From positions 6,699,688-6,763,687 of the forward strand of contig NZ_CP150919.1 in NCBI RefSeq assembly GCF_039909015.1: DNA of 64,000 bases. Reading direction: 5' to 3'. Source of the stretch: Pseudomonas grandcourensis. GTDB lineage: Bacteria > Pseudomonadota > Gammaproteobacteria > Pseudomonadales > Pseudomonadaceae. Numbering within the stretch: position 1 is the stretch's first letter; each line of letters opens with the position of its first letter. The position numbers and the translations under genes were made by a program. A model generated the notes under the pieces. The model ran no database searches. It was not told the origin of the DNA and was given only the letters and a program-made list of their open reading frames with translations. Below are positions 1-64,000 of this stretch, in pieces.

Positions 1-1328
1 ATCATGTCGTCAATGTCATAGCCCGTCACCCGACTGAAGGCTTGATTGATCGCGATCAGGACGTAGTTCGGATCGAAAATCACAATCCCTTCGCTGGCCG
101 CCTCGAACACGGTCGCCGCCAGTTGCCGCTGCTCTTCCAGGCCTTTGCTGGCGCTGATGTCGCGGCGAGTGCCGACCATGCGAATCACCCGGCCGTTGTC
201 GGCACGCTCAACTGCCCGCCCACGGTCCTCGATCCAGACCCAGTGGCCGTCGCCATGCCGCACGCGGTACTCGATCTGATAGTCCTCGGTGCGACCCTTC
301 AAATGCTCGACCAGCGCCCTTTTCAGCGCAGGAAGATCCTCATGATGAAGGCGCGGCTTGAGGTGGCGCAGTAATGCCGTGACCTGCTCCGGCTCCAGGC
401 CGAACAATTCCTGAATTTGCGTGTGATGGACTTCGTCGGTTTGCAGATTCCAGTCCCACAATCCCAACTCACTGGCCTTCAATGCCAGCGCCAGGCGCGC
501 CTCACTCTTGCTCAGTGCCTGGTTGGCGGCGTCCAGTTCCAGGCTGCGCTGGGCGACCCGGTCTTCCAGGTCGACCTGGATCTCTCGCAACTCGTCCTCG
601 GCACGTCGACGCTGCTCTATTTCCTTGGCCAGCTTCTGATTGAGCTGATCACTGCAGCTTTGCGCCTGCTGTAGATGCTCGATCAGTGCCTGATTCTGAA
701 AACGTCGCATCAAGCCCCGATCGATCAATCGATTGACTTGCCAGGCAACCACATTCAATGCACCGAGCAGGATCAGCCCGAACCAGCCCCAACCGTGCTG
801 CTGTTCGTCAGCTCCCCAAAACATATAGGCGATGGCCGGCAACAGGCAGGGCAAGGTGAATGACAGAAAGGCCGGCAAGCTGACCGCATAAGCCACACTG
901 GCCGAGAGCGCCGCAGCACCGATGAGGCCGAAGACCCAGGCTTGCTGAATGAAGTTGTCGGCGGGAACCAGCGCGATGCCGGCACCGGCCAGGGTCAGTC
1001 CGGTGAGGCCGGAACCCAGCAAAAACATCCGCCACCAAATGGGATGGGCCTGACGATTGGGAATGGCCGAATCGAAGGCTGCGACCTGAATTACCCGCAA
1101 TGCCACCAATGACAACAACCACACCAGCCAGACACTGACCAGGAAATAGCGCTGTGGGCTCCAGAGCAAACCGGCACAGACCAGGCCATTGATCAGCATG
1201 AACAACGTGGGCAGCAGCGAGCCTTGATACAGCAGGCGCGTGCGTTCGACCGCCATTTCCATGGCGTACTGTTTACGGATCTCCCGGGGCTCCACAGTGG
1301 GGCCCGACAGGTCGAAGCTGAGGGTCAT
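1..1328 (-). CDS. PAS-domain sensor protein, N-terminal part (cut by window edge)
   Basis: The frame is open from an ATG at 1328 to the window edge (about 442 codons), so the C-terminus is missing. I read six or so hydrophobic segments in the first ~190 residues, then a charged coiled-coil-like stretch (residues ~215-280) and a PAS_3-type domain (WDWN, YRVRHGDGHWVWIEDRG, then a VGTRRDIS end). A second PAS begins near residue 410 (FEAASEGIVIFD). Membrane anchor plus tandem PAS is typical of sensor kinases and of GGDEF/EAL proteins. The gene is divergent from uvrD, as in P. aeruginosa where a GGDEF/EAL protein neighbours uvrD, so a c-di-GMP enzyme is the likeliest identity. The output domain is not visible, so this is inference. 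Confidence 0.75.
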   Translation of the reverse strand, partial: MTLSFDLSGPTVEPREIRKQYAMEMAVERTRLLYQGSLLPTLFMLINGLVCAGLLWSPQRYFLVSVWLVWLLSLVALRVIQVAAFDSAIPNRQAHPIWWRMFLLGSGLTGLTLAGAGIALVPADNFIQQAWVFGLIGAAALSASVAYAVSLPAFLSFTLPCLLPAIAYMFWGADEQQHGWGWFGLILLGALNVVAWQVNRLIDRGLMRRFQNQALIEHLQQAQSCSDQLNQKLAKEIEQRRRAEDELREIQVDLEDRVAQRSLELDAANQALSKSEARLALALKASELGLWDWNLQTDEVHHTQIQELFGLEPEQVTALLRHLKPRLHHEDLPALKRALVEHLKGRTEDYQIEYRVRHGDGHWVWIEDRGRAVERADNGRVIRMVGTRRDISASKGLEEQRQLAATVFEAASEGIVIFDPNYVLIAINQAFSRVTGYDIDDM

Positions 1329-1584
1329 AGGCGATGTTCTTGTTCTTATAATGATGAGCATGGGCCCGAAACTGCTCGGAGCATACACAAGCATTTGCCC
1401 GGACCAAACTGCTGCTGATCAATAAATCGCCAAATATTTCAGCCGCCGATGCCCCCGAAAACGCGGGAGGCACGCCCCGCCAACGCCCGCAGCCGATGAC
1501 TGACCGGTCGTCCTTCGCATAACTTTCATCGGTTAAAGCAAAGCGGGGTTTGCCCGGTGTGTCGCGGCCCCCTAGAATGCCCCG

Positions 1585-3768
1585 ATGCGCGATGATCTCT
1601 CCCTTCTGCTGAACTCCCTCAACGATGCCCAACGTCAGGCCGTAGCGGCCCCCGTGGGTCGTCAGTTGGTCCTGGCCGGTGCTGGTTCCGGTAAAACCCG
1701 AGTGCTGGTGCACCGTATCGCCTGGTTGATCCAGGTCGAAAACGCCTCACTCCACTCCATCCTGTCGGTGACTTTCACCAACAAGGCCGCTGCCGAGATG
1801 CGCCAACGCATCGAACAGTTGATGGGTATCAACCCGGCCGGCATGTGGGTCGGCACCTTCCACGGCCTGGCGCACCGCCTTCTGCGGGCACACTGGCAGG
1901 AAGCGGGCTTGAGCCAGACCTTCCAGATTCTCGACAGCGATGACCAGCAGCGGCTGGTCAAGCGGGTGATCCGCGAACTCGGCCTGGACGAACAGCGCTG
2001 GCCGGCCCGTCAGGCCCAATGGTTCATCAACGGCCAGAAAGACGAAGGCCTGCGCCCGCAACACATCCAGGCCAGTGGTGACTTGTTCCTGGCGACCATG
2101 CGCGGCATCTATGAAGCCTACGAGGCCGCCTGCCTGCGTGCGGGCGTCATCGACTTCTCCGAATTGCTGCTGCGCGCCCTCGATCTGTGGCGCGATCACC
2201 CAGGCCTGCTCGCTCACTATCAAAAGCGCTTCCGGCACATCCTGGTGGATGAGTTCCAGGACACCAACGCCGTGCAATACGCCTGGTTGCGCCTGCTGGC
2301 CAAGGGTGGCGACAGCCTGATGGTCGTAGGCGACGATGACCAGTCGATCTACGGCTGGCGCGGCGCGAAAATCGAGAACATCTACCAGTATTCCGAAGAC
2401 TTCCCGGACGCCGAAACCATTCGCCTGGAGCAAAACTATCGCTCCACCGCCGGCATCCTGAAGGCTGCCAACGCCTTGATCGCCAACAACACCGGGCGCC
2501 TGGGCAAAGAGCTGTGGACAGACGGCGGCGACGGCGAAGCGATCAACCTGTACGCCGCCTTCAACGAGCACGACGAAGCACGTTACGTTGTCGAAACCAT
2601 CGAAAGTGCGCTGAAAACCGGCTTGTCACGTAGCGATATCGCGATTCTGTACCGCTCCAACGCCCAATCTCGGGTTCTGGAAGAAGCCTTGCTGCGCGAG
2701 CGCATTCCCTACCGCATCTATGGCGGCCAACGCTTCTTCGAACGCGCCGAAATCAAAAACGCCATGGCTTACCTGCGGTTGCTCGAAGGTCGTGGCAACG
2801 ACGCCGCGCTGGAACGGGTGATCAACGTACCGGCCCGTGGCATCGGCGAGAAAACCGTCGAAGCGATCCGCGACCATGCGCGCCACAGCGATGTGTCGAT
2901 GTGGGAAGCGATGCGCCAACTGGTGGCCAACAAAGGCCTGACCGGTCGTGCGGCCGGCGCCCTGGGCGCGTTTATCGAGCTGATCGAGAACCTCGCCGCC
3001 AAGTGCATGGAAATGCCACTGCACCTGATGACCCAGACCGTCATCGAGCAGTCGGGGCTGATTGCCTATCACGAAGCGGAAAAAGGCGAGAAAGGCCAGG
3101 CCCGGGTAGAAAACCTTGAGGAACTGGTCAGCGCCGCGCGCAACTTCGAAAACAGCGAAGAAGACGAAGAGCTGACGCCATTGGCAGCGTTCCTCGGTCA
3201 CGCATCGCTGGAAGCCGGCGATACGCAGGCCGACGAGCACGAAGACAGCATTCAACTGATGACCCTGCACAGCGCCAAGGGCCTGGAATTCCCTTACGTG
3301 TTCCTGGTGGGCATGGAAGAAGGCCTGTTCCCGCACAAGATGAGCCTGGAAGAGCCCGGTCGCCTTGAGGAAGAACGTCGTCTGGCCTACGTTGGCATCA
3401 CCCGGGCCATGCAGAACCTGGTGATGACCTATGCCGAAACCCGACGCCTTTATGGCAGCGAGACCTACAACAAGGTGTCGCGCTTCGTACGCGAAGTTCC
3501 GAAAGGCCTGATTCAGGAAGTGCGGCTGTCCAACAGCGTCAGCCGTCCGTTTGGTGGCAACCAGTCGATGAGTGGCAGCAACCTGTTCAGCGGCAGCGAG
3601 ATTCCGCAGACCGGCTTCAGCCTCGGCCAGACCGTACGCCACTCGGTGTTTGGCGATGGCGTGATCCTCAACTTCGAAGGCGCCGGGGCCCAGGCCCGGG
3701 TGCAGGTGAACTTCAGCGAAGGCAGCAAGTGGCTGATGCTGGGGTATGCCAAGCTGGAAGCAATCTAG
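1585..3768 (+). CDS. uvrD: DNA helicase II, UvrD
   Basis: This is a superfamily 1A ATP-dependent 3'-5' helicase of 727 residues, the usual UvrD size. It unwinds the excised strand in nucleotide excision repair and the nicked strand in mismatch repair. Visible motifs in order are Walker A AGAGSGKT (31-38), TFTNKAAAEM, the DEFQDT box, DDDQSIYGWRGA, LEQNYRS, LMTLHSAKGLEFPYVF and YVGITRA. A Tudor-like C-terminal segment begins near 665 (GQTVRHSVFGDGVI). Rep and PcrA share the core motifs, but the length and the C-terminal segment fit UvrD. The ATG at 1585 starts just before the conserved LNDAQRQAV Q-motif region. A 256-base divergent region separates it from the PAS protein. Confidence 0.96.
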   Translation: MRDDLSLLLNSLNDAQRQAVAAPVGRQLVLAGAGSGKTRVLVHRIAWLIQVENASLHSILSVTFTNKAAAEMRQRIEQLMGINPAGMWVGTFHGLAHRLLRAHWQEAGLSQTFQILDSDDQQRLVKRVIRELGLDEQRWPARQAQWFINGQKDEGLRPQHIQASGDLFLATMRGIYEAYEAACLRAGVIDFSELLLRALDLWRDHPGLLAHYQKRFRHILVDEFQDTNAVQYAWLRLLAKGGDSLMVVGDDDQSIYGWRGAKIENIYQYSEDFPDAETIRLEQNYRSTAGILKAANALIANNTGRLGKELWTDGGDGEAINLYAAFNEHDEARYVVETIESALKTGLSRSDIAILYRSNAQSRVLEEALLRERIPYRIYGGQRFFERAEIKNAMAYLRLLEGRGNDAALERVINVPARGIGEKTVEAIRDHARHSDVSMWEAMRQLVANKGLTGRAAGALGAFIELIENLAAKCMEMPLHLMTQTVIEQSGLIAYHEAEKGEKGQARVENLEELVSAARNFENSEEDEELTPLAAFLGHASLEAGDTQADEHEDSIQLMTLHSAKGLEFPYVFLVGMEEGLFPHKMSLEEPGRLEEERRLAYVGITRAMQNLVMTYAETRRLYGSETYNKVSRFVREVPKGLIQEVRLSNSVSRPFGGNQSMSGSNLFSGSEIPQTGFSLGQTVRHSVFGDGVILNFEGAGAQARVQVNFSEGSKWLMLGYAKLEAI

Positions 3769-3810
3769 CCTTTCTGTGCTGGCCTTAACTGATCTTGGAG
3801 GCGCAAACAC

Positions 3811-4251
3811 ATGGGCACAGGCTTTTTTTCTTCCTGGACATTCTGGGCCCTGTTATCGGCGGCATTCGCGGCAATGACCGCCATTTTCGCGAAAATCGGC
3901 ATTGAAAGCGTCAATTCCGACTTCGCCACCCTGCTACGTACGATAGTGGTATTGGTCAGCCTGGCCTTGATTTTGTACGCCACGGGCCAATATCAGTCAT
4001 TGGGATCGATCTCTGCGAAGAGCTACCTGTTCCTGCTGTTGTCGGGCCTTGCCACCGGTGCATCGTGGATCTGCTATTTCCGCGCACTCAAGGTCGGCCC
4101 GGCGTCACTGGTTGCCCCAGTGGACAAACTCAGCGTGGTGCTGGTGGCTGTTCTTGGCGTTGTCCTGCTGGGCGAAAAACTCGACCTGCGCCAATGGGGC
4201 GGAATCGGCCTGATCACGGCCGGGGTTGTCTTGCTTGCCTTGCGCCGCTAG
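3811..4251 (+). CDS. EamA-family half-size membrane transporter
   Basis: The 146-residue protein has about five hydrophobic segments and ends right after the last one. The pattern FWALLSAAFAAMTAIFAKIG near the start, and GPASLVAPVDKLSVV followed by LLGEKL and the final GGIGLITAGVVLLAL, is that of a single EamA (DMT superfamily) repeat. Full-length EamA proteins carry two repeats, so this small form probably dimerises. The substrate cannot be told from sequence. A good ribosome site (TTGGAGG) lies upstream of the ATG. The gene follows uvrD by 42 bases on the same strand and may be co-transcribed with it. Confidence 0.8.
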   Translation: MGTGFFSSWTFWALLSAAFAAMTAIFAKIGIESVNSDFATLLRTIVVLVSLALILYATGQYQSLGSISAKSYLFLLLSGLATGASWICYFRALKVGPASLVAPVDKLSVVLVAVLGVVLLGEKLDLRQWGGIGLITAGVVLLALRR

Positions 4252-4430
4252 GCAAGCGTCCTACAAATCCTGTCCACTCATCTGACAGATCAAAGTCAAA
4301 AGGCCTTATTGCACTGACTGGAGCTGAACACGACCTGTCAGGCAAAAGCCCGAAACACTCTGCCGCTAGCCAGTAACACTTCAGCTGTGCAACATGGCGC
4401 GCGTGCCTTCCACAAATGGGAATTCCCTTT

Positions 4431-5309
4431 ATGAAACGTTTTCTTAGCATCGCCATGGCGTTGTGCATCGGCCTGACGATGAGTCTCGACGTCAATGCCG
4501 CCAAGCGCTTCGGTGGTGGCAAAAGCGCAGGCGCTGCGCCGACTCACCAAACCAGCCAGATGGCTCCTTCTTCTCCAGGCATGGGCGGCGCTGCGGCGAC
4601 CGCTGGTGCTGCCGGTGCCGCTGGTGCCGCTGCCAAAGCCGGTGGCGCTTCGCGCTGGCTCGGCCCTCTGGCCGGTATCGCGGCCGGTGGCCTGCTGGCC
4701 TCCATGTTCATGGGTGGCGGCTTCCAGGGCATGCAGATCTTCGACATCCTGATCATGGCCGTCATTGCGTTCCTGGCCTTCCGCTTTATCGCCGCCCGTC
4801 GTCGCAAGCAGCAGGGGCAGTACGCTCCGGCCGGTCACGCGCCGATGCAACGTGAGGCGTTCGAACAAAAGCCTGCCGGCGGTTCGATCTTCGGTGGTTC
4901 GGCAGCGCCTGTTGCGGCTCGCCCGGTGATCAACGCGCCAGCCTGGTTCAACGAAAGTAACTTCGTCGAAGCGGCACGCAATCACTTCCAGTCCCTGCAA
5001 CAGCACTGGGACGCCAACGAAATGGACAAGATCGCCGAGTTCGTGACCCCGCAAATGCTGGAGTTCCTCAAGCGTGAGCGTGCTGACCTGGGCGACGGTT
5101 TCCAGTCCACCTACATTGATAACCTCAATGTACAGCTGGACGGTGTGGACGATCGCGCCGAAAAGACCATTGCCACCCTGACTTTCACTGGCGTGTCGAA
5201 AACCTCGCGTTTCGACCAGGGTGAAGTCTTCAGCGAAAGCTGGAACATGGAACGTGCACAAGGCGAAAACCAGCCTTGGCTGGTAGCTGGTATCCGCCAG
5301 AACGGCTGA
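4431..5309 (+). CDS. Tim44-domain exported or membrane protein
   Basis: The 292-residue product begins with a signal peptide (1-23, ending DVNA), followed by an Ala/Gly-rich region and two hydrophobic stretches (about 75-95 and 103-122). The C-terminal ~120 residues (from FNESNFVEAARNHF, through WDANEMDKIAEF, to the end) match the bacterial Tim44-like/MBA1 fold. Tim44 is part of mitochondrial import, but the bacterial members have no settled role. I chose the ATG at 4431 because GGGA lies 9 bases upstream and the signal peptide starts there; an in-frame ATG at 4416 is possible. A strong hairpin terminator follows at 5339. Confidence 0.85.
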   Translation: MKRFLSIAMALCIGLTMSLDVNAAKRFGGGKSAGAAPTHQTSQMAPSSPGMGGAAATAGAAGAAGAAAKAGGASRWLGPLAGIAAGGLLASMFMGGGFQGMQIFDILIMAVIAFLAFRFIAARRRKQQGQYAPAGHAPMQREAFEQKPAGGSIFGGSAAPVAARPVINAPAWFNESNFVEAARNHFQSLQQHWDANEMDKIAEFVTPQMLEFLKRERADLGDGFQSTYIDNLNVQLDGVDDRAEKTIATLTFTGVSKTSRFDQGEVFSESWNMERAQGENQPWLVAGIRQNG

Positions 5310-5338
5310 TATCGCGTAGAGCTCCATCTGCTGTAAAC

Positions 5339-5364
5339 AAAACCCCAGCCCTGGCTGGGGTTTT
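5339..5364 (+). terminator. Rho-independent terminator
   Basis: A near-perfect inverted repeat (AACCCCAGCC / GGCTGGGGTT with almost no loop) flanked by A and T runs lies 30 bases after the Tim44-like gene, ending that transcript. Confidence 0.9.
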
Positions 5365-5447
5365 CTATTTCGCGGTTGCATCTATAGCAAGCTACTGTAT
5401 AAACCGCCCCATATAAACCGCGCCATACAAGCAAGAGGATCCCGGAC

Positions 5448-5855
5448 GTGGAAGAAATCATCGAACAACTGCGTGAAGCCAACGAACCGGTACCGGTCCC
5501 CTTGGAATTGCCCGACGAAGACCTGCTGGTCGAAATCGAAGAACAACTGTTCATCGACATTCCATTCGTCTTCAGAGAGTTTCTGCTGACCGTCAGCGAC
5601 GTGGTCTACGGCAGCCTGGAACCGGTTACCGTGACCGACCCGCAATCCCACACCTACCTGCCCGACGTTGCCGCCAATGCCTGGGACGCTGGTGTCGATC
5701 GTAGCCTGATCCCGATCTGCCAGGTCGGTGACGACTACTATCTGGTCGAAGAAGACGGCACCGTGGTGCTTTGGCAGGCCGAAGAAGAGCTGATCGCCGA
5801 GGAAACCTGGGAGTCGGTGTGGCACTGGGCGCGGGACGTCTGGCTGGAAAGCTGA
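5448..5855 (+). CDS. SMI1/KNR4-family protein
   Basis: An acidic 135-residue protein with the SMI1/KNR4 (SUKH) signature: an N-terminal LPDEDLLVEIEEQL helix, IPFVFREFLLTVSDVVYGSLEP, and a later YYLVEEDGTVVLW strand pair. In other bacteria SUKH proteins often act as immunity proteins or binding adaptors. No toxin gene is next to it, and a single-copy housekeeping version is common in pseudomonads. The ATG used here is probably not the only choice: the GTG at 5448 (GTGGAAGAAATC) is the first codon of this frame, preceded by an AGAGGA-like ribosome site. Terminators and opposing genes isolate it as a single-gene unit. Confidence 0.8.
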   Translation: MEEIIEQLREANEPVPVPLELPDEDLLVEIEEQLFIDIPFVFREFLLTVSDVVYGSLEPVTVTDPQSHTYLPDVAANAWDAGVDRSLIPICQVGDDYYLVEEDGTVVLWQAEEELIAEETWESVWHWARDVWLES

Positions 5856-5877
5856 CCCAGTCAACGCCGCTGGGTGG

Positions 5878-7641
5878 TCATTGCCCGGACGACTCCTTGT
5901 GATTGTCGAGGGTCTCCAGCAACGCCACCTGCATCCGCGTATGCATACGAATGAACCAGCGCCACAGCAGCGCCGCCACGGCGGCCGCGACCACGGCGAT
6001 CAGTACCAGCAACTTGTTGGTCGGCAGAATACTGGCCGACAAGGCTGCCAACAGCAAAAAGATCACCAGCAGCGACAGGATCGGGATCACTTCGGCGATC
6101 ACCCGGCGCACTCGCTGCGTGTGGCGCCCGGCCATCTCCGGCTTCACGCCCATTTCCGCCAGCAACATCGACAGTGCCTTTAGCTTGCGGTACGCCGCGA
6201 TCAAAAAAGGCAGCGATAACAGCAGTGCCCCACCCCAGATCAACGCCTTTTGCCAGCTCGGATCGCTGATCCAGCCTTGCAGGTAAGCCGACATGCGTTC
6301 GGCGAAGTACGCGCCCGAGAAGAAAATCGCGATCACCAGTGCCAGATTGACTCCCACCTGCAGCAAAATCCTGCGAATCATGGATGCCAGTAACGCGCCC
6401 TCACCCTGAGGCTGGATGCTGCGCAGCCATTCGCCATACATCCCCAACACCCGTCTCATGCGCTCTGGCATAGCGTCAGCGAGCTTGATCGACAATGGAT
6501 CGGCCGCACGAATCAGATAAGGCGTCAGCAAGGTCGTGATCACCGAAACCGCCACAGCCACGGGGTACAGAAAGTTGCTGGTGACCTGCAACGTCATGCC
6601 CAGTGCCGCGATGATGAAAGAGAATTCGCCAATCTGTGAAAGACCCATCCCGACCCGCAGTGAGGTACGTCCATCATTGCCGGCGATAAATGCACCAAGG
6701 CCACAGGACAGCATCTTGCCGAGCACCACGGCTACGGTGATTACGGCGATGGGCCAGGCGTACTGAAGCAGGATCGCAGGATCGAGCATCAGCCCAATGG
6801 CCACAAAGAAAATCGCGCTGAAAAGATCGCGGACCGGCTCAATCAATCGTTCGATTTTCAGCAGTTGCCGGGACTCAGCCATGATCGCGCCGATCAGGAA
6901 TGCCCCGAGGACCATGCTGTATTCAAGCTTGACCACCAGCAGGCAGAAGCCAAAACACAGGCCCAGCACGGTGATCAGCAGCATTTCGTTGCTTTCGAAT
7001 CTGGCGACGTAGGCCAGCAGCCGCGGCACCATCAGGATGCCGATGACCAACGCGACGATCATGAACAGCGACAGTTTGCCGACCGTGGAAAACACTTCGC
7101 CGGAGCTGACCGTACCGCTGACCGCGATGCTGGACAGCAGCGCGATGATGCCGATGCCCAGAATGTCCTCGACGATCAGCACACCGAATATCAACTGGGC
7201 AAATCGCTCGTTCTTCAACTTCAGATCGTTGAGCGCCTTGACGATGATAGTGGTCGAGGAAATCGCCAGGATCGCGCCGAGGAACAGTGAGTCCATGGTG
7301 TTCCAGTCAAACCAGCGACCAATCTCGTAGCCGATCCAGATCATCAGCACGATTTCCAGGAATGCCGCGATGAATGCCGTGGCACCGACCTTGAACAACT
7401 TGCGCAGGCTGAACTCCAGGCCCAGGCAGAACATCAGGAATATCACCCCGAGCTCGGCCAGGGTCTTGATGGTTTCTTCGTCGTGGATCAGGCCGAATGG
7501 CGGGGTGTGCGGGCCAATGATGAAGCCGGCGACGATGTACCCCAGTACCACCGGTTGTTTCAGGCGATGGAAAACCACGGTGACCACACCTGCGATCAAC
7601 ATGATCACTGCCAGATCCTGAATGAAACTGATGGCATGCAT
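5878..7641 (-). CDS. Cation:proton antiporter, CPA2/KefB type
   Basis: A 587-residue inner-membrane exchanger. The first ~390 residues carry the Na+/H+ exchanger fold of the CPA2 family: VVLGYIVAGFIIGP, LAELGVIFLMFCLGLEFS, a STTIIVKAL segment and an FFVAIGLMLDP segment. After it come further hydrophobic segments and no RCK/TrkA-N nucleotide-binding domain, so glutathione or NADH gating as in KefC is unlikely. The frame runs open upstream to 8022, but the start is set at 7641 because GGGAG lies about 8 bases before this ATG and homology begins there. The extra N-terminal stretch has no membrane pattern and overlaps the divergent thioesterase gene. Confidence 0.88.
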   Translation of the reverse strand: MHAISFIQDLAVIMLIAGVVTVVFHRLKQPVVLGYIVAGFIIGPHTPPFGLIHDEETIKTLAELGVIFLMFCLGLEFSLRKLFKVGATAFIAAFLEIVLMIWIGYEIGRWFDWNTMDSLFLGAILAISSTTIIVKALNDLKLKNERFAQLIFGVLIVEDILGIGIIALLSSIAVSGTVSSGEVFSTVGKLSLFMIVALVIGILMVPRLLAYVARFESNEMLLITVLGLCFGFCLLVVKLEYSMVLGAFLIGAIMAESRQLLKIERLIEPVRDLFSAIFFVAIGLMLDPAILLQYAWPIAVITVAVVLGKMLSCGLGAFIAGNDGRTSLRVGMGLSQIGEFSFIIAALGMTLQVTSNFLYPVAVAVSVITTLLTPYLIRAADPLSIKLADAMPERMRRVLGMYGEWLRSIQPQGEGALLASMIRRILLQVGVNLALVIAIFFSGAYFAERMSAYLQGWISDPSWQKALIWGGALLLSLPFLIAAYRKLKALSMLLAEMGVKPEMAGRHTQRVRRVIAEVIPILSLLVIFLLLAALSASILPTNKLLVLIAVVAAAVAALLWRWFIRMHTRMQVALLETLDNHKESSGQ

Positions 7642-7927
7642 GGCGTGAGGCTCCCTGGATGGTATTGCTCGATCCCCGGACGCAGGAAAAGTCTGATCGA
7701 ACAGAACAAAAATCGGAATTGCACGTAGGAAATGCCCTTGAGGCAGGGCTTTTTGCAGGGTAACACCGCGACTTCTGGCAGAAAGGCGGTGCAATATATG
7801 GAAACAGATCGATCCGGCGTGACGGCGACCCTGCACCCGGCGTCCCGATAACTGTTGGTTTGAAAAAACCGCCGAGGCACCCGCAGAGGTGCATCCCTCA
7901 AACCTGGCCTTGACCCGTGAGAATGCT

Positions 7928-8410
7928 ATGGAACCCGGAAACGCCCAGCTGTCGATGACGGTATTGATGACCCCCGACATGGCCAACTTCTCTGGCAATG
8001 TCCACGGCGGCACCCTGCTCAAATACCTCGACGAAGTGGCCTACGCCTGCGCCAGCCGTTATGCCGGCCGCTATGTGGTGACCCTGTCGGTGGATCAGGT
8101 CATTTTCCGTGAGCCGATCCATGTCGGTGAACTGGTGACCTTTCTCGCCTCGGTCAACTACACCGGCAATACCTCCATGGAGGTGGGCATCAAAGTGGTG
8201 ACCGAGAACATCCGCGAACGCTCGGTACGCCACACCAACAGTTGCTTCTTCACCATGGTCGCGGTTGATGACCAGCGCAAACCCGCCTCCGTACCACCGT
8301 TGCAACCCCAGAATAGCGAAGACAAGCGCCGTTACATGCAGGCCCAGCAGCGCCGGCAGATTCGTCAGGAGTCGGAAAAGCGCTATCAGGAGATCAAGGG
8401 CGACGTCTAA
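7928..8410 (+). CDS. Acyl-CoA thioesterase, hotdog fold
   Basis: The 160-residue protein has the hotdog thioesterase signature: MANFSGNVHGGTLLKYLDE, with the catalytic N/HGG turn, and then FREPIHVGELVTFLASV and TNSCFFTMVAVD. It resembles the YciA group of hexameric acyl-CoA hydrolases, which release free fatty acids and CoA in the cytoplasm. A C-terminal basic, Gln/Arg-rich tail of ~35 residues extends past the core. The ATG at 7928 was chosen because homology starts at MEPGNAQLSMTVLMTP; the ribosome site (GTGAGA) is weak. It is divergent from the antiporter gene. Confidence 0.9.
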   Translation: MEPGNAQLSMTVLMTPDMANFSGNVHGGTLLKYLDEVAYACASRYAGRYVVTLSVDQVIFREPIHVGELVTFLASVNYTGNTSMEVGIKVVTENIRERSVRHTNSCFFTMVAVDDQRKPASVPPLQPQNSEDKRRYMQAQQRRQIRQESEKRYQEIKGDV

Positions 8411-8441
8411 GGCAGGTCGCTCTCGCGCGATCTTCGGATCG

Positions 8442-8512
8442 CTATCGCGAGCAGGCTCTCTCCCACAGGTACTGCACTAGCCTTGTGGGGGCGAGCCTGC
8501 TCGCGAATGGGT
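8442..8512. repeat. Paired REP palindromes
   Basis: Two inverted copies of the Pseudomonas REP sequence (CGCGAGCAGGCTCTCTCCCAC and its complement) are separated by about 15 bases, between two converging genes. Inverted pairs like this are the mobile unit of REP elements and can act as transcript-end hairpins. Confidence 0.85.
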
Positions 8513-8523
8513 TCAACGCTGAA

Positions 8524-9396
8524 TCAGAGACTGATTGGTGTAGCCTCGAACCGCACCCGCGGATGGGCAATCCGGTCCTGAGCCCGGACCAGTTCCAACT
8601 CGTAGCTGGCACAGGCCTGGGTTTCCAGCAGCACTTCATGCACCGCCGACGCCGTGAACTCGAACGCGGCCACCAGGCTGTCGCCCAACAGCACGCGCGC
8701 CAGGAACAGGCCGGACGTCAGATCGCCCACGCCCACCGGCTGACGCGGGAACGCCAGCAACGGGCGCTGCAAATGCCAGCTGCCTTCGGCCGTCACCAGC
8801 AGCATCTCGAAAACCTCTGCCGATTTGCCTGGGTAGTCCAGATGCTTGACCAGCACCGCTTTCGGGCCGCGCACCAGTAATGCACGCGCCATGGCCAGGC
8901 AATCGAACAGCGATTGCGGCTTGCGCCCGGAGAAGCTGTCCAGCTCCAACTGGTTCGGGCACATGAAGTCCGCCACGGCGGCGGCCTCTTCCAGCAGGAA
9001 ATCACTGACCTCCGCCGGAACACTGCAGCCCTTCTCCGGATGCCCCATGACCGGGTCACACAGGTACAGTGCCTTGGGGTTCATCGACTTGATCCGCGCC
9101 ACCCCCGTCAGGATCGCCCGGCCCTGGGCCGCGCTGCCGAGGTAACCGGAGAGCACCGCATCGCAGTTGCCCAACTCACCAATCGCCGCAATGCCTTCGA
9201 CCAGGTCGGGGATCTGGTGCGGCGCCAGCACTTCACCGGCCCACTGACCGTATTGGGTGTGATTGGAGAACTGCACGGTGTTGAGCGGCCAGACATTCAC
9301 CCCGACCCGTTGCATCGGGAAAACCGCGGCACTGTTGCCGGCGTGACCGAATACCACGTGGGACTGGATAGCGAGCAAATGCGGAGTACGTTTCAT
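8524..9396 (-). CDS. pdxY: Pyridoxal kinase PdxY
   Basis: A 290-residue ribokinase-fold enzyme that phosphorylates pyridoxal in the vitamin B6 salvage pathway. Visible features are [20 protein letters not shown] at the N-terminus, [15 protein letters not shown] (metal/ATP region) and the catalytic GVGDLTSG near residue 225, where Asp is the general base. The length and the HTQYG motif favour PdxY over PdxK. It stands alone, with a REP pair downstream and a divergent small membrane-protein gene upstream. Confidence 0.94.
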
Positions 9397-9515
9397 GCGG
9401 TGGATTTCCGTAAAACGATTGAAATTCTAGCCGCGCAGTATGCGACTAAACGCAGCCTGTACGACAGACCAGCGACGCAGTTAAGCTGACACTATCTTGT
9501 TGGAGCACCCTGTTG

Positions 9516-9929
9516 ATGCTGACCCTTGGAAATATATTCGTGCTGATGCTGTTCGCCACTGCCGGCGCATGGCTATGGCACAACCACGGCTTGCGCGAGC
9601 GCGCGCTGGAGCGGGTCAAGCAGCATTGCGGCAAGCTCGGGATCGAATTGCTCGACGGCAACGTGGCCTTGAAAAGAATCGCGTTCATCAGGGATGCCAG
9701 TGGTCGCCGACGCCTGGCCCGTGTGTATAACTTCGAATTCACCGTGACCGGCGAAACCCGACACAACGGCACCATCACCCAGTTCGGCGCTCACAGCGCA
9801 CAGATTGAGCTGGCGCCCTACCCGGTCCCGTTCGACGAAACCGAGCCGGTGGTCGACGTGGTGAAACCTCGCGCGGAAGTGATCGAGCTGAGCCAGTGGC
9901 GTCAGGACCATACCAAGTGGCGGCCATGA
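9516..9929 (+). CDS. DUF3301-family membrane-anchored protein
   Basis: A 137-residue protein with one N-terminal hydrophobic segment (NIFVLMLFATAGAWLWH) and a soluble basic domain containing RVYNFEFTVTGETRHNG, characteristic of DUF3301. The function is unknown. GGAG sits 10 bases before the ATG at 9516; a TTG at 9513 is an alternative start one codon earlier. It sits between pdxY and a COG0523 gene in other pseudomonads as well, to my knowledge. Confidence 0.8.
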   Translation: MLTLGNIFVLMLFATAGAWLWHNHGLRERALERVKQHCGKLGIELLDGNVALKRIAFIRDASGRRRLARVYNFEFTVTGETRHNGTITQFGAHSAQIELAPYPVPFDETEPVVDVVKPRAEVIELSQWRQDHTKWRP

Positions 9930-9933
9930 GCCG

Positions 9934-10905
9934 TTAACCCGATCCGGATCGGCACGCCGCCAACTCACGCTGCAGTCGTTCTGCATTCTGCGCTTCACTG
10001 AAAATCAGCTCGATACGCGAATCCTGCCGCCATTCACTGGGCTTCCAGTCCAGCGCCGAGTTATCCACCGCGTTCGCCGAGACCCAGCCGTGGGCGCTGT
10101 GGATAACCAGCTTCGCCCGCCTCCAGGCAAGGCTTTCAAGCCACCGGCCAACCAGAGCGGCATCAAACACCTGGCTTGGGTGCCAACGCCATCCGATGCT
10201 CCAGCCTCCGCCCTGTTCCTGACTCAAGCAAATGGGCAGCGCGGGATCGCTCCATATCGCCGGCAACTGCGCCAATCCCTTGGGCACGACGAAGTTATCC
10301 ACACCTGCCCGCGCTTTGGCATTCAGCCCCGGCAACTCGCTCAAAGGTAAAGCCGCCTGTTGCGTCCAGCACAGGGGGAGCGGCGGCAATTGTCCGGCAA
10401 TTCGCTGACGGCTTTCTTCTTCGAGCCCCTCAGACTTGTTCAACAGCAGCAATCCCGCATGGCCCAGCGCTTGCTGTTGAACATCCGGCAGCGGTTTGCC
10501 AGCAGCGAGCGACTGGGCATCCAACACCAGCACACAAGGCTGGACAGCCAACACGCCTTGCCACGGCGCTTCGCTTAATTGCCTGAGCAACTGCGCCGGA
10601 TGCCCCAGCCCCGAGGGCTCGATGAACAACCGATCCGGTTGTGCCTTGCGCAACAAGCGCCCAAGACCAATCTGAAACGGCGCACCGTTGACACAACACA
10701 AGCAGCCCCCGGCCACTTCCCCCAGTGCGATACCATCGGCGTCCTGGGTCAGTAGTGCAGCGTCGAGACCGATCTGGCCAAACTCGTTGATCAACACCGC
10801 CCACCGCTCGCCAGCCGGGCGCTGGGCCAGCAGGTGCTTGATCAGGCTGGTCTTGCCGGCGCCCAACGGGCCGGCAATGACATGAGTGGGGATATTCTGC
10901 AGCAT
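9934..10905 (-). CDS. COG0523 (CobW/G3E) GTPase, metallochaperone-like
   Basis: A 323-residue G3E-family GTPase. Walker A is GPLGAGKTSL (residues 12-21). The metal-binding GGCLCC (CxCC) motif follows near residue 67, then an ES/PSGLGHP switch-like segment and LLLNKSE as the NKxD equivalent. A CobW C-terminal domain closes the protein. Many COG0523 proteins supply zinc, cobalt or nickel to targets. This one lies beside a clear zinc-limitation cluster, so zinc is a fair guess. It has no Zur palindrome of its own. Its start is only 27 bases from the opposite-strand gene at 10933, so its promoter must lie inside that gene or further upstream, perhaps at the ZigA-like gene. Confidence 0.85.
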   Translation of the reverse strand: MLQNIPTHVIAGPLGAGKTSLIKHLLAQRPAGERWAVLINEFGQIGLDAALLTQDADGIALGEVAGGCLCCVNGAPFQIGLGRLLRKAQPDRLFIEPSGLGHPAQLLRQLSEAPWQGVLAVQPCVLVLDAQSLAAGKPLPDVQQQALGHAGLLLLNKSEGLEEESRQRIAGQLPPLPLCWTQQAALPLSELPGLNAKARAGVDNFVVPKGLAQLPAIWSDPALPICLSQEQGGGWSIGWRWHPSQVFDAALVGRWLESLAWRRAKLVIHSAHGWVSANAVDNSALDWKPSEWRQDSRIELIFSEAQNAERLQRELAACRSGSG

Positions 10906-10932
10906 GGTCGATGATTTCTGAGGAGGTGGTGG

Positions 10933-11289
10933 ATGCGGTTGATCGGCTTGTCGTTGCTCCTGGCACTCGTTTCAAGCGAGGCGCTGGCCCAGGCTTGTGT
11001 GGTTCACAGCCAGGGCGAGCGGATTGATGTCCAGGTTTGCCAACAGAACCGCAACATCCCGCCAAAACTCTTCGCCGATGGTTTCTGCCAACCGAACCTG
11101 GCGGGGCAAAAAGTCGAGGTGCAGTATGTCGATCAATGTCCCGGCGGCGCATTTGGTATCTGCAGCAACGCCCAAGTCACCAATATGCCCTACCGACAGG
11201 ATATTCACTATTACGGCGTTGCCACCGACGCGGCGTATTTGCAGCCGTACTGCGAGGCCCAGAGCCAGGGCACCTGGCTCAAGCCTTGA
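10933..11289 (+). CDS. Small secreted cysteine-rich protein, unknown function
   Basis: A 118-residue protein with a clear signal peptide (1-20, LLLALVSSEALA) and a mature part with six cysteines (ACVVH, VQVCQQN, FCQPN, QCPGG, GICSN, PYCEA), suggesting disulfides in the periplasm. An excellent ribosome site (GAGGAGGTGG) precedes the ATG. It sits on the strand opposite to its two flanking COG0523 genes, with gaps of 27 and 15 bases. I do not recognise a named family. Position suggests a link to zinc limitation, but no Zur box precedes it. Confidence 0.7.
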   Translation: MRLIGLSLLLALVSSEALAQACVVHSQGERIDVQVCQQNRNIPPKLFADGFCQPNLAGQKVEVQYVDQCPGGAFGICSNAQVTNMPYRQDIHYYGVATDAAYLQPYCEAQSQGTWLKP

Positions 11290-11304
11290 AGCGCCAGTAG
11301 TGTT

Positions 11305-12510
11305 TCAGGCGGCCTCTTCATACCAAGGGCCGAATGGATCAGGCAACAAACCCCAGCCCTCTACGCCAAGCGCCATTTCCTCATCGGTCAGCAGGCATGC
11401 GTCCAGTTCGGCCGTGAGCTGCGTGAAGTCAATGTTCTGGCCGATGAAAACCAGTTCCTGGCGACAGTCCCCGCTGTCGGCGGTCCAGTTTTTCATAATC
11501 CCGGCGGTACTTTCTTCGTCTTGCGGCCATTGGTTTTTCGGTACGAAACGCCACCAGCGCCCGGCAAAACCATAGCGCATCAAACCACCGGCCTGAGACC
11601 AACTGCCGGCGTCCATGTGCTTGCTCGCCAGCCAGAAAAAGCCCTTGGAACGCAGCAGCTTGCCGTTGTCCCAAGGACCGTCGATAAAATTGAAGAATCG
11701 CTGCGGATGGAACGGCCGGCGAGCCCGGTAAGCACTGGAAGCAATGCCGTACTCTTCGGTTTCCGGCACGTGTTCGCCGCGCAGCTCCTGCAACCATCCC
11801 GGTGCCTGGGCAGCCTTTTCGAAGTCAAAACGACCGGTGTTGAGAATCTTGTTCAAGGGGATTTCACCCATCGCCATCGGAATGATTTCCGCCCGGGCGT
11901 TGAGCCGTTCAAGTATGGCGATCAGCTCCTCGCGTTGGTGGCTGCTGATCAAGTCGATCTTGCTGAGCAAAATCACATCGGCGAACTCGACCTGCTCGAT
12001 CAACAGATCGGTAATCGAACGTTCGTCTTCCTCCCCAAGGGTCTCTCCCCGGGAAGCCAGGCTTTCGGCAGCCTGGTAATCGAGCAGGAAGTTCATGCCG
12101 TCGACCACCGTGACCATGGTGTCGAGACGGGCGATGTCATTGAGACTCTGGCCGTTTTCATCGCAGAAGGTGAAGGTTTCCGCCACTGGCAGCGGTTCGG
12201 AAATGCCGGTGGACTCGATCAGCAGATAGTCGAAGCGACCCTCTCTGGCGAGTTGGCTCACCTCCTCCAGCAAGTCTTCACGTAACGTACAGCAAATACA
12301 CCCGTTACTCATCTCAACCAACCGTTCTTCAGCGCGATTTAGGCTGACATCGCGCTGGACTTCGGCGCCATCGACGTTGATTTCGCTCATATCGTTGACG
12401 ATGACTGCAACCCGCAAACCATCACGATTACGTAGTATGTAATTAAGAAGTGTACTTTTTCCGGCGCCAAGAAAGCCGGAGAGAACGGTCACGGGGAGTC
12501 GATTGGACAT
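11305..12510 (-). CDS. zigA: Zur-linked zinc chaperone GTPase, ZigA-like (COG0523)
   Basis: A 401-residue G3E GTPase. Walker A is [12 protein letters not shown] (residues 9-20), followed by [12 protein letters not shown], the metal motif NGCICCTLR and [16 protein letters not shown] long CobW C-terminal domain begins with [11 protein letters not shown]. This matches the zinc-homeostasis branch (ZigA/YeiR/ZagA) of COG0523, which passes zinc to client enzymes when zinc is scarce. Start at 12510 gives GAGG a 9-base spacing; an ATG two codons upstream is possible. A Zur-like palindrome at 12560-12574 lies 50 bases upstream and is shared with the divergent small gene. Confidence 0.9.
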
Positions 12511-12559
12511 CTGCATATTCCTCACAGGGATGCCCGGTCGCTGTGTCGGGCTTACACAA

Positions 12560-12574
12560 TGTTATACTGTAACA
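12560..12574. promoter_or_regulatory. Zur-box-like operator between zigA and a small secreted gene
   Basis: TGTTATACTGTAACA is an imperfect palindrome with perfect outer arms (TGTTA/TAACA), close to the Pseudomonas/E. coli Zur consensus TGTTATANTATAACA. It lies in the divergent promoter region and is well placed to repress both genes when zinc is plentiful. Confidence 0.8.
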
Positions 12575-12652
12575 ACACAAATAAACCATCCCCTCTTGCT
12601 CAGCCGGGCAAAGGACAGGATGCTGAACACCGCTCCCCTCGTGAGAAAGCCC

Positions 12653-13033
12653 ATGCGCAACGCCCTTAAACCTGCATTGATCATGCTTTCCCTGCTGCTT
12701 TTGGCGGCCGAGGCGACGGCCCAGATCCCGAGCCTGGCCAAGTGCACCCGCAGTGCCAACCTGCTGGCCTGCGTGGATGCGGATGGCAATGCCTACAACG
12801 TTAACACCGCCGGCAGCACCCTCTATCTGCGGGGCTTCGAAACGGCCGGAAAACGCTATTGGGCACAGACCAACAGCCGCTACGGTCAGCTGACGTTTTT
12901 CACCGGTATCGCTTCCGATGGCGAGGCCTGGGTCGGTTACAACCGGCGCGTGGGCTGGACCACGATCAATCGGTTTTCCAGTTCCGGCGGCAGCAGCGCC
13001 AGGTTCACCTGCAGCCGGATCGCTGGCTGTTAG
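12653..13033 (+). CDS. Small secreted protein in the Zur cluster, unknown function
   Basis: A 126-residue protein with a signal peptide (1-24, LSLLLLAAEATAQ) and a mature region with four cysteines (KCTR, ACVDADGNAY, FTCSR, AGC), ending in a Gly/Ser-rich tail. The mature part resembles small Pseudomonas periplasmic proteins that lack an assigned role. I place the start at 12653, where the signal peptide begins and GAGA precedes; an in-frame ATG at 12620 with AGGA upstream would add 11 residues. The Zur-like palindrome at 12560 precedes it, so zinc-limited expression is expected. Confidence 0.7.
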   Translation: MRNALKPALIMLSLLLLAAEATAQIPSLAKCTRSANLLACVDADGNAYNVNTAGSTLYLRGFETAGKRYWAQTNSRYGQLTFFTGIASDGEAWVGYNRRVGWTTINRFSSSGGSSARFTCSRIAGC

Positions 13034-13131
13034 GCCTCTTTGTTTTTCTGTTGATGGCGTGAAATCAGACTGAGCATGTGGCGGTTGCGCATGATGAAAG
13101 TCCGTTCATGAAAAAGGCATCGTCGATTGAT

Positions 13132-13148
13132 ATGTTATACTATAACAT
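13132..13148. promoter_or_regulatory. Zur-box operator of the folE2-znuCBA operon
   Basis: ATGTTATACTATAACAT is a 17-base palindrome with perfect 8-base arms and one central base. It matches the Zur consensus TGTTATANTATAACA at every defined position and lies 30 bases before the folE2 start. Confidence 0.92.
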
Positions 13149-13178
13149 GTCAAACCAACTCCCACGATGGACCTGCTC

Positions 13179-14075
13179 ATGAATGCGCTGACTCTGCCGG
13201 ATATCGCCGCGCAGGCCTCACGCCAAGCCCTGCCACTGGAGTGGGTGGGCATGTGCGGCATTGCTCTTCCCGTTTTGTTTGATGGCCAACGACTGAATGC
13301 AAAGGTCGATGCCGGCGTGAGCCTCGACGATGGCAACACGCGCGGCATTCACATGTCACGGCTCTATCTGGCGCTTGAATTGCTGGAGCAGGAAAACCTT
13401 TCACCGGCTTTATTGCGGCGGGTTTTGCAGCGTTTTCTTGAGAGTCATGAAGGGCTATCCAGCAGCGCACACCTAACCATTCATGCCGATTTGTTGCTGA
13501 AAAGGCCGGCGCTGATCAGTCCATTGGCCGGCTGGAAAAGCTATCCGGTCAGCATCGAAGCGCGTTTGAAAAACGCAATGTTCCACGTGGAACTAAAAAT
13601 CGACGTGCCTTATTCCTCAACCTGCCCGTGTTCCGCGGCCCTTTCTCGACAGTTGATTCAGCAGCAGTTCGTCGATGATTTCGCCAACAAGCCACTGCAA
13701 CACGCCGACGTTTTAGCCTGGCTCGGTTCCACGAACGGCATCGTCGCCACACCTCACAGCCAACGCAGCAGTGCAAAGTTGCGCGTACGTCTGGCTGATT
13801 TTCTGGACGAGTTGCCTCTGATCGCCGTCATCAACGACGCTGAAGCCGCACTCGGCACCGCCGTTCAAACAGCGGTAAAACGCGCCGACGAACAGGCCTT
13901 CGCCCTGGCCAATGGTCAGAACCTGATGTTCTGCGAAGACGCCGCACGCCGTTTGAATCTGGCCCTCAAGCGGTCCACAGGCATCAGCGCCTTCCACATT
14001 CGTGTCATCCACGCCGAAAGCCTGCACGCCCACGACGCCGTAGCCGAAAGCCGTTTCAACTGGGAGGCCGCATGA
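13179..14075 (+). CDS. folE2: GTP cyclohydrolase I type B, FolE2
   Basis: A 298-residue GTP cyclohydrolase FolE2 (COG1469). It converts GTP to 7,8-dihydroneopterin triphosphate, the first step of folate and related pteridine synthesis. The type B enzyme is not strictly zinc-dependent and can replace FolE when zinc is scarce. Visible signatures are VGMCGIALPV, RGIHMSRLY, VPYSSTCPCSAALSR (with the conserved metal-site Cys) and NLMFCEDAARRL. The start follows the conserved MNALTLPDIA; an ATG four codons upstream (13167) exists. The stop overlaps znuC by 4 bases (ATGA), which implies translational coupling. A parS site lies inside this gene at 13579. Confidence 0.95.
   Translation: MNALTLPDIAAQASRQALPLEWVGMCGIALPVLFDGQRLNAKVDAGVSLDDGNTRGIHMSRLYLALELLEQENLSPALLRRVLQRFLESHEGLSSSAHLTIHADLLLKRPALISPLAGWKSYPVSIEARLKNAMFHVELKIDVPYSSTCPCSAALSRQLIQQQFVDDFANKPLQHADVLAWLGSTNGIVATPHSQRSSAKLRVRLADFLDELPLIAVINDAEAALGTAVQTAVKRADEQAFALANGQNLMFCEDAARRLNLALKRSTGISAFHIRVIHAESLHAHDAVAESRFNWEAA
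13579..13594. other. parS centromere-like site inside folE2
   Basis: TGTTCCACGTGGAACT matches the bacterial parS consensus TGTTCCACGTGGAACA at 15 of 16 bases, with a perfect 14-base inner palindrome. ParB loads here. parA and parB lie at 54.7-56.4 kb. Confidence 0.9.
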
Positions 14076-14740
14076 TTGCTTGCCACGCTTTGCGCTGGGG
14101 TGCACCGGGGCAGCCACTCACGCCAGCGCTGGACTTCGAACTGTCGAAGGGCAACCTGACTGCCATCATCGGTGCGAACGGCTCCGGGAAAAGCAGCCTG
14201 TTGAAGGTCATCGCCGGCTTGCAAAAACCGTTGGCCGGAAAGGTTCGACTGAGTGTTCCACTCAAGGGGGGTGTGTCGTTCCTGCCCCAGCAACAACACC
14301 TCGACAGACAATTCCCGATCAGCCTTCAGGCATTGGTCGCCGCCGGTTTCTGGGGCAACAAACAGTCACCACAGGTCCGTAGCCAACGACTGAAAACCGT
14401 CCTCGAAAACTGGTGCCTGAATGGCCTGGAAGATCGACCCTTGATGGCCCTCTCCGGCGGCGAATTGCAACGCGCCCTGCTCGCCCGATTGAGCCTGACC
14501 GACGCACCCTTGCTATTGCTCGATGAACCCCACGCGGCCCTCGATGAACTCGGCCAGGCATTGCTCTGGAAGCACATATACGAATGGCACCTCGAGGGCC
14601 GAACACAGGTGGTCGTGTGCCATGACCTCGCCGCTGTCCGCGAGCACATCCCACACACGTTGCTGATCAAAAGCAGTGGATGCGCATTCGGCCCGAGCAC
14701 CGAACTGATCCGCCAACCACCACAAGCGCAGGTGGCCTGA
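14072..14740 (+). CDS. znuC: Zinc ABC transporter ATP-binding protein, ZnuC-like
   Basis: A compact 222-residue ABC ATPase that powers zinc import. Walker A is GANGSGKSSL (residues 30-39), the signature LSGGELQRALLARL and Walker B APLLLLDEPHAALDE follow, and the switch His is in VVCHDL. It overlaps folE2 by 4 bases upstream and znuB by one base downstream (TGATG), so it sits within one operon. Manganese or iron ABC importers look similar; the Zur box, the FolE2 and carbonic anhydrase neighbours argue for zinc. Confidence 0.9.
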   Translation: MIACHALRWGAPGQPLTPALDFELSKGNLTAIIGANGSGKSSLLKVIAGLQKPLAGKVRLSVPLKGGVSFLPQQQHLDRQFPISLQALVAAGFWGNKQSPQVRSQRLKTVLENWCLNGLEDRPLMALSGGELQRALLARLSLTDAPLLLLDEPHAALDELGQALLWKHIYEWHLEGRTQVVVCHDLAAVREHIPHTLLIKSSGCAFGPSTELIRQPPQAQVA

Positions 14741-15606
14741 TGATCGCTGCCGCGCATCTCTGGCAACCGTTCCACGAGTTCGTGTTCATGCGTCGGGCGC
14801 TGCTCGGCGGTTTGCTCCTGGCGTGCAGTACGGCGCCCCTTGGGGTGTTTCTGATCCTCAGGCGCATGAGCCTGATCGGCGATGCCGTCGCCCACGGCAT
14901 CCTTCCCGGTGCGGCTCTAGGTTTCTGGTTTGCCGGGTTGAGCCTCCCGGCGTTGACCATCGGCGGTCTCGGCGCCGGCCTGAGCATGGCCGGCCTCGCC
15001 GCCTGGATTACGCGGCGCACCGGCCTGCGAGAGGACGCCAGCCTCGCGGCGATCTACCCGATTTCCCTGGCCGGTGGCGTGCTGATTCTCGGCATCGCCG
15101 GCAAACGCCTGGACCTGTTGCACCTGCTGTTTGGCTCGGCGCTGGCAGTCGACGGCCCGACCTTGACCGGCATGCTTTGGGTCTCGGGCCTGAGCCTGAT
15201 TGCCATGGCGCTGATCTACAAGCCACTACTGCTCGACACCCTCGACCCGCTTTTTCTGCAAACCGTCAGCCGACTCGGCCCACTGGCCCACGGCGTGTTC
15301 CTGACGCTGGTGGTGTTGAATCTGGTCATCGGTTTCCAGGCGATCGGCGCGTTGATGGTGGTCGGCCTGATGATGCTGCCTGCCGCTGCTGCGCGTTTCT
15401 GGAGTCGTCGCCTGCCGGTGCTGATCGTCGTCGCGGCGTTGCTCGGCAGCCTCTCGGTGTGGCTCGGTTTACTGATCTCGTTCTATTACTCGCTACCCAG
15501 TGGCCCGGCAATCGTGCTGGTGGCCGGCGGAGGGTATCTGTTGTCCGTGGTGTTCGGGCCGGTGCACGGCTTGCTGCGCCGCCCGCCTTTGCTCACATCC
15601 CAATGA
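14740..15606 (+). CDS. znuB: Zinc ABC transporter permease, ZnuB-like
   Basis: A 288-residue ABC-3 family permease with about eight membrane segments. The coupling region is visible in RRMSLIGDAVAHGILPGAALGFW near residue 45 onward, and the conserved FQAIGALMVVGLMMLPAAAARFWSRR lies in the C-terminal half. It carries zinc across the inner membrane with the ZnuC ATPase and the ZnuA-like binding protein. Start is the ATG overlapping the znuC stop. Twelve bases separate it from znuA. Confidence 0.92.
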   Translation: MIAAAHLWQPFHEFVFMRRALLGGLLLACSTAPLGVFLILRRMSLIGDAVAHGILPGAALGFWFAGLSLPALTIGGLGAGLSMAGLAAWITRRTGLREDASLAAIYPISLAGGVLILGIAGKRLDLLHLLFGSALAVDGPTLTGMLWVSGLSLIAMALIYKPLLLDTLDPLFLQTVSRLGPLAHGVFLTLVVLNLVIGFQAIGALMVVGLMMLPAAAARFWSRRLPVLIVVAALLGSLSVWLGLLISFYYSLPSGPAIVLVAGGGYLLSVVFGPVHGLLRRPPLLTSQ

Positions 15607-15617
15607 GGTGTTACCCG

Positions 15618-16493
15618 ATGCGCGCTTTACTCGTGCTGTTCAGCTTGATGGTGTCGATGTCGCTGTCTGCCGCCGAAAAACTTCAGGTGGTCACCAGCTT
15701 CAGCATCCTTGCCGACATGACCCGGCAGGTTGGCAAAGATCATATCCAGATCACCAACATGGTCGGCCCGGACGCGGATGCACATACCTACGAGCCGACA
15801 CCGGACGACGCCAAAGCGCTGCTCAAGGCCAGGCTCATCATCAAGAACGGCCTGGGTTTCGAGCCCTGGCTGGATCGACTGGTGACGAGCACCGAGACCC
15901 GGGCGCAGGTCATCAGCGCGAGTCGCGGTGTCATACCGCGCAGCCTGGATGAAGACGGCGAAACCGTTCCCGACCCGCACGCCTGGCATAACCTGGCGAA
16001 CACCGAGCTGTACATCGCCAATATCACCAAGGCGCTGATCACCGCCGACCCGGCAAACACCGCCGACTATGAGCGCAACAGCCAGGCGTATCTGAAACAG
16101 GTCTATGCCCTGCTCGCCGAAGCCAAGGCCAAACTCGGTTCACTGTCACCGGGCAACCGCAAGATCGTGACCTCCCACGATGCCTTCGGTTATCTCGGCC
16201 AGGCCTACGGCATCGAGTTCATGGCGCCTCAAGGCCTGTCCACCGAGCGCGAACCTTCAGCCGCCGAAGTGGCCGCACTGATCACCCAGATTCGTCAGGC
16301 CAAGGTCAAGGCGGTGTTCATGGAAAACATCAAGGACGCCCGCCTGCTCAAGCAGATCGCCGATGAAAGCGATGCGCAGATCGGCGGCACGCTGTACTCC
16401 GACGCCTTGGCGGCGAGCGGTCCGGCCAGCACCTTCACCGGCTTGTTCGAGTACAACCTCAACACCCTGTACAACGCGTTGAGCAAGCCATGA
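15618..16493 (+). CDS. znuA: Zinc ABC transporter substrate-binding protein, ZnuA-like
   Basis: A 291-residue cluster A-I periplasmic metal-binding protein with a signal peptide (1-18, MVSMSLSA). Probable metal ligands are His56 (DADAHTYEP), the His in DPHAWHN, the His in TSHDAFGYL and the Asp in LYSDALA, the usual three-His-plus-acid set. It lacks the long His-rich loop found in E. coli ZnuA. A good ribosome site (GAGGTG, 8 bases) supports the start at 15618. The stop overlaps the carbonic anhydrase gene (ATGA). A manganese-binding homologue would look much alike; the operon context favours zinc. Confidence 0.9.
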   Translation: MRALLVLFSLMVSMSLSAAEKLQVVTSFSILADMTRQVGKDHIQITNMVGPDADAHTYEPTPDDAKALLKARLIIKNGLGFEPWLDRLVTSTETRAQVISASRGVIPRSLDEDGETVPDPHAWHNLANTELYIANITKALITADPANTADYERNSQAYLKQVYALLAEAKAKLGSLSPGNRKIVTSHDAFGYLGQAYGIEFMAPQGLSTEREPSAAEVAALITQIRQAKVKAVFMENIKDARLLKQIADESDAQIGGTLYSDALAASGPASTFTGLFEYNLNTLYNALSKP

Positions 16494-17050
16494 TCCGCAA
16501 GAACCCTTCCGGAGATTTGCCGCGGATTGCGGAGTCGGCCTACGTCGACAAGACGGCGATCATCTGCGGCAAAGTGGTGATCGGTGAGAACGTGTTCGTC
16601 GGCCCCTATGCCGTGATCCGCGCTGACGAAGTCGATGACTCGGGCGACATGCAGCCGATCACCATCGGCGCCAACTCGAACATCCAGGACGGTGTGGTCA
16701 TCCACTCCAAATCCGGTGCGGCGGTGACCATTGGCGAGTTCAGTTCGATCGCCCACCGCTCGATCGTGCATGGCCCCTGCACCGTGGGCAACCGAGTGTT
16801 CATCGGCTTCAACAGCGTGCTGTTCAACTGTGTGGTCGGTGACGGTTGCGTGGTTCGGCACAACTCGGTGGTCGACGGTCGTGACCTGCCTGAGGCCTTC
16901 TACGTGCCCTCCACCACGCGGATCGGCCCCAACACCGACCTCTCGCAATACCCGCCGGTGAGCGTCAGTGCCTCGGAGTTCTCCGAAGACGTAGCGCGCA
17001 CCAACGTCGACCTGGTGCGCGGCTACAAAGCCCTGCAAAACGAGTTCTGA
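16490..17050 (+). CDS. Gamma-class carbonic anhydrase family protein
   Basis: A 186-residue left-handed beta-helix protein with hexapeptide repeats ([IV]GENVF, ITIGANSNI, VTIGEFSSI, CTVGNRVFIG). The likely metal ligands are in VVIHSK and IAHRSIVHG (His-x4-His), as in the gamma-carbonic anhydrase/YrdA family. Members can use iron or zinc. A Zur-linked copy is often read as a replacement for zinc-rich carbonic anhydrases when zinc is scarce, which is inference here. It overlaps znuA by 4 bases and ends the folE2-znuCBA run; the next gene begins 120 bases later. Confidence 0.88.
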   Translation: MIRKNPSGDLPRIAESAYVDKTAIICGKVVIGENVFVGPYAVIRADEVDDSGDMQPITIGANSNIQDGVVIHSKSGAAVTIGEFSSIAHRSIVHGPCTVGNRVFIGFNSVLFNCVVGDGCVVRHNSVVDGRDLPEAFYVPSTTRIGPNTDLSQYPPVSVSASEFSEDVARTNVDLVRGYKALQNEF

Positions 17051-17073
17051 CGCGGGTGGCCAAAAACAGCCAT

Positions 17074-17099
17074 CGTGTCAGGACAAATTGCCTGGCACG
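17074..17099 (+). promoter_or_regulatory. Hairpin in the leader of the ThrRS-like gene
   Basis: CGTGTCAGG and CCTGGCACG can form a 9-bp stem with one G-U pair and an 8-base loop. No T-run follows, so it is not a standard terminator. It may be an attenuator, a processing site, or chance. Confidence 0.4.
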
Positions 17100-17170
17100 A
17101 CAAACGTCTTAATGTTTGCCCCTACGGTTTATGCGATAAAGCTCGTTAGAAGCACGTGAGTACGCCGACC

Positions 17171-18049
17171 ATGATCCAGATCACCCTGCCCGATGGTTCA
17201 TTGCGTGAATACGACCAGCCACTGTCCGTGCACGAGGTGGCCGCCAGCATCGGCGCCGAACTGGCCAGCGCGGCCGTAGCGGGAAGGGTCGACGGTGTAC
17301 TGGTGGACTGCGAATACCTGATCGAAGCGGATGCCCGGGTCAGCATTGTCACCCCCCGGGAGCCGGACGGCCTGGAGATCCTGCGCCGCTCCTGTGCATT
17401 GATGCTGGCCATGGCGGTCAAGCAACTCCACCCTCATGCGCAAATGCGTGCGGGAAAGGAGTTGGGTGACGGTTTCTTTTACGAGTTTACAGTCGAGCAA
17501 CCGCTGACCCCGGCAGACCTGCCCCTCATCGAAGCGCGCATGCAGTCACTGGCCGCAACCAATCACTCGATCCGTCGTCGGCCGGCGCGCGAAGCAGTGC
17601 CGCTGTACCGTCTGGGGGACACCGAATACCAGAGCCACGGACCGCACGTCCCCACCACCAAAGTCTTGCAGGCGTTTGCCCTCGATCACATCAGCGGCAC
17701 GTTACAGCAACGGATCTACGGCACTTGCTGGTCCAGCCATCAGGAGCTGCAACACTGGCGTGTTCCACCCCACGTGGTTGTCGTGAGCATGGATGACCGC
17801 CAGGCGACTTATGCACAAGCGGTAACCGAATCCTTGCGCCAAAAAGGCGTGCGGGCCAAGGCCGACCTGCGAAACGAAAAAGTTCGCTACAAGATTCGTC
17901 AGCATAGCCAGAGCGTGCCGTACCTGGTCGTGGTTGGCGAAAAGGAAAAGGCCGGGGGGTTCGTCAGTGTGCGCAGTCGCACGGGGGAGGATTTTGGCCG
18001 GATGGCCGTCGAGGCGGCGTGTGAGTGGTTGAGTCGGCCGGGGATCTAG
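17171..18049 (+). CDS. Core-less threonyl-tRNA synthetase paralogue
   Basis: A 292-residue relative of ThrRS (normally ~640). In order: a TGS domain (1-61, MIQITLPDGS), an N2 editing-like domain (63-185, ending LQQRIYGTCW) and, at once, the anticodon-binding domain (197-292: PPHVVVVSMDD, KADLRNEKVRYKIRQH, VPYLVVVGEKE). The whole aminoacylation core with motifs 1-3 and its zinc site is absent. In N2 the ligands of the editing pocket are changed: the AHLLGHA helix reads ALMLAMA (residues 76-82), and CRGPH reads SHGPH (155-159), so only the last His remains. It cannot charge tRNA. Binding tRNA-Thr or thrS mRNA is possible but unproven. Start at the ATG gives the canonical N-terminus; GTG at 17156 is an alternative. 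Confidence 0.85.
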   Translation: MIQITLPDGSLREYDQPLSVHEVAASIGAELASAAVAGRVDGVLVDCEYLIEADARVSIVTPREPDGLEILRRSCALMLAMAVKQLHPHAQMRAGKELGDGFFYEFTVEQPLTPADLPLIEARMQSLAATNHSIRRRPAREAVPLYRLGDTEYQSHGPHVPTTKVLQAFALDHISGTLQQRIYGTCWSSHQELQHWRVPPHVVVVSMDDRQATYAQAVTESLRQKGVRAKADLRNEKVRYKIRQHSQSVPYLVVVGEKEKAGGFVSVRSRTGEDFGRMAVEAACEWLSRPGI

Positions 18050-18066
18050 GGAGGCTGGAAGGACGC

Positions 18067-18136
18067 CTTCGCGAGCAAGCCCGCTCCCACACTGGATCTG
18101 CGGTGTTCACAAAACCAATGTGGGAGCGATCCTGTT
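18067..18136. repeat. Paired REP palindromes
   Basis: An inverted pair of REP-like sequences (TTCGCGAGCAAGCCCGCTCCCAC and TGGGAGCGATCCTG) lies between two converging genes. The second copy is degraded. Confidence 0.75.
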
Positions 18137-18160
18137 CCGGGCGGCGATCCGACGAAGCTT

Positions 18161-18682
18161 TTAAGCTCTTGGCTTCACCGTGCCGCAATCCTGTCCCAAC
18201 CAGACGGCGCGGGATTCGAGGCTGCCCTTCTGCTGAATGCCGGTGGCATTGAATGTCCCGTTGACCTTGGTGGTGAATTCGCGATCACTGACGAATGTCG
18301 CCACACCGGCACCCTGGGCTCTCGGGCAGCTGAAACGGAATTTCCACTGATTGCCGGAGCGGTCGGTGATTTCCTGTTTGCAGCCCGACTGCGGATCGGT
18401 CAGCGGAATGTTGTCGGTCTTGACCTGTTCCGGGGTCAGGCACGCCCGGATCCCTTTGCCGCCCATGGTGATGCCCTGCTTTTCCAGCTGGGCACGCTGC
18501 TCGGGGGTCATCTGGTTCTGGAGCTGGCCGAGGATCAATTGCAGGTCCGGCATATTCTGCTCGTCGACCTTCATGTTGCTCGTGGTCAGCTCCCACAAAC
18601 CTGGTTGCAGCATTTGCGCGTGAGCCGCCACAGGAAGTGCCAAACCCAGTGCCATGGCCAAACCCAGCAGACGAACGTTCAT
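18161..18682 (-). CDS. DUF3617-family periplasmic protein
   Basis: A 173-residue secreted protein with a signal peptide (1-22, LALPVAAHA). The mature region starts MLQPGLWELTTSNMKV, which is the DUF3617 signature, has a Gln-rich helical stretch (LILGQLQNQMTPEQRAQLEK), and ends with Cys-containing strands (ACLTPEQ, GCKQEITDRSG, FSCPRA). Function unknown. It is a single-gene unit with a REP pair downstream and the divergent cardiolipin synthase gene upstream. Confidence 0.82.
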   Translation of the reverse strand: MNVRLLGLAMALGLALPVAAHAQMLQPGLWELTTSNMKVDEQNMPDLQLILGQLQNQMTPEQRAQLEKQGITMGGKGIRACLTPEQVKTDNIPLTDPQSGCKQEITDRSGNQWKFRFSCPRAQGAGVATFVSDREFTTKVNGTFNATGIQQKGSLESRAVWLGQDCGTVKPRA

Positions 18683-18814
18683 CGAGTAACTCCTGATCAG
18701 TAGTGGCCGTTAGACGTCAGCCGCGAGCTTCGGTTCATGGGCGAATTAATTAGCGACATTCTGCACGGAACATGGTCTGTTAAGCACTGAATCTTCAGGA
18801 GCAAGGCAGCCCCC

Positions 18815-20254
18815 ATGGATTACTTCGGACCGCATATTTTCGGTTATACCATCGCCCTGTTGCACTCGCTGGGCATGATCGCGGCCATACACGCCGTGTT
18901 GACCGTCCGTACCGCCCAAGGCTCGATCGCCTGGGCCCTGTCGCTGTTTTTCATCCCTTACTTCACGCTGATCCCGTACCTGATGTTCGGCCGCAGCACC
19001 TTTGATGGCTACATCAAGGCCCGGCGACAAGCCAACGAGGAGATGCGCAAGGCCGTTTCCGAACTCAACTGGCGACCCTGGGTAGAAGAAGCCCTCACCG
19101 CCCGCGCTTCTTCTGCCTACGCCTCACTCAGAGCGATGCCCAAGCTCGGACACATGCCCTGCCTGGCCAATAACCAGACACGGCTGTTGATCAACGGCCA
19201 GTCAACATTCGACGCCATTTTCGATGCCATCAGCCAGGCGAAAGAAGCCGTGCTGATCCAGTTTTTCATCGTCCACGACGACCGCCTCGGCCAACGCCTG
19301 CAGACTTTGCTGTTGAAGAAAGCCGCCGAAGGCGTGGCGATCTACTTGTTGTATGACCGAATCGGCAGCCATTCCCTGCCCAACGGCTACGTGCAGGCCT
19401 TGCGTGATGGTGGGGTCGAGGTCAAGGCTTTCGGCCCCCGTAGTGGCTGGTTCAATCGCTTTCAGGTGAACTTTCGCAACCATCGCAAGATTGTGGTGGT
19501 GGACGGTATTCTCGGCTTCGTCGGCGGGCACAACGTCGGTGATGAATACATGGGCGAGAAACCGCCCCTGGCCCCTTGGCGCGATACCCACGTGCAAGTG
19601 CGCGGGCCCGTGGTGGCGTGCATGCAGGAATCTTTCGCTGAAGACTGGTTCTGGGTGGCTCATGCCCTGCCGCCACTGATCCTGCCCGAGGTTTATCCGG
19701 AAGACGGCGTGCTGTGTCAGTTGCTCGCCAGCGGGCCAGCAGACCCCTACGAAACCTGCTCTCTGTTCTTTGTCGAAGCGATCCATGCGGCGACGGAACG
19801 GGTCTGGATCACCAGCCCGTACTTCATCCCCGATGAAGCCGTGTTCGCAGCGTTGCGCCTGGCGGTACTGCGCGGTGTGGATGTGCGCCTGCTGTTGCCG
19901 TCCAGGCCCGACCATCGAATCGTCTACGCCGCCTCCAGCCTCTACGCTTTCGAAGCCGTGCGCGCCGGTGTGCGGGTGTTCCGTTACGAACCCGGATTCC
20001 TGCACCAGAAAGTGGTGTTGATCGACAGCGAAATCAGCGCCATCGGCAGCGCCAACCTGGACAACCGTTCGTTCCGGCTGAATTTTGAAGTGATGTTGCT
20101 GACCGTCGATAGCGCCTTTGCCGCCGAGGTGGAACAGATGCTCAACGATGACTTCGCCAACGCCCACGAAATCGCCAAAGGAGAAGGCCGGGAGACCCAC
20201 CGCCTGCAGCAGGTCGGCATGCGGGTCGCCCGGCTTATTTCGCCGATTCTCTAG
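18815..20254 (+). CDS. clsA: Cardiolipin synthase A
   Basis: A 479-residue phospholipase-D-superfamily enzyme that joins two phosphatidylglycerols to make cardiolipin at the inner membrane. Two N-terminal hydrophobic segments (about residues 8-30 and 38-58) anchor it. The two HKD motifs are HRKIVVVD near residue 222 and HQKVVLID near 396, each followed by G(G/S)xN ([13 protein letters not shown]). The length and N-terminal anchor are those of ClsA rather than ClsB. It converges on the cyclopropane fatty acid synthase gene with a 4-base overlap. Confidence 0.94.
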
Positions 20255-21435
20255 AGGTAGATATCGTCACGGGTCCATGGCAGTTCGTGACTGCCATCGG
20301 CGTGGGCCTTCACCGCGAGAATCTGGTGCAGGTTGATCCAGCCGCGGGCGAACGCGTAGGCGCAACCGGCCAGGTACAGCCGCCAGATGCGCAGGACTTG
20401 TTCCGGTACCAGTCTGGAAGCCGCTTCGAGGTTGTCTTCCAGGCGTTCGCTCCAGTGATCGAGTGTGCGTGCGTAGTGCAGGCGCAAGCTCTCGACGTCG
20501 ACGATTTCAAGCCCCGCCTCACTGATCTCGGCAGAGATCATCGACAGGTGCGGCAGCTCGCCATTGGGGAACACATATTTCCCGATGAAATCTCCGGCAC
20601 CACGTCCTACCGGACGGCCATCAGTGTATTTGGCGGTGATCCCGTGATTCATCACCAGGCCGCCTTCTTTGACCGCGCCGAACAAGGTATTGCAGTACTC
20701 GGCCAGATTGGCATGACCAACGTGTTCGAACATGCCGACGCTGACCACTTTGTCGAAACGGCCATCCTGCGGCAGATCGCGATAGTCGAGCAGTTGCAGT
20801 TCGACCAGGTCCTCCAGGCCCTCCGCTTTTACGCGTTCCCGGGCCAGGGCCAACTGCTCCTTGCTGAGGGTGATACCGAACACTCTCGCGCCAAATTCCC
20901 GCGCCGCAAAACGCGCCAATCCGCCCCACCCGCAACCCACATCCAGCAGATACTCGCCGGGCTGCAGGCGCAGCTTGCGGCACAGATGACGGAACTTGGC
21001 TTGCTGGGCCTGCTCGAGGCTTTCGCTGCCGGTCTCGAAGTAAGCGCAGGAATACGCCATGTCACTGTCGAGCCATAGCTGATAGAACGCGTTGGAAAGG
21101 TCGTAGTGGTAGGAGATCGCCTTGGCGTCTGTCTCTTTGTCGTGGGCGCTACGAACCGGCTGATTGTCGTCGTTTTCATCCAGCAACGCCTGGCTCCATT
21201 CATCGCAGACACGGATCACCTCGCTGATGGATCCTTCGAGCTCCAGCTTTCCTTCGACAAAAGCAGCACCGAGGGCGTCCAGGCTTGGATGGGTAAACTG
21301 GGTGACCATTTGTGGGTCCTTAACCACAATCGTGACACTGGGCGCCGGTCCCAGATTGAGTTCATGACCATCCCAGAGTCGCAGGCGAAGCGGTAATTGC
21401 AGATTCTGTAAGGCCGGTGGAAGATGCGCGAGCAT
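20251..21435 (-). CDS. cfa: Cyclopropane-fatty-acyl-phospholipid synthase
   Basis: A 394-residue SAM-dependent methyltransferase that adds a methylene bridge to unsaturated acyl chains of membrane lipids, usually on entry to stationary phase. Visible are an N-terminal lipid-binding domain, [25 protein letters not shown], the SAM-binding LDVGCGWGG near residue 165, and the conserved [10 protein letters not shown]. The frame is open upstream, but AAGGGGA lies 8 bases before the ATG at 21435. The following 218-base region up to the hmtA-like stop holds its promoter. Confidence 0.93.
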
Positions 21436-21653
21436 GGAGAATTCCCCTTGTTTCAGACGTCTGAACAGAGGGTAGACCATCTTTGAAAAATAGCTGGCTA
21501 TCGAATTAATAGCCGTTTTCAATGATTCGCGACGCCTACACCTGCCGCCGCGAACACACAAAATGATGTGCCCTCATCTCCAATGACTACGAACCGGGCG
21601 CACAGTTCTAAAAAGTTTAAGCCCCGTGACTACCCGGTTTAGAGCATTCGCCT

Positions 21654-23564
21654 TCAGGTTTCGTCCTTGAGCTTGAGCAAAGGCTCCTGGAACCGCAACA
21701 AACGACCGGCATTGCCCAACACCAACAAGGTGCTGAGGTTATGCAGCAACGCCGCAATCATCGCCCCGGCAGCACCGAGCCAGCCGAACGCGGCGAAGGC
21801 CACGATCGCCAGGGTCCAGCCGAGCCCGATGATCACATTGACCTGCAATGTCTGGCGGCACTGACGACTCAGGCGCACGCAGGTGCCGAGACGGCGCAGG
21901 TCACTGCCGATCAGCACGATGTCCGCCGATGCCAGGGCGATGTCCGCACCGCCCGCGCCCATGGCTACACCGACCACACCCGCTTTGAGGGCCAGGGAGT
22001 CGTTGATGCCATCGCCGACCACCATCGGCCGGAAGCCGCTGTCGATTTCCTTGAGCACGCGGTTGAGTTTGTCTTCGGGCAAGGCTTGCGCTTCGACGTC
22101 ACTGATCCCGACATCCCGGGCCAACGCCTGCGCGACGCTGTGCCGGTCACCGGTGAGCAACAACTGGCGGCCCAACCCGAGGTCGCGCAATTCACCCAAG
22201 GCAAACTGCGCCTCGGGTTTGACGCTGTCGGCCAACAACAGCCAGGCGAGGAATTCACCATTGAGCGCCAACCCGGCAATCGGACCGTCGTGATCGGGAA
22301 CCGTCGTTGTGCTGATGCCCAGTTGCGCAAACAACTCCGGTCGGCCGAGCGCCGCTTCGCCCTGCTCGGTCATCGCCACCACGCCCAGGCCCTGGCGCTC
22401 ATGAATGTCAGAAAGCAGCAGGAAATGCTCTTGGGTCACCAACCCCGCGAGCGCACGGCTGACCGGGTGACTGCTGGCCGAGCCGAGGCTGGCAGCGAGC
22501 GCCTGGACATGGCTACGATCCTCCAGCGGACTGTCGATGGATTGCAGACGCAAGGTGCCGAAGGTCAGCGTCCCGGTCTTGTCGACCACCAACGAAGTCA
22601 GATCCGCCAGCTCTTCAAGGAACGCAGAACTGCGGATCAGAATCCCGTGGCGTGCCGCTACCGCCACCCCGGCAATAGCCGTCGCCGGTGCCGACAACAC
22701 CAGCGCACAAGGACAGGCCGCCACCAACACCGCGAGCATCGCTTGAGCGTTGTTGGTGATGAACCAGGTCACCGCCGCCAGCAGCAACACCAGCACCATA
22801 TAGCTGCCGGCGTAACGCTCCAGCAAACGAGTGATCGGCGGTTTCGAGCGCTCGGCGTTTTGCATCAGGGCGATGACTTTGCCGAGGGTCGATTCCTGGC
22901 CGGTGCGGGTCACTTCGATTCGCAGCAGACCGTCGAGGTTGATCGCGCCACCGAACACCGACATGCCGACGCCCGCCTCCATCGGCACCGATTCGCCGGT
23001 AATGGAGGCGGTGTCCAGACTCGCCTGGCCGGATAACACCCGACCATCCGACGGCACCCGGTCCCCGGCGCGGACCTCGACCAGGTCGCCCGCCTTGAGC
23101 GTGCCGTTGTCGACTTCGATGATGGAGCCGTCCGCCTGAACCTTGCGCGCGTGGCTGCGGGTCAGTTTGCCGAGGGCGTGAATCGCCTCCTGGGAACCGA
23201 TCACGCTGCGCTCCTCCAGCACGTGACCGAAGATCATGATGATCGGCAACAGGGCCGCCGTCAGCAGATCCCCGGTGGCCCAGGCACCCAGCATGGCCAA
23301 GGCAATCAATTGATCGGTAATGCCGTGCAGGCTTGGATAACGCAGGCTGTACCAGGCCGAACGCATGACCGGTATGGCGACCAGCAGCGAGGCAAAACCC
23401 AGCAGCAGCTGACTGACGCCAGTCTGCTCCGGCGCCAGCCAACGCCAGATCAAACCCAGCGCGAGCAGGCCCAACGCGAGCATGGCCAGGGTCAGTTGGC
23501 GCGCGGCGCTACGTTGTTCTGCCGAAGACAACATGCTCGGCGCGGTGGCGGTTTGCGCAGTCAT
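21654..23564 (-). CDS. hmtA: P1B-type metal ATPase, HmtA-like
   Basis: A 636-residue heavy-metal P-type ATPase without an N-terminal HMA domain. Motifs are TGES (189-192), the membrane CPC metal site (284-286), DKTGT with the phosphorylated Asp328, and GDGINDS in the C-terminal half; about eight membrane segments. P. aeruginosa HmtA, an importer of zinc and copper, has this architecture and comes with HflK/HflC-like genes. Here the gene is last in such an operon (4-base overlap with the HflC-like gene) under a Zur-like box. Import of zinc is thus the favoured reading, while export, the usual P1B direction, is not excluded by sequence. Confidence 0.85.
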   Translation of the reverse strand: MTAQTATAPSMLSSAEQRSAARQLTLAMLALGLLALGLIWRWLAPEQTGVSQLLLGFASLLVAIPVMRSAWYSLRYPSLHGITDQLIALAMLGAWATGDLLTAALLPIIMIFGHVLEERSVIGSQEAIHALGKLTRSHARKVQADGSIIEVDNGTLKAGDLVEVRAGDRVPSDGRVLSGQASLDTASITGESVPMEAGVGMSVFGGAINLDGLLRIEVTRTGQESTLGKVIALMQNAERSKPPITRLLERYAGSYMVLVLLLAAVTWFITNNAQAMLAVLVAACPCALVLSAPATAIAGVAVAARHGILIRSSAFLEELADLTSLVVDKTGTLTFGTLRLQSIDSPLEDRSHVQALAASLGSASSHPVSRALAGLVTQEHFLLLSDIHERQGLGVVAMTEQGEAALGRPELFAQLGISTTTVPDHDGPIAGLALNGEFLAWLLLADSVKPEAQFALGELRDLGLGRQLLLTGDRHSVAQALARDVGISDVEAQALPEDKLNRVLKEIDSGFRPMVVGDGINDSLALKAGVVGVAMGAGGADIALASADIVLIGSDLRRLGTCVRLSRQCRQTLQVNVIIGLGWTLAIVAFAAFGWLGAAGAMIAALLHNLSTLLVLGNAGRLLRFQEPLLKLKDET

Positions 23565-24619
23565 TGTGCTGCTCCCTGAATGACCAGGCGGGAATCGTCT
23601 TTGGGATCGACCGTTGTGACTGAACCGGCCTGACCGAGAATTTTCGGCATCCGCTCGCGATAGATGCGCAGCAGCATTTGCGGGTCAGTACCCTGCTGTT
23701 GCGCCTTGGCCAGGCTCAACACCGTGGCCGTGTCGGTGGATGCTTTGGCCAGTCGTTCACTGGCCTGGGCATGGGCAACTTGCAGTGTTCTGTCGGCTTG
23801 CTCGTTGGCGGTTTGCGTCAGTTTTTCGGCTTCGGTACGCGCATTGGCCACAGCTTTGTCGGCCTGCTGGCTCGCTGTGAGGACCGCATTGAAAGCATTG
23901 ACCGCCGGGCTTGGCAGACTCGATTGCACATCCACCCGAGCCACCTCGATCCCCAGTCCCTGCCCCGTCGCCGTGAGTTCGGCAAGACGCTGGTTGATGC
24001 CCTGCACCAGATCGCCTCGCAAGCGCTCGCGTCGTTCCGCCGCCTGACTGTCAGCGCCGATCAGCTCTGGCCGGGCGACCAGAATTGTGTCCAGATCCCG
24101 TGCGGCCGTGAGCGCGACTGCACTGCGGGTCACCAGACGATCCAGTGCCGGCAACACATGTTCGCCCTGAAGTACGAACGCATAGGGCTCGGTGACTTTA
24201 TAGAAAACCCGCACATCCAGTTGCACCACCCCGGCATCACCAGTCAGCAGATAACCTGAGCCTGCCAATGCATCACTGATTGGCGTGGCAAAACTGGCCA
24301 CGCGATCTGCCTGGATCGCGGCGCCACTGCGCAACAGACCTTCCACTCGACGCTCGATCACCCGATCCGCCGCAGGCAACAAAATCACCTGCTCGAACGG
24401 TTGCGGCCAGGCCAATAACAGCCCGGCATTCTGAATGCGATCCAGCGCGCCGAAATGCAAAACCACTGCGCGATTTTGCGGATCGATCTGCCGTACATTG
24501 GAAAACGCCCACGCCAATGCCGCCAACACCGTTACTGCGTAAAGGGCGAGAAACGCCAAGCGCCCGGCCTGAATCCAGGGGCTGCTCAACTCATTTGTTC
24601 CACGTGGAACCAAACTCAT
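23561..24619 (-). CDS. SPFH-domain protein, HflC-like
   Basis: A 352-residue membrane-anchored SPFH (stomatin/prohibitin/flotillin/HflKC) protein. One N-terminal membrane segment (about 16-40, LAFLALYAVTVLAALAWAF) is followed by an SPFH domain (NRAVVLHFGALDRI onward) and a long Ala/Gln/Glu-rich helix (about 235-310). HflC normally joins HflK around FtsH; the true hflKC genes sit beside hfq, so this is a paralogue, akin to the PA2437-2439 group of P. aeruginosa. It overlaps both neighbours by 4 bases. Its first codons contain a parS site (24596-24611). Confidence 0.85.
   Translation of the reverse strand: MSLVPRGTNELSSPWIQAGRLAFLALYAVTVLAALAWAFSNVRQIDPQNRAVVLHFGALDRIQNAGLLLAWPQPFEQVILLPAADRVIERRVEGLLRSGAAIQADRVASFATPISDALAGSGYLLTGDAGVVQLDVRVFYKVTEPYAFVLQGEHVLPALDRLVTRSAVALTAARDLDTILVARPELIGADSQAAERRERLRGDLVQGINQRLAELTATGQGLGIEVARVDVQSSLPSPAVNAFNAVLTASQQADKAVANARTEAEKLTQTANEQADRTLQVAHAQASERLAKASTDTATVLSLAKAQQQGTDPQMLLRIYRERMPKILGQAGSVTTVDPKDDSRLVIQGAAQ
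24596..24611. other. parS centromere-like site at the start of the HflC-like gene
   Basis: TGTTCCACGTGGAACC matches the parS consensus at 15 of 16 bases with an intact 14-base palindrome. It encodes part of the LVPRGTNE sequence at the N-terminus. Confidence 0.9.
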
Positions 24620-25659
24620 GGCTGCGATCCGGACTTGTTGTCGAGGCTCGGCGGACCGTCAACCAACACCCGGAACGGTGCGGCATCGGTGCGCAGAATC
24701 AGCTTGGTCCCAGGCGTCACCACCGTGCCCAAGGTGTCGAGCGAGCGCAGCAGGTTGTAGAGCTGCGGCGATCCCGCGTAGGCGCGACCGTAAATCTGCG
24801 CCGCTTCGACGCGTGATTGCGCTTCGATATCCGCTGCTTTCACCGTGGCATCGGCCTGAACAATTCGCGCATCACGTTCAGCGGCTGAACGAATTTGCGC
24901 GGCCTCACGCTTGCCGATGGCCGTGCGCTCAGTGGCGATGGTTTCACGCTCGGCGCGCATCCGGTCGACCGTCGCGATGAGCGTCACCGAAGGCAGCGTC
25001 AATCGTTCGATACCGACCTGCAACACGCGCACGCCATAAGTGGTGAGCAGCTGCTGATCGATTTGCTTGCGCAGCTGTGCTTCGAAATCAGCGATGCGCA
25101 CCTGGCTGGCATCGGTATTGACCAGGTTCGCCAGATCAAAACTGCTGGCGGTGGTTTCCAGTGCCGAGCCGACAAAGGTGCGAATCTGCCGCGCGGCTTC
25201 ATCCGGCTGGTTCTGCACCGCACGCATGAAACGTTGCACATTGTCCGGATCGCCCTGCACCTGCCACGCCACGTAGGCCTGAACGATGATGCGCAAACCG
25301 TCCCGCGTGCCGACATCCTGCAAACCGCTGGACGTGGTACGCAGTCGTAGATCCACCGGAATCGCCGCTTCGAACGGTGCCGGCCAGCGCCAACCCAGTC
25401 CCGGCTCCAGCAAGACTCGCGATGGATTGCCGAAGCGCGTGATCACGGTGGCTTCACCCGAACGCACCTGCACCAGGCTCGCGGCGGCAACCGCAAACGC
25501 CACCAGCAATGCCGCCCACCCCATCCGACGCCAAGGGAATGGACCGGCTTCCTGAGGATCGCCGTGGTGATGATGGTGGTGGCCGTGGTGGTGCTGTCCG
25601 CCATGGCCGTGATCGTGGCCGGCGTGGTCATCGTGATCGTGGGAATGGGACTGGCTCAA
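24616..25659 (-). CDS. SPFH-domain protein with His-rich N-terminus, HflK-like
   Basis: A 347-residue SPFH protein. Residues 5-32 contain 16 histidines (5, 7, 9, 12, 15, 17, 19, 23-25, 27-32) mixed with Asp and Gly, a strong metal-binding tail facing the cytoplasm. One membrane segment follows (about 48-65, AALLVAFAVAAASLVQV), then the SPFH domain (GEATVITRFGNPSRVLL onward) and an Ala/Glu-rich helix (ERETIATERTAIGKREAAQI). HflK of the FtsH complex has a Gly-rich, not His-rich, start. The tail could buffer zinc for the neighbouring ATPase; this is inference. Overlaps of 4 bases on both sides. Confidence 0.87.
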   Translation of the reverse strand: MSQSHSHDHDDHAGHDHGHGGQHHHGHHHHHHGDPQEAGPFPWRRMGWAALLVAFAVAAASLVQVRSGEATVITRFGNPSRVLLEPGLGWRWPAPFEAAIPVDLRLRTTSSGLQDVGTRDGLRIIVQAYVAWQVQGDPDNVQRFMRAVQNQPDEAARQIRTFVGSALETTASSFDLANLVNTDASQVRIADFEAQLRKQIDQQLLTTYGVRVLQVGIERLTLPSVTLIATVDRMRAERETIATERTAIGKREAAQIRSAAERDARIVQADATVKAADIEAQSRVEAAQIYGRAYAGSPQLYNLLRSLDTLGTVVTPGTKLILRTDAAPFRVLVDGPPSLDNKSGSQP

Positions 25660-27614
25660 TTGGCAGCTCCTGGCTGAGCGGTTTTACGCGACGGCGCAGG
25701 GTCAACCGGCAGCGTGAAAGTACGGAGGTCGATGGTCGGCGCATTGCTGCTGCCGCCCAGACGATGATCGAGCACCAGCAATCTGGCGTTGGCCAAACCC
25801 TGGGACAACTGACTGAAATACTGCTCCAGCACGAAAGCCTGGCCAGCGCTGGCATAGGCTTTCTTCTCGGCGTTGAATTTCAGGTCCGCGGCCTGGGCGC
25901 CAGCGTTGATTTCACGGGCGCTGGCCGTCGCCTGATCGCGGGCGATGCTGGCCTGCAACTGCGCCTGGTTGGTGGCCTCGGCAGCGGCACCGCGTTCACG
26001 GGCGATCAAGGCTTGCGCGCCAATCTGCGCCGCTTGCACGCCGTGATAGGCATTGGCTGCACCGGCCGGCGGGTGAATAGCCTCGACCACCGTGGCGAGA
26101 ATTTCCACACCGCTGTCGAGTTTTTGCAGGTCAGCCTGGACGGCGCGGCCGATTTCTTCGGCCAGCCCTACCCTGTCCTCGCCCAGCAAACCGTCGAGGG
26201 TGCGCGAGGCGAAGTCGTGAACCAGGATTCGGCTGGCGGTGCTGCGAATCAACATCGGCACATCGGCACTGTTATAGGTGGCGGCCAGCGCTGCCTCATC
26301 GCTCAGACCGATGCGATAGACGAAGCGCACGTCCATGTTGACGATCTGAAAGCTCTGCTTGTCGGCTCGGCTGCTCGCGATCACCTGGGATTTGTCGTTC
26401 ACATGGCTGGCGTCCCACAGGCGATTGGCAATTGCCGGGGCCGGACCTTCGGCAGGGTCGGCCTGAGTGGGGGCTGTAGTTTCGCCGACACTGGTGGCCA
26501 ACTCGTGAACCACGCCATTCTCGACCCTCAACACCCGGCCCAAAGGCCAAGGCAAACCCATATGTAAACCTGGGCCGAACACCTCAACCGGCTTGCCGAA
26601 TCGCTCGTAGATGCCACGCCCTTGCAGGGCAATTTCGTGAATGCCAGTCAGCGACCAGCCAACCAGCGACACCACCGCCAGCACCGGCAGGAACGCCCGA
26701 CGCATGTAGGTGAAGGCCCAGATCTGCCGCAGATCGATGCCGAAACGGTTATGCAATTCGTGCTGCAACGCCAACAATGGCTGTGGTGGCCAGCGCAGCA
26801 TGTCAGCGACAAAGCTGCGCGCCAACAGCTCCGGCTCAAGGCGTTCGCGGCGCGGGCTGAACAATGACAACAGCGCGCGCAGTAACAGTTCTGCCGCCAC
26901 CAGCCCCGGCAGCAGACCGATCAACACCGCCAGGCGTACAGGCCATACCGAGGTTTCATCGGCAAACAATAGACAAAAAGCACTGAGCACCAGGCTGATG
27001 ATCGCCACACGGATCAATTGCGCCAATGTAGCGGCTTCAGGCCATTGCGCAGTGTTTTCCTGGGCCAGATGGCGTTCCATCACCAACAGGCCGAACGCCA
27101 ACAGTAGGAAGCACGCCGCCCCGACAGTGGCCGACAGGCCCAGCGCTGCCGGGGGCAACGTGAGGTTCCAGGCTTGTTCGACGCTCAATACCGCCAACAA
27201 TGCCCAGCCGCCAAGCCATAGCGTCGGCGCGCCGATTTGCCCGAGCAGATGCTGCGATTGTCGGCTGATCCGGTCCAGCAATCGCTCATACCACCCCGAT
27301 GGCGCGGCAGACTCGTCGACAACAACCACCGGCACTACGGGATTCATGGCACGGGCCCGCCACTGGGTTACCCACCAGGCCGATTGCAAACCGGCCATCA
27401 ACACAACAGACGCCGCGCTCAGGTTCAGCAGCAACGCCGGCCACAGTGTTTGCGAGGAAAACAACCCGGCAAAAAACGCCAGCAGCACACCCACCGTCGC
27501 GAATACGCCCGCGCCGATGGCGAACTGGCGTAAACGCCGCCCTTGAATGAACGCCTGCTGAAAGCGCGGTAACCCGGCTAACGGCGCTTCATCAACATCG
27601 AGATCGACTTGCAT
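25656..27614 (-). CDS. Polytopic SPFH-domain protein, first gene of the Zur-linked operon
   Basis: A 652-residue protein with an unusual plan: about six or seven hydrophobic segments in the first ~330 residues, then a single SPFH domain (from EIALQGRGIYERFGKPVEVF) and a C-terminal Ala/Gln helix ending in TIDLRTFTLPVDP. Most SPFH proteins have only one membrane anchor. The frame is open up to 27689, but a Zur-like palindrome lies at 27648-27666 within that extension and GGGGTGG precedes the ATG at 27614, so I set the start there. The 4-base overlap with the next gene implies one transcript of four genes. Confidence 0.82.
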   Translation of the reverse strand: MQVDLDVDEAPLAGLPRFQQAFIQGRRLRQFAIGAGVFATVGVLLAFFAGLFSSQTLWPALLLNLSAASVVLMAGLQSAWWVTQWRARAMNPVVPVVVVDESAAPSGWYERLLDRISRQSQHLLGQIGAPTLWLGGWALLAVLSVEQAWNLTLPPAALGLSATVGAACFLLLAFGLLVMERHLAQENTAQWPEAATLAQLIRVAIISLVLSAFCLLFADETSVWPVRLAVLIGLLPGLVAAELLLRALLSLFSPRRERLEPELLARSFVADMLRWPPQPLLALQHELHNRFGIDLRQIWAFTYMRRAFLPVLAVVSLVGWSLTGIHEIALQGRGIYERFGKPVEVFGPGLHMGLPWPLGRVLRVENGVVHELATSVGETTAPTQADPAEGPAPAIANRLWDASHVNDKSQVIASSRADKQSFQIVNMDVRFVYRIGLSDEAALAATYNSADVPMLIRSTASRILVHDFASRTLDGLLGEDRVGLAEEIGRAVQADLQKLDSGVEILATVVEAIHPPAGAANAYHGVQAAQIGAQALIARERGAAAEATNQAQLQASIARDQATASAREINAGAQAADLKFNAEKKAYASAGQAFVLEQYFSQLSQGLANARLLVLDHRLGGSSNAPTIDLRTFTLPVDPAPSRKTAQPGAAN

Positions 27615-27647
27615 ACCACCCCAGAGTGTCTTTCGCTTACAGGACAA

Positions 27648-27666
27648 TTCGTTACGATATAACGAA
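27648..27666. promoter_or_regulatory. Zur-box-like operator of the SPFH-hmtA operon
   Basis: TTCGTTACGATATAACGAA has perfect 7-base arms. Compared with the Zur consensus TGTTATANTATAACA it keeps GTTA and TATAAC but differs at the outer bases and two inner ones. It lies 34 bases before the operon's first start codon. Confidence 0.65.
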
Positions 27667-27830
27667 AATGGTGAAATTTCCGTACTCACGCGCGCTATCT
27701 AAAGATGCCCAACCTGTCGCTTACCTGAAGCCTTGACCGAAATGCTGCAGAACGCACATATTGCGCTCGTAATTTTATCCAGGAACTACTTTTACCCATC
27801 CCTACCCCCTTTCGATCCAGGAGTACATCC

Positions 27831-29231
27831 ATGAGCATTTATGACGTCGTGATACTCGGCGGTGGCCCCGGCGGTTACAACGCGGCGATCCGCGCCGGAC
27901 AACTGGGTCTGAAGGCCGCCTGCGTGGAAGGACGCGCCACACTCGGCGGCACCTGCCTGAACGTCGGCTGCATGCCATCCAAGGCGTTGCTGCATGCCTC
28001 TGAACTGTACGACGCGGCCATGGGGGCGGAATTCGCCAACCTGGGGATCGATGTCAAACCCAGCCTCAACCTCGCCCAGATGATGAAACAAAAGGATGAA
28101 AGCGTTACCGGGCTGACCAAGGGCATCGAATTTCTTTTCCGCAAAAACAAAGTCGACTGGATCAAAGGCTGGGGCCACATCGACGGACCGGGCAAAGTCA
28201 CGGCGACCGATAGAGCCGGTGGCAAGACCGAACTGATCGCCAGGGACATCATCATTGCCACCGGTTCCGAGCCCATGCCCCTGCCTGGTGTGGACATCGA
28301 TAACAAACGCATCCTCGACTCCACCGGTGCCCTGGCCCTGAGCGAGGTGCCCAGGCATCTGGTGGTGATCGGCGCCGGGGTGATCGGCCTGGAACTGGGT
28401 TCGGTCTGGCGACGCCTTGGGGCACAGGTGACAGTGGTCGAGTTTCTCGACCGGATCTGCCCCGGCGTTGACATCGAAGCCGGCAAAACCCTGCAACGAT
28501 CCCTGAGTAAACAAGGCTTGAGTTTCAAGTTGAGTTCTAAAGTGACCAGCGCCACCAGCTCAGCCAACGGCGTCCAGCTCAGCATCGAGCCTGCCGCTGG
28601 CGGTGCCGCCGAACTGCTCGAAGCGGATTACGTATTGGTGGCCATCGGACGCCGACCTTATACACAGGGTCTGGGCCTGGAGAACGTCGGCCTCGCCACC
28701 GACAAGCGCGGCGTGCTCGCCAACAAAGGGCATCGCACCGAAGCCGCCGGGATCTGGGTAATCGGTGACGTGACCTCGGGCCCCATGCTCGCCCACAAGG
28801 CCGAGGACGAAGCCATGGCCTGCGTCGAGCAGATCGTCGGCAAGGCGGGCGAGGTCAATTACGACCTGATCCCCAGTGTGATCTACACCAAACCGGAACT
28901 GGCCAGCGTCGGCAAGACCGAAGAGCAACTCAAGGCTGAAGGCCGGGCGTACAAGATCGGCAAGTTTCCCTTCACCGCCAACAGCCGGGCGAAGATCAAC
29001 CACGAAACCGAAGGCTTCGCCAAAGTGCTGGCCGATGAGCGCACGGACGAAGTCCTCGGCGTGCATCTGGTTGGCCCGAGCGTCAGTGAAATGATTGGCG
29101 AGTATTGCGTGGCCATGGAGTTCAGCGCCTCGGCCGAAGACATCGCCCTGACCTGCCACCCACACCCGACCCGCTCCGAGGCCTTGCGCCAGGCGGCGAT
29201 GAATGTGGAGGGGATGGCGACGCAGATGTAA
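27831..29231 (+). CDS. lpd: Dihydrolipoyl dehydrogenase
   Basis: A 466-residue FAD disulfide oxidoreductase, the E3 component that reoxidises dihydrolipoamide in 2-oxoacid dehydrogenase or glycine cleavage complexes. Visible are the FAD motif GGGPGG near residue 10, the redox-active CLNVGC, the NAD motif VIGAGVIGLE, the FAD site GDVTSGPMLAHKA and the C-terminal HPHPTRSE with the His/Glu dyad. Pseudomonads carry several paralogues; no E1 or E2 gene is near, which fits the free-standing Lpd3 type. AGGAG precedes the ATG. REP elements follow it. Confidence 0.93.
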   Translation: MSIYDVVILGGGPGGYNAAIRAGQLGLKAACVEGRATLGGTCLNVGCMPSKALLHASELYDAAMGAEFANLGIDVKPSLNLAQMMKQKDESVTGLTKGIEFLFRKNKVDWIKGWGHIDGPGKVTATDRAGGKTELIARDIIIATGSEPMPLPGVDIDNKRILDSTGALALSEVPRHLVVIGAGVIGLELGSVWRRLGAQVTVVEFLDRICPGVDIEAGKTLQRSLSKQGLSFKLSSKVTSATSSANGVQLSIEPAAGGAAELLEADYVLVAIGRRPYTQGLGLENVGLATDKRGVLANKGHRTEAAGIWVIGDVTSGPMLAHKAEDEAMACVEQIVGKAGEVNYDLIPSVIYTKPELASVGKTEEQLKAEGRAYKIGKFPFTANSRAKINHETEGFAKVLADERTDEVLGVHLVGPSVSEMIGEYCVAMEFSASAEDIALTCHPHPTRSEALRQAAMNVEGMATQM

Positions 29232-29263
29232 GTCTTGAAGTGCTGCAGTGACTGATCTATCGC

Positions 29264-29330
29264 ATTCGCGAGCAGGCTCGCTCCCACAAGGTTTGCGCTG
29301 TACCTGGGGGAGCGAGCCTGCTCGCGATGC
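29264..29330. repeat. Paired REP palindromes
   Basis: Two nearly perfect inverted copies (TTCGCGAGCAGGCTCGCTCCC and GGGAGCGAGCCTGCTCGCGAT) flank a 20-base spacer between two converging genes. Confidence 0.9.
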
Positions 29331-29342
29331 AGACGACTCGGT

Positions 29343-29816
29343 CTAAAGCGGCAAATGCTCCAGCGGCAACGACCCCGGGGCCTTCACCGTGTGAATCGCA
29401 AAGTTGCTGCGAATATCACTCACCCCCGGCAGCTTCAGCAATCGCCCGGTGAGAAAGCGGTCATAGCCACGCAAGTCCGGCACCACCACCTGCAACAAAA
29501 AATCCGATTCCCCTGACACCAGAAACGCCGAAATCACCTCGGGCAATGCCGTCACCGCGTGGCGAAAGGCTTCGGCTTGTTCGTCGTTATGACGCTCGAC
29601 CTTGACCCCGACAAACACCGTCAGCCCCAACCCCACTTCGTCGCGGTCCAGGTTGGCCTGATAACCGCGAATCACCCCCGCCTCTTCCAGCATCCGCACC
29701 CGGCGCAAGCAAGGCGATGCCGACAGGCCGATCTCGTCTGCCAGTTGCACATTGCTCAGGCGGCCATCCCGTTGCAGTGCGGCGAGAATCTTGCGGTCGT
29801 AGGCGTCGAGTTTCAT
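29343..29816 (-). CDS. Lrp/AsnC-family transcriptional regulator
   Basis: A 157-residue regulator. Residues 1-55 form the winged helix-turn-helix (DRKILAALQRDGRLSNVQLADEIGLS, PCLRRVRMLE), and the rest is the RAM ligand-binding domain (VGVKVERHNDEQAEAF, FLVSGESDFLLQVVVPD). Such proteins sense amino acids. It is divergent from a LysE/RhtB exporter gene with 146 bases between them, a classic arrangement in which the regulator controls the exporter. Confidence 0.92.
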   Translation of the reverse strand: MKLDAYDRKILAALQRDGRLSNVQLADEIGLSASPCLRRVRMLEEAGVIRGYQANLDRDEVGLGLTVFVGVKVERHNDEQAEAFRHAVTALPEVISAFLVSGESDFLLQVVVPDLRGYDRFLTGRLLKLPGVSDIRSNFAIHTVKAPGSLPLEHLPL

Positions 29817-29962
29817 GGTTTGGCAGATCCTGATGGTTCAAGCTTGATTAAGTGGCAGGTTATGCCAATACACGACCCGATAGAAGCTGACAACGCAAGC
29901 ACCTGCCCCGCCCTCCAGCCCTAGACTGGCAGGACCAAATCGACAACGAACGGGGGTGCAAC

Positions 29963-30592
29963 ATGCAAGGTCTCTGGCTGTTTTTCATGGCGCTGGCAGT
30001 GGTCTACCTGTTGCCGGGGCCCGACATGATCCTGCTGTTGCAGACCGGCGCCCGCCAAGGCAAAGGCGCCGCGCTGGCCACGGCCGTGGGCTTGGGCATC
30101 GCCCGGGGTTGCCATGTGGCATTGGCGGCGCTGGGGCTGGCGGCACTGTTCAAGGCCGCGCCATGGACCTTCGACGTGGTGCGCCTGGCCGGTGCCGCGT
30201 ATCTGTTGTGGATCGGCATTCAGTGCCTGCGAACCACGATGCTGCCGAGCCTCACCAGCGCCGACGCAACCGGTGAAAAAATGCGCTGGGGTACAGCCAT
30301 CCGACGCGGACTGCTGACCAACCTGCTCAATCCCAAGGCACTGTTGTTCTGCTCGGTGCTGCTGCCGCAATTCATCGACCCACAGTCTGGGCCGGTGCTC
30401 GGGCAATTTGCGACCTTGGGCGTGGTGCTCGTTGGTGTCGGTTTGCTGTTCGACAGCGCTTACGCCCTGGTCGGCGCGGCACTCGGCCGTTGGCTGCAAC
30501 GCAGCCCCTCAGCCCAGCGCCTGCAACAATGGTTGTTCGGCAGCCTGTTGATCGGTTTCGCCGTGCGGCTGACCTTTGTGCAACAGGCTTGA
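29963..30592 (+). CDS. LysE/RhtB-family amino acid exporter
   Basis: A 209-residue inner-membrane protein with about six hydrophobic segments. The LysE signature is seen in YLLPGPDMILLLQTGARQGK near residue 15, GAAYLLWIGIQCLR, and RRGLLTNLLNPKALLF. It probably exports an amino acid in exchange for protons; the specific one cannot be read from sequence. The divergent Lrp-type gene is its likely regulator. It converges with the next gene, ending 3 bases before that gene's stop. Confidence 0.9.
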   Translation: MQGLWLFFMALAVVYLLPGPDMILLLQTGARQGKGAALATAVGLGIARGCHVALAALGLAALFKAAPWTFDVVRLAGAAYLLWIGIQCLRTTMLPSLTSADATGEKMRWGTAIRRGLLTNLLNPKALLFCSVLLPQFIDPQSGPVLGQFATLGVVLVGVGLLFDSAYALVGAALGRWLQRSPSAQRLQQWLFGSLLIGFAVRLTFVQQA

Positions 30593-30595
30593 ACC

Positions 30596-32713
30596 TCACT
30601 GCGCCTTGCGGCGGCGACGTTTGAACATCAATAGCGCGGCTGCCGCGAACGCCACTACGCTACCGATCTGTAGCGGCGTCTTGTACGGTCGCAAGGCCGA
30701 ACGCGCAGCGTCGGTGACTTGGGTCACGTAGCGTTTGTCGGCGTTCTCGAAGTCGGGGTACGGGCACTGGTGGCCGAAATCGGCGGCCCATTCCACGTAA
30801 GGCCCTTCTTTGACATAACGCTGATAAATCGCACTTTGCTCCTCGAGGCTGCTGTTCCACCCCGACGCCTCGCACAGCACCGCCGCAAACGCCTGACTGG
30901 TGTGAGGCAAGTTATCCGCCGCCTTGCTCGCCAGCGCCGTGGCCACGAAACGATAGTGATAACGCTGATCTGGCTGGGCAGCGCTGGCCTGCTGACGCTT
31001 CACTTCGTCCTCGGCCACCAATGGACCGACTTTGAGCTCGTCGTTTGCCAGGGTGAAGTTACCGCCGAAGGTGGCGTAATCCGGCGCCATCTCGTAGCCC
31101 AAGATGTCCATGCCCCACTCGCGTGCCGTCCAGGCCGCATTGAACAGCGCAGCGGCGCGACGGGTCGGCCACCAGGCTGAATCAGCCGCCAGACGTTGTT
31201 CGCCATACAATCTCGCCTTGTGCCGCAAGCCGTCATTATCGAAGTACGCCGGCGCTTGCTCGTAATGCCCCTCGCGCAACAAACGCCGCCCAAGCAGATT
31301 GCGCAGGCTCGCCGCCACCGGCAAGGGCACGTAGTTGTCGCGGTCCTGCTGGCTGAGCGGCGGCGGTGCCGGCACTTGCGTGTCGACGTAGTGCTTGAGT
31401 TCTTCGAGGGTCAACACGCGCTCGGCAACAGTGGCGGCGTCGAACCAGTAAATGCTTTGGCTGCGATACAGCTGATCGAAGGCTTGCAGGTATTCCCCGC
31501 GTTGCAGAGCCAGGATCGCGCTTTCACCCTCGACCCGGCATTTGGGCTGAAGCGTTTCGTAATCGTAGTCCGGGGTCCGTCGCTCGCCCCAGGACTCATT
31601 CTGCGGGAAAGCCTGGGCCGCTTTGGCATAGGCTGCGGCAGCCGCACTCTTATCGCCCTCGCGCACCGCCAGTTTTGCCCGCAACCACCAGGCCAACCCA
31701 CCATCGCCGGCATGTTCGAGGAAAGCCTTGGCGCTGGCGTAATCACCCTGTTGATAATTCATCGCCGCCAGGCGGTCGGCGTTTTCGAGACTGCCACGGG
31801 TACTGTTTTGCAGCAGCTTGATCATTTTCTGTTCGTTGGGCGGTTGATCGCCGAACGACCAACCCAATCGGCTGATCAGCGATGCGGTCACCAATTGCTG
31901 TACGGGCTGGCCCTTGAGCAACTCGGCCACTTGATCATCCGGCAGGGTCATCAGGTCCGCCATCAGCAACTTCAGCGAGGTGTAGCCCACCGCGGAGCCG
32001 TGCAGATTTTGCGTGGCGTACAACTCGATGGCGCGATTCCAGTCGCCGGCGGCGCGCACCACCCGGGCTTCTTCGCCGAGGCTGGCGACACCCAGTTCCA
32101 GTGGATCGCTGAAGCCGTCGATGCTCAGTTGCCGGGCTTGCTCGAAGGCCTTGGCGGATTGCTCGAGCAGACCAGGGGCTGCGTTGGCTTCGGCGCTCAT
32201 GGCGAACAACGCGCGACCCAACGAGTAAGCCGCCCAGGTGCTGTGCGAAGCCCGTTGCTCAGCAGGCAGGGCCAGCACCTTCTTGAAATACCCGGCGGCC
32301 AGGGCAGGATCACCCGCGACAAATGCCACAGCACCGGCCAGGTACAACCTGAGCTCAGGCGGCAGTTGGGCCCCTTCGGTTTCAACCTGACGGGCATCGG
32401 TCAGGCTGCGAAGGTGTTTCACCAACACTTGTTGCTCGGCGGAAAGTCCGGCTTGCTCGGCCTGATCCCGCAGCGCTACTGGGTCAGTTTCATCCGCATA
32501 GTTGGCGCCAGCGGTGACATTCTTCAAGCCTTTGATGGCGTGGCCGAGGCGGCTGATTTCGAAGCTGAAGTTACCTTCCGGTAGTTCCGCCAGCGACTGG
32601 CCTCGGTTATCCAACAGGCGCATGGGGAAGTCCGGGCCGCAGGCCAACGCCGAACCCAGCGGCAGGCTGAGGCTCAGGCAAAGCAGATGACGCGGCCAGT
32701 TACGGGTGAACAT
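30596..32713 (-). CDS. Large exported protein with helical repeats, unknown function
   Basis: A 705-residue protein with a signal peptide (1-23, LSLSLPLGSALA, then CGPDFP, which may be lipidated or disulfide-bonded) and one C-terminal membrane segment followed by a basic tail (VVAFAAAALLMFKRRRRK). Most of the protein is Ala-rich helical repeats such as AAGYFKKVLALPAEQRA, KAFLEHAGDGG and AAAYAKAAQAFPQNE, which look like degenerate TPRs. A perfect AAGGAGG ribosome site 6 bases before the ATG sets the start. The upstream DUF3142 gene overlaps it by 14 bases, so the two are likely co-translated. I do not recognise a characterised family. Confidence 0.75.
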   Translation of the reverse strand: MFTRNWPRHLLCLSLSLPLGSALACGPDFPMRLLDNRGQSLAELPEGNFSFEISRLGHAIKGLKNVTAGANYADETDPVALRDQAEQAGLSAEQQVLVKHLRSLTDARQVETEGAQLPPELRLYLAGAVAFVAGDPALAAGYFKKVLALPAEQRASHSTWAAYSLGRALFAMSAEANAAPGLLEQSAKAFEQARQLSIDGFSDPLELGVASLGEEARVVRAAGDWNRAIELYATQNLHGSAVGYTSLKLLMADLMTLPDDQVAELLKGQPVQQLVTASLISRLGWSFGDQPPNEQKMIKLLQNSTRGSLENADRLAAMNYQQGDYASAKAFLEHAGDGGLAWWLRAKLAVREGDKSAAAAAYAKAAQAFPQNESWGERRTPDYDYETLQPKCRVEGESAILALQRGEYLQAFDQLYRSQSIYWFDAATVAERVLTLEELKHYVDTQVPAPPPLSQQDRDNYVPLPVAASLRNLLGRRLLREGHYEQAPAYFDNDGLRHKARLYGEQRLAADSAWWPTRRAAALFNAAWTAREWGMDILGYEMAPDYATFGGNFTLANDELKVGPLVAEDEVKRQQASAAQPDQRYHYRFVATALASKAADNLPHTSQAFAAVLCEASGWNSSLEEQSAIYQRYVKEGPYVEWAADFGHQCPYPDFENADKRYVTQVTDAARSALRPYKTPLQIGSVVAFAAAALLMFKRRRRKAQ

Positions 32714-33896
32714 TCGAACCTCCTTGATCAATGTGTGCGCAGCGAGCCCAACCAATGGCACGCTGCCCGCCGGCCGGTATTCGGCCATCGCGCAGGCGGG
32801 TGAAGGTAAGCAGATCCGGACGCTGTTGCAACGCGTAACCGGCCAAGGCATCGGCCCCCTCACAACCGCTGACAGCCAGTGTCAGGCGTTCGGGCCAGGC
32901 GCGGTCGAGGTTGCCCTGGTTGCTGATGCCGATGTCATAGAGGCCATTGTCGGCCGAGAGTTTCAGGTTCAATTGACTGTCGAGCACATCACCGCGCGCC
33001 ACGGCACGCAAGGTGGTCAGGCTCCAGGCACGACGGTCGTTGGCCAATGGCAGGCGAAACCAGATCAGGCCCGCCAGATGTTTCGGTGGATCGGCACGCA
33101 ACTCGGTACCGAGGGTGCGTAACGACTGCGGATCGGCAAGTAATTCACGGCGCAGGCCTTCACGCTCCACCGTGACTTCGCTTTCCACAACAGGCGCGCC
33201 GTCCGCCGACGGCAGCAACGCCACGCCATAAGCCGGCAGCGCCAGATAGAAAGGTTTCGTCGTGACGCCGCTCCAGGCCTTCGCCCATTGCCGGGCCTGA
33301 TCGGCATCGAATAAGCCACGACGCGGATCGCTCACCGCGTGCACCTGCAACACGCTGCTGTCGACTGTGGATAACAGCGCCGGCAGTTCACGACTGTCGA
33401 GCCAGGACGGCAATGCGGTGATGCTCAGCGGCAGCGACGTCGGCAACGCTCCGCGCAACTGCGCGAGAAATTGGCGGTAGGCCGGTAGCCGAGCGTTTCC
33501 GGCGTCGTGGTCGATCTCCACACCGGCGAGGTTCAACCCCTGCCCCTGCCAGTCGCTGATCACCTGCCGGACTTGCGCCGTAACCTCATCCTGATCCAGC
33601 GCCTTGAGCTGCCCATCCAGGCGAATCACCGCAATCACCGGCCGGCCATCACGCTTGACCAGTGCCGGGTCAATCCGGGCCCGACTCCAGCCGGCGTTGG
33701 GGAAAGCCTGCAAGGCCAGCACTCGCAACGTCGAAAAATCGGCGCGGCTGTCCCGGAGGGCGGCGTCGTGGGCTGGCGTCCACTGCCGCTGCCAGACGTA
33801 AAGCTGTTGATCCAGCGGCGGAGCATCCTGTCTTTCGCAACCGGTGGTGAGCGCCAGCGCCATCAGCAAGACCATCGAGCGAGTAAAAAAAACCAT
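32700..33896 (-). CDS. DUF3142-domain lipoprotein
   Basis: A 398-residue exported protein. The N-terminus has a hydrophobic stretch and a lipobox-like LTTGC near residue 20. The domain contains LYVWQRQW, VIAVIRLDGQ, LAGVEIDHDAG, LPLSITALPSW and FYLALPAYGVALL, a TIM-barrel-like pattern recorded as DUF3142. The aligned acidic residues (EIDHD) suggest an enzyme, perhaps a glycoside hydrolase relative, but no activity is established. It overlaps the TPR-like partner gene. A hairpin terminator at 33922 separates it from the reductase gene upstream. Confidence 0.8.
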   Translation of the reverse strand: MVFFTRSMVLLMALALTTGCERQDAPPLDQQLYVWQRQWTPAHDAALRDSRADFSTLRVLALQAFPNAGWSRARIDPALVKRDGRPVIAVIRLDGQLKALDQDEVTAQVRQVISDWQGQGLNLAGVEIDHDAGNARLPAYRQFLAQLRGALPTSLPLSITALPSWLDSRELPALLSTVDSSVLQVHAVSDPRRGLFDADQARQWAKAWSGVTTKPFYLALPAYGVALLPSADGAPVVESEVTVEREGLRRELLADPQSLRTLGTELRADPPKHLAGLIWFRLPLANDRRAWSLTTLRAVARGDVLDSQLNLKLSADNGLYDIGISNQGNLDRAWPERLTLAVSGCEGADALAGYALQQRPDLLTFTRLRDGRIPAGGQRAIGWARCAHIDQGGSNVHP

Positions 33897-33921
33897 TGAA
33901 ACGCCTGTTCCTGAAATGCAG

Positions 33922-33944
33922 AAAGGGCCTGTGCGGCCCTTTTT
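33922..33944. terminator. Rho-independent terminator
   Basis: AAAGGGCC-TGTGC-GGCCCTTT with T or A runs on both sides can stop the transcript of the upstream minus-strand reductase gene. Confidence 0.85.
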
Positions 33945-34005
33945 CGTTCTGCTCACTACCCTACCCAGCCATCGACCGGCGGGCAATGTTCGCCTGCAAT
34001 GATCG

Positions 34006-36036
34006 TCAGATATCGAGTACCAACGGCTGCGCCCCCTGCGCCGGAATCGCACAACAAATCAGCACCTGTCCGTCATCCGGCACCTCCGCTGGCGGCAGTG
34101 GGTAATGCACCTGACCGCTGATCAGGCGTGTGCTGCAGGTGCCGCAAGAACCGCCGCGACAACTGAATTCCGGACGCAGGCCACGGCTTTCCGCCAACTC
34201 CAGCAAGCTACCGCCGTCTGGCTGCCAGCGCGCCTCCTTGGCCGAACGCTGGAACACCACGGGCACGGACGTGGTGGCGGCTGGCGGTTGCTCGATCACC
34301 ACCGCATCGGGGTCCGGTCGCCGGCGCAAGGTGGACGGGCCGAAGGTTTCGGCGTGAATCCGCGAATCGCGAATGTCCAACTCGCGCAAGCCGTCGTACA
34401 GCGACTGGGTAAAACTCCCGGGACCACAGACGACAAAATCCAGCTGTTCGTAGTCCTCGACTGTCAGCAGATCCTTGAGCAGCGCGACGTCGATCCGTCC
34501 ACTGAGGTCGAAATCCTCTCCTTGTATTGCCTCGGCTTCCGGTTGGCTGAGCAACCGCACCACCCGCACCGCGTCCCCGGCATCCTCGAGCAAGCGATCC
34601 AGCTCCTGGCGAAACGGCTGGTCGGCCAGCGTGCGCGAACTCTGGATGAACCATGTCGGCCGGATACGGCGGGTGCGCAATCCCTGGTAAACCACCTCCC
34701 GCAGCATCGACAACAGCGGCGTGATGCCGACCCCGGCCGCCAGCAACACCAAAGGCCGACGCTCATGGGGCGCTACGGTGAAATGTCCTTGCGGCGCCCG
34801 CGCTTCCAACAGGTCGCCGACACGAATCTGCTCATGCAAATGCGTAGACACCTGCCCGTCACGCTTCACGCTGATGCGGAAAAAGTCATCGGACGGCGCG
34901 CTCGATAGGCTGTACGTGCGAATGTGCACATCGCCGTCAATGTTGAAGCGCAGGGGCAAATGCTGCCCGGCCTGGAACAGTGGCAACCCGGCCCCATCGG
35001 CGGGCTCCAGGTAAATCGAGCGAATGCTGTGGCTTTGCGCTTCAATCCGCACCACCCGTAACGGCCGCCATTGATCGCCCAAGGCCTTGGCTTGCAAACG
35101 CGCCTTGGCCTGCTCCCATGTGCCGGTGAGCAAACTGGTCGGTGAAACACCGTCGAAGCGCCAGCGCAACGCCAGGGCGGCCGGGCGACGTACCACCTGC
35201 TCGACATCGATTGTCCACAGGCGCTCGGCCCCCTGGAACGCCTCGACCTGAGGGCCTTCCAGGATGATTTCGGTGCGCCCGCTGAGCTGCAGCAAATCAC
35301 CGGTATTGAAATCGATGAACAACAACCCGGCCCGGGGATTGAGCAGCAGGTTGCCCAAGGTGTTGAAATGCAGGTTGCCGGCGAAGTCCGGAATGGTCAG
35401 GCGATTGCCTTCCACCTGTACGAAACCGGCCTGACCGCCGCGGTGCGACACATCCACCGAACGTTCACCGTCGACATCCACATAACTGGCAACGAAGAAC
35501 GTGTCCGCCTCGGCGATCATGGCTTTGGCCGCGTCATCCAGTTCGTTGAAATGCCGGGCGGCACGCGTCGAGGGATCGACCAGCGGCACCGAGCGAAACT
35601 GGCGCAACTGTATGTACTGCGGGCAATTGCCGAAGGACTGATCCACCGTCACCGCGAAACCGTCCGAGGACATGGCGCGGACATGCCCATTGATGCGGTT
35701 GCGGCGGCGGGTGTGCAACTCGATGCCCAACAGACCGATGGCCGAACCGTCGCTCAACTGCGCGGGATCATCAAAGGCCGGAAGGCTGCGAAATTGCAGC
35801 AAGCCAGGTTCTGGCGAGTGTGCGAAACCGGGCTGGCCTTCGAGGATGCTGGCCCAGGGATGACCGTCGGCATCCACCGCTGCGTACAGCATGAACGGCA
35901 ATTGCTGATAGAAGGTGCGGTGCTGGTCCGGCATCTCGCTGCGAATCACTTTACGACCGAACACCTCCATTCGTTCGGCAACGCCCACATGCGCCTGCAG
36001 TTGTTTCTCGCCGGCATGCCAGGGTGAACGGTCCAT
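34006..36036 (-). CDS. PNPOx-like / ferredoxin reductase / 2Fe-2S fusion oxidoreductase
   Basis: A 676-residue three-part protein. Residues ~1-300 resemble the pyridoxamine-phosphate-oxidase flavin fold (WASILEGQPGF, RRNRINGHV, GNCPQYIQ, GNLHFNTLGNLLLNPRAGLLF). Residues ~330-570 are a ferredoxin-NADP reductase module (RTYSLSS for FAD, LLAAGVGITPLLSML for NAD(P)). The last ~90 form a plant-type 2Fe-2S domain (CRGGSCGTCSTRL and a final Cys in LICCAIP). Electrons would flow from NAD(P)H via FAD to the iron-sulfur cluster, with an unknown acceptor. Such fusions are common in pseudomonads but little studied. Confidence 0.85.
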   Translation of the reverse strand: MDRSPWHAGEKQLQAHVGVAERMEVFGRKVIRSEMPDQHRTFYQQLPFMLYAAVDADGHPWASILEGQPGFAHSPEPGLLQFRSLPAFDDPAQLSDGSAIGLLGIELHTRRRNRINGHVRAMSSDGFAVTVDQSFGNCPQYIQLRQFRSVPLVDPSTRAARHFNELDDAAKAMIAEADTFFVASYVDVDGERSVDVSHRGGQAGFVQVEGNRLTIPDFAGNLHFNTLGNLLLNPRAGLLFIDFNTGDLLQLSGRTEIILEGPQVEAFQGAERLWTIDVEQVVRRPAALALRWRFDGVSPTSLLTGTWEQAKARLQAKALGDQWRPLRVVRIEAQSHSIRSIYLEPADGAGLPLFQAGQHLPLRFNIDGDVHIRTYSLSSAPSDDFFRISVKRDGQVSTHLHEQIRVGDLLEARAPQGHFTVAPHERRPLVLLAAGVGITPLLSMLREVVYQGLRTRRIRPTWFIQSSRTLADQPFRQELDRLLEDAGDAVRVVRLLSQPEAEAIQGEDFDLSGRIDVALLKDLLTVEDYEQLDFVVCGPGSFTQSLYDGLRELDIRDSRIHAETFGPSTLRRRPDPDAVVIEQPPAATTSVPVVFQRSAKEARWQPDGGSLLELAESRGLRPEFSCRGGSCGTCSTRLISGQVHYPLPPAEVPDDGQVLICCAIPAQGAQPLVLDI

Positions 36037-36070
36037 ACGGCTGCTCCCTTGCGCCTCTGGCGCAGAACGG

Positions 36071-36095
36071 GGCGGCCCGGTGTTGCCGGGCCGCC
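36071..36095 (-). terminator. GC-rich hairpin after the GST gene
   Basis: A perfect 10-bp inverted repeat (GGCGGCCCGG / CCGGGCCGCC, loop of 5) lies 5 bases after the GST stop. There is no T-run, so termination would be weak or factor-dependent. Confidence 0.55.
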
Positions 36096-36099
36096 AGCA

Positions 36100-36726
36100 T
36101 CAAGCGGTTTTTTGCAGACCGGCGACGGTGCGCGGCATGCCGACAAAACCCGGCAAGGCTTCGATACGGGCCAGCCAGGCGCGAATGTTGGCGTACTCGT
36201 CCAGCGACACATTGCCCTCGGGCGCGTGGGCGATGTAGCTGTAGGCGGCGACGTCGGCAATCGTCGGTTCAGTGCCGGCCAGGTAAGGCGTGTTGGCCAG
36301 TTCTTGATCGATCACTTTGAGCACGGTATGGGCGTAGGCAATCACTTCCGCAGCGTTGTAAGGCGCGCCAAACACAGTGATCAATCTTGCCCGGGCAGGG
36401 CCGAAGGCAATCGGACCGGCAGCCGTCGACAACCAGCGCTGGACCTTGGCGGCCCCTACCGGATCAGCCGGCAGCCAGCGACCGTTGCCGTACTTTTGCG
36501 CCAGATAAACCAGAATCGCGTTGGAATCGGCCAACACCACGCCCTGGTCATCGATCACCGGCACCTGACCGAATGCATTGAGCGCCAGAAACGCCGGTTG
36601 CTTGTGTTCGCCCTTGGCGAGGTCAACGAAGATCAATTCGGTCGGCAATTTCAGCAGGGACAGCATCAACTCGACCCGATGAGCATGGCCGGAACGGGGG
36701 AAGTTGTAGAGTTTGATCGCTTGCAT
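36100..36726 (-). CDS. Glutathione S-transferase family protein
   Basis: A 208-residue two-domain GST. The thioredoxin-like N-terminal part has [18 protein letters not shown] and the glutathione-contact [20 protein letters not shown]; the helical C-terminal part has [17 protein letters not shown] in slightly altered form ([17 protein letters not shown]). Substrate is unknown; roles in detoxification or isomerisation are typical. The ATG at 36726 has CGAGGTG six bases upstream; a GTG three codons earlier is less likely. A LysR gene lies 120 bases upstream on the same strand. Confidence 0.9.
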
Positions 36727-36846
36727 GGTCGACACCTCGGGGTGAGTGGTGCTGTTCAGGAGTGAGATGGGTCGTATCTTCTACTCACATCCAAAACAAC
36801 AGAATCACCAGCCAACGCAATCCATTATTTCAGCGGGTGAAATAAT

Positions 36847-37749
36847 TCAACGCGTGAGTGCCGGATGCTCGCGCAGGGTTTTCACCGCGAAATCGACAAA
36901 ACTGCGCACCCGGGCCGGCGCTTTGCGCCCGCCCTGATAGACCACATGGATAGGCAACGGCGGCAGCTCGAAGTCGGCCAGAATGATTTCCAGCTCGCCG
37001 GCGGCCACCTTGCTCGCCACTTGATAAGACAGTACCCGCGTGAATCCCAACCCCAGACTGGCTGCCGTGATGGCCGCCTGATTCGCAGTCACCACCAGTC
37101 GCGGCTCGGTCCGCACACTCAAGGTTTCGCCGTCTTCAATGAATGGCCAACTCCTGAGTTGGCCGATAGCCGAAGTCGCGATAATCGGCGCCTGGGCCAG
37201 TTCCCGGGGATGCCTGGGCCGACCATGGCTGGCCAGAAACTGTGGTGAAGCGCAAATCACCCGACGCACTTCGCCCACGCGGATCGCATGCTGGTTGCTG
37301 TCGGGGAGTTCGCCGATGCGGATGGCCACATCGACGCCCTCCTCGACCACGCTCACCACCCGGTCCACCAGCAGCGCGTTGATGCAGACCTCGGGGAATT
37401 GCGTCAGATAATTCACCATCAACGGCGTGACAAACAGCTCGCCAAACAAGACCGGTGCGGTGATGGTCAGTTGCCCACGGGGATGGATATGGCTACCCGC
37501 TGCCGAATCCTCGGCTTCCTGCACCTCGGCGAGAATTCTCCGACAGTCCTCCAGATATCGCTGGCCGGCCTCGCTCAAATACACGCTGCGTGTCGTACGC
37601 GTGAGCAGTTGTGTGCCAATTCGCTTCTCCAGCGCCGCGACCGCTCGGGTGACGCTGGCCGCTGACAGACCCAACCCCCGCGCCGCCGCCGAAAAACCCT
37701 GCTCTTTGGCGACAGCAGCGAAGACCTGCATTTCCTGGAAGCGGTCCAT
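36847..37749 (-). CDS. LysR-family transcriptional regulator
   Basis: A 300-residue LTTR. The N-terminal winged helix reads MQVFAAVAKEQGFSAAARGL and LSAASVTRAVAALEKRIG, then the effector-binding periplasmic-protein-like domain (GQLTITAPVLFGELFVTPLM, VDVAIRIGELPDSN). It resembles the group of regulators near GST or oxidoreductase genes. It may control the GST gene downstream, or unlinked genes; no inducer can be inferred. Confidence 0.92.
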   Translation of the reverse strand: MDRFQEMQVFAAVAKEQGFSAAARGLGLSAASVTRAVAALEKRIGTQLLTRTTRSVYLSEAGQRYLEDCRRILAEVQEAEDSAAGSHIHPRGQLTITAPVLFGELFVTPLMVNYLTQFPEVCINALLVDRVVSVVEEGVDVAIRIGELPDSNQHAIRVGEVRRVICASPQFLASHGRPRHPRELAQAPIIATSAIGQLRSWPFIEDGETLSVRTEPRLVVTANQAAITAASLGLGFTRVLSYQVASKVAAGELEIILADFELPPLPIHVVYQGGRKAPARVRSFVDFAVKTLREHPALTR

Positions 37750-38308
37750 GGGCCAGTCCTCATTTCAGATAGATAAATCGCAACCAAAGACCGAAATTTT
37801 AATCGCAAATGTTCAACACCATAGTTGGACGCGCGACCATCAGGTAGATCAATGGGCTACTGCACTCTAGCGTCTGCACGGTAAAAACCAAGCGTGTCAC
37901 AAACCTTAATTATTGATAATTAATGAGGATTATTTTCTTGCGACGGGTGCGACTGTTGGTAATTATCCTGATCAGCCCGTTGCAATGGCTAATGCCCGAA
38001 TAGCCACTGGTTCAGATTCCAAACCGTTTCAGGCAAGGGCTCGCAGCGGACTCCATCAACTACAGCAGAATTCCAGCCTGTATAAACAGGCGGAATATAC
38101 GACTGCTCCTATACTACAGACCACCCTGTTACCTATTGGGTTTTTGGTAGGTACCTCGTTGAAGTTTTCTCTACTTAAAGTAAGGCGTTATGGGTTTTTA
38201 ACGCTTGGACGGCTGTCCGTCGATCTTGCTTTATGGATTCACTAAGTAGGGGGAGAGTTGAACTTCAATGGCCTGGCTAACCTGTGTGAGACAGCAAGGA
38301 GTTCGACA
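37750..38308. other. Long AT-rich intergenic region, no gene seen
   Basis: About 560 bases between the LysR gene start and the AI-2E gene. It is clearly richer in A+T than the surroundings from 37880 on, with short inverted repeats (for example GGCGTTA...TAACGC near 38186-38208). An open frame at 37913-38245 has no recognisable domain, ribosome site or codon bias. Most likely it holds two divergent promoters and an untranslated leader. Confidence 0.6.
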
Positions 38309-39466
38309 ATGTTGCGCACTAACATTTCCGCTAGAGCACTGTCCGGTGGTTTGCTCGACGTACTGATTCGCGCCGGGCTGATAACGGTGCTGGTACTGTT
38401 CTGCTTCCAGATCTTCCACCCCTTCCTCAACCTGATGCTCTGGGCAATGATTCTGGCCATCACCCTGTATCCACTGCATGGGCTCATCAAGCGCAAGCTG
38501 GTCAACAAGGACGGTCGTGCCGCCACCCTGATCGTGGTGGTCTCCCTGGCATTGCTGATGGTGCCGATCTACCTGCTTGGCACCTCGATCAGTGAATCGA
38601 TCCAGGGCACCCTGGCGGTCCTCAAGTCCGATACGCTGCAGATTCCGCTCCCCAGCGAAAAAATCGCTTCCCTGCCACTCATTGGCAAGCCGCTCTACGG
38701 CTACTGGATGCAAGCCGCCACCGACATGAGCAGCGTGGTGATGAAGGTGATGCCCTATATCAAGTCCGTCGGCCTGACCTTGTTGGGCAAAATGGCCGAC
38801 GTCGGCGTGGGCTTTCTATTGTTCATCGGCGCCCTGATCATTGCCGGCGTGCTCATGGCCTATGGCGAAAACGGCGAAAGAAGTGCCCTGGCCATCACCT
38901 CGCGTCTTTCCGGACCAGAGCGCGGCCCACGCATCACCGAACTCTGCACTGCAACCATCCGCGCGGTCGCCCAAGGCGTGGTGGGTATCGCGTTCATTCA
39001 GATGTTGCTGGTCGGTGTGGGCTTCGTGCTCATGGGCGTCCCCGGTGCCGGGCTGCTGGCCATGGTGGCGCTGTTGATGGGGATCATGCAATTGCCGGTG
39101 TTGCTGGTGACCATCCCGGTAATCGCCTATGTCTTCGCCACCGACGGCACTACCTTGGGCACCGTCGTGTTTGGCATCTACAGCCTGATCGCCGGGATGG
39201 CCGACAACGTCCTCAAGCCGTTGATGCTGGGTCGTGGCGTCGATGTCCCGATGCCGGTGATTCTGATTGGCGCTTTGGGCGGCATGGTGAGCGGTGGCTT
39301 CATCGGTTTGTTCATCGGCCCGGTTGCGCTGGCGGTGGGCTACCAACTGTTCTGGCAGTGGGTCCAAGACCAACCGACTGTCGAGGCAATGAACGAGACA
39401 CCCGAGATCGAGGCGGTGAACGAGACACCGAAGATAGAGGCAATGAACGATCAGCGTCCTGTTTGA
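38309..39466 (+). CDS. AI-2E family (UPF0118) membrane protein
   Basis: A 385-residue inner-membrane protein with about eight hydrophobic segments, matching the AI-2E/PerM family (FHPFLNLMLWAMILAITLYP near the start; GVVGIAFIQMLLVGVGFVLMG and GTVVFGIYSLIAGMADNVLKP later). Some members export autoinducer-2, others are Na+/H+ antiporters. The C-terminal tail holds three imperfect 9-residue repeats (IEAMNETPE type). AAGGAG lies 8 bases before the ATG at 38309. It leads a run of four same-strand genes with an efflux pump. Confidence 0.88.
   Translation: MLRTNISARALSGGLLDVLIRAGLITVLVLFCFQIFHPFLNLMLWAMILAITLYPLHGLIKRKLVNKDGRAATLIVVVSLALLMVPIYLLGTSISESIQGTLAVLKSDTLQIPLPSEKIASLPLIGKPLYGYWMQAATDMSSVVMKVMPYIKSVGLTLLGKMADVGVGFLLFIGALIIAGVLMAYGENGERSALAITSRLSGPERGPRITELCTATIRAVAQGVVGIAFIQMLLVGVGFVLMGVPGAGLLAMVALLMGIMQLPVLLVTIPVIAYVFATDGTTLGTVVFGIYSLIAGMADNVLKPLMLGRGVDVPMPVILIGALGGMVSGGFIGLFIGPVALAVGYQLFWQWVQDQPTVEAMNETPEIEAVNETPKIEAMNDQRPV
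39380..39456. repeat. 27-base tandem repeat at the 3' end of the AI-2E gene
   Basis: Three imperfect copies with a period of 27 bases (tcgaggc at 39381 and 39408, tagaggc at 39435) encode the acidic tail. Confidence 0.85.
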
Positions 39467-39480
39467 GGAGTTTGCGCTTG

Positions 39481-40992
39481 ATGCCACGCCCTGCTCGCAT
39501 CAGCCAGCTTCTGCTCTGTGGCACCGTCGTTCTGGGGGGCTGTGTGCAACTGGGCCCCGACTTCCAGTCACCGGCCCAGCCTTGGGTCGACCACTGGAAC
39601 AGCCCGGCCCTGGAGATCGCCGGCCAACAACACGCGCAACCTGACAGCCGTCAATGGTGGCGCGTGTTCAACGACCCGGTGCTGGACCATTTGATGGCCG
39701 AAGCCGATGCCCACAACCCCGACCTGCACGTCGCTGGCCTGCGGGTCATGGAGTCCCGCGCACAATTGGGCATCGCACTGGCCGGCCGCTACCCGCAATT
39801 GCAACAGGCCAGCGCCGACAGCCTGTACCTGAACCGTCGACAGTCGGGCGGCGCCAACCCCCAGGACACGCATTTCTGGCAACACAGCGTCGGCTTCGAT
39901 ATCGGCTGGGAGCTGGATTTCTGGGGGCGTTTCAGTCGTGCCATCGAGTCGGCCGACGCCTCCTGGTTTGCCGCCCAGGCCAACTATGAAAATGCCTTGG
40001 TGCTATTGCACGCGCAACTGGCGCAAAACTACTATGCCTTGCGCACCGCCGAGGCGCGCCTGGCCATCGCCCGCAGTAACGCCAAATTACAAAAACGCAG
40101 CTACGAGATCACCGAGCGTCTGTTCAACAGCGGGGCCGAAGCCGAACTCGATCTGCAACAAGCCAAGACCCAGTACCTGGGCACCCTGAGCACCATCCCG
40201 GATTTCGAGAGCCAGGTGGCGAGCTTGCGCAATGCGCTGTCTACCCTGATCGGCCAGCCACCCGGCTCGATCCCTAACCTCAATCGCAACACCGGGGTAG
40301 TGCCACTGCTCGATAACGCGGTCTTGCAGGATGTGCCGGCCAACCTGCTGGTGCGGCGCCCCGATGTCCGTGCTGCCGAGCTGCAAGTGGCGGCGCAGTC
40401 GGCGTTGATCGGTGTGGCCGAATCCGACCTGTACCCCTCCATCAGCCTGCTGGGCAGCATCGTCTGGTCCGCCAGCTCGCTCAACGCTGCGCCCAATACC
40501 CTCGATTTCGTGGCCGGCCCCAGCCTGCGCTGGGACATCTTCGACCACGGCCGGATCACCAACAACGTTCGTGTGCAGGATGCGCGCTTGCAGCAATTGA
40601 TCGTTATCTACCAGGACAGCGTGCGCCAGGCGGCGCGTGAAGCCGACGATGCCGCGACCGGCTTGATCAAGGCGCTGGAGCGCGACCAAATCCTCAGTGA
40701 CGCATCGGTGGCCGCCGAACGTTCGGTGACCTTGGCCAACGCCCAATACCGCGAGGGCTATTCGGATTTCCAGCGTGTTCTGGATGCCCAGCGGGCCCTG
40801 TTTGCCCAACAGGATATCTACCTGGTCAACCGTGGCACCGCCGTCAACAGCCTGATCGCCCTGTACAAGGCTCTGGGCGGAGGCTGGTACAGCGACCAGC
40901 CGATGGTCGACCCGGCCACCCGCAAACAAATGCAAGAACGGACCGATTGGGGCGATCTGCTCGACGAACCGAAGGAAAGTGCCCATGACTGA
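39481..40992 (+). CDS. Outer-membrane efflux lipoprotein, NodT/OprM type
   Basis: A 503-residue TolC-like outer-membrane factor with a lipoprotein signal (LVLGGC-type: VVLGGC, lipidated Cys21). The mature part has the typical LGPDFQSPAQPW start, two copies of the outer-membrane-efflux fold (LAQNYYALRTAEARL, NAELE-like helices) and LLVRRPDVRAAELQVAAQSA. It forms the exit duct of a tripartite pump with the HlyD-like protein that follows (8-base overlap). A TTG one codon upstream is an alternative start. Confidence 0.92.
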   Translation: MPRPARISQLLLCGTVVLGGCVQLGPDFQSPAQPWVDHWNSPALEIAGQQHAQPDSRQWWRVFNDPVLDHLMAEADAHNPDLHVAGLRVMESRAQLGIALAGRYPQLQQASADSLYLNRRQSGGANPQDTHFWQHSVGFDIGWELDFWGRFSRAIESADASWFAAQANYENALVLLHAQLAQNYYALRTAEARLAIARSNAKLQKRSYEITERLFNSGAEAELDLQQAKTQYLGTLSTIPDFESQVASLRNALSTLIGQPPGSIPNLNRNTGVVPLLDNAVLQDVPANLLVRRPDVRAAELQVAAQSALIGVAESDLYPSISLLGSIVWSASSLNAAPNTLDFVAGPSLRWDIFDHGRITNNVRVQDARLQQLIVIYQDSVRQAAREADDAATGLIKALERDQILSDASVAAERSVTLANAQYREGYSDFQRVLDAQRALFAQQDIYLVNRGTAVNSLIALYKALGGGWYSDQPMVDPATRKQMQERTDWGDLLDEPKESAHD

Positions 40993-42103
40993 CAGCCAAC
41001 AAGCGGTCGACGAGAAAGCCCCGGCACCCGCCGCCGACCCTGCGAAAAAAGCGATCAATTGGGTGGTGCTGCTGATCATCCTGAGCCTGGTCTGGTACCT
41101 GATGGCCGACCGTTACACCCCCTACACGCAACAGGCACGGGTGCAGGCCTTCATTGTGCCGGTGGCCGCCGAGGTATCCGGCCGGGTGACCAAGGTGCAT
41201 GTGCGCAACAACCAGGACGTCAAGGCCGGTGAATTGCTGTTTGAAGTCAACCCGGAGCAGTACCAGATCGCCGTAGATCGTGCCCGCGCCGACCTTGAAT
41301 CAACCCGTCGCCAGGTGGGCGCCAACACTGCCGGCGTCGACTCCAAGCAAGCGTCCCTGCGTGCATCCCAGGCCAACGAGCTCAAGGCACGCCAGGACAT
41401 CCAGCGGCTTGAACGCCTGTACAGCGAAGACCCGGGCACCATCTCGCTGCGACGCCTGGAGATATCCCGCGCCACCCTGTCAGAATCCATCAGCCAGGTC
41501 GCCGCAGCCAAGGCCGAAGTGCAACGTGCGCGCGAACAACAGGGCGGTAACGAAGGCGAAAACGCCCAGTTGCTCAGCGCCGCCAGCAACCTTGAAAAAG
41601 CCGAGCTGGACTTGAGCAATACCAAGGTCCATGCGCGCTCCGCCGGCCTGATCACCGATTTGCGCACCGATGTCGGCCAGTTCGCCGCCGCCGGTGCTCC
41701 GGTGATGACTCTGATCGCCATCCACGATGTGTGGATAAGCGCCGACATGACCGAAAACAATCTGGGCAGTGTCCAGCCCGGGACGCCGGTGTCCATCATC
41801 CTCGACGCCCACCCGGGCAGAATTTTCAAAGGCCATGTACGTAGCGTCGGCTATGGCGTTGATATCGGCCAGACCACCCAGCCGGGCAGTCTGCCGAAAG
41901 TGGAGAACAGTCGCGATTGGCTACGCCCTGCCCAGCGCTTTCCGGTCATCATCGAGTTCGAGCCCGGTGAGTTGACCAGCCCGCAAGGCATCCGGTCCGG
42001 CGGGCAGGCCGAAGTCATGGCGTTTCCGAGTGAAAATAACCCGCTGAATATCCTGGGTCGCCTGTTCCTGCGCCTGATGAGCTGGATGTCCTATGCGTAT
42101 TGA
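40985..42103 (+). CDS. HlyD/EmrA-family membrane fusion protein
   Basis: A 372-residue periplasmic adaptor. After a cytoplasmic Ala/Pro-rich start there is one membrane segment (about 25-44, INWVVLLIILSLVWYLMA), then a lipoyl half-motif (VSGRVTKVHVRNNQDVKAGELLFEV), a helical hairpin (about 95-205) and a beta-barrel domain (ARSAGLITDLRTDVGQF, VWISADMTENNLGSV). It joins the inner-membrane DUF2955 protein to the NodT-like duct. It overlaps both neighbours by 8 and 11 bases. Confidence 0.92.
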   Translation: MTDSQQAVDEKAPAPAADPAKKAINWVVLLIILSLVWYLMADRYTPYTQQARVQAFIVPVAAEVSGRVTKVHVRNNQDVKAGELLFEVNPEQYQIAVDRARADLESTRRQVGANTAGVDSKQASLRASQANELKARQDIQRLERLYSEDPGTISLRRLEISRATLSESISQVAAAKAEVQRAREQQGGNEGENAQLLSAASNLEKAELDLSNTKVHARSAGLITDLRTDVGQFAAAGAPVMTLIAIHDVWISADMTENNLGSVQPGTPVSIILDAHPGRIFKGHVRSVGYGVDIGQTTQPGSLPKVENSRDWLRPAQRFPVIIEFEPGELTSPQGIRSGGQAEVMAFPSENNPLNILGRLFLRLMSWMSYAY

Positions 42104-43118
42104 GCGCCCGCCCCGGGTTCAGCGCGCCCTGCGCCTGAGCTTCGGCACGGCGCTGTGCCTGGCGGCGAGCTTCGGCCTGGCCCTGCCCATCCCGTTCCTC
42201 TCGCCGATGCTGGCGCTGATGATGCTGGCGGCAATGAACCGACCGTTGCCGTTCAAGGCCAGCCTTGGCCTGATCCTGATCCTTATGCTGACCACCGGGA
42301 CCGGCCTGCTGCTTATTCCCCTGCTGCGTTACTACCCGTTAAGTGGTGTGCTGCTGGTCGGACTGTGCCTGTTCCTGGCCTTCGGTTACGGCCTGCGCGG
42401 CGGCAACCCGCTGGTGGCGACTTTCCTGGTGGTGGGCCTGACCCTGATCAGTTCGGCGGGAACCGCTGAGTTCGCCCTGGCACTTGAGGTGATCGTGGCC
42501 CTGATCAAGGGACTGTTCCTGGCCGTCACGACGCTGACCATCAGCCATTGGCTGTTTCCCGACCCCGTCAGCGCCCCCGCGGCCAAACCCGGCCCGAGCC
42601 TTACGCCCACCGAAAGCAGCTGGCTGGCGCTACGGGCCACGCTGGTGGTGCTGCCGACTTTCCTGCTGGCCATGATCGACCCGGCCAGCTACCTGCCAAT
42701 CATCATGAAAGCCGTCAGCCTCGGCCAACAAAGCTGCGCGACCAGCGCCCGCACCGCCGGCCAGGAATTGCTCGGTTCGACCTTGCTCGGTGGCCTGATG
42801 GCGATCCTTTTCTGGTGCGCGCTGAGTCTGTTCGTCAACCTGTGGATGTTCTTTCTGTGGATGTTGCTGTTCGGTTTGCTGGCAGCCAGAAAGCTCTATG
42901 GCCTGGCGCGAACCCGGCAACCACCGAGTTTCTGGCTCAACAGCCTGGCGACCCTGATCATTCTGCTCGGCCAATCGGTGCAGGACAGTGCCGCGGGCAA
43001 GGATGTCTACACCGCATTCGCCATCCGCATGGGCCTGTTCATTCTGGTGACCTTGTACGCCTGTGTGATGGTCCATCTGCTGGACACGCGTCGGCGGCGT
43101 CGAATTACGACCGCCTAG
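42093..43118 (+). CDS. DUF2955/FUSC-like inner-membrane efflux protein
   Basis: A 341-residue protein with about ten membrane segments arranged as two sets (from LRLSFGTALCLAASFGLALP, and again from TESSWLALRATLVVLPTFLL), the plan of DUF2955 within the fusaric-acid-resistance-like superfamily. Together with the adaptor and outer-membrane factor it probably extrudes an organic acid or aromatic compound; the substrate is unknown. It is the last gene of the operon and ends just before a bidirectional terminator. Confidence 0.85.
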   Translation: MRIERPPRVQRALRLSFGTALCLAASFGLALPIPFLSPMLALMMLAAMNRPLPFKASLGLILILMLTTGTGLLLIPLLRYYPLSGVLLVGLCLFLAFGYGLRGGNPLVATFLVVGLTLISSAGTAEFALALEVIVALIKGLFLAVTTLTISHWLFPDPVSAPAAKPGPSLTPTESSWLALRATLVVLPTFLLAMIDPASYLPIIMKAVSLGQQSCATSARTAGQELLGSTLLGGLMAILFWCALSLFVNLWMFFLWMLLFGLLAARKLYGLARTRQPPSFWLNSLATLIILLGQSVQDSAAGKDVYTAFAIRMGLFILVTLYACVMVHLLDTRRRRRITTA

Positions 43119-43124
43119 AAACAG

Positions 43125-43150
43125 AAAAACCCCCTGAAGAGGGGATTTTT
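43125..43150. terminator. Bidirectional terminator between the efflux operon and glmS
   Basis: AAAAACCCCCT-GA-AGAGGGGATTTTT-type hairpin between two convergent genes; the A and T runs serve both strands. Confidence 0.88.
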
Positions 43151-43164
43151 CATCTGTGGATAAC

Positions 43165-44997
43165 TTATTCCACAGTGACCGATTTCGCCAGGTTGCGCGG
43201 CTGGTCAACGTCGGTGCCCTTGAGTACGGCGACGTAGTACGACAGCAGTTGCAGCGGGATGGTGTAGAGAATCGGCGACAGGATGTCGTGGATGTGCGGC
43301 ATGTGCACCACGTGGGTGCCTTCACCGTTGGCCATGCCGGCCTTCTCGTCTGCGAAGACGATCAACTGGCCACCGCGGGCGCGGACTTCCTGAAGGTTGG
43401 ACTTCAGCTTCTCCAGCAGCTCGTTGTTCGGCGCCACAGTCACCACCGGCATGTCGTTATCCACAAGCGCCAACGGGCCGTGTTTCAGCTCGCCGGCCGG
43501 ATAGGCTTCGGCGTGGATGTAGGAAATTTCCTTGAGCTTGAGTGCCCCTTCCATCGCCACCGGGAACTGCGCGCCACGGCCGAGGAACAGCGTGTGGTTT
43601 TTCTCGGCGAACAGCTCGGAGATTTTTTCCACGGTGGTGTCCATGGCCAGCGCCTCGCCCAGACGGGTCGGCAAACGACGCAGTTCTTCGACCAGCGTCG
43701 CTTCAACGCCTTTGGCCAAGGTGCCACGAACCTGGCCCAAAGAAAGCGTCAGCAACAACAGGCCAACCAGTTGCGTGGTGAAGGCTTTGGTCGATGCCAC
43801 ACCGATTTCGCGACCGGCCTGGGTCAACAGGGTCAGATCGGACTCACGCACCAGCGAGCTGATGCCGACGTTGCAGATCGCCAGGCTGGCCAGGAAGCCC
43901 AGCTCCTTGGCGTTGCGCAGCGCGGCCAGGGTGTCGGCGGTTTCGCCAGACTGGGAAATGGTCACGAACAAGGTGTCCGGCTGCACCACCACCTTGCGGT
44001 AGCGGAACTCACTGGCGACTTCGACCTGGCAAGGAATGCCCGCCAGCTCTTCGAGCCAGTAACGCGCGACCATGCCGGCGTGGTAGCTGGTGCCGCACGC
44101 GACTATCTGTACGTTACGCACTTTGGCGAACAGCTCGGCAGCCTGTGGGCCGAATGCCTGTACCAGCACCTGGTTCTGGCTCAGGCGACCTTCCAGAGTG
44201 CGCTGCACCACAGACGGTTGCTCGTGGATTTCCTTGAGCATGAAGTGGCGGAACTCGCCCTTATCAGCGGCTTCGGCGCCGTCGCGATACTGCACGGCTT
44301 CGCGCTCGACAGCCTTGCCGTCAACGTCCCAGATCTGCACGCTGTCGCGGCGGATTTCGGCGATATCGCCTTCTTCCAGGTACATGAAGCGGTCGGTGAC
44401 CTGACGCAGGGCCAACTGGTCGGACGCCAGGAAGTTTTCCCCCAGGCCCAGGCCGATCACCAGCGGACTGCCGCTGCGGGCTGCGACCAGTCGATCAGGT
44501 TGCTTCATGCTGATGACTGCCAGGCCATAAGCGCCGTGCAGTTCTTTGACAGTTGCCTTGAGGGCCACGGTCAGGTCGCTCAGATCCTTGAGTTTGTGGT
44601 TCAGCAGGTGAGCGATGACTTCGGTGTCGGTATCCGAGGTGAACACATAACCCAGGGCCTTGAGTTGTTCACGCAGGGCTTCGTGGTTTTCGATGATGCC
44701 GTTGTGCACCACCGCCAGGTCACCGGAGAAATGCGGGTGGGCATTGCGCTCGCACGGCGCACCGTGAGTGGCCCAGCGGGTGTGGGCAATGCCCAGACGC
44801 CCAAGCAGTGGCTCGGCGGCCAGTGCTTGTTCCAGCTCACTGACCTTGCCCGGGCGACGCACGCGCTCGAGTTTTTCGTCGTTGGTGTAGACCGCCACGC
44901 CGGCGCTGTCATACCCGCGGTATTCCAGACGCTTCAGGCCTTCGACCAGGATGGCGGTGATGTTACGTTCTGCGACTGCGCCGACAATTCCACACAT
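43165..44997 (-). CDS. glmS: Glutamine-fructose-6-phosphate aminotransferase
   Basis: A 610-residue enzyme that makes glucosamine-6-phosphate, the first step towards UDP-GlcNAc for cell wall and LPS. The N-terminal glutaminase domain starts [10 protein letters not shown] with Cys2 as nucleophile; RWATHG and the GNGIIEN-like HNGIIEN follow. Two SIS domains bind the sugar ([50 protein letters not shown]). It ends [11 protein letters not shown] as the family does. It follows glmR by one base on the same strand, so they likely share a transcript. No glmS ribozyme is expected in pseudomonads, and none is seen. Confidence 0.97.
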
Positions 44998-44998
44998 G

Positions 44999-45775
44999 CT
45001 ATTTCTCCTGACTGACAGCCGCGCAAATCAAAGTGATGCCGCGGGCCTGAATCTGATCGCGAGCCTCAAGTGGCAGGCGTTCATCGGTAATAAGGGTATG
45101 GACACTGCTCCAGGGCAGCTCCAGGTTGGGAATCTTGCGGCCGATCTTGTCGGCCTCCACCATCACGACCACTTCGCGGGCGACTTCGGCCATGACCCGG
45201 CTCAGCCCGAGCAGTTCGTTGAAGGTGGTTGTACCGCGAATCAGATCGATGCCATCGGCGCCGATGAACAGCTGGTCGAAGTCGTAGGAGCGTAGTACCT
45301 GCTCGGCGACCTGCCCCTGAAAGGACTCGGAATGCGGGTCCCAGGTACCACCGGTCATCAACAGCACCGGTTCGTGCTCGAGTTCGCTCAGGGCGTTGGC
45401 GACATGCAGCGAGTTGGTCATCACCACCAGGCCGGGTTGCTGTCCGAGTTCCGGGATCATGGAGGCGGTGGTACTGCCACTGTCGATAATGATCCGCGCA
45501 TGCTCGCGAATCCGCGCAACGGCGGCACGGGCAATGGCTTGCTTGTACTTGGAAACCGGCTGACCGAGGTCCGCGACCAGTTCCTGAGGCATGGTGATCG
45601 CCCCGCCGTAACGACGCAGCAACAGACCATTGCTTTCAAGCGCCGCCAGATCCTTGCGAATCGTAACTTCCGACGTTTCGAAGCGCTTGGCCAACTCATC
45701 CACACTGACTTCGCCCTGCTCATTGAGCAAGGCGAGGATATTATGACGACGCTGTGGTGTGTTGCGCTTCGACAT
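44999..45775 (-). CDS. glmR: DeoR-family regulator GlmR
   Basis: A 258-residue DeoR/GlpR-type regulator, named GlmR in P. aeruginosa where the same gene precedes glmS and affects amino-sugar metabolism and antibiotic tolerance. The N-terminal helix-turn-helix is [22 protein letters not shown] (slightly longer motif, residues ~20-41), followed by LLRRYGGA and a sugar-phosphate sensing domain ([34 protein letters not shown]). The frame extends upstream to 45817, but the family start [10 protein letters not shown] is at 45775. Its ribosome site is weak. Confidence 0.92.
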
Positions 45776-45976
45776 GAGCTGGCAAGTTTCGTTTCGAAAG
45801 ATAACGGAAGCAATCAAAACCTATCAGCGAAACTTCGTCAAGCGCCAAGCGATAAAAATGGCTGTGGATAACTTGCTCGCGATGGGTGTGAACGATGATG
45901 CATTCTTTCTGGAAAAATGCGTCGCTCTCGAATTCATCGCGAGCAAGCTCGCTCCTACAAAGGAGTTGTGGATAAC
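45776..45976. other. glmR-glmU intergenic region with two DnaA boxes and a REP copy
   Basis: This 200-base gap holds perfect DnaA nonamers at 45863-45871 and 45967-45975 (TGTGGATAA) and a single REP copy (CATCGCGAGCAAGCTCGCTCC, 45934-45961). No gene is seen. The glmR promoter must lie here. Confidence 0.8.
45934..45961. repeat. Single REP palindrome
   Basis: One copy of CATCGCGAGCAAGCTCGCTCC next to glmU, flanked by DnaA boxes. Confidence 0.8.
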
Positions 45977-47344
45977 TCAGCTCTTCTTGATCTTCTCCGG
46001 CCGCTTCCAGCCATCGATGTTCTTCTGACGACCACGCCCGATAGCCAACTGGGATTTATCCACAGTCGAGGTAATGGTCGAACCGGCCGCCGTGGTCGCA
46101 CCGTCCAGGATATCCACAGGCGCTACCAACGAGTTGTTGGAACCGATGAACACGTCTTCACCCAGCACGGTTTTCCACTTGTTGGCGCCATCGTAGTTGC
46201 AGGTGATGGTGCCAGCACCGATGTTGGTACGCGCCCCTACTTCGGCATCGCCCAGATAAGTCAGGTGCCCGGCCTTGGCGCCTTCGCCCAGGTGAGCGTT
46301 CTTCAACTCGACGAAGTTACCCACATGGGCCCGGGCTTCCAGCACGGTACCGGGACGCAGACGTGCAAACGGGCCGGCATCGCTGCCTTCACCCAAAATG
46401 GCACCTTCGATATGGCTGTTGGCCTTAATGACCACGCCTTTGCGCAGGGTGCTGTCCTTGATCACGCAGTTCGGGCCGATCACCACGTCATCTTCAATGA
46501 CGACTTTGCCTTCAAGGATCACGTTGATGTCGATCAGCACGTCGCGGCCCACGATCACGTCTCCACGCACGTCGAATCGTGCCGGGTCGCGCAGCGTCAC
46601 ACCTTGAGCCATCAAACGGCGCCCGGCGCGCAATTGATAATGCCGTTCCAGTTCGGATAGCTGCTTGCGGTCATTGGCGCCCTGCACTTCCATGGCGTCG
46701 TGCGGTTGCTCGGTGGACACCGCCAGTCCATCGCTCACGGCCATGGCAATGATGTCGGTCAGGTAGTACTCGCCCTGGGCGTTGTTATTGGAGAGTCGAC
46801 TCATCCAGTCGCCAAGACGGGCAAAAGGCAAGGCCAGAATGCCGGTATTACCTTCGGTGATCTTGCGTTCGGCTTCATTGGCATCTTTCTGTTCGACGAT
46901 GGCGGCAACCTTGCCGGCGGCATCACGAACAATGCGGCCGTAACCGGTCGGGTCATCCAGTTCGACAGTGAGCAAGCCCAACTGCTGTGGACCCACCTGC
47001 TTGAGCAGGCGCTGCAGGGTTTCGACCTCGATCAACGGCACATCACCGTAGAGCACCAGCACAGTGTCGGACTGAATGAACGGCACTGCCTGAGCAACGG
47101 CGTGACCGGTACCCAGCTGTTTATCCTGCAGGACGAAATTCAGGTCATCCGCTGCCAGGCGCTCGCGCACGGCATCTGCACCGTGACCGATCACGACGTG
47201 GATGCGCTGTGGATCAAGTTGCCGGGCGCTGTGGATAACATGGCCAAGCATTGAGTTGCCGGCAATCGGGTGCAAGACTTTCGGCAAAGCGGAACGCATG
47301 CGCGTGCCTTGGCCAGCAGCAAGAATAACGATTTCAAGAGACAT
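45977..47344 (-). CDS. glmU: Bifunctional GlmU uridyltransferase/acetyltransferase
   Basis: A 455-residue enzyme that acetylates glucosamine-1-phosphate and then forms UDP-GlcNAc. The N-terminal pyrophosphorylase has [18 protein letters not shown] and YGDVPLI; the C-terminal left-handed beta-helix has many hexapeptides ([19 protein letters not shown]) and acetyltransferase residues in [20 protein letters not shown] perfect DnaA box overlaps its 3' end (46057-46065) and another its 5' part (47230-47238). It follows the atp operon terminator and precedes glmR, as is usual in pseudomonads. Confidence 0.97.
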
Positions 47345-47403
47345 GACTGGCTACCAATCCTGGGTGGTCAGCGGCTGCGACCAGGTTGTAAAAGTCGGAA
47401 AAG

Positions 47404-47432
47404 AAAAAAGGGTAGCCGAGGCTACCCTTTTT
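47404..47432 (-). terminator. Terminator of the ATP synthase operon
   Basis: AAAAAGGGTAGCC-GAG-GGCTACCCTTTTT-type hairpin 25 bases after the atpC stop, with a T-run in the transcript direction. Confidence 0.92.
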
Positions 47433-47457
47433 AATCAATCACACAACAAGTGCTGCC

Positions 47458-47883
47458 TTAGTGGCCGAACTTCTTGCGGATCTGCTGGACGGTGCGCAGC
47501 TGAGCTGCAGCCTCGGCCAGACGTGCGGCAGCAGAACCGTAATCGAATTCCGCGCCTCGCTCATGCAAGGCTTTCTCGGCAGCCTTAACGGCTTCCAAAG
47601 CTGCGGCTTCGTCCAGGTCGGCAGCACGTTGCACGGTGTCGGCAAGAACCTTGACCATGTTCGGCTGCACTTCGAGGAAACCACCGGAGATGTAATACAC
47701 CTCCTCTTCCCCGCCCTGCTTGACCAGGCGGATCGGACCTGGCTTCAGATTAGTGATCAGCGGCGCGTGACCCAGAGCGATACCAAGATCACCCAGTGCA
47801 CCGTGCGCAATCACCATCTCGACCAGACCGGAAAAGATTTCTCCTTCCGCGCTGACGATATCGCAATGGACTGTCATAGCCAT
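47458..47883 (-). CDS. atpC: ATP synthase F1 epsilon subunit
   Basis: A 141-residue subunit of the F1 central stalk, regulating ATP hydrolysis. The N-terminal beta-sandwich ([52 protein letters not shown]) is followed by a two-helix C-terminal domain rich in Ala and Glu. It is last in the operon, 45 bases after atpD. Confidence 0.97.
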
Positions 47884-47928
47884 CTGATTGCCTCAACCTA
47901 AATTAGCGCCCGTTGCCGGGCGCCGGGA

Positions 47929-49335
<1,407 letters not shown>

Positions 49336-50196
49336 TTAAACCGCGGCAGCGCCGCCGACGATTTCCGAGATCTCTTGGGTGATCGCAGCCTGACGCGCCT
49401 TGTTGTAGACCAGCTGCAAATCGCTGATCAAATCACCGGCGTTGTCGGTAGCGTTCTTCATCGCGATCATCCGCGCAGCTTGTTCAGCCGCGTTGTTCTC
49501 GACCACCGCCTGGTAGACCTGCGACTCCACGTAACGGACCATCAAGCCGTCCAGCAGCTCCTTGGCATCCGGTTCGTAGAGATAGTCCCAGTGGTGCTTG
49601 AGGTCTTGATCCGGGGTTGCCACCAGTGGAATCAACTGCTCCACGGTAGGCTGTTGCGTCATGGTGTTGATGAACTTGTTGGATACCACGGACAGGCGGT
49701 CAATACGGCCGTCCAGGTAGGCATCCAGCATCACCTTGACGCTGCCGATCAGATCATTGATCGACGGCTCTTCACCCAGGTGGCTGATAGCTGCAACGAC
49801 GTTACCGCCGAAGTTGCGGAAAAAGGCCGCACCCTTGCTACCAACGACACACAGATCGATCTCGACGCCGTTTTCGCGGTTTACCGCCATGTCCTTGACC
49901 AGGGCCTTGAACAGGTTGGTGTTCAAGCCGCCGCACAGACCACGGTCACTGCTCACTACGACATAACCAACACGCTTGATTTCGCGGTCGATCATGAACG
50001 GGTGGCGGTATTCCGGGTTGGCGTTGGCCAGATGCCCAATTACCTGGCGGATACGCTCCGCATAAGGACGGCTAGCAGCCATGCGCATTTGTGCCTTGCG
50101 CATTTTGCTGACCGCCACTTTTTCCATGGCGCTGGTAATCTTTTGCGTGCTTTTGATGCTCGCAATCTTACTGCGAATCTCTTTTGCGCCTGCCAT
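49336..50196 (-). CDS. atpG: ATP synthase F1 gamma subunit
   Basis: A 286-residue rotor shaft subunit. The N- and C-terminal helices form the coiled coil ([20 protein letters not shown] and [18 protein letters not shown]) and the central part has the conserved [15 protein letters not shown]. It lies between atpA and atpD with short gaps. Confidence 0.97.
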
Positions 50197-50246
50197 GTAA
50201 CACCTATCAGGTTAGCAAGCGGGAGCCTTGCGGCTCCCGCTGCGGC

Positions 50247-51791
50247 TTACCAGGTTTGGGTGGCCTTGAACTTCTCGATACCGGCTTTCATGCCAGCGTC
50301 GATTTCGTCATTGAAGTCACCTTTCACGTTGATCTTCGCCATCAAATCGGCGTGATCGCGGTTGAAGAAAGCAATCAGCGCTTGCTCGAAGCTGCCGATC
50401 TTGGCGATTTCAACGTCAGTCAGGAACCCACGCTCAGCGGCATACAGCGACAGCGCCATGTCAGCGATCGACATTGGTGCGTATTGCTTCTGCTTCATCA
50501 GCTCGGTAACGCGCTGACCATGCTCAAGTTGCTTACGGGTCGCTTCGTCCAGGTCAGAAGCGAACTGGGCGAATGCCGCCAGTTCACGGTACTGAGCCAG
50601 AGCGGTACGGATACCACCGGACAGCTTCTTGATGATCTTGGTCTGAGCGGCACCACCCACACGGGATACCGAAACACCGGCGTTCACTGCAGGGCGGATG
50701 CCCGAGTTGAACATGGCCGATTCCAGGAAGATCTGACCGTCGGTGATGGAAATCACGTTGGTCGGAACGAACGCGGAAACGTCGCCAGCCTGGGTTTCGA
50801 TGATCGGCAGTGCGGTCAGGGAACCGGTTTTGCCGGTCACTGCGCCGTTGGTGAACTTCTCTACGTATTCTTCCGAAACGCGGGATGCGCGCTCCAGCAG
50901 ACGGGAGTGGAGATAGAACACGTCGCCTGGGTAAGCTTCACGGCCTGGTGGACGGCGCAGCAGCAGGGAAATCTGGCGGTAAGCCACTGCTTGCTTGGAC
51001 AGATCGTCATAAACGATCAGCGCGTCTTCACCGCGGTCGCGGAAGAATTCACCCATGGTGCAACCGGAGTACGGTGCCAGGAATTGCAGCGCAGGAGATT
51101 CCGAAGCACTGGCAGCCACGATGATCGTGTTGGCCAGGGCGCCGTTTTCTTCCAGCTTGCGAACCACGTTGGCGATGGTCGATTGCTTCTGACCGATCGC
51201 TACGTAGACGCAGTAGATGCCGCTGTTCTTCTGGTTGATGATCGCGTCGATCGCCAGAGCGGTTTTACCGATCTGACGGTCACCGATGATCAGCTCACGC
51301 TGGCCACGGCCGACAGGGATCATGGCATCGACAGCCTTGTAGCCAGTCTGTACAGGCTGGTCTACCGACTTACGCCAGATCACGCCTGGAGCAACTTTCT
51401 CGACCGCGTCGGTCTCGGTGTTGCCCAGTGGACCTTTGCCGTCAACAGGGTTACCCAGTGCGTCGACTACGCGACCCAGCAGTTCCTTACCAACCGGAAC
51501 TTCCAGGATGCGGCCGGTGCACTTGGCGCTCATGCCTTCAGCCAGAGACTGGTATGCGCCCAATACAACGGCACCTACGGAGTCTTGCTCCAGGTTGAGG
51601 GCCATACCGAAGACGCCGCCCGGAAACTCGATCATCTCGCCGTACATTACGTCGGCCAGACCGTGAATCCGCACGATACCGTCAGATACGCTGACGACAG
51701 TGCCTTCGTTACGGGCTTGGGAGGTCACATCGAGCTTGTCGATGCGGCCCTTGATAATTTCACTTATTTCGGAAGGATTGAGTTGCTGCAT
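50247..51791 (-). CDS. atpA: ATP synthase F1 alpha subunit
   Basis: A 514-residue non-catalytic nucleotide-binding subunit. The P-loop is GDRQIGKT, followed by [14 protein letters not shown], the [13 protein letters not shown] region, [27 protein letters not shown] and the [11 protein letters not shown] signature. It follows atpH by 21 bases. A very long antisense frame over this gene is a codon-bias artefact. Confidence 0.98.
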
Positions 51792-51812
51792 TGCTCTGCT
51801 GCCCCTTCAAAC

Positions 51813-52349
51813 TCAAGATTTCAATGCTTCGGCAAGTTTCGCGATTTTGCCGCGAATCGAGCCATCGATAACCAGGTCGCCGGCGCGGATGACGACACCA
51901 CCAATAAGGGCAGCGTCCTCCGCAACTTGCAGGCGCACTTCCCGGTTGAGTCGTGCACTGAGAACCTTGGCGAGTTTGTCTTGCTGTTCTTGGTTCAATG
52001 CGAAAGCACTGGTGACTTCAACGTCTACCGATTTCTCTTGTTCGGCCTTGTACAGGTCGAACAGAGCGGCGATCTCCGGCAACAGCGGGAGACGGTCGTT
52101 TTCGGCAACGACGTGGATGAAGTTCTGTGCCTTGGCATCAAACTTGTCGCCGCACACGTCAATAAACGTGGCGGCCTTTTCTGCGCTCGTCAGTCGCGGG
52201 GCCTTGAGCACGCGCTGCATGGTGTCGTCTTCCGACACCGCTGCAGCCAGGCCGAGCATGGCTGACCAATTGGCCAGTTGCTGGTGGGCCTGAGCGTGCT
52301 CGAAGGCCGCCTTAGCGTAAGGTCGGGCCAACGTGGTCAGTTCTGCCAT
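51813..52349 (-). CDS. atpH: ATP synthase F1 delta subunit
   Basis: A 178-residue peripheral-stalk protein that fixes F1 to the b subunits. The N-terminal helical bundle starts [14 protein letters not shown], and the C-terminal signature [20 protein letters not shown] is clear. It is 12 bases after atpF. Confidence 0.96.
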
Positions 52350-52361
52350 GATCGCCCTCGC

Positions 52362-52832
52362 TTAGATTTCAGCAGCCAGTTGGTTAACCAGCTCTGCGTG
52401 CGCGTTTTGATCGATTGTGGCACCCAGGATCTTCTCGGCGCCGCCGACTGCCAGCAAGCCCACTTGGGCACGCAGCGCGTCTTTGACACTGTTCAGTTCC
52501 TGTTCGATCTCGGCCTGAGCCTGAACCTTCACACGGTCAGCGTCGATACGGGCTTTTTCAACAGCCTCTTCGACAATCTGGTTACCGCGTTTCTTGGCTT
52601 GCTCGATGATTTCAGCTGCCTGAGCTTTCGCTTCGCGCAGTTGCTGACCCGCTTTCTCTTGGGCCAACTCCAGGTCGCGAGCTGCACGGCTGGCAGCGTC
52701 CAGACCATCAGCGATCTTCTTTTGACGTTCGTGCAGAGCCGCAATGACCGGAGGCCATACGAACTTCATGCAGAACAGTACAAAAATCAGGAACGCAACG
52801 GACTGGCCAATCAGGGTCGCATTAATGTTCAC
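52362..52832 (-). CDS. atpF: ATP synthase Fo b subunit
   Basis: A 156-residue protein with one N-terminal membrane segment ([19 protein letters not shown]) and a long charged helix rich in Ala, Glu and Lys. Two copies form the peripheral stalk that links Fo to the delta subunit. Confidence 0.96.
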
Positions 52833-52890
52833 GCCAACACCTCGCAGTTACGTTGTCCATCACACCAAATTACCCGGAAGATCCGAGTAA

Positions 52891-53163
<273 letters not shown>

Positions 53164-53235
53164 TTACGTCGTATGGTTTAGGTTTTTTAGATTAAAGCGG
53201 TAAAACAAATCGTTTCAGATGCCCCGTAAGGAGCC

Positions 53236-53257
53236 CCTTCCCGTTTTACCGGGAAGG
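53236..53257 (-). promoter_or_regulatory. Hairpin in the atpB-atpE intercistronic region
   Basis: CCTTCCCG and CGGGAAGG form an 8-bp stem within the 133-base gap. No T-run follows; it may stabilise or process the atpE message, which must be made in excess. Confidence 0.5.
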
Positions 53258-53281
53258 ACATCAGACTAGTCGAGACTGGTC

Positions 53282-54575
<1,294 letters not shown>

Positions 54576-54649
54576 CACTTTTACTCTCCAATGGTCGGCT
54601 GCCGAAATTCAATAACTTGGCATAATTTGTGCCGACAAAATGCGCGCAG

Positions 54650-54678
54650 AGTATAGGGGCGGTTCTGCCCCTATTCAA
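54650..54678 (-). promoter_or_regulatory. Sigma-70-type promoter of the atp operon
   Basis: On the minus strand, TTGAAT (54673-54678) and TATACT (54650-54655) are separated by exactly 17 bases, about 75 bases before atpI. Confidence 0.7.
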
Positions 54679-54723
54679 CTGTCAGGTAGTGATTTCCGAC
54701 TGCGCGCTACATGAGGAAATGTT

Positions 54724-55596
54724 TCAGCGGATATGTGCAAGTACGCCTTGAAGCTCATCCAGTGAGTTGTAGCCAATCACCAGTTGCCCTTTACCCTTCT
54801 TACCGTGGCGGATCTGCACCGCAGAGCCTAGGCGCTCGGCCAGGCGCTGTTCGAGACGGGCGATATCCGGGTCCGGTTTTGCCGCTTCAACAGGCTCCGG
54901 TTTACCACTCAACCACTGACGAACCAGTGCCTCGGTTTGGCGCACGGTCAGCCCGCGTGCGACAACATGTCGCGCCCCTTCAACCTGTTGAATTTCCGGC
55001 AACCCGAGCAAAGCACGGGCATGACCCATTTCCAGGTCGCCGTGGGACAACATGGTCTTGATGACTTCCGGCAAGGAAATCAGGCGCAACAGGTTGGCCA
55101 CGGTCACCCGCGACTTGCCCACAGCTTCGGCCACCTGTTGCTGGGTCAGCTGGAACTCCTGCTGCAAACGCTGCAAGGCCACCGCTTCTTCAATCGGATT
55201 CAGGTCTTCGCGCTGGATGTTCTCGATCAGCGCGATGGCGATTGCGGTTTCATCGGGCACATCGCGAACCATCGCCGGGATCGTTTCCTGCCCGGCTTGC
55301 TGGCTGGCGCGCCAGCGACGTTCGCCGGCAATGATCTCGAAGCGGCCGCTGCCGATCGGGCGAACCACGATGGGCTGCATGACGCCCTGAGCCCTGATCG
55401 ACTGCGCCAGCTCTTCGAGCGCCTGCGGATCCATGTCACGACGCGGCTGGTACTTGCCGCGCTGGAGCAGATCCAGGGGAAGGTGCTGCAGCTCACGCTG
55501 ATCGGCTTGCGCCGCTTGTTCTTCCAGCGAGCTGACAGTCGGACCACTCAACAGAGCATCCAGTCCACGTCCGAGACCTCGTTTCTTGACGGCCAT
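54724..55596 (-). CDS. parB: Chromosome partitioning protein ParB
   Basis: A 290-residue CTPase-type ParB that binds parS and spreads on DNA. Visible are RGLGRGLDAL at the start, the GERRWRASQQAG and ENIQREDLNPIEEA boxes of the N-terminal domain, the helix-turn-helix (TQQQVAEAVGKSRVTVANLLRL) and a short C-terminal dimerisation domain. It follows parA by 9 bases on the same strand. Candidate parS targets in this window are at 13579 and 24596. Confidence 0.97.
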   Translation of the reverse strand: MAVKKRGLGRGLDALLSGPTVSSLEEQAAQADQRELQHLPLDLLQRGKYQPRRDMDPQALEELAQSIRAQGVMQPIVVRPIGSGRFEIIAGERRWRASQQAGQETIPAMVRDVPDETAIAIALIENIQREDLNPIEEAVALQRLQQEFQLTQQQVAEAVGKSRVTVANLLRLISLPEVIKTMLSHGDLEMGHARALLGLPEIQQVEGARHVVARGLTVRQTEALVRQWLSGKPEPVEAAKPDPDIARLEQRLAERLGSAVQIRHGKKGKGQLVIGYNSLDELQGVLAHIR

Positions 55597-55605
55597 GGGG
55601 ATTCC

Positions 55606-56403
55606 TTAAGTTGCCTGAGCAGCGGCGATGCGTGAGTTTTTGCGTTGACGACGAACCATTTCGCCCGCCAATGCCAGATAGGCAACGGCGCCTCGCGATG
55701 CTTTGTCGTACGCCAGCGCCGGCATGCCGTAGCTTGGCGCTTCGGCCAGACGGATGTTGCGCGGAATGACGGTGTCGTAGAGCTGCTCGCCGAAGTGTTC
55801 CTTGAGCTGCGCCGAGACATCGTTCATCAGGCTCAGGCGCGGGTCGTACATCGTACGCAGCAAGCCTTCGACCTTGAGGTTCGGGTTCAGCAGTTCAGAG
55901 ATACGCTTGATGTTATCCACAAGATCGCTCAAGCCTTCGAGTGCGAAGTACTCGCACTGCATGGGGATAATGACCCCGTCGGCGGCAACCAGTGCGTTCA
56001 AGGTCAGCATCGACAGCGACGGCGGACAGTCGATCAAAATGTAATCGTAGTTTTCCCGGATCGGCGCCAGCGCGCTGCGCAGACGGCTTTCCTTCATCTG
56101 CATTTCCAGCAGCACCACTTCGGCCGCGGTGAGGTCACGGTTGGCCGGCAACAACTGGTAACCACCGTGTTCGGAGAAATGCATGGCCTGGGCCAGATCA
56201 CATTCTCCGATCAGCAGATCGTAGACCGAGTTTTCCAGGCCATGTTTATCCACACCGCTACCCATGGTGGCGTTGCCCTGTGGATCAAGATCGATCAACA
56301 GCACCCGACGCTTGGTCGCGACCAGGGATGCTGCGAGGTTGATGCAGGTGGTGGTTTTGCCCACGCCACCCTTTTGGTTCGCAATCGCGAATACCTTAGC
56401 CAT
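55606..56403 (-). CDS. parA: Chromosome partitioning ATPase ParA
   Basis: A 265-residue deviant-Walker ATPase. The P-loop is KGGVGKTTTCINLA, followed by DLDPQGNATMG and the DCPPSLSMLTLNAL box. It binds DNA as an ATP dimer and moves ParB-parS complexes from the origin. The start is set at 56403, at the conserved MAKVFAIANQKGG; the frame extends 6 codons further upstream. Two perfect DnaA boxes (55913, 56246) lie within the gene. Confidence 0.97.
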   Translation of the reverse strand: MAKVFAIANQKGGVGKTTTCINLAASLVATKRRVLLIDLDPQGNATMGSGVDKHGLENSVYDLLIGECDLAQAMHFSEHGGYQLLPANRDLTAAEVVLLEMQMKESRLRSALAPIRENYDYILIDCPPSLSMLTLNALVAADGVIIPMQCEYFALEGLSDLVDNIKRISELLNPNLKVEGLLRTMYDPRLSLMNDVSAQLKEHFGEQLYDTVIPRNIRLAEAPSYGMPALAYDKASRGAVAYLALAGEMVRRQRKNSRIAAAQAT

Positions 56404-56421
56404 TCTTGCTTGTGTTCCCAA

Positions 56422-57066
56422 TCATGCCGTGCGGCGCAGTATCAGCAGATGGCGTTGGCCTTGGCAACCAGGTACGGCCAGGGCGTGTTCGCTATCGAGG
56501 TGGAAGTCTGCCGGCAATGCTACCAGCTCATCGGCCGGATGAACGCCCTTCATTGCCAGCCAGCGTGTTTCGCTATCGCCGAGGTGGCGAGTCCAGTTGC
56601 TGAAGTTTTCCATGCTGCTGAACGCCCGGGAAATGATCCCGTTGAACGGCTGGGCAGGCTGGAACGCTTCGACGCGACTGTGGATAACTTGCAGGTTATC
56701 CAGTTTGAGTTCGAGTTTGACCTGGGTCAGGAAGCGGGTTTTCTTGCCGTTGCTGTCCAGGCAAGTCACCTGGGACTCGGGAAACAGGATCGCCAGCGGA
56801 ATGCCAGGCATGCCGCCGCCGCTGCCGACGTCGAGCCAGCGACCGTTTTCGATGAACGACATCACGCTCAGACTATCGAGCAAGTGACGGGAAACCATTT
56901 CGTCCGGATCACGCACGGCGGTGAGGTTGTAAGCCTTGTTCCATTTGATCAACAGGGCCAGGTAACCCAGCAGCTGTGCGTGCTGGGTTTCTGTCAGCGT
57001 GACACCGAGTTGGCGAGCACCTGTGGATAACTCTTCTGCGTGTTGCGAAGTGACCAACGAACTCAA
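56422..57066 (-). CDS. rsmG: 16S rRNA (guanine527-N7)-methyltransferase RsmG
   Basis: A 214-residue SAM methyltransferase (GidB). The central fold shows [38 protein letters not shown] and [12 protein letters not shown]. The start is a TTG at 57066 that overlaps the mnmG stop (TTGA); another TTG three codons later is possible, since no ATG is near. Coupled translation from mnmG would explain the weak start. DnaA boxes occur at 56679 and 57022. Confidence 0.95.
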
Positions 57067-58964
57067 GCGCTTTGCTCCAACTGACGGCCCGCGCCGCGTT
57101 TTTTCAAATGAATCATCAACAGCGAAATGGCTGCCGGCGTAACGCCCGGTATACGCGAGGCCTGGCCCAGGGTTTCTGGACGGGTCGCGCCGAGCTTGCT
57201 CTGGATCTCCTTGGAGAGACCGGAAATATTCGTGTAATCGATATCCACAGGCAATTTGGTGTCTTCGCTGGCGCGCAGGCGGGCGATTTCATCCTGTTGA
57301 CGATCGATGTAGCCGGCGTATTTGGTCTTGATTTCGACCTGCTCGGCAACCTGTGGATCTTCTGCGCCCCCACCGGTCACGGAGATCAGACCAGCGTAGT
57401 CGATTTCCGGACGGCTCAAGAGATTCAGCAGGTTGTATTCGTGAGTCAGTGGCGTGCCGAATTTTTCGGCAATGGCATCGCCCTGTTCGGTGCCCGGGCG
57501 TACCCAGGTGCTTTTCAGGCGCTGCTCTTCCAGTTCGATGCTTTCGCGTTTTTTGCAGAAAGCCGCCCAGCGCACGTCATCCACCAGGCCCAGTTCGCGA
57601 CCTTTTTCGGTCAAGCGCAGGTCGGCGTTGTCTTCGCGCAGGATCAAGCGATATTCGGCGCGGGATGTGAACATCCGGTACGGCTCTTGGGTACCAAGGG
57701 TAATCAGGTCGTCGACCAACACGCCGATATAGGCCTCGTCGCGGCGCGGGCACCAGGCTTCTTTGCCTTGCGCTCGTAGCGCAGCGTTGGTCCCGGCGAG
57801 CAAACCCTGGGCACCGGCTTCTTCGTAACCGGTTGTGCCGTTGATTTGCCCGGCAAAGAACAGACCGCCGATGACTTTGGTTTCCAGGCTGTACTTCAAG
57901 TCACGTGGATCGAAGTAGTCGTACTCGATCGCGTAGCCCGGACGCACGATGTGCGCGTTTTCCATGCCGCGGATCGATTGCACGATCTGCAATTGCACGT
58001 CGAACGGCAAGCTTGTGGATATCCCGTTTGGATACAGCTCATGGGTGGTCAAACCTTCCGGTTCGATGAACACCTGATGGCTTTCTTTGTCGGCGAAGCG
58101 ATGGATCTTGTCTTCGATCGACGGGCAATAACGCGGGCCGATTCCTTCGATCTCACCGGCAGCGGAATACATCGGCGAACGGTCGAGGTTCGCGGCAATG
58201 ATTTCGTGGGTGCGCGCATTCGTATGGGTAATCCAGCAGCTGACTTGCTTCGGATGCTGCTCTTTGGACCCCATGAACGACATCACCGGGATCGGCGTAT
58301 CGCCCGGTTGTTCGGCCATCACCGAGAAATCCACAGACCGGCCGTCGATACGCGGCGGAGTACCGGTTTTCAAACGACCCACACGCAATGGCAGTTCACG
58401 CAGACGGTGAGCCAGCGCGATCGATGGCGGATCACCGGCGCGACCGCCGGAAAAATTCTGCAAACCGATGTGGATAAGTCCACCGAGGAACGTGCCGGTG
58501 GTCAACACCACGGAATCGGCGAGGAAACGCAGACCCATTTGCGTGACAACACCACGGACTTGTTCCTGCTCGACGATCAAATCGTCAGCGGCCTGTTGAA
58601 ATATCCACAGGTTCGGCTGGTTCTCCAGGATTTCGCGGACAGCTGCCTTGTAAAGAACCCGGTCTGCCTGGGCGCGGGTTGCACGCACGGCGGGGCCTTT
58701 GCGGCTGTTCAACACGCGAAACTGGATACCGCCTTTATCGGTTGCCATGGCCATCGCGCCGCCGAGGGCGTCGATTTCCTTGACCAGGTGGCTTTTGCCG
58801 ATCCCGCCGATGGCAGGGTTGCAACTCATGGCACCGAGGGTTTCCACGTTATGCGTCAGCAACAGGGTTTTAACCCCCATACGTGCTGAGGCCAGTGCTG
58901 CCTCGGTACCGGCATGACCGCCGCCGATGACGATCACTTCAAAACGGGAAGGGAAATCCACCAC
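57063..58964 (-). CDS. mnmG: tRNA uridine-5-carboxymethylaminomethyl modification enzyme MnmG
   Basis: A 633-residue FAD enzyme (GidA) that, with MnmE, modifies U34 of tRNAs reading split codon boxes. The FAD motif is [19 protein letters not shown] near the start; [22 protein letters not shown] and [12 protein letters not shown] are also typical. The start is a GTG (two tandem GTG codons at 58964 and 58961) with GAGG upstream. Transcription into this gene starts in the DnaA-box-rich gap upstream. Confidence 0.96.
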
Positions 58965-59511
58965 GCACCTCGTGCCTGCTTAAGTAGGTAATTCAGGAAT
59001 AGTTTGAGCTCAGGTTTTTGGACCTGGTCGACAAGTATAGGGACTTCGCCCTTCCTAAAGAACCCTTTGCACAAAATTTAACCAGCTGTGGAAAAGTCGG
59101 AGTTATAGAAATTAAAAAGAAAGAAATTTATTAAATCTTTGTTTTTATGTTTATTTCTATGCACCTGCCTTTCTGTGGATAGATTGGTACAGCCCTTTAT
59201 TTTCAATATGTACAGAGATTCAAAACCCTGTGGTCATGTACCAATGAGGCCCTTGGATAAGCGGTGTAAGCCTGTGGATGAAAGGAGTGGTTATCCACAG
59301 AGGCGGTTATGTTCAGTTTTCGAGCCCTGTTATCAACTGCCCTTAGCCGTGGTTATTCACAGGGCTTAATCCACAGAAAAGTGCCGTTTGCTCGAAATTC
59401 GGGTACAGGAATTGCGCTCAAGTAGACGAAGTCCGCTCGGCACTGGAGGTTTTTTTCAGAAAAGGAGGGAGCAGACAGGCACGAATGGCCTGTCTGTGAA
59501 CAACAGGAGGG
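58965..59511. other. DnaA-box cluster and AT-rich region between mnmE and mnmG
   Basis: The 547-base gap has no gene. It holds one perfect DnaA nonamer (TTATCCACA, 59291-59299) and one-mismatch copies at 59087, 59174, 59273, 59353 and 59367. An A+T-rich stretch runs from about 59100 to 59165 (AAATTAAAAAGAAAGAAATT type). The pattern is that of an origin-like or DnaA-controlled region next to mnmG (gidA). Confidence 0.75.
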
Positions 59512-60882
59512 CTACTTACCGATACAGAAGCTGGAGAAAATTCGCCCCAGCAGATCGTCAGAGCTGAAAGCACCGGTGATTTCACCCAGCGACTGCTGAG
59601 CCTGGCGCAAATCCTCGGCCAATAACTCGCCAGCACCGGCAAGGGTCAATTGCGCACGGCCATGCTCGAGGGCGGCACTGGCATGACGTAGCGCCTCAAG
59701 GTGTCGCCGACGAGCGCTGAAGCTGCTTTCGGAGGTTTGTTCATAGCCCATGCAGGCCTTTAAGTGATCACGCAGCAGGTCCAGCCCGACACCACCAGAT
59801 TTGGCGCTCAAACTGATGGTGACATGGCCGTCCTCGCTGACTTCCAGGGCAATGGCTTCGCCCGTAAGGTCGGCCTTGTTGCGGATCAGGGTGACTTTCG
59901 CGGGATCGGGACGGATTTCGAGAAACTCCGGCCACAGCGCGAACGGATCGAGGGCTTCCGGTGCCGTGGCATCGACCACCAGCAATACCCGATCCGCTTC
60001 GCCAATGGCTTTCAAGGCACGCTCGACGCCGATTTTTTCCACATGATCATCGGTATCGCGCAGGCCGGCGGTATCCACGACGTGCAGCGGCATGCCATCG
60101 ATGTGGATATGTTCACGAAGCACGTCACGGGTGGTGCCGGCAATTTCGGTCACGATCGCTGCTTCACGCCCGGCCAGGGCGTTGAGCAGGCTGGATTTAC
60201 CGGCATTCGGACGACCGGCAATGACCACTGTCATGCCGTCACGCAGCAAGGCGCCCTGCCCGGCTTCGCGGATGACGGTGGATAACTCGTCGCGCACTTT
60301 GTCGAGCATGCTCAGGACGTGGCCATCGGCGAGGAAATCGATTTCCTCTTCCGGAAAATCGATAGCCGCTTCGACATAGATTCGCAGGCCGATCAATTGC
60401 TCGGTGAGGTTATGCACACGTGACGAGAAGGCCCCCTGCAGGGAGCGCAACGCGTTTCGCGCAGCCTGTGCAGAACTGGCTTCAATCAGGTCGGCAATGG
60501 CTTCGGCCTGAGCGAGGTCCAGTTTGTCGTTGAGGAAGGCGCGCTCACTGAATTCCCCCGGGCGGGCGAGACGACAACCCAGTTCCAGGCAGCGCTTTAG
60601 CAACATATCCAGAACGATCGGACCGCCATGGCCTTGCAGCTCCAGCACATCTTCGCCAGTGAACGAGTTCGGGCCGGGGAAATACAAGGCAATGCCCTGG
60701 TCCAGCACCTCGTCGTTTTCACTGAAAAACGGACCGTAGTGAGCAAATCGCGGCTTGAGCTCGCGACCGCTGAAGGCCTTGGCTGCAACGCTGGCCAACG
60801 GCCCGGAAATACGCACGATGCCTACACCGCCGCGACCTTGAGCGGTGGCGACGGCTGCAATGGTTTCACGAGGAACGCTCAT
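59512..60882 (-). CDS. mnmE: tRNA modification GTPase MnmE
   Basis: A 456-residue potassium-activated GTPase, partner of MnmG. The N-terminal tetrahydrofolate-binding domain starts [20 protein letters not shown]; the central helical domain holds the G domain with G1 [13 protein letters not shown]2 [12 protein letters not shown] and NKADL; the C-terminal CIGK binds the modifying one-carbon unit. The start is set at the ATG at 60882 by homology; its ribosome site is weak, and a TTG at 60900 is an alternative. Confidence 0.96.
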
Positions 60883-60914
60883 AAACCGGTATCCAGACAA
60901 AAGTGACAGATAGC

Positions 60915-60939
60915 AAAACGCCCCACTAGGGGGCGTTTT
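60915..60939 (-). terminator. Terminator of the rpmH-yidC operon
   Basis: AAAACGCCCC-ACTA-GGGGGCGTTTT between the yidC stop and the mnmE start. Confidence 0.92.
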
Positions 60940-60961
60940 GAGTGGTTATCCACAGTGTAAA

Positions 60962-62641
60962 TCAGGCAGCTGCTTTGGTAGCCGCTTCGATCTTACGAGT
61001 GATGTACCACTGTTGGGCGATCGACAGGCAGTTGTTCACTACCCAGTACAGCACCAGACCAGCCGGGAACCACAGGAAGAAGAAGGTGAAGATGATTGGC
61101 ATCAGCTTCATCACCTTGGCCTGCATCGGATCCGGAGGAGTCGGGTTCAACTGCTGCTGGATGAACATGGTTGCACCCATGATGATCGGCAGAATGAAGA
61201 ACGGATCCTTGATCGACAGGTCAGTAATCCACAGCATGAACGGTGCCTGACGCATCTCGACGCTTTCCAGCAGAACCCAGTACAGCGAGAGGAAAACCGG
61301 CATCTGCACGAGGATTGGCAAGCAACCACCCAGCGGATTGATCTTCTCTTTCTTGTACAGCTCCATCATGGATTGCGACATTTTCTGCCGGTCATCGCCA
61401 TGTTGCTCTTTCAGTGCGGCCAGTTTCGGTGCCACTGCACGCATGCGCGCCATGGATTTGTAGCTGGCAGCCGACAGCGGGAAGAAGATCCCTTTGATCA
61501 GCATGGTCAGAAAGATGATCGACCAGCCCCAGTTACCCACAATGGCGTGGATATGTTGCAGCAACCAGAAGATCGGTTGGGCGATGAACCACAGAATGCC
61601 GTAGTCGACCGTCAGTTCCAGACCTGGGGACAACTCTTTCAGCACGGCCTGGCTTTTCGGGCCGGCGTACAGAACGGCGCTGGTCTCAGCCTTGGCACCC
61701 GGTGCAACACTCATCGATGGGCCGGTATAGCCGATGATGTAGTTGCCCTTGCTGTCTTTACGGGTCTGGACGACGTTGTTTTCGCCCTTGGCCGGAATCC
61801 ATGCGGTCACGAAGTAGTGCTGCAACCAGGCAACCCAACCGCCAGTGACGGTTTCTTTCAACGGCGCCTTGTCCATGTCCTTCATGGACACTTTCTTGTA
61901 CGGCTCGGAACTTGTCCACAGGGCGGCGCCCAGGTAAGTCGCGGTGCCGGTAGCCGTGGTCGACGAAGGATCGGCGCTGGCGTCGCGTTTCAACTGGGCG
62001 AACATCGCACCAGTCCAAGGCTGAGCGCTCTGGTTGTCGATCAGGTAGGAAACGGTTACGTCATACAGGCCGCGTTTCAGGGTGAAACGCTTGATGTAGT
62101 TGACGCCGTCCTTGCTGAACTTCAGGTCCACGACCAATTGGTCCTGACCGTCAGCCAGCTGATAAACCTTCTTCTCCGAGGAATAAACCGGACGACCGGC
62201 CGGATTTGCATCCGGACCGTTGGTGCCGATCAGACCGCTTTGCGCCAGATAAGTACGTTCGCCGCCGTTATCGAACAGCTGGAACGGAATTTCCGGGTGA
62301 TCCTGACGACGCGGATACAGCGGCAGGGTCAGCTGGGCAACATCGCCACCTTGTGGGTCGACAGCCAGGTCCAGTACATCCGTTTTGATCTGGATGAGGT
62401 CCTTGCTCACAGCCACCGGCGTTTCGGCAGGTGCGCTGGTGTCGCTTGCAGCACGTGGAATGTCGTCACTGGCGGAAGCGTTGGAGCCAGATGCCGTATC
62501 CGGCAGGCCCGATGCAGTCGTATTGGTGGCAACATTCTGAGTCGGCAGGGCAGCCTGGCCATAGTCCTGGTTCCATTTAAGAACCATAACGTAGGACACG
62601 ATTGCCAGGGCGACGATCAGGATCGTGCGTTTGATATCCAT
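60962..62641 (-). CDS. yidC: Membrane protein insertase YidC
   Basis: A 559-residue insertase that folds membrane proteins alone or with SecYEG. It has one N-terminal membrane segment (TILIVALAIVSYVMVLKW), a Ser/Thr/Ala-rich linker, the large periplasmic domain (about 80-350) and five C-terminal segments with the catalytic hydrophilic groove (IFFPLSAASYKSMARMRAV, YKKEKINPLGGCLPILVQMP). Its length fits gamma-proteobacterial YidC. It follows yidD by 2 bases. Confidence 0.97.
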   Translation of the reverse strand: MDIKRTILIVALAIVSYVMVLKWNQDYGQAALPTQNVATNTTASGLPDTASGSNASASDDIPRAASDTSAPAETPVAVSKDLIQIKTDVLDLAVDPQGGDVAQLTLPLYPRRQDHPEIPFQLFDNGGERTYLAQSGLIGTNGPDANPAGRPVYSSEKKVYQLADGQDQLVVDLKFSKDGVNYIKRFTLKRGLYDVTVSYLIDNQSAQPWTGAMFAQLKRDASADPSSTTATGTATYLGAALWTSSEPYKKVSMKDMDKAPLKETVTGGWVAWLQHYFVTAWIPAKGENNVVQTRKDSKGNYIIGYTGPSMSVAPGAKAETSAVLYAGPKSQAVLKELSPGLELTVDYGILWFIAQPIFWLLQHIHAIVGNWGWSIIFLTMLIKGIFFPLSAASYKSMARMRAVAPKLAALKEQHGDDRQKMSQSMMELYKKEKINPLGGCLPILVQMPVFLSLYWVLLESVEMRQAPFMLWITDLSIKDPFFILPIIMGATMFIQQQLNPTPPDPMQAKVMKLMPIIFTFFFLWFPAGLVLYWVVNNCLSIAQQWYITRKIEAATKAAA

Positions 62642-62643
62642 GA

Positions 62644-62889
62644 TTACTCGGCCATCGAAGAAGAACGGGAGGTAGGGATAGGTGGAACCGGGTCATAACC
62701 ACCGGGATTCCACGGATGACAGCGACCTAAACGACGAAAGGTCAGCCAGCCACCGCGAAGAAGGCCATGATTTTCGATGGCTTCTAACGCGTAGCAGGAA
62801 CAACTGGGGTAGAAACGACAGTGATCGGCCATCAGGGGACTAATGGCATAGCGATAAAACTGGATCGGAACGAGTGCCAGTTTACGCAT
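62644..62889 (-). CDS. yidD: Membrane protein insertion efficiency factor YidD
   Basis: An 81-residue basic membrane-associated protein with the family core [32 protein letters not shown] and [14 protein letters not shown]. It assists YidC-dependent insertion. The start overlaps the rnpA stop by 8 bases. Confidence 0.95.
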
Positions 62890-63283
62890 CCGGACTGTCT
62901 ACCCCTACAGGTTCGGTTTTGACTGCTGGTACCGGCGAACTGCGAGCCAGTCGTTTCCAGAGTTTGCCGAAATGCTGAATCAATTCGGGGTTTTCTACGT
63001 CACCCAAACCTTTGCGCGCGACGATAACAATGTCCCAGCCGACCAGAGAATCCTGGTTCAGGCGAAACGATTCGCGCATCAGACGTTTGAGGCGATTGCG
63101 CTCGACGGAGAGCTTTACGCTCTTTTTCCCGATAACCAACCCGAGACGGGGGTGATCAAGATCGTTGTTGCGCGCAAGGAGCAGGAGATTTTTCCCCGGT
63201 ACCTTGCCGGTAGGGGAGTCAAAGACTGCCTTGAAATGCCGGGGGGTAAGCAGACGCTTTTCCCGACTGAAGTCCTGACTCAC
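62882..63283 (-). CDS. rnpA: Ribonuclease P protein component
   Basis: A 133-residue basic protein that assists the RNase P RNA in 5' processing of tRNA. The conserved block is [19 protein letters not shown]. The frame is open into rpmH, but the family start corresponds to GTG at 63283 ([13 protein letters not shown]), 17 bases after the rpmH stop. GGAG lies directly against that GTG, which is too close for a normal ribosome site, so coupling to rpmH translation is likely. Confidence 0.93.
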
Positions 63284-63299
63284 CTCCAGTGCCGGCTTA

Positions 63300-63434
63300 T
63301 CAAACTGCCAGACGCGCACGACCTTTGGCGCGACGACGCGACAGAACGGCACGACCGTTCTTGGTAGCCATGCGAGCACGGAAGCCGTGGGTACGAGCGC
63401 GTTTGATAGTGCTTGGTTGGAAAGTACGTTTCAT
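63300..63434 (-). CDS. rpmH: 50S ribosomal protein L34
   Basis: A 44-residue protein, very basic, with the invariant start [20 protein letters not shown] and the RRRAKGR end. It is the first gene of the rpmH-rnpA-yidD-yidC operon, transcribed away from the origin. Confidence 0.98.
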
Positions 63435-63495
63435 TGTCGTGTTACCTGGTTCGTCCACAACGGGCCGGAATGGCCCCCGTTTTAAGAGACCGGGG

Positions 63496-63524
63496 ATTCT
63501 AGAGAAAGCAAGCCTTCAGGTCAA
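63496..63524 (-). promoter_or_regulatory. Sigma-70-type promoter of rpmH
   Basis: On the minus strand, TTGACC (63519-63524) and TAGAAT (63496-63501) are spaced by 17 bases, about 60 bases before the rpmH start. Confidence 0.8.
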
Positions 63525-64000
63525 TTTCCAACCAGCGTTTCCTTATAAATAGATCTCCAGAGGTTTTTTCGCCGCTTCAGCTTACGTAGATATAAAAATA
63601 AGAAAGGAAAGTATTTAAAGCTTTTCTGTAAAGCTTATAAAAGCTAGGCCCGCACCCTTCTGTGGATAACTCGATTGAGCCCTTGTTTTACCTGATGTAC
63701 AGAGAATGACAACTACGGTGGAAAACAGTGTTCAGCCTGTGCTGCGCTGTCGGATAACCTGTGTGTGAAAGGTCGCTTTATCCACAGGCCGGTTATCCAC
63801 CGAGTTTCGCCCCCACTTGTGCAATGACCTTAACCCCGGTTATCCACAGAGCTTATGCACAGACCACTGGTCGCCTTTTTTACGTATGAAAGGGTGATTC
63901 TTCTTGGTCGATGAACCACCTTCGTGTGGATAAGTCGGCGTCTGGTCGCTACAATGGCCGCTTGTTTTTGCCTCACCGGCTTTCAACTTAGGGGATATCC
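63525..64000. other. oriC: Putative chromosomal replication origin (oriC)
   Basis: No gene is seen here. Perfect DnaA boxes lie at 63661, 63778, 63840 and 63925 (mixed orientations), with one-mismatch copies at 63793 and 63853. An A+T-rich unwinding-type stretch spans about 63540-63650. The rpmH-to-dnaA interval is the known origin position in Pseudomonas. The window ends with a promoter-leader-like stretch just before the expected dnaA start. Confidence 0.9.

Follow-up and report, generated by a model that had tools for sequence, protein, structure and literature searches.

A threonyl-tRNA synthetase paralogue without a catalytic core in a putative Zur operon of Pseudomonas: a candidate RNA-binding regulator

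Introduction

In Escherichia coli, threonyl-tRNA synthetase (ThrRS) represses thrS by binding two hairpins that are similar to the anticodon loop of tRNA-Thr, and the 30S subunit is thereby kept off (PMC11088916); in yeast, a fragment of histidyl-tRNA synthetase (HisRS) made of the anticodon-binding domain (ABD) and GFP repressed HisRS synthesis via an anticodon mimic (PMC6542539). Both cases resemble the reading offered below in that synthetase domains repress translation through anticodon-arm mimics in mRNA. They differ from it in that the repressor is an active enzyme or an engineered fragment, whereas the protein described here is a natural paralogue without a catalytic core.

ThrRS paralogues have also been linked to zinc. 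Their presence in Zur regulons was listed in 2009, when their zinc ligands were said to be conserved and it was proposed that Zur-linked paralogues serve as replacement enzymes or as additional copies (Haas et al., 2009, PMC2770081); the remark on conserved zinc ligands does not fit the core-less form. A review of Zur regulons gives thrS2 for Anabaena and mentions no thrS in its passages on P. protegens and P. aeruginosa (PMC6103462). In Anabaena, zinc-deprived ThrRS T1 turns into inactive monomers and the Zur-controlled paralogue T2 is induced (PMC4787780). T2 is a ThrRS paralogue under Zur control, is impaired in its editing domain and is induced at low zinc, and in these respects it is like the gene studied here as we read it; unlike the Pseudomonas form, which has no core, T2 charges tRNA, dimerises and retains HxxxH and DxCRGPH (PMC4787780).

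For a ThrRS derivative that lacks the core, archaeal ThrRS-ed is a precedent (PMC9976931), and the remark of an initial sequence-only reading, which knew of no description of such a form, is corrected accordingly. ThrRS-ed is DTD-like and active in editing (PMC7373986), whereas in Pseudomonas a bacterial TGS-N2 part with a dead site is found. A search of open-licence PMC papers found no description of a bacterial core-less ThrRS lacking both active sites. The gene considered here lies in a 64,000-nucleotide stretch of the Pseudomonas grandcourensis chromosome (NZ_CP150919.1, positions 6,699,688 to 6,763,687), referred to below as the window.

Results

Domain layout of the core-less protein

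The encoded protein of 292 residues contains TGS, N2 and ABD domains (Table 1), N2 being recognised by fold (the N2 Pfam model matches only at E 0.1). Alignment confirmed the core-less TGS-N2-ABD layout in an intact frame that had been read from the sequence alone, and located the fusion of N2 to ABD. With 102.8 bits, the protein does not reach the family threshold of TIGR00418 (threonyl-tRNA synthetase; cut-off 383.65). An AlphaFold model built from an alignment of 65 rows has a pLDDT of 93.8, superseding an earlier fold from a 9-row alignment (pLDDT 64.8), and all three domains are predicted to fold; superposed on complete 1qf6, the model fits only at 17.9 Å. The fold search also matched chain 7/Lm/c of the mitoribosome, presumably mL39 (MRPL39), with nothing beyond approximately residue 235. 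mL39 is a structural ribosomal protein, and no ABD counterpart was seen in this chain, unlike in the core-less protein; by its fold it would be another ThrRS derivative without the core.

Table 1. Features of the core-less ThrRS paralogue and its neighbourhood (window coordinates)
Feature	Coordinates	Strand	Basis or remark
zigA, zinc metallochaperone GTPase	11305..12525	-	NF038288, 681.2 bits, cut-off 600
Zur-box-like site, upstream of zigA	12560..12574	.	1 mismatch to consensus TGTTATANNATAACA
Zur-box match, upstream of folE2	13133..13147	.	exact match to consensus TGTTATANNATAACA
folE2 (GTP cyclohydrolase FolE2), first gene of putative operon	13167..14075	+	NCBIfam NF010200, 326.4 bits, cut-off 215
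Zinc ABC transporter ATPase, AztA/ZnuC-like	14072..14740	+	under family cut-offs
Zinc ABC transporter permease, AztB/ZnuB-like	14680..15606	+	under family cut-offs
ZnuA-like zinc-binding protein	15618..16493	+	named by position and sequence look alone
Hexapeptide protein, gamma-carbonic-anhydrase-like (gamma-CA)	16490..17050	+	Pfam Hexapep 73.3 bits; carbonic-anhydrase models under cut-offs
Core-less ThrRS paralogue	17171..18049	+	292 codons and stop, frame intact
TGS domain, aa 1-61	17171..17353	+	Pfam TGS 2-61; fold match 1tje
N2 (editing-type) domain, shortened, editing site lost, aa 63-188	17357..17734	+	alignment and fold match
R73	17387..17389	+	Arg in 55/55 core-less proteins; His in 16/16 syntenic ThrRS2
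L77..M81, place of old HxxxH editing ligands	17399..17413	+	alignment
Internal N2 deletion, ~26 residues, after aa 138	17585	+	gapped alignment, position approximate
S155..H159, old CRGPH motif, Cys lost and His kept	17633..17647	+	alignment
9-residue deletion taking out YWRGD segment, after aa 177	17702	+	position approximate
Core-deletion junction, N2 end fused to ABD start, ~aa 187-199	17729..17767	+	alignment
Anticodon-binding domain (ABD), aa 197-292	17759..18046	+	

Residues lost and residues kept

The class II core with its Cys/His/His zinc site is missing in 55/55 core-less proteins collected across the genus (see below), and the three core zinc ligands are gone with it; because the core is missing in every one, the protein cannot be an aminoacylating enzyme, and the claim that it cannot charge tRNA stands. 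The editing site has been lost as well, as the sequence-only reading had claimed for HxxxH and the Cys of CRGPH: the first editing His (H73 equivalent) is replaced by Leu or Ser in all 55 proteins, the second (H77 equivalent) by Met, Val or Leu in all 55, and the Cys (C182 equivalent) in 51, with the last editing His retained in 52. The core-less proteins accordingly do not carry the HxxxH and DxCRGPH residues of an N2-type editing enzyme; three more columns, D179, R182 and K196 (own numbering), are lost in >90% of the set. Against NF011500 (Ser-tRNA(Thr) hydrolase, ThrRS-ed) the protein scores 26 bits, all of it in the ABD, where the cut-off is 362.

Conservation of the three domains was scored on columns that are ≥95% invariant in 66 housekeeping-type ThrRS and the genome's own thrS product. 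The mean retention of these columns in the core-less set is 91% in TGS (21 columns), 76% in ABD (31) and 65% in N2 (52), and the N2 columns lost include those of the editing site. Nine ABD columns, all charged or His (equivalents of D571, R573, E575, K576, K580, R582, H584, E599 and R608, own numbering), are each retained at ≥95%; columns below that level include E583, R610 and D597, the last mostly replaced by Glu in the rows printed. Of the anticodon-reading residues, in E. coli numbering, the equivalents of E600 and R609 are retained in 55/55, that of K577 in 52/55 and that of N575 in 37/55.

Gene neighbourhood and putative Zur control

The core-less gene is probably the last of a folE2-znuCBA-gamma-CA operon; judged from gene order and sites, it very likely belongs to the Zur operon, with which it would be co-transcribed and induced. 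In the 120-nt gap between gamma-CA and the core-less gene of the window, neither a promoter (sigma-70-like) nor a terminator-like site was found, and the nearest upstream open frame ends 11-40 nt before the gene in roughly half of the core-less rows, the end being farther away in the rest. A search of both strands of the window for the Zur-box consensus TGTTATANNATAACA gave 6 matches with ≤3 mismatches where 2.2 are expected; 4/100 shuffles reached that number. By this consensus a Zur-box-like site stands ahead of the operon, and a box with ≤2 mismatches lies ≤300 nt from the folE2 match in 45/46 core-less and 18/22 full-length rows; directly before the ThrRS-like gene (≤400 nt, ≤2 mismatches), none was seen in 68 rows.

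Two small proteins (10933-11289 and 12503-13033) are encoded in the gene block near the Zur-box-like sites and have no significant Pfam match. In one locus (L057), a dihydroorotase-like frame (pyrC2 by look) stands between gamma-CA and the ThrRS-like gene; in the window this gene is absent and the 120-nt gap (17051-17170) remains.

Distribution in the genus and selection

The core-less form was found in 55/398 genomes of the genus, each time as a single open frame that encodes 272-324 aa when read from the start chosen; in 54 genomes a single match spanned the query within a frame of 293-373 codons, and in the remaining one (G108) two pieces fell into one 329-codon frame. One of the 55 (G277) is marked as the same species as the window; in 343/398 genomes the gene was not seen. 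Four match pieces, as expected for a second full-length ThrRS, were obtained in 36 further genomes, of which 22 yielded an extracted second enzyme of 629-670 aa; by match counts, no genome of the genus holds both kinds together. Nine genomes (G025, G122, G134, G168, G215, G309, G323, G368 and G387) with four match pieces had no strong ThrRS2-like match; their second ThrRS may be a different and more distant one. Among the 80 loci listed from a collection of named genomes at least nine are core-less, all titled Pseudomonas and some overlapping with the 55 genomes; in the other 71 the query was matched over residues ~1-198 only. Outside the genus, no core-less form was found at E ≤ 1e-44 in samples of 369 genomes of the class and 293 of the order: apart from the genome that holds the window, the sole match in the class sample (G739) has a 652-aa frame, and that in the order sample (G083) lies within the genus.

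Nei-Gojobori counting gave a median dN/dS of 0.13 (10-90% range 0.09-0.22) over the 117 of 1485 possible core-less pairs with dS 0.05-0.8, these pairs being non-independent. For the window gene the value was 0.064 when paired with L004, and 0.06-0.13 when paired with ten close relatives. Domain medians were 0.09 (TGS), 0.15 (N2) and 0.12 (ABD, 90% point 0.32), and by these counts purifying selection is shown to act on each of the three domains. For full-length ThrRS2 the median was 0.26, over pairs with dS 0.05-0.8 only, and no comparison is drawn from it. The core-less gene is the fastest-changing one of its neighbourhood, with a median identity to the window of 73% against 82-95% for its neighbours (37 loci, not all neighbours being present in every locus). 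A separate, frame-broken copy, in two pieces in different frames, is found in Pseudomonas sp. ANT_J12 (L101, 7001-7871), one of the nine core-less loci from the named genomes.

The sequence-only reading would have taken the gene for a decaying remnant if close relatives had a full-length gene at the site and the deletion were specific to this strain, or if dN/dS were near 1. The data show neither: 55 genomes share the gene in open frames, the median is 0.13, and the full-length genes at this site belong to other lineages. The gene almost certainly encodes a conserved functional protein.

Origin from a full-length second ThrRS

In a tree of 78 rows built on shared columns, a short branch (length 0.013, support 95/94) separates the 55 core-less proteins from full-length second ThrRS and the genome's own thrS, and the full-length ThrRS2 of the same site is the closest group. 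The genes DUF3617-cls-cfa follow the core-less gene in 46/46 rows (37 of the 55 genomes and the nine named loci, partly the same strains), and the same trio follows the full-length gene in 16/22 rows, with gamma-CA upstream; in most of these 16, folE2 and zinc-transport genes are also found upstream, as in core-less loci. Since core-less and full-length genes occupy the same site, an in-place loss of the core is the most likely course.

In the 16 syntenic ThrRS2 (L058-L073) the core is present with all three zinc ligands, whereas in the core-less form the core is gone and so is what was left of the editing site. Of the editing site, the second His alone is changed in them (Met in 16/16; HxxxM for HxxxH), and these enzymes may be impaired in editing. 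Because all 16 already have HxxxM, decay of editing seems to have started before the core was lost.

The core-less proteins have in common the deletion point (trimmed further in a group of 272 aa), Arg73 and, as far as the printed rows show, the missing YWRGD segment. The 272-aa proteins (L053-L056) form a shorter subgroup in which the N2 deletion and the junction differ. A topology grouping these four with a ThrRS2 subgroup was not rejected (p-AU 0.108); the best tree and the shared deletions favour one core loss for all, and two separate losses, that of the 272-aa subgroup being independent, are possible. The 324-aa protein of L057 (G108, 6001-6972) retains the long N2 insert with the core gone and likely stands near the beginning of the series of deletions.

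Anticodon-arm look-alikes in the thrS leader

The leader of the genome's own thrS (G000:C1:4548580-4548672, minus strand, L173) lies outside the window. Directly ahead of the thrS Shine-Dalgarno sequence it holds a 21-nt hairpin with UUGGUAG, and farther upstream a second hairpin with UGU at the place of the anticodon. The 6.76-Mb genome contains ACCYTTGGTARGGGT exactly two times, once in this leader and once in a tRNA-Thr(GGT) gene. A two-hairpin pattern built from 17 leaders, with GGU and UGU fixed, was present in 162/199 genomes of the genus (reversed-pattern control, 0), among them 25/25 with the core-less gene; a second set of core-less genomes gave 30/30, so that all 55 have the pattern. 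It was also present in 137/174 genomes without that gene; for this reason it points to autoregulation by ThrRS and is no proof of a link with the core-less protein. A Fisher test of the pattern against the gene (p 0.005) was discarded as confounded by kinship, and one tRNA search pattern was dropped because it matched the wrong part of a tRNA-like sequence.

Both hairpin sequences were found in 20/20 leaders fetched beside thrS; minimum-energy folds contained the first hairpin in 19 of the 20 and the second in 13. The minimum fold of the first hairpin has two extra pairs and a GGU triloop (-9.5 kcal/mol, where the 7-nt anticodon-like loop has -8.5 kcal/mol), and the likeness to an anticodon arm is a reading of sequence and position. 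Three leaders matched no Rfam family at E ≤ 1. The two look-alikes of the tRNA-Thr anticodon arm suggest a thrS operator in Pseudomonas, and the arrangement resembles that of the E. coli operator with its two hairpins.

Discussion

The core-less protein is best explained as a catalytically empty, editing-dead ThrRS derivative retained for its RNA-binding surfaces, since neither active site remains while TGS and ABD are conserved. That it binds the shape of the tRNA-Thr anticodon arm is, on balance, slightly favoured; the sequence-only reading had proposed tRNA-Thr or the thrS leader as ligands, and the retained ABD residues together with the leader look-alikes make both plausible. In zinc shortage Zur would let go of the operon and the core-less protein would be made; its ABD would recognise the anticodon-arm shape, present twice in the thrS leader (GGU and UGU) and also in tRNA-Thr, and its bulky TGS-N2 part would hinder the ribosome, much as E. 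coli ThrRS does with its N-terminal domains. Synthesis of the zinc-requiring ThrRS would thus be held down, and futile derepression by uncharged tRNA-Thr avoided for as long as new ThrRS cannot be metallated. For this reason repression of thrS is the outcome that we favour.

As a whole, this chain from Zur release to repression of thrS is offered tentatively and is less likely than not to hold in full, and confidence in it and in the binding step was lowered slightly by the folding of the leaders. The kept ABD residues, the purifying selection, the confident fold, the Zur box and the leader pattern count in its favour. Against it stand the variable N575 equivalent, the 76% retention of ABD columns, the rapid change of the gene relative to its neighbours and its absence from 343/398 genomes; moreover, with the catalytic (dimerising) domain gone, bivalent binding of the operator as in E. 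coli would need another way. Somewhat more doubtful still is the reading that the Zur-induced protein is a dedicated riboregulator, binding thrS-leader mimics and tRNA-Thr and so tuning ThrRS synthesis to zinc.

The alternative that comes nearest is a holder or decoy that binds tRNA-Thr rather than mainly mRNA and lowers or buffers the free pool while ThrRS starved of zinc is unable to charge it, slowing translation or protecting the tRNA. The same ABD conservation applies to it, and a single 15-nt pattern is common to the anticodon arm of tRNA-Thr(GGT) and the thrS hairpin, so that any protein binding the operator should meet tRNA-Thr too. We consider it unlikely, as a link of about 10 residues between N2 and ABD would hardly allow the acceptor arm and the anticodon of one tRNA to be gripped together, in line with the poor fit to complete 1qf6. 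Binding to the ribosome is a further option: the TGS domain of RelA docks on the ribosome, as does a protein of the mammalian mitoribosome that is like ThrRS, and TGS-N2 could do so here, modulating translation in zinc stress beside Zur-controlled swaps of ribosomal proteins. Given that the mitoribosomal match ends near residue 235, leaving the conserved ABD unexplained, and that a common fold proves no function, there is only a small chance that this is correct. The sequence-only reading had also named a partner role. A mixed complex with housekeeping ThrRS would parallel Anabaena, in which Zur-controlled, editing-impaired T2 forms heterodimers with apo-T1 (PMC4787780); the Pseudomonas gene descends from a ThrRS2 that likewise follows a Zur box, and in E. 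coli the dimeric core is said to include the ABD (PMC11088916). That last point speaks for the idea, but the catalytic domain, the main dimer part, is missing in every core-less protein, which makes a partner subunit improbable.

A role in trans-editing and the lack of any role are left to weigh. The plan of an editing-type domain and an ABD without a core resembles that of ThrRS-ed, and on this reading the protein would clear Ser-tRNA-Thr; the loss of both editing His in all 55 proteins and of the Cys in 51, together with the >90% loss of the D179, R182 and K196 columns, makes such an activity extremely improbable. A ThrRS2 decaying slowly without present function would account for the patchy distribution, the fast change within the neighbourhood, the additional N2 deletions and the one broken copy in ANT_J12. 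It accords poorly with 55/55 open frames, a median dN/dS of 0.13 with domain medians of 0.09-0.15, and Arg73 fixed in the whole set, and is about as improbable as the partner subunit.

The copy in this Pseudomonas lineage cannot be a spare enzyme, because both active sites have been lost and the gene is nevertheless kept under selection. Under the preferred reading of an RNA-binding derivative, it would exemplify a route from enzyme to RNA-binding regulator and tie zinc supply to threonine decoding; if true, a metal-starvation regulon would have turned an aminoacyl-tRNA synthetase into a repressor, a natural conversion by excision of the core. The analysis also brings to light a two-hairpin thrS leader pattern that is conserved in Pseudomonas.
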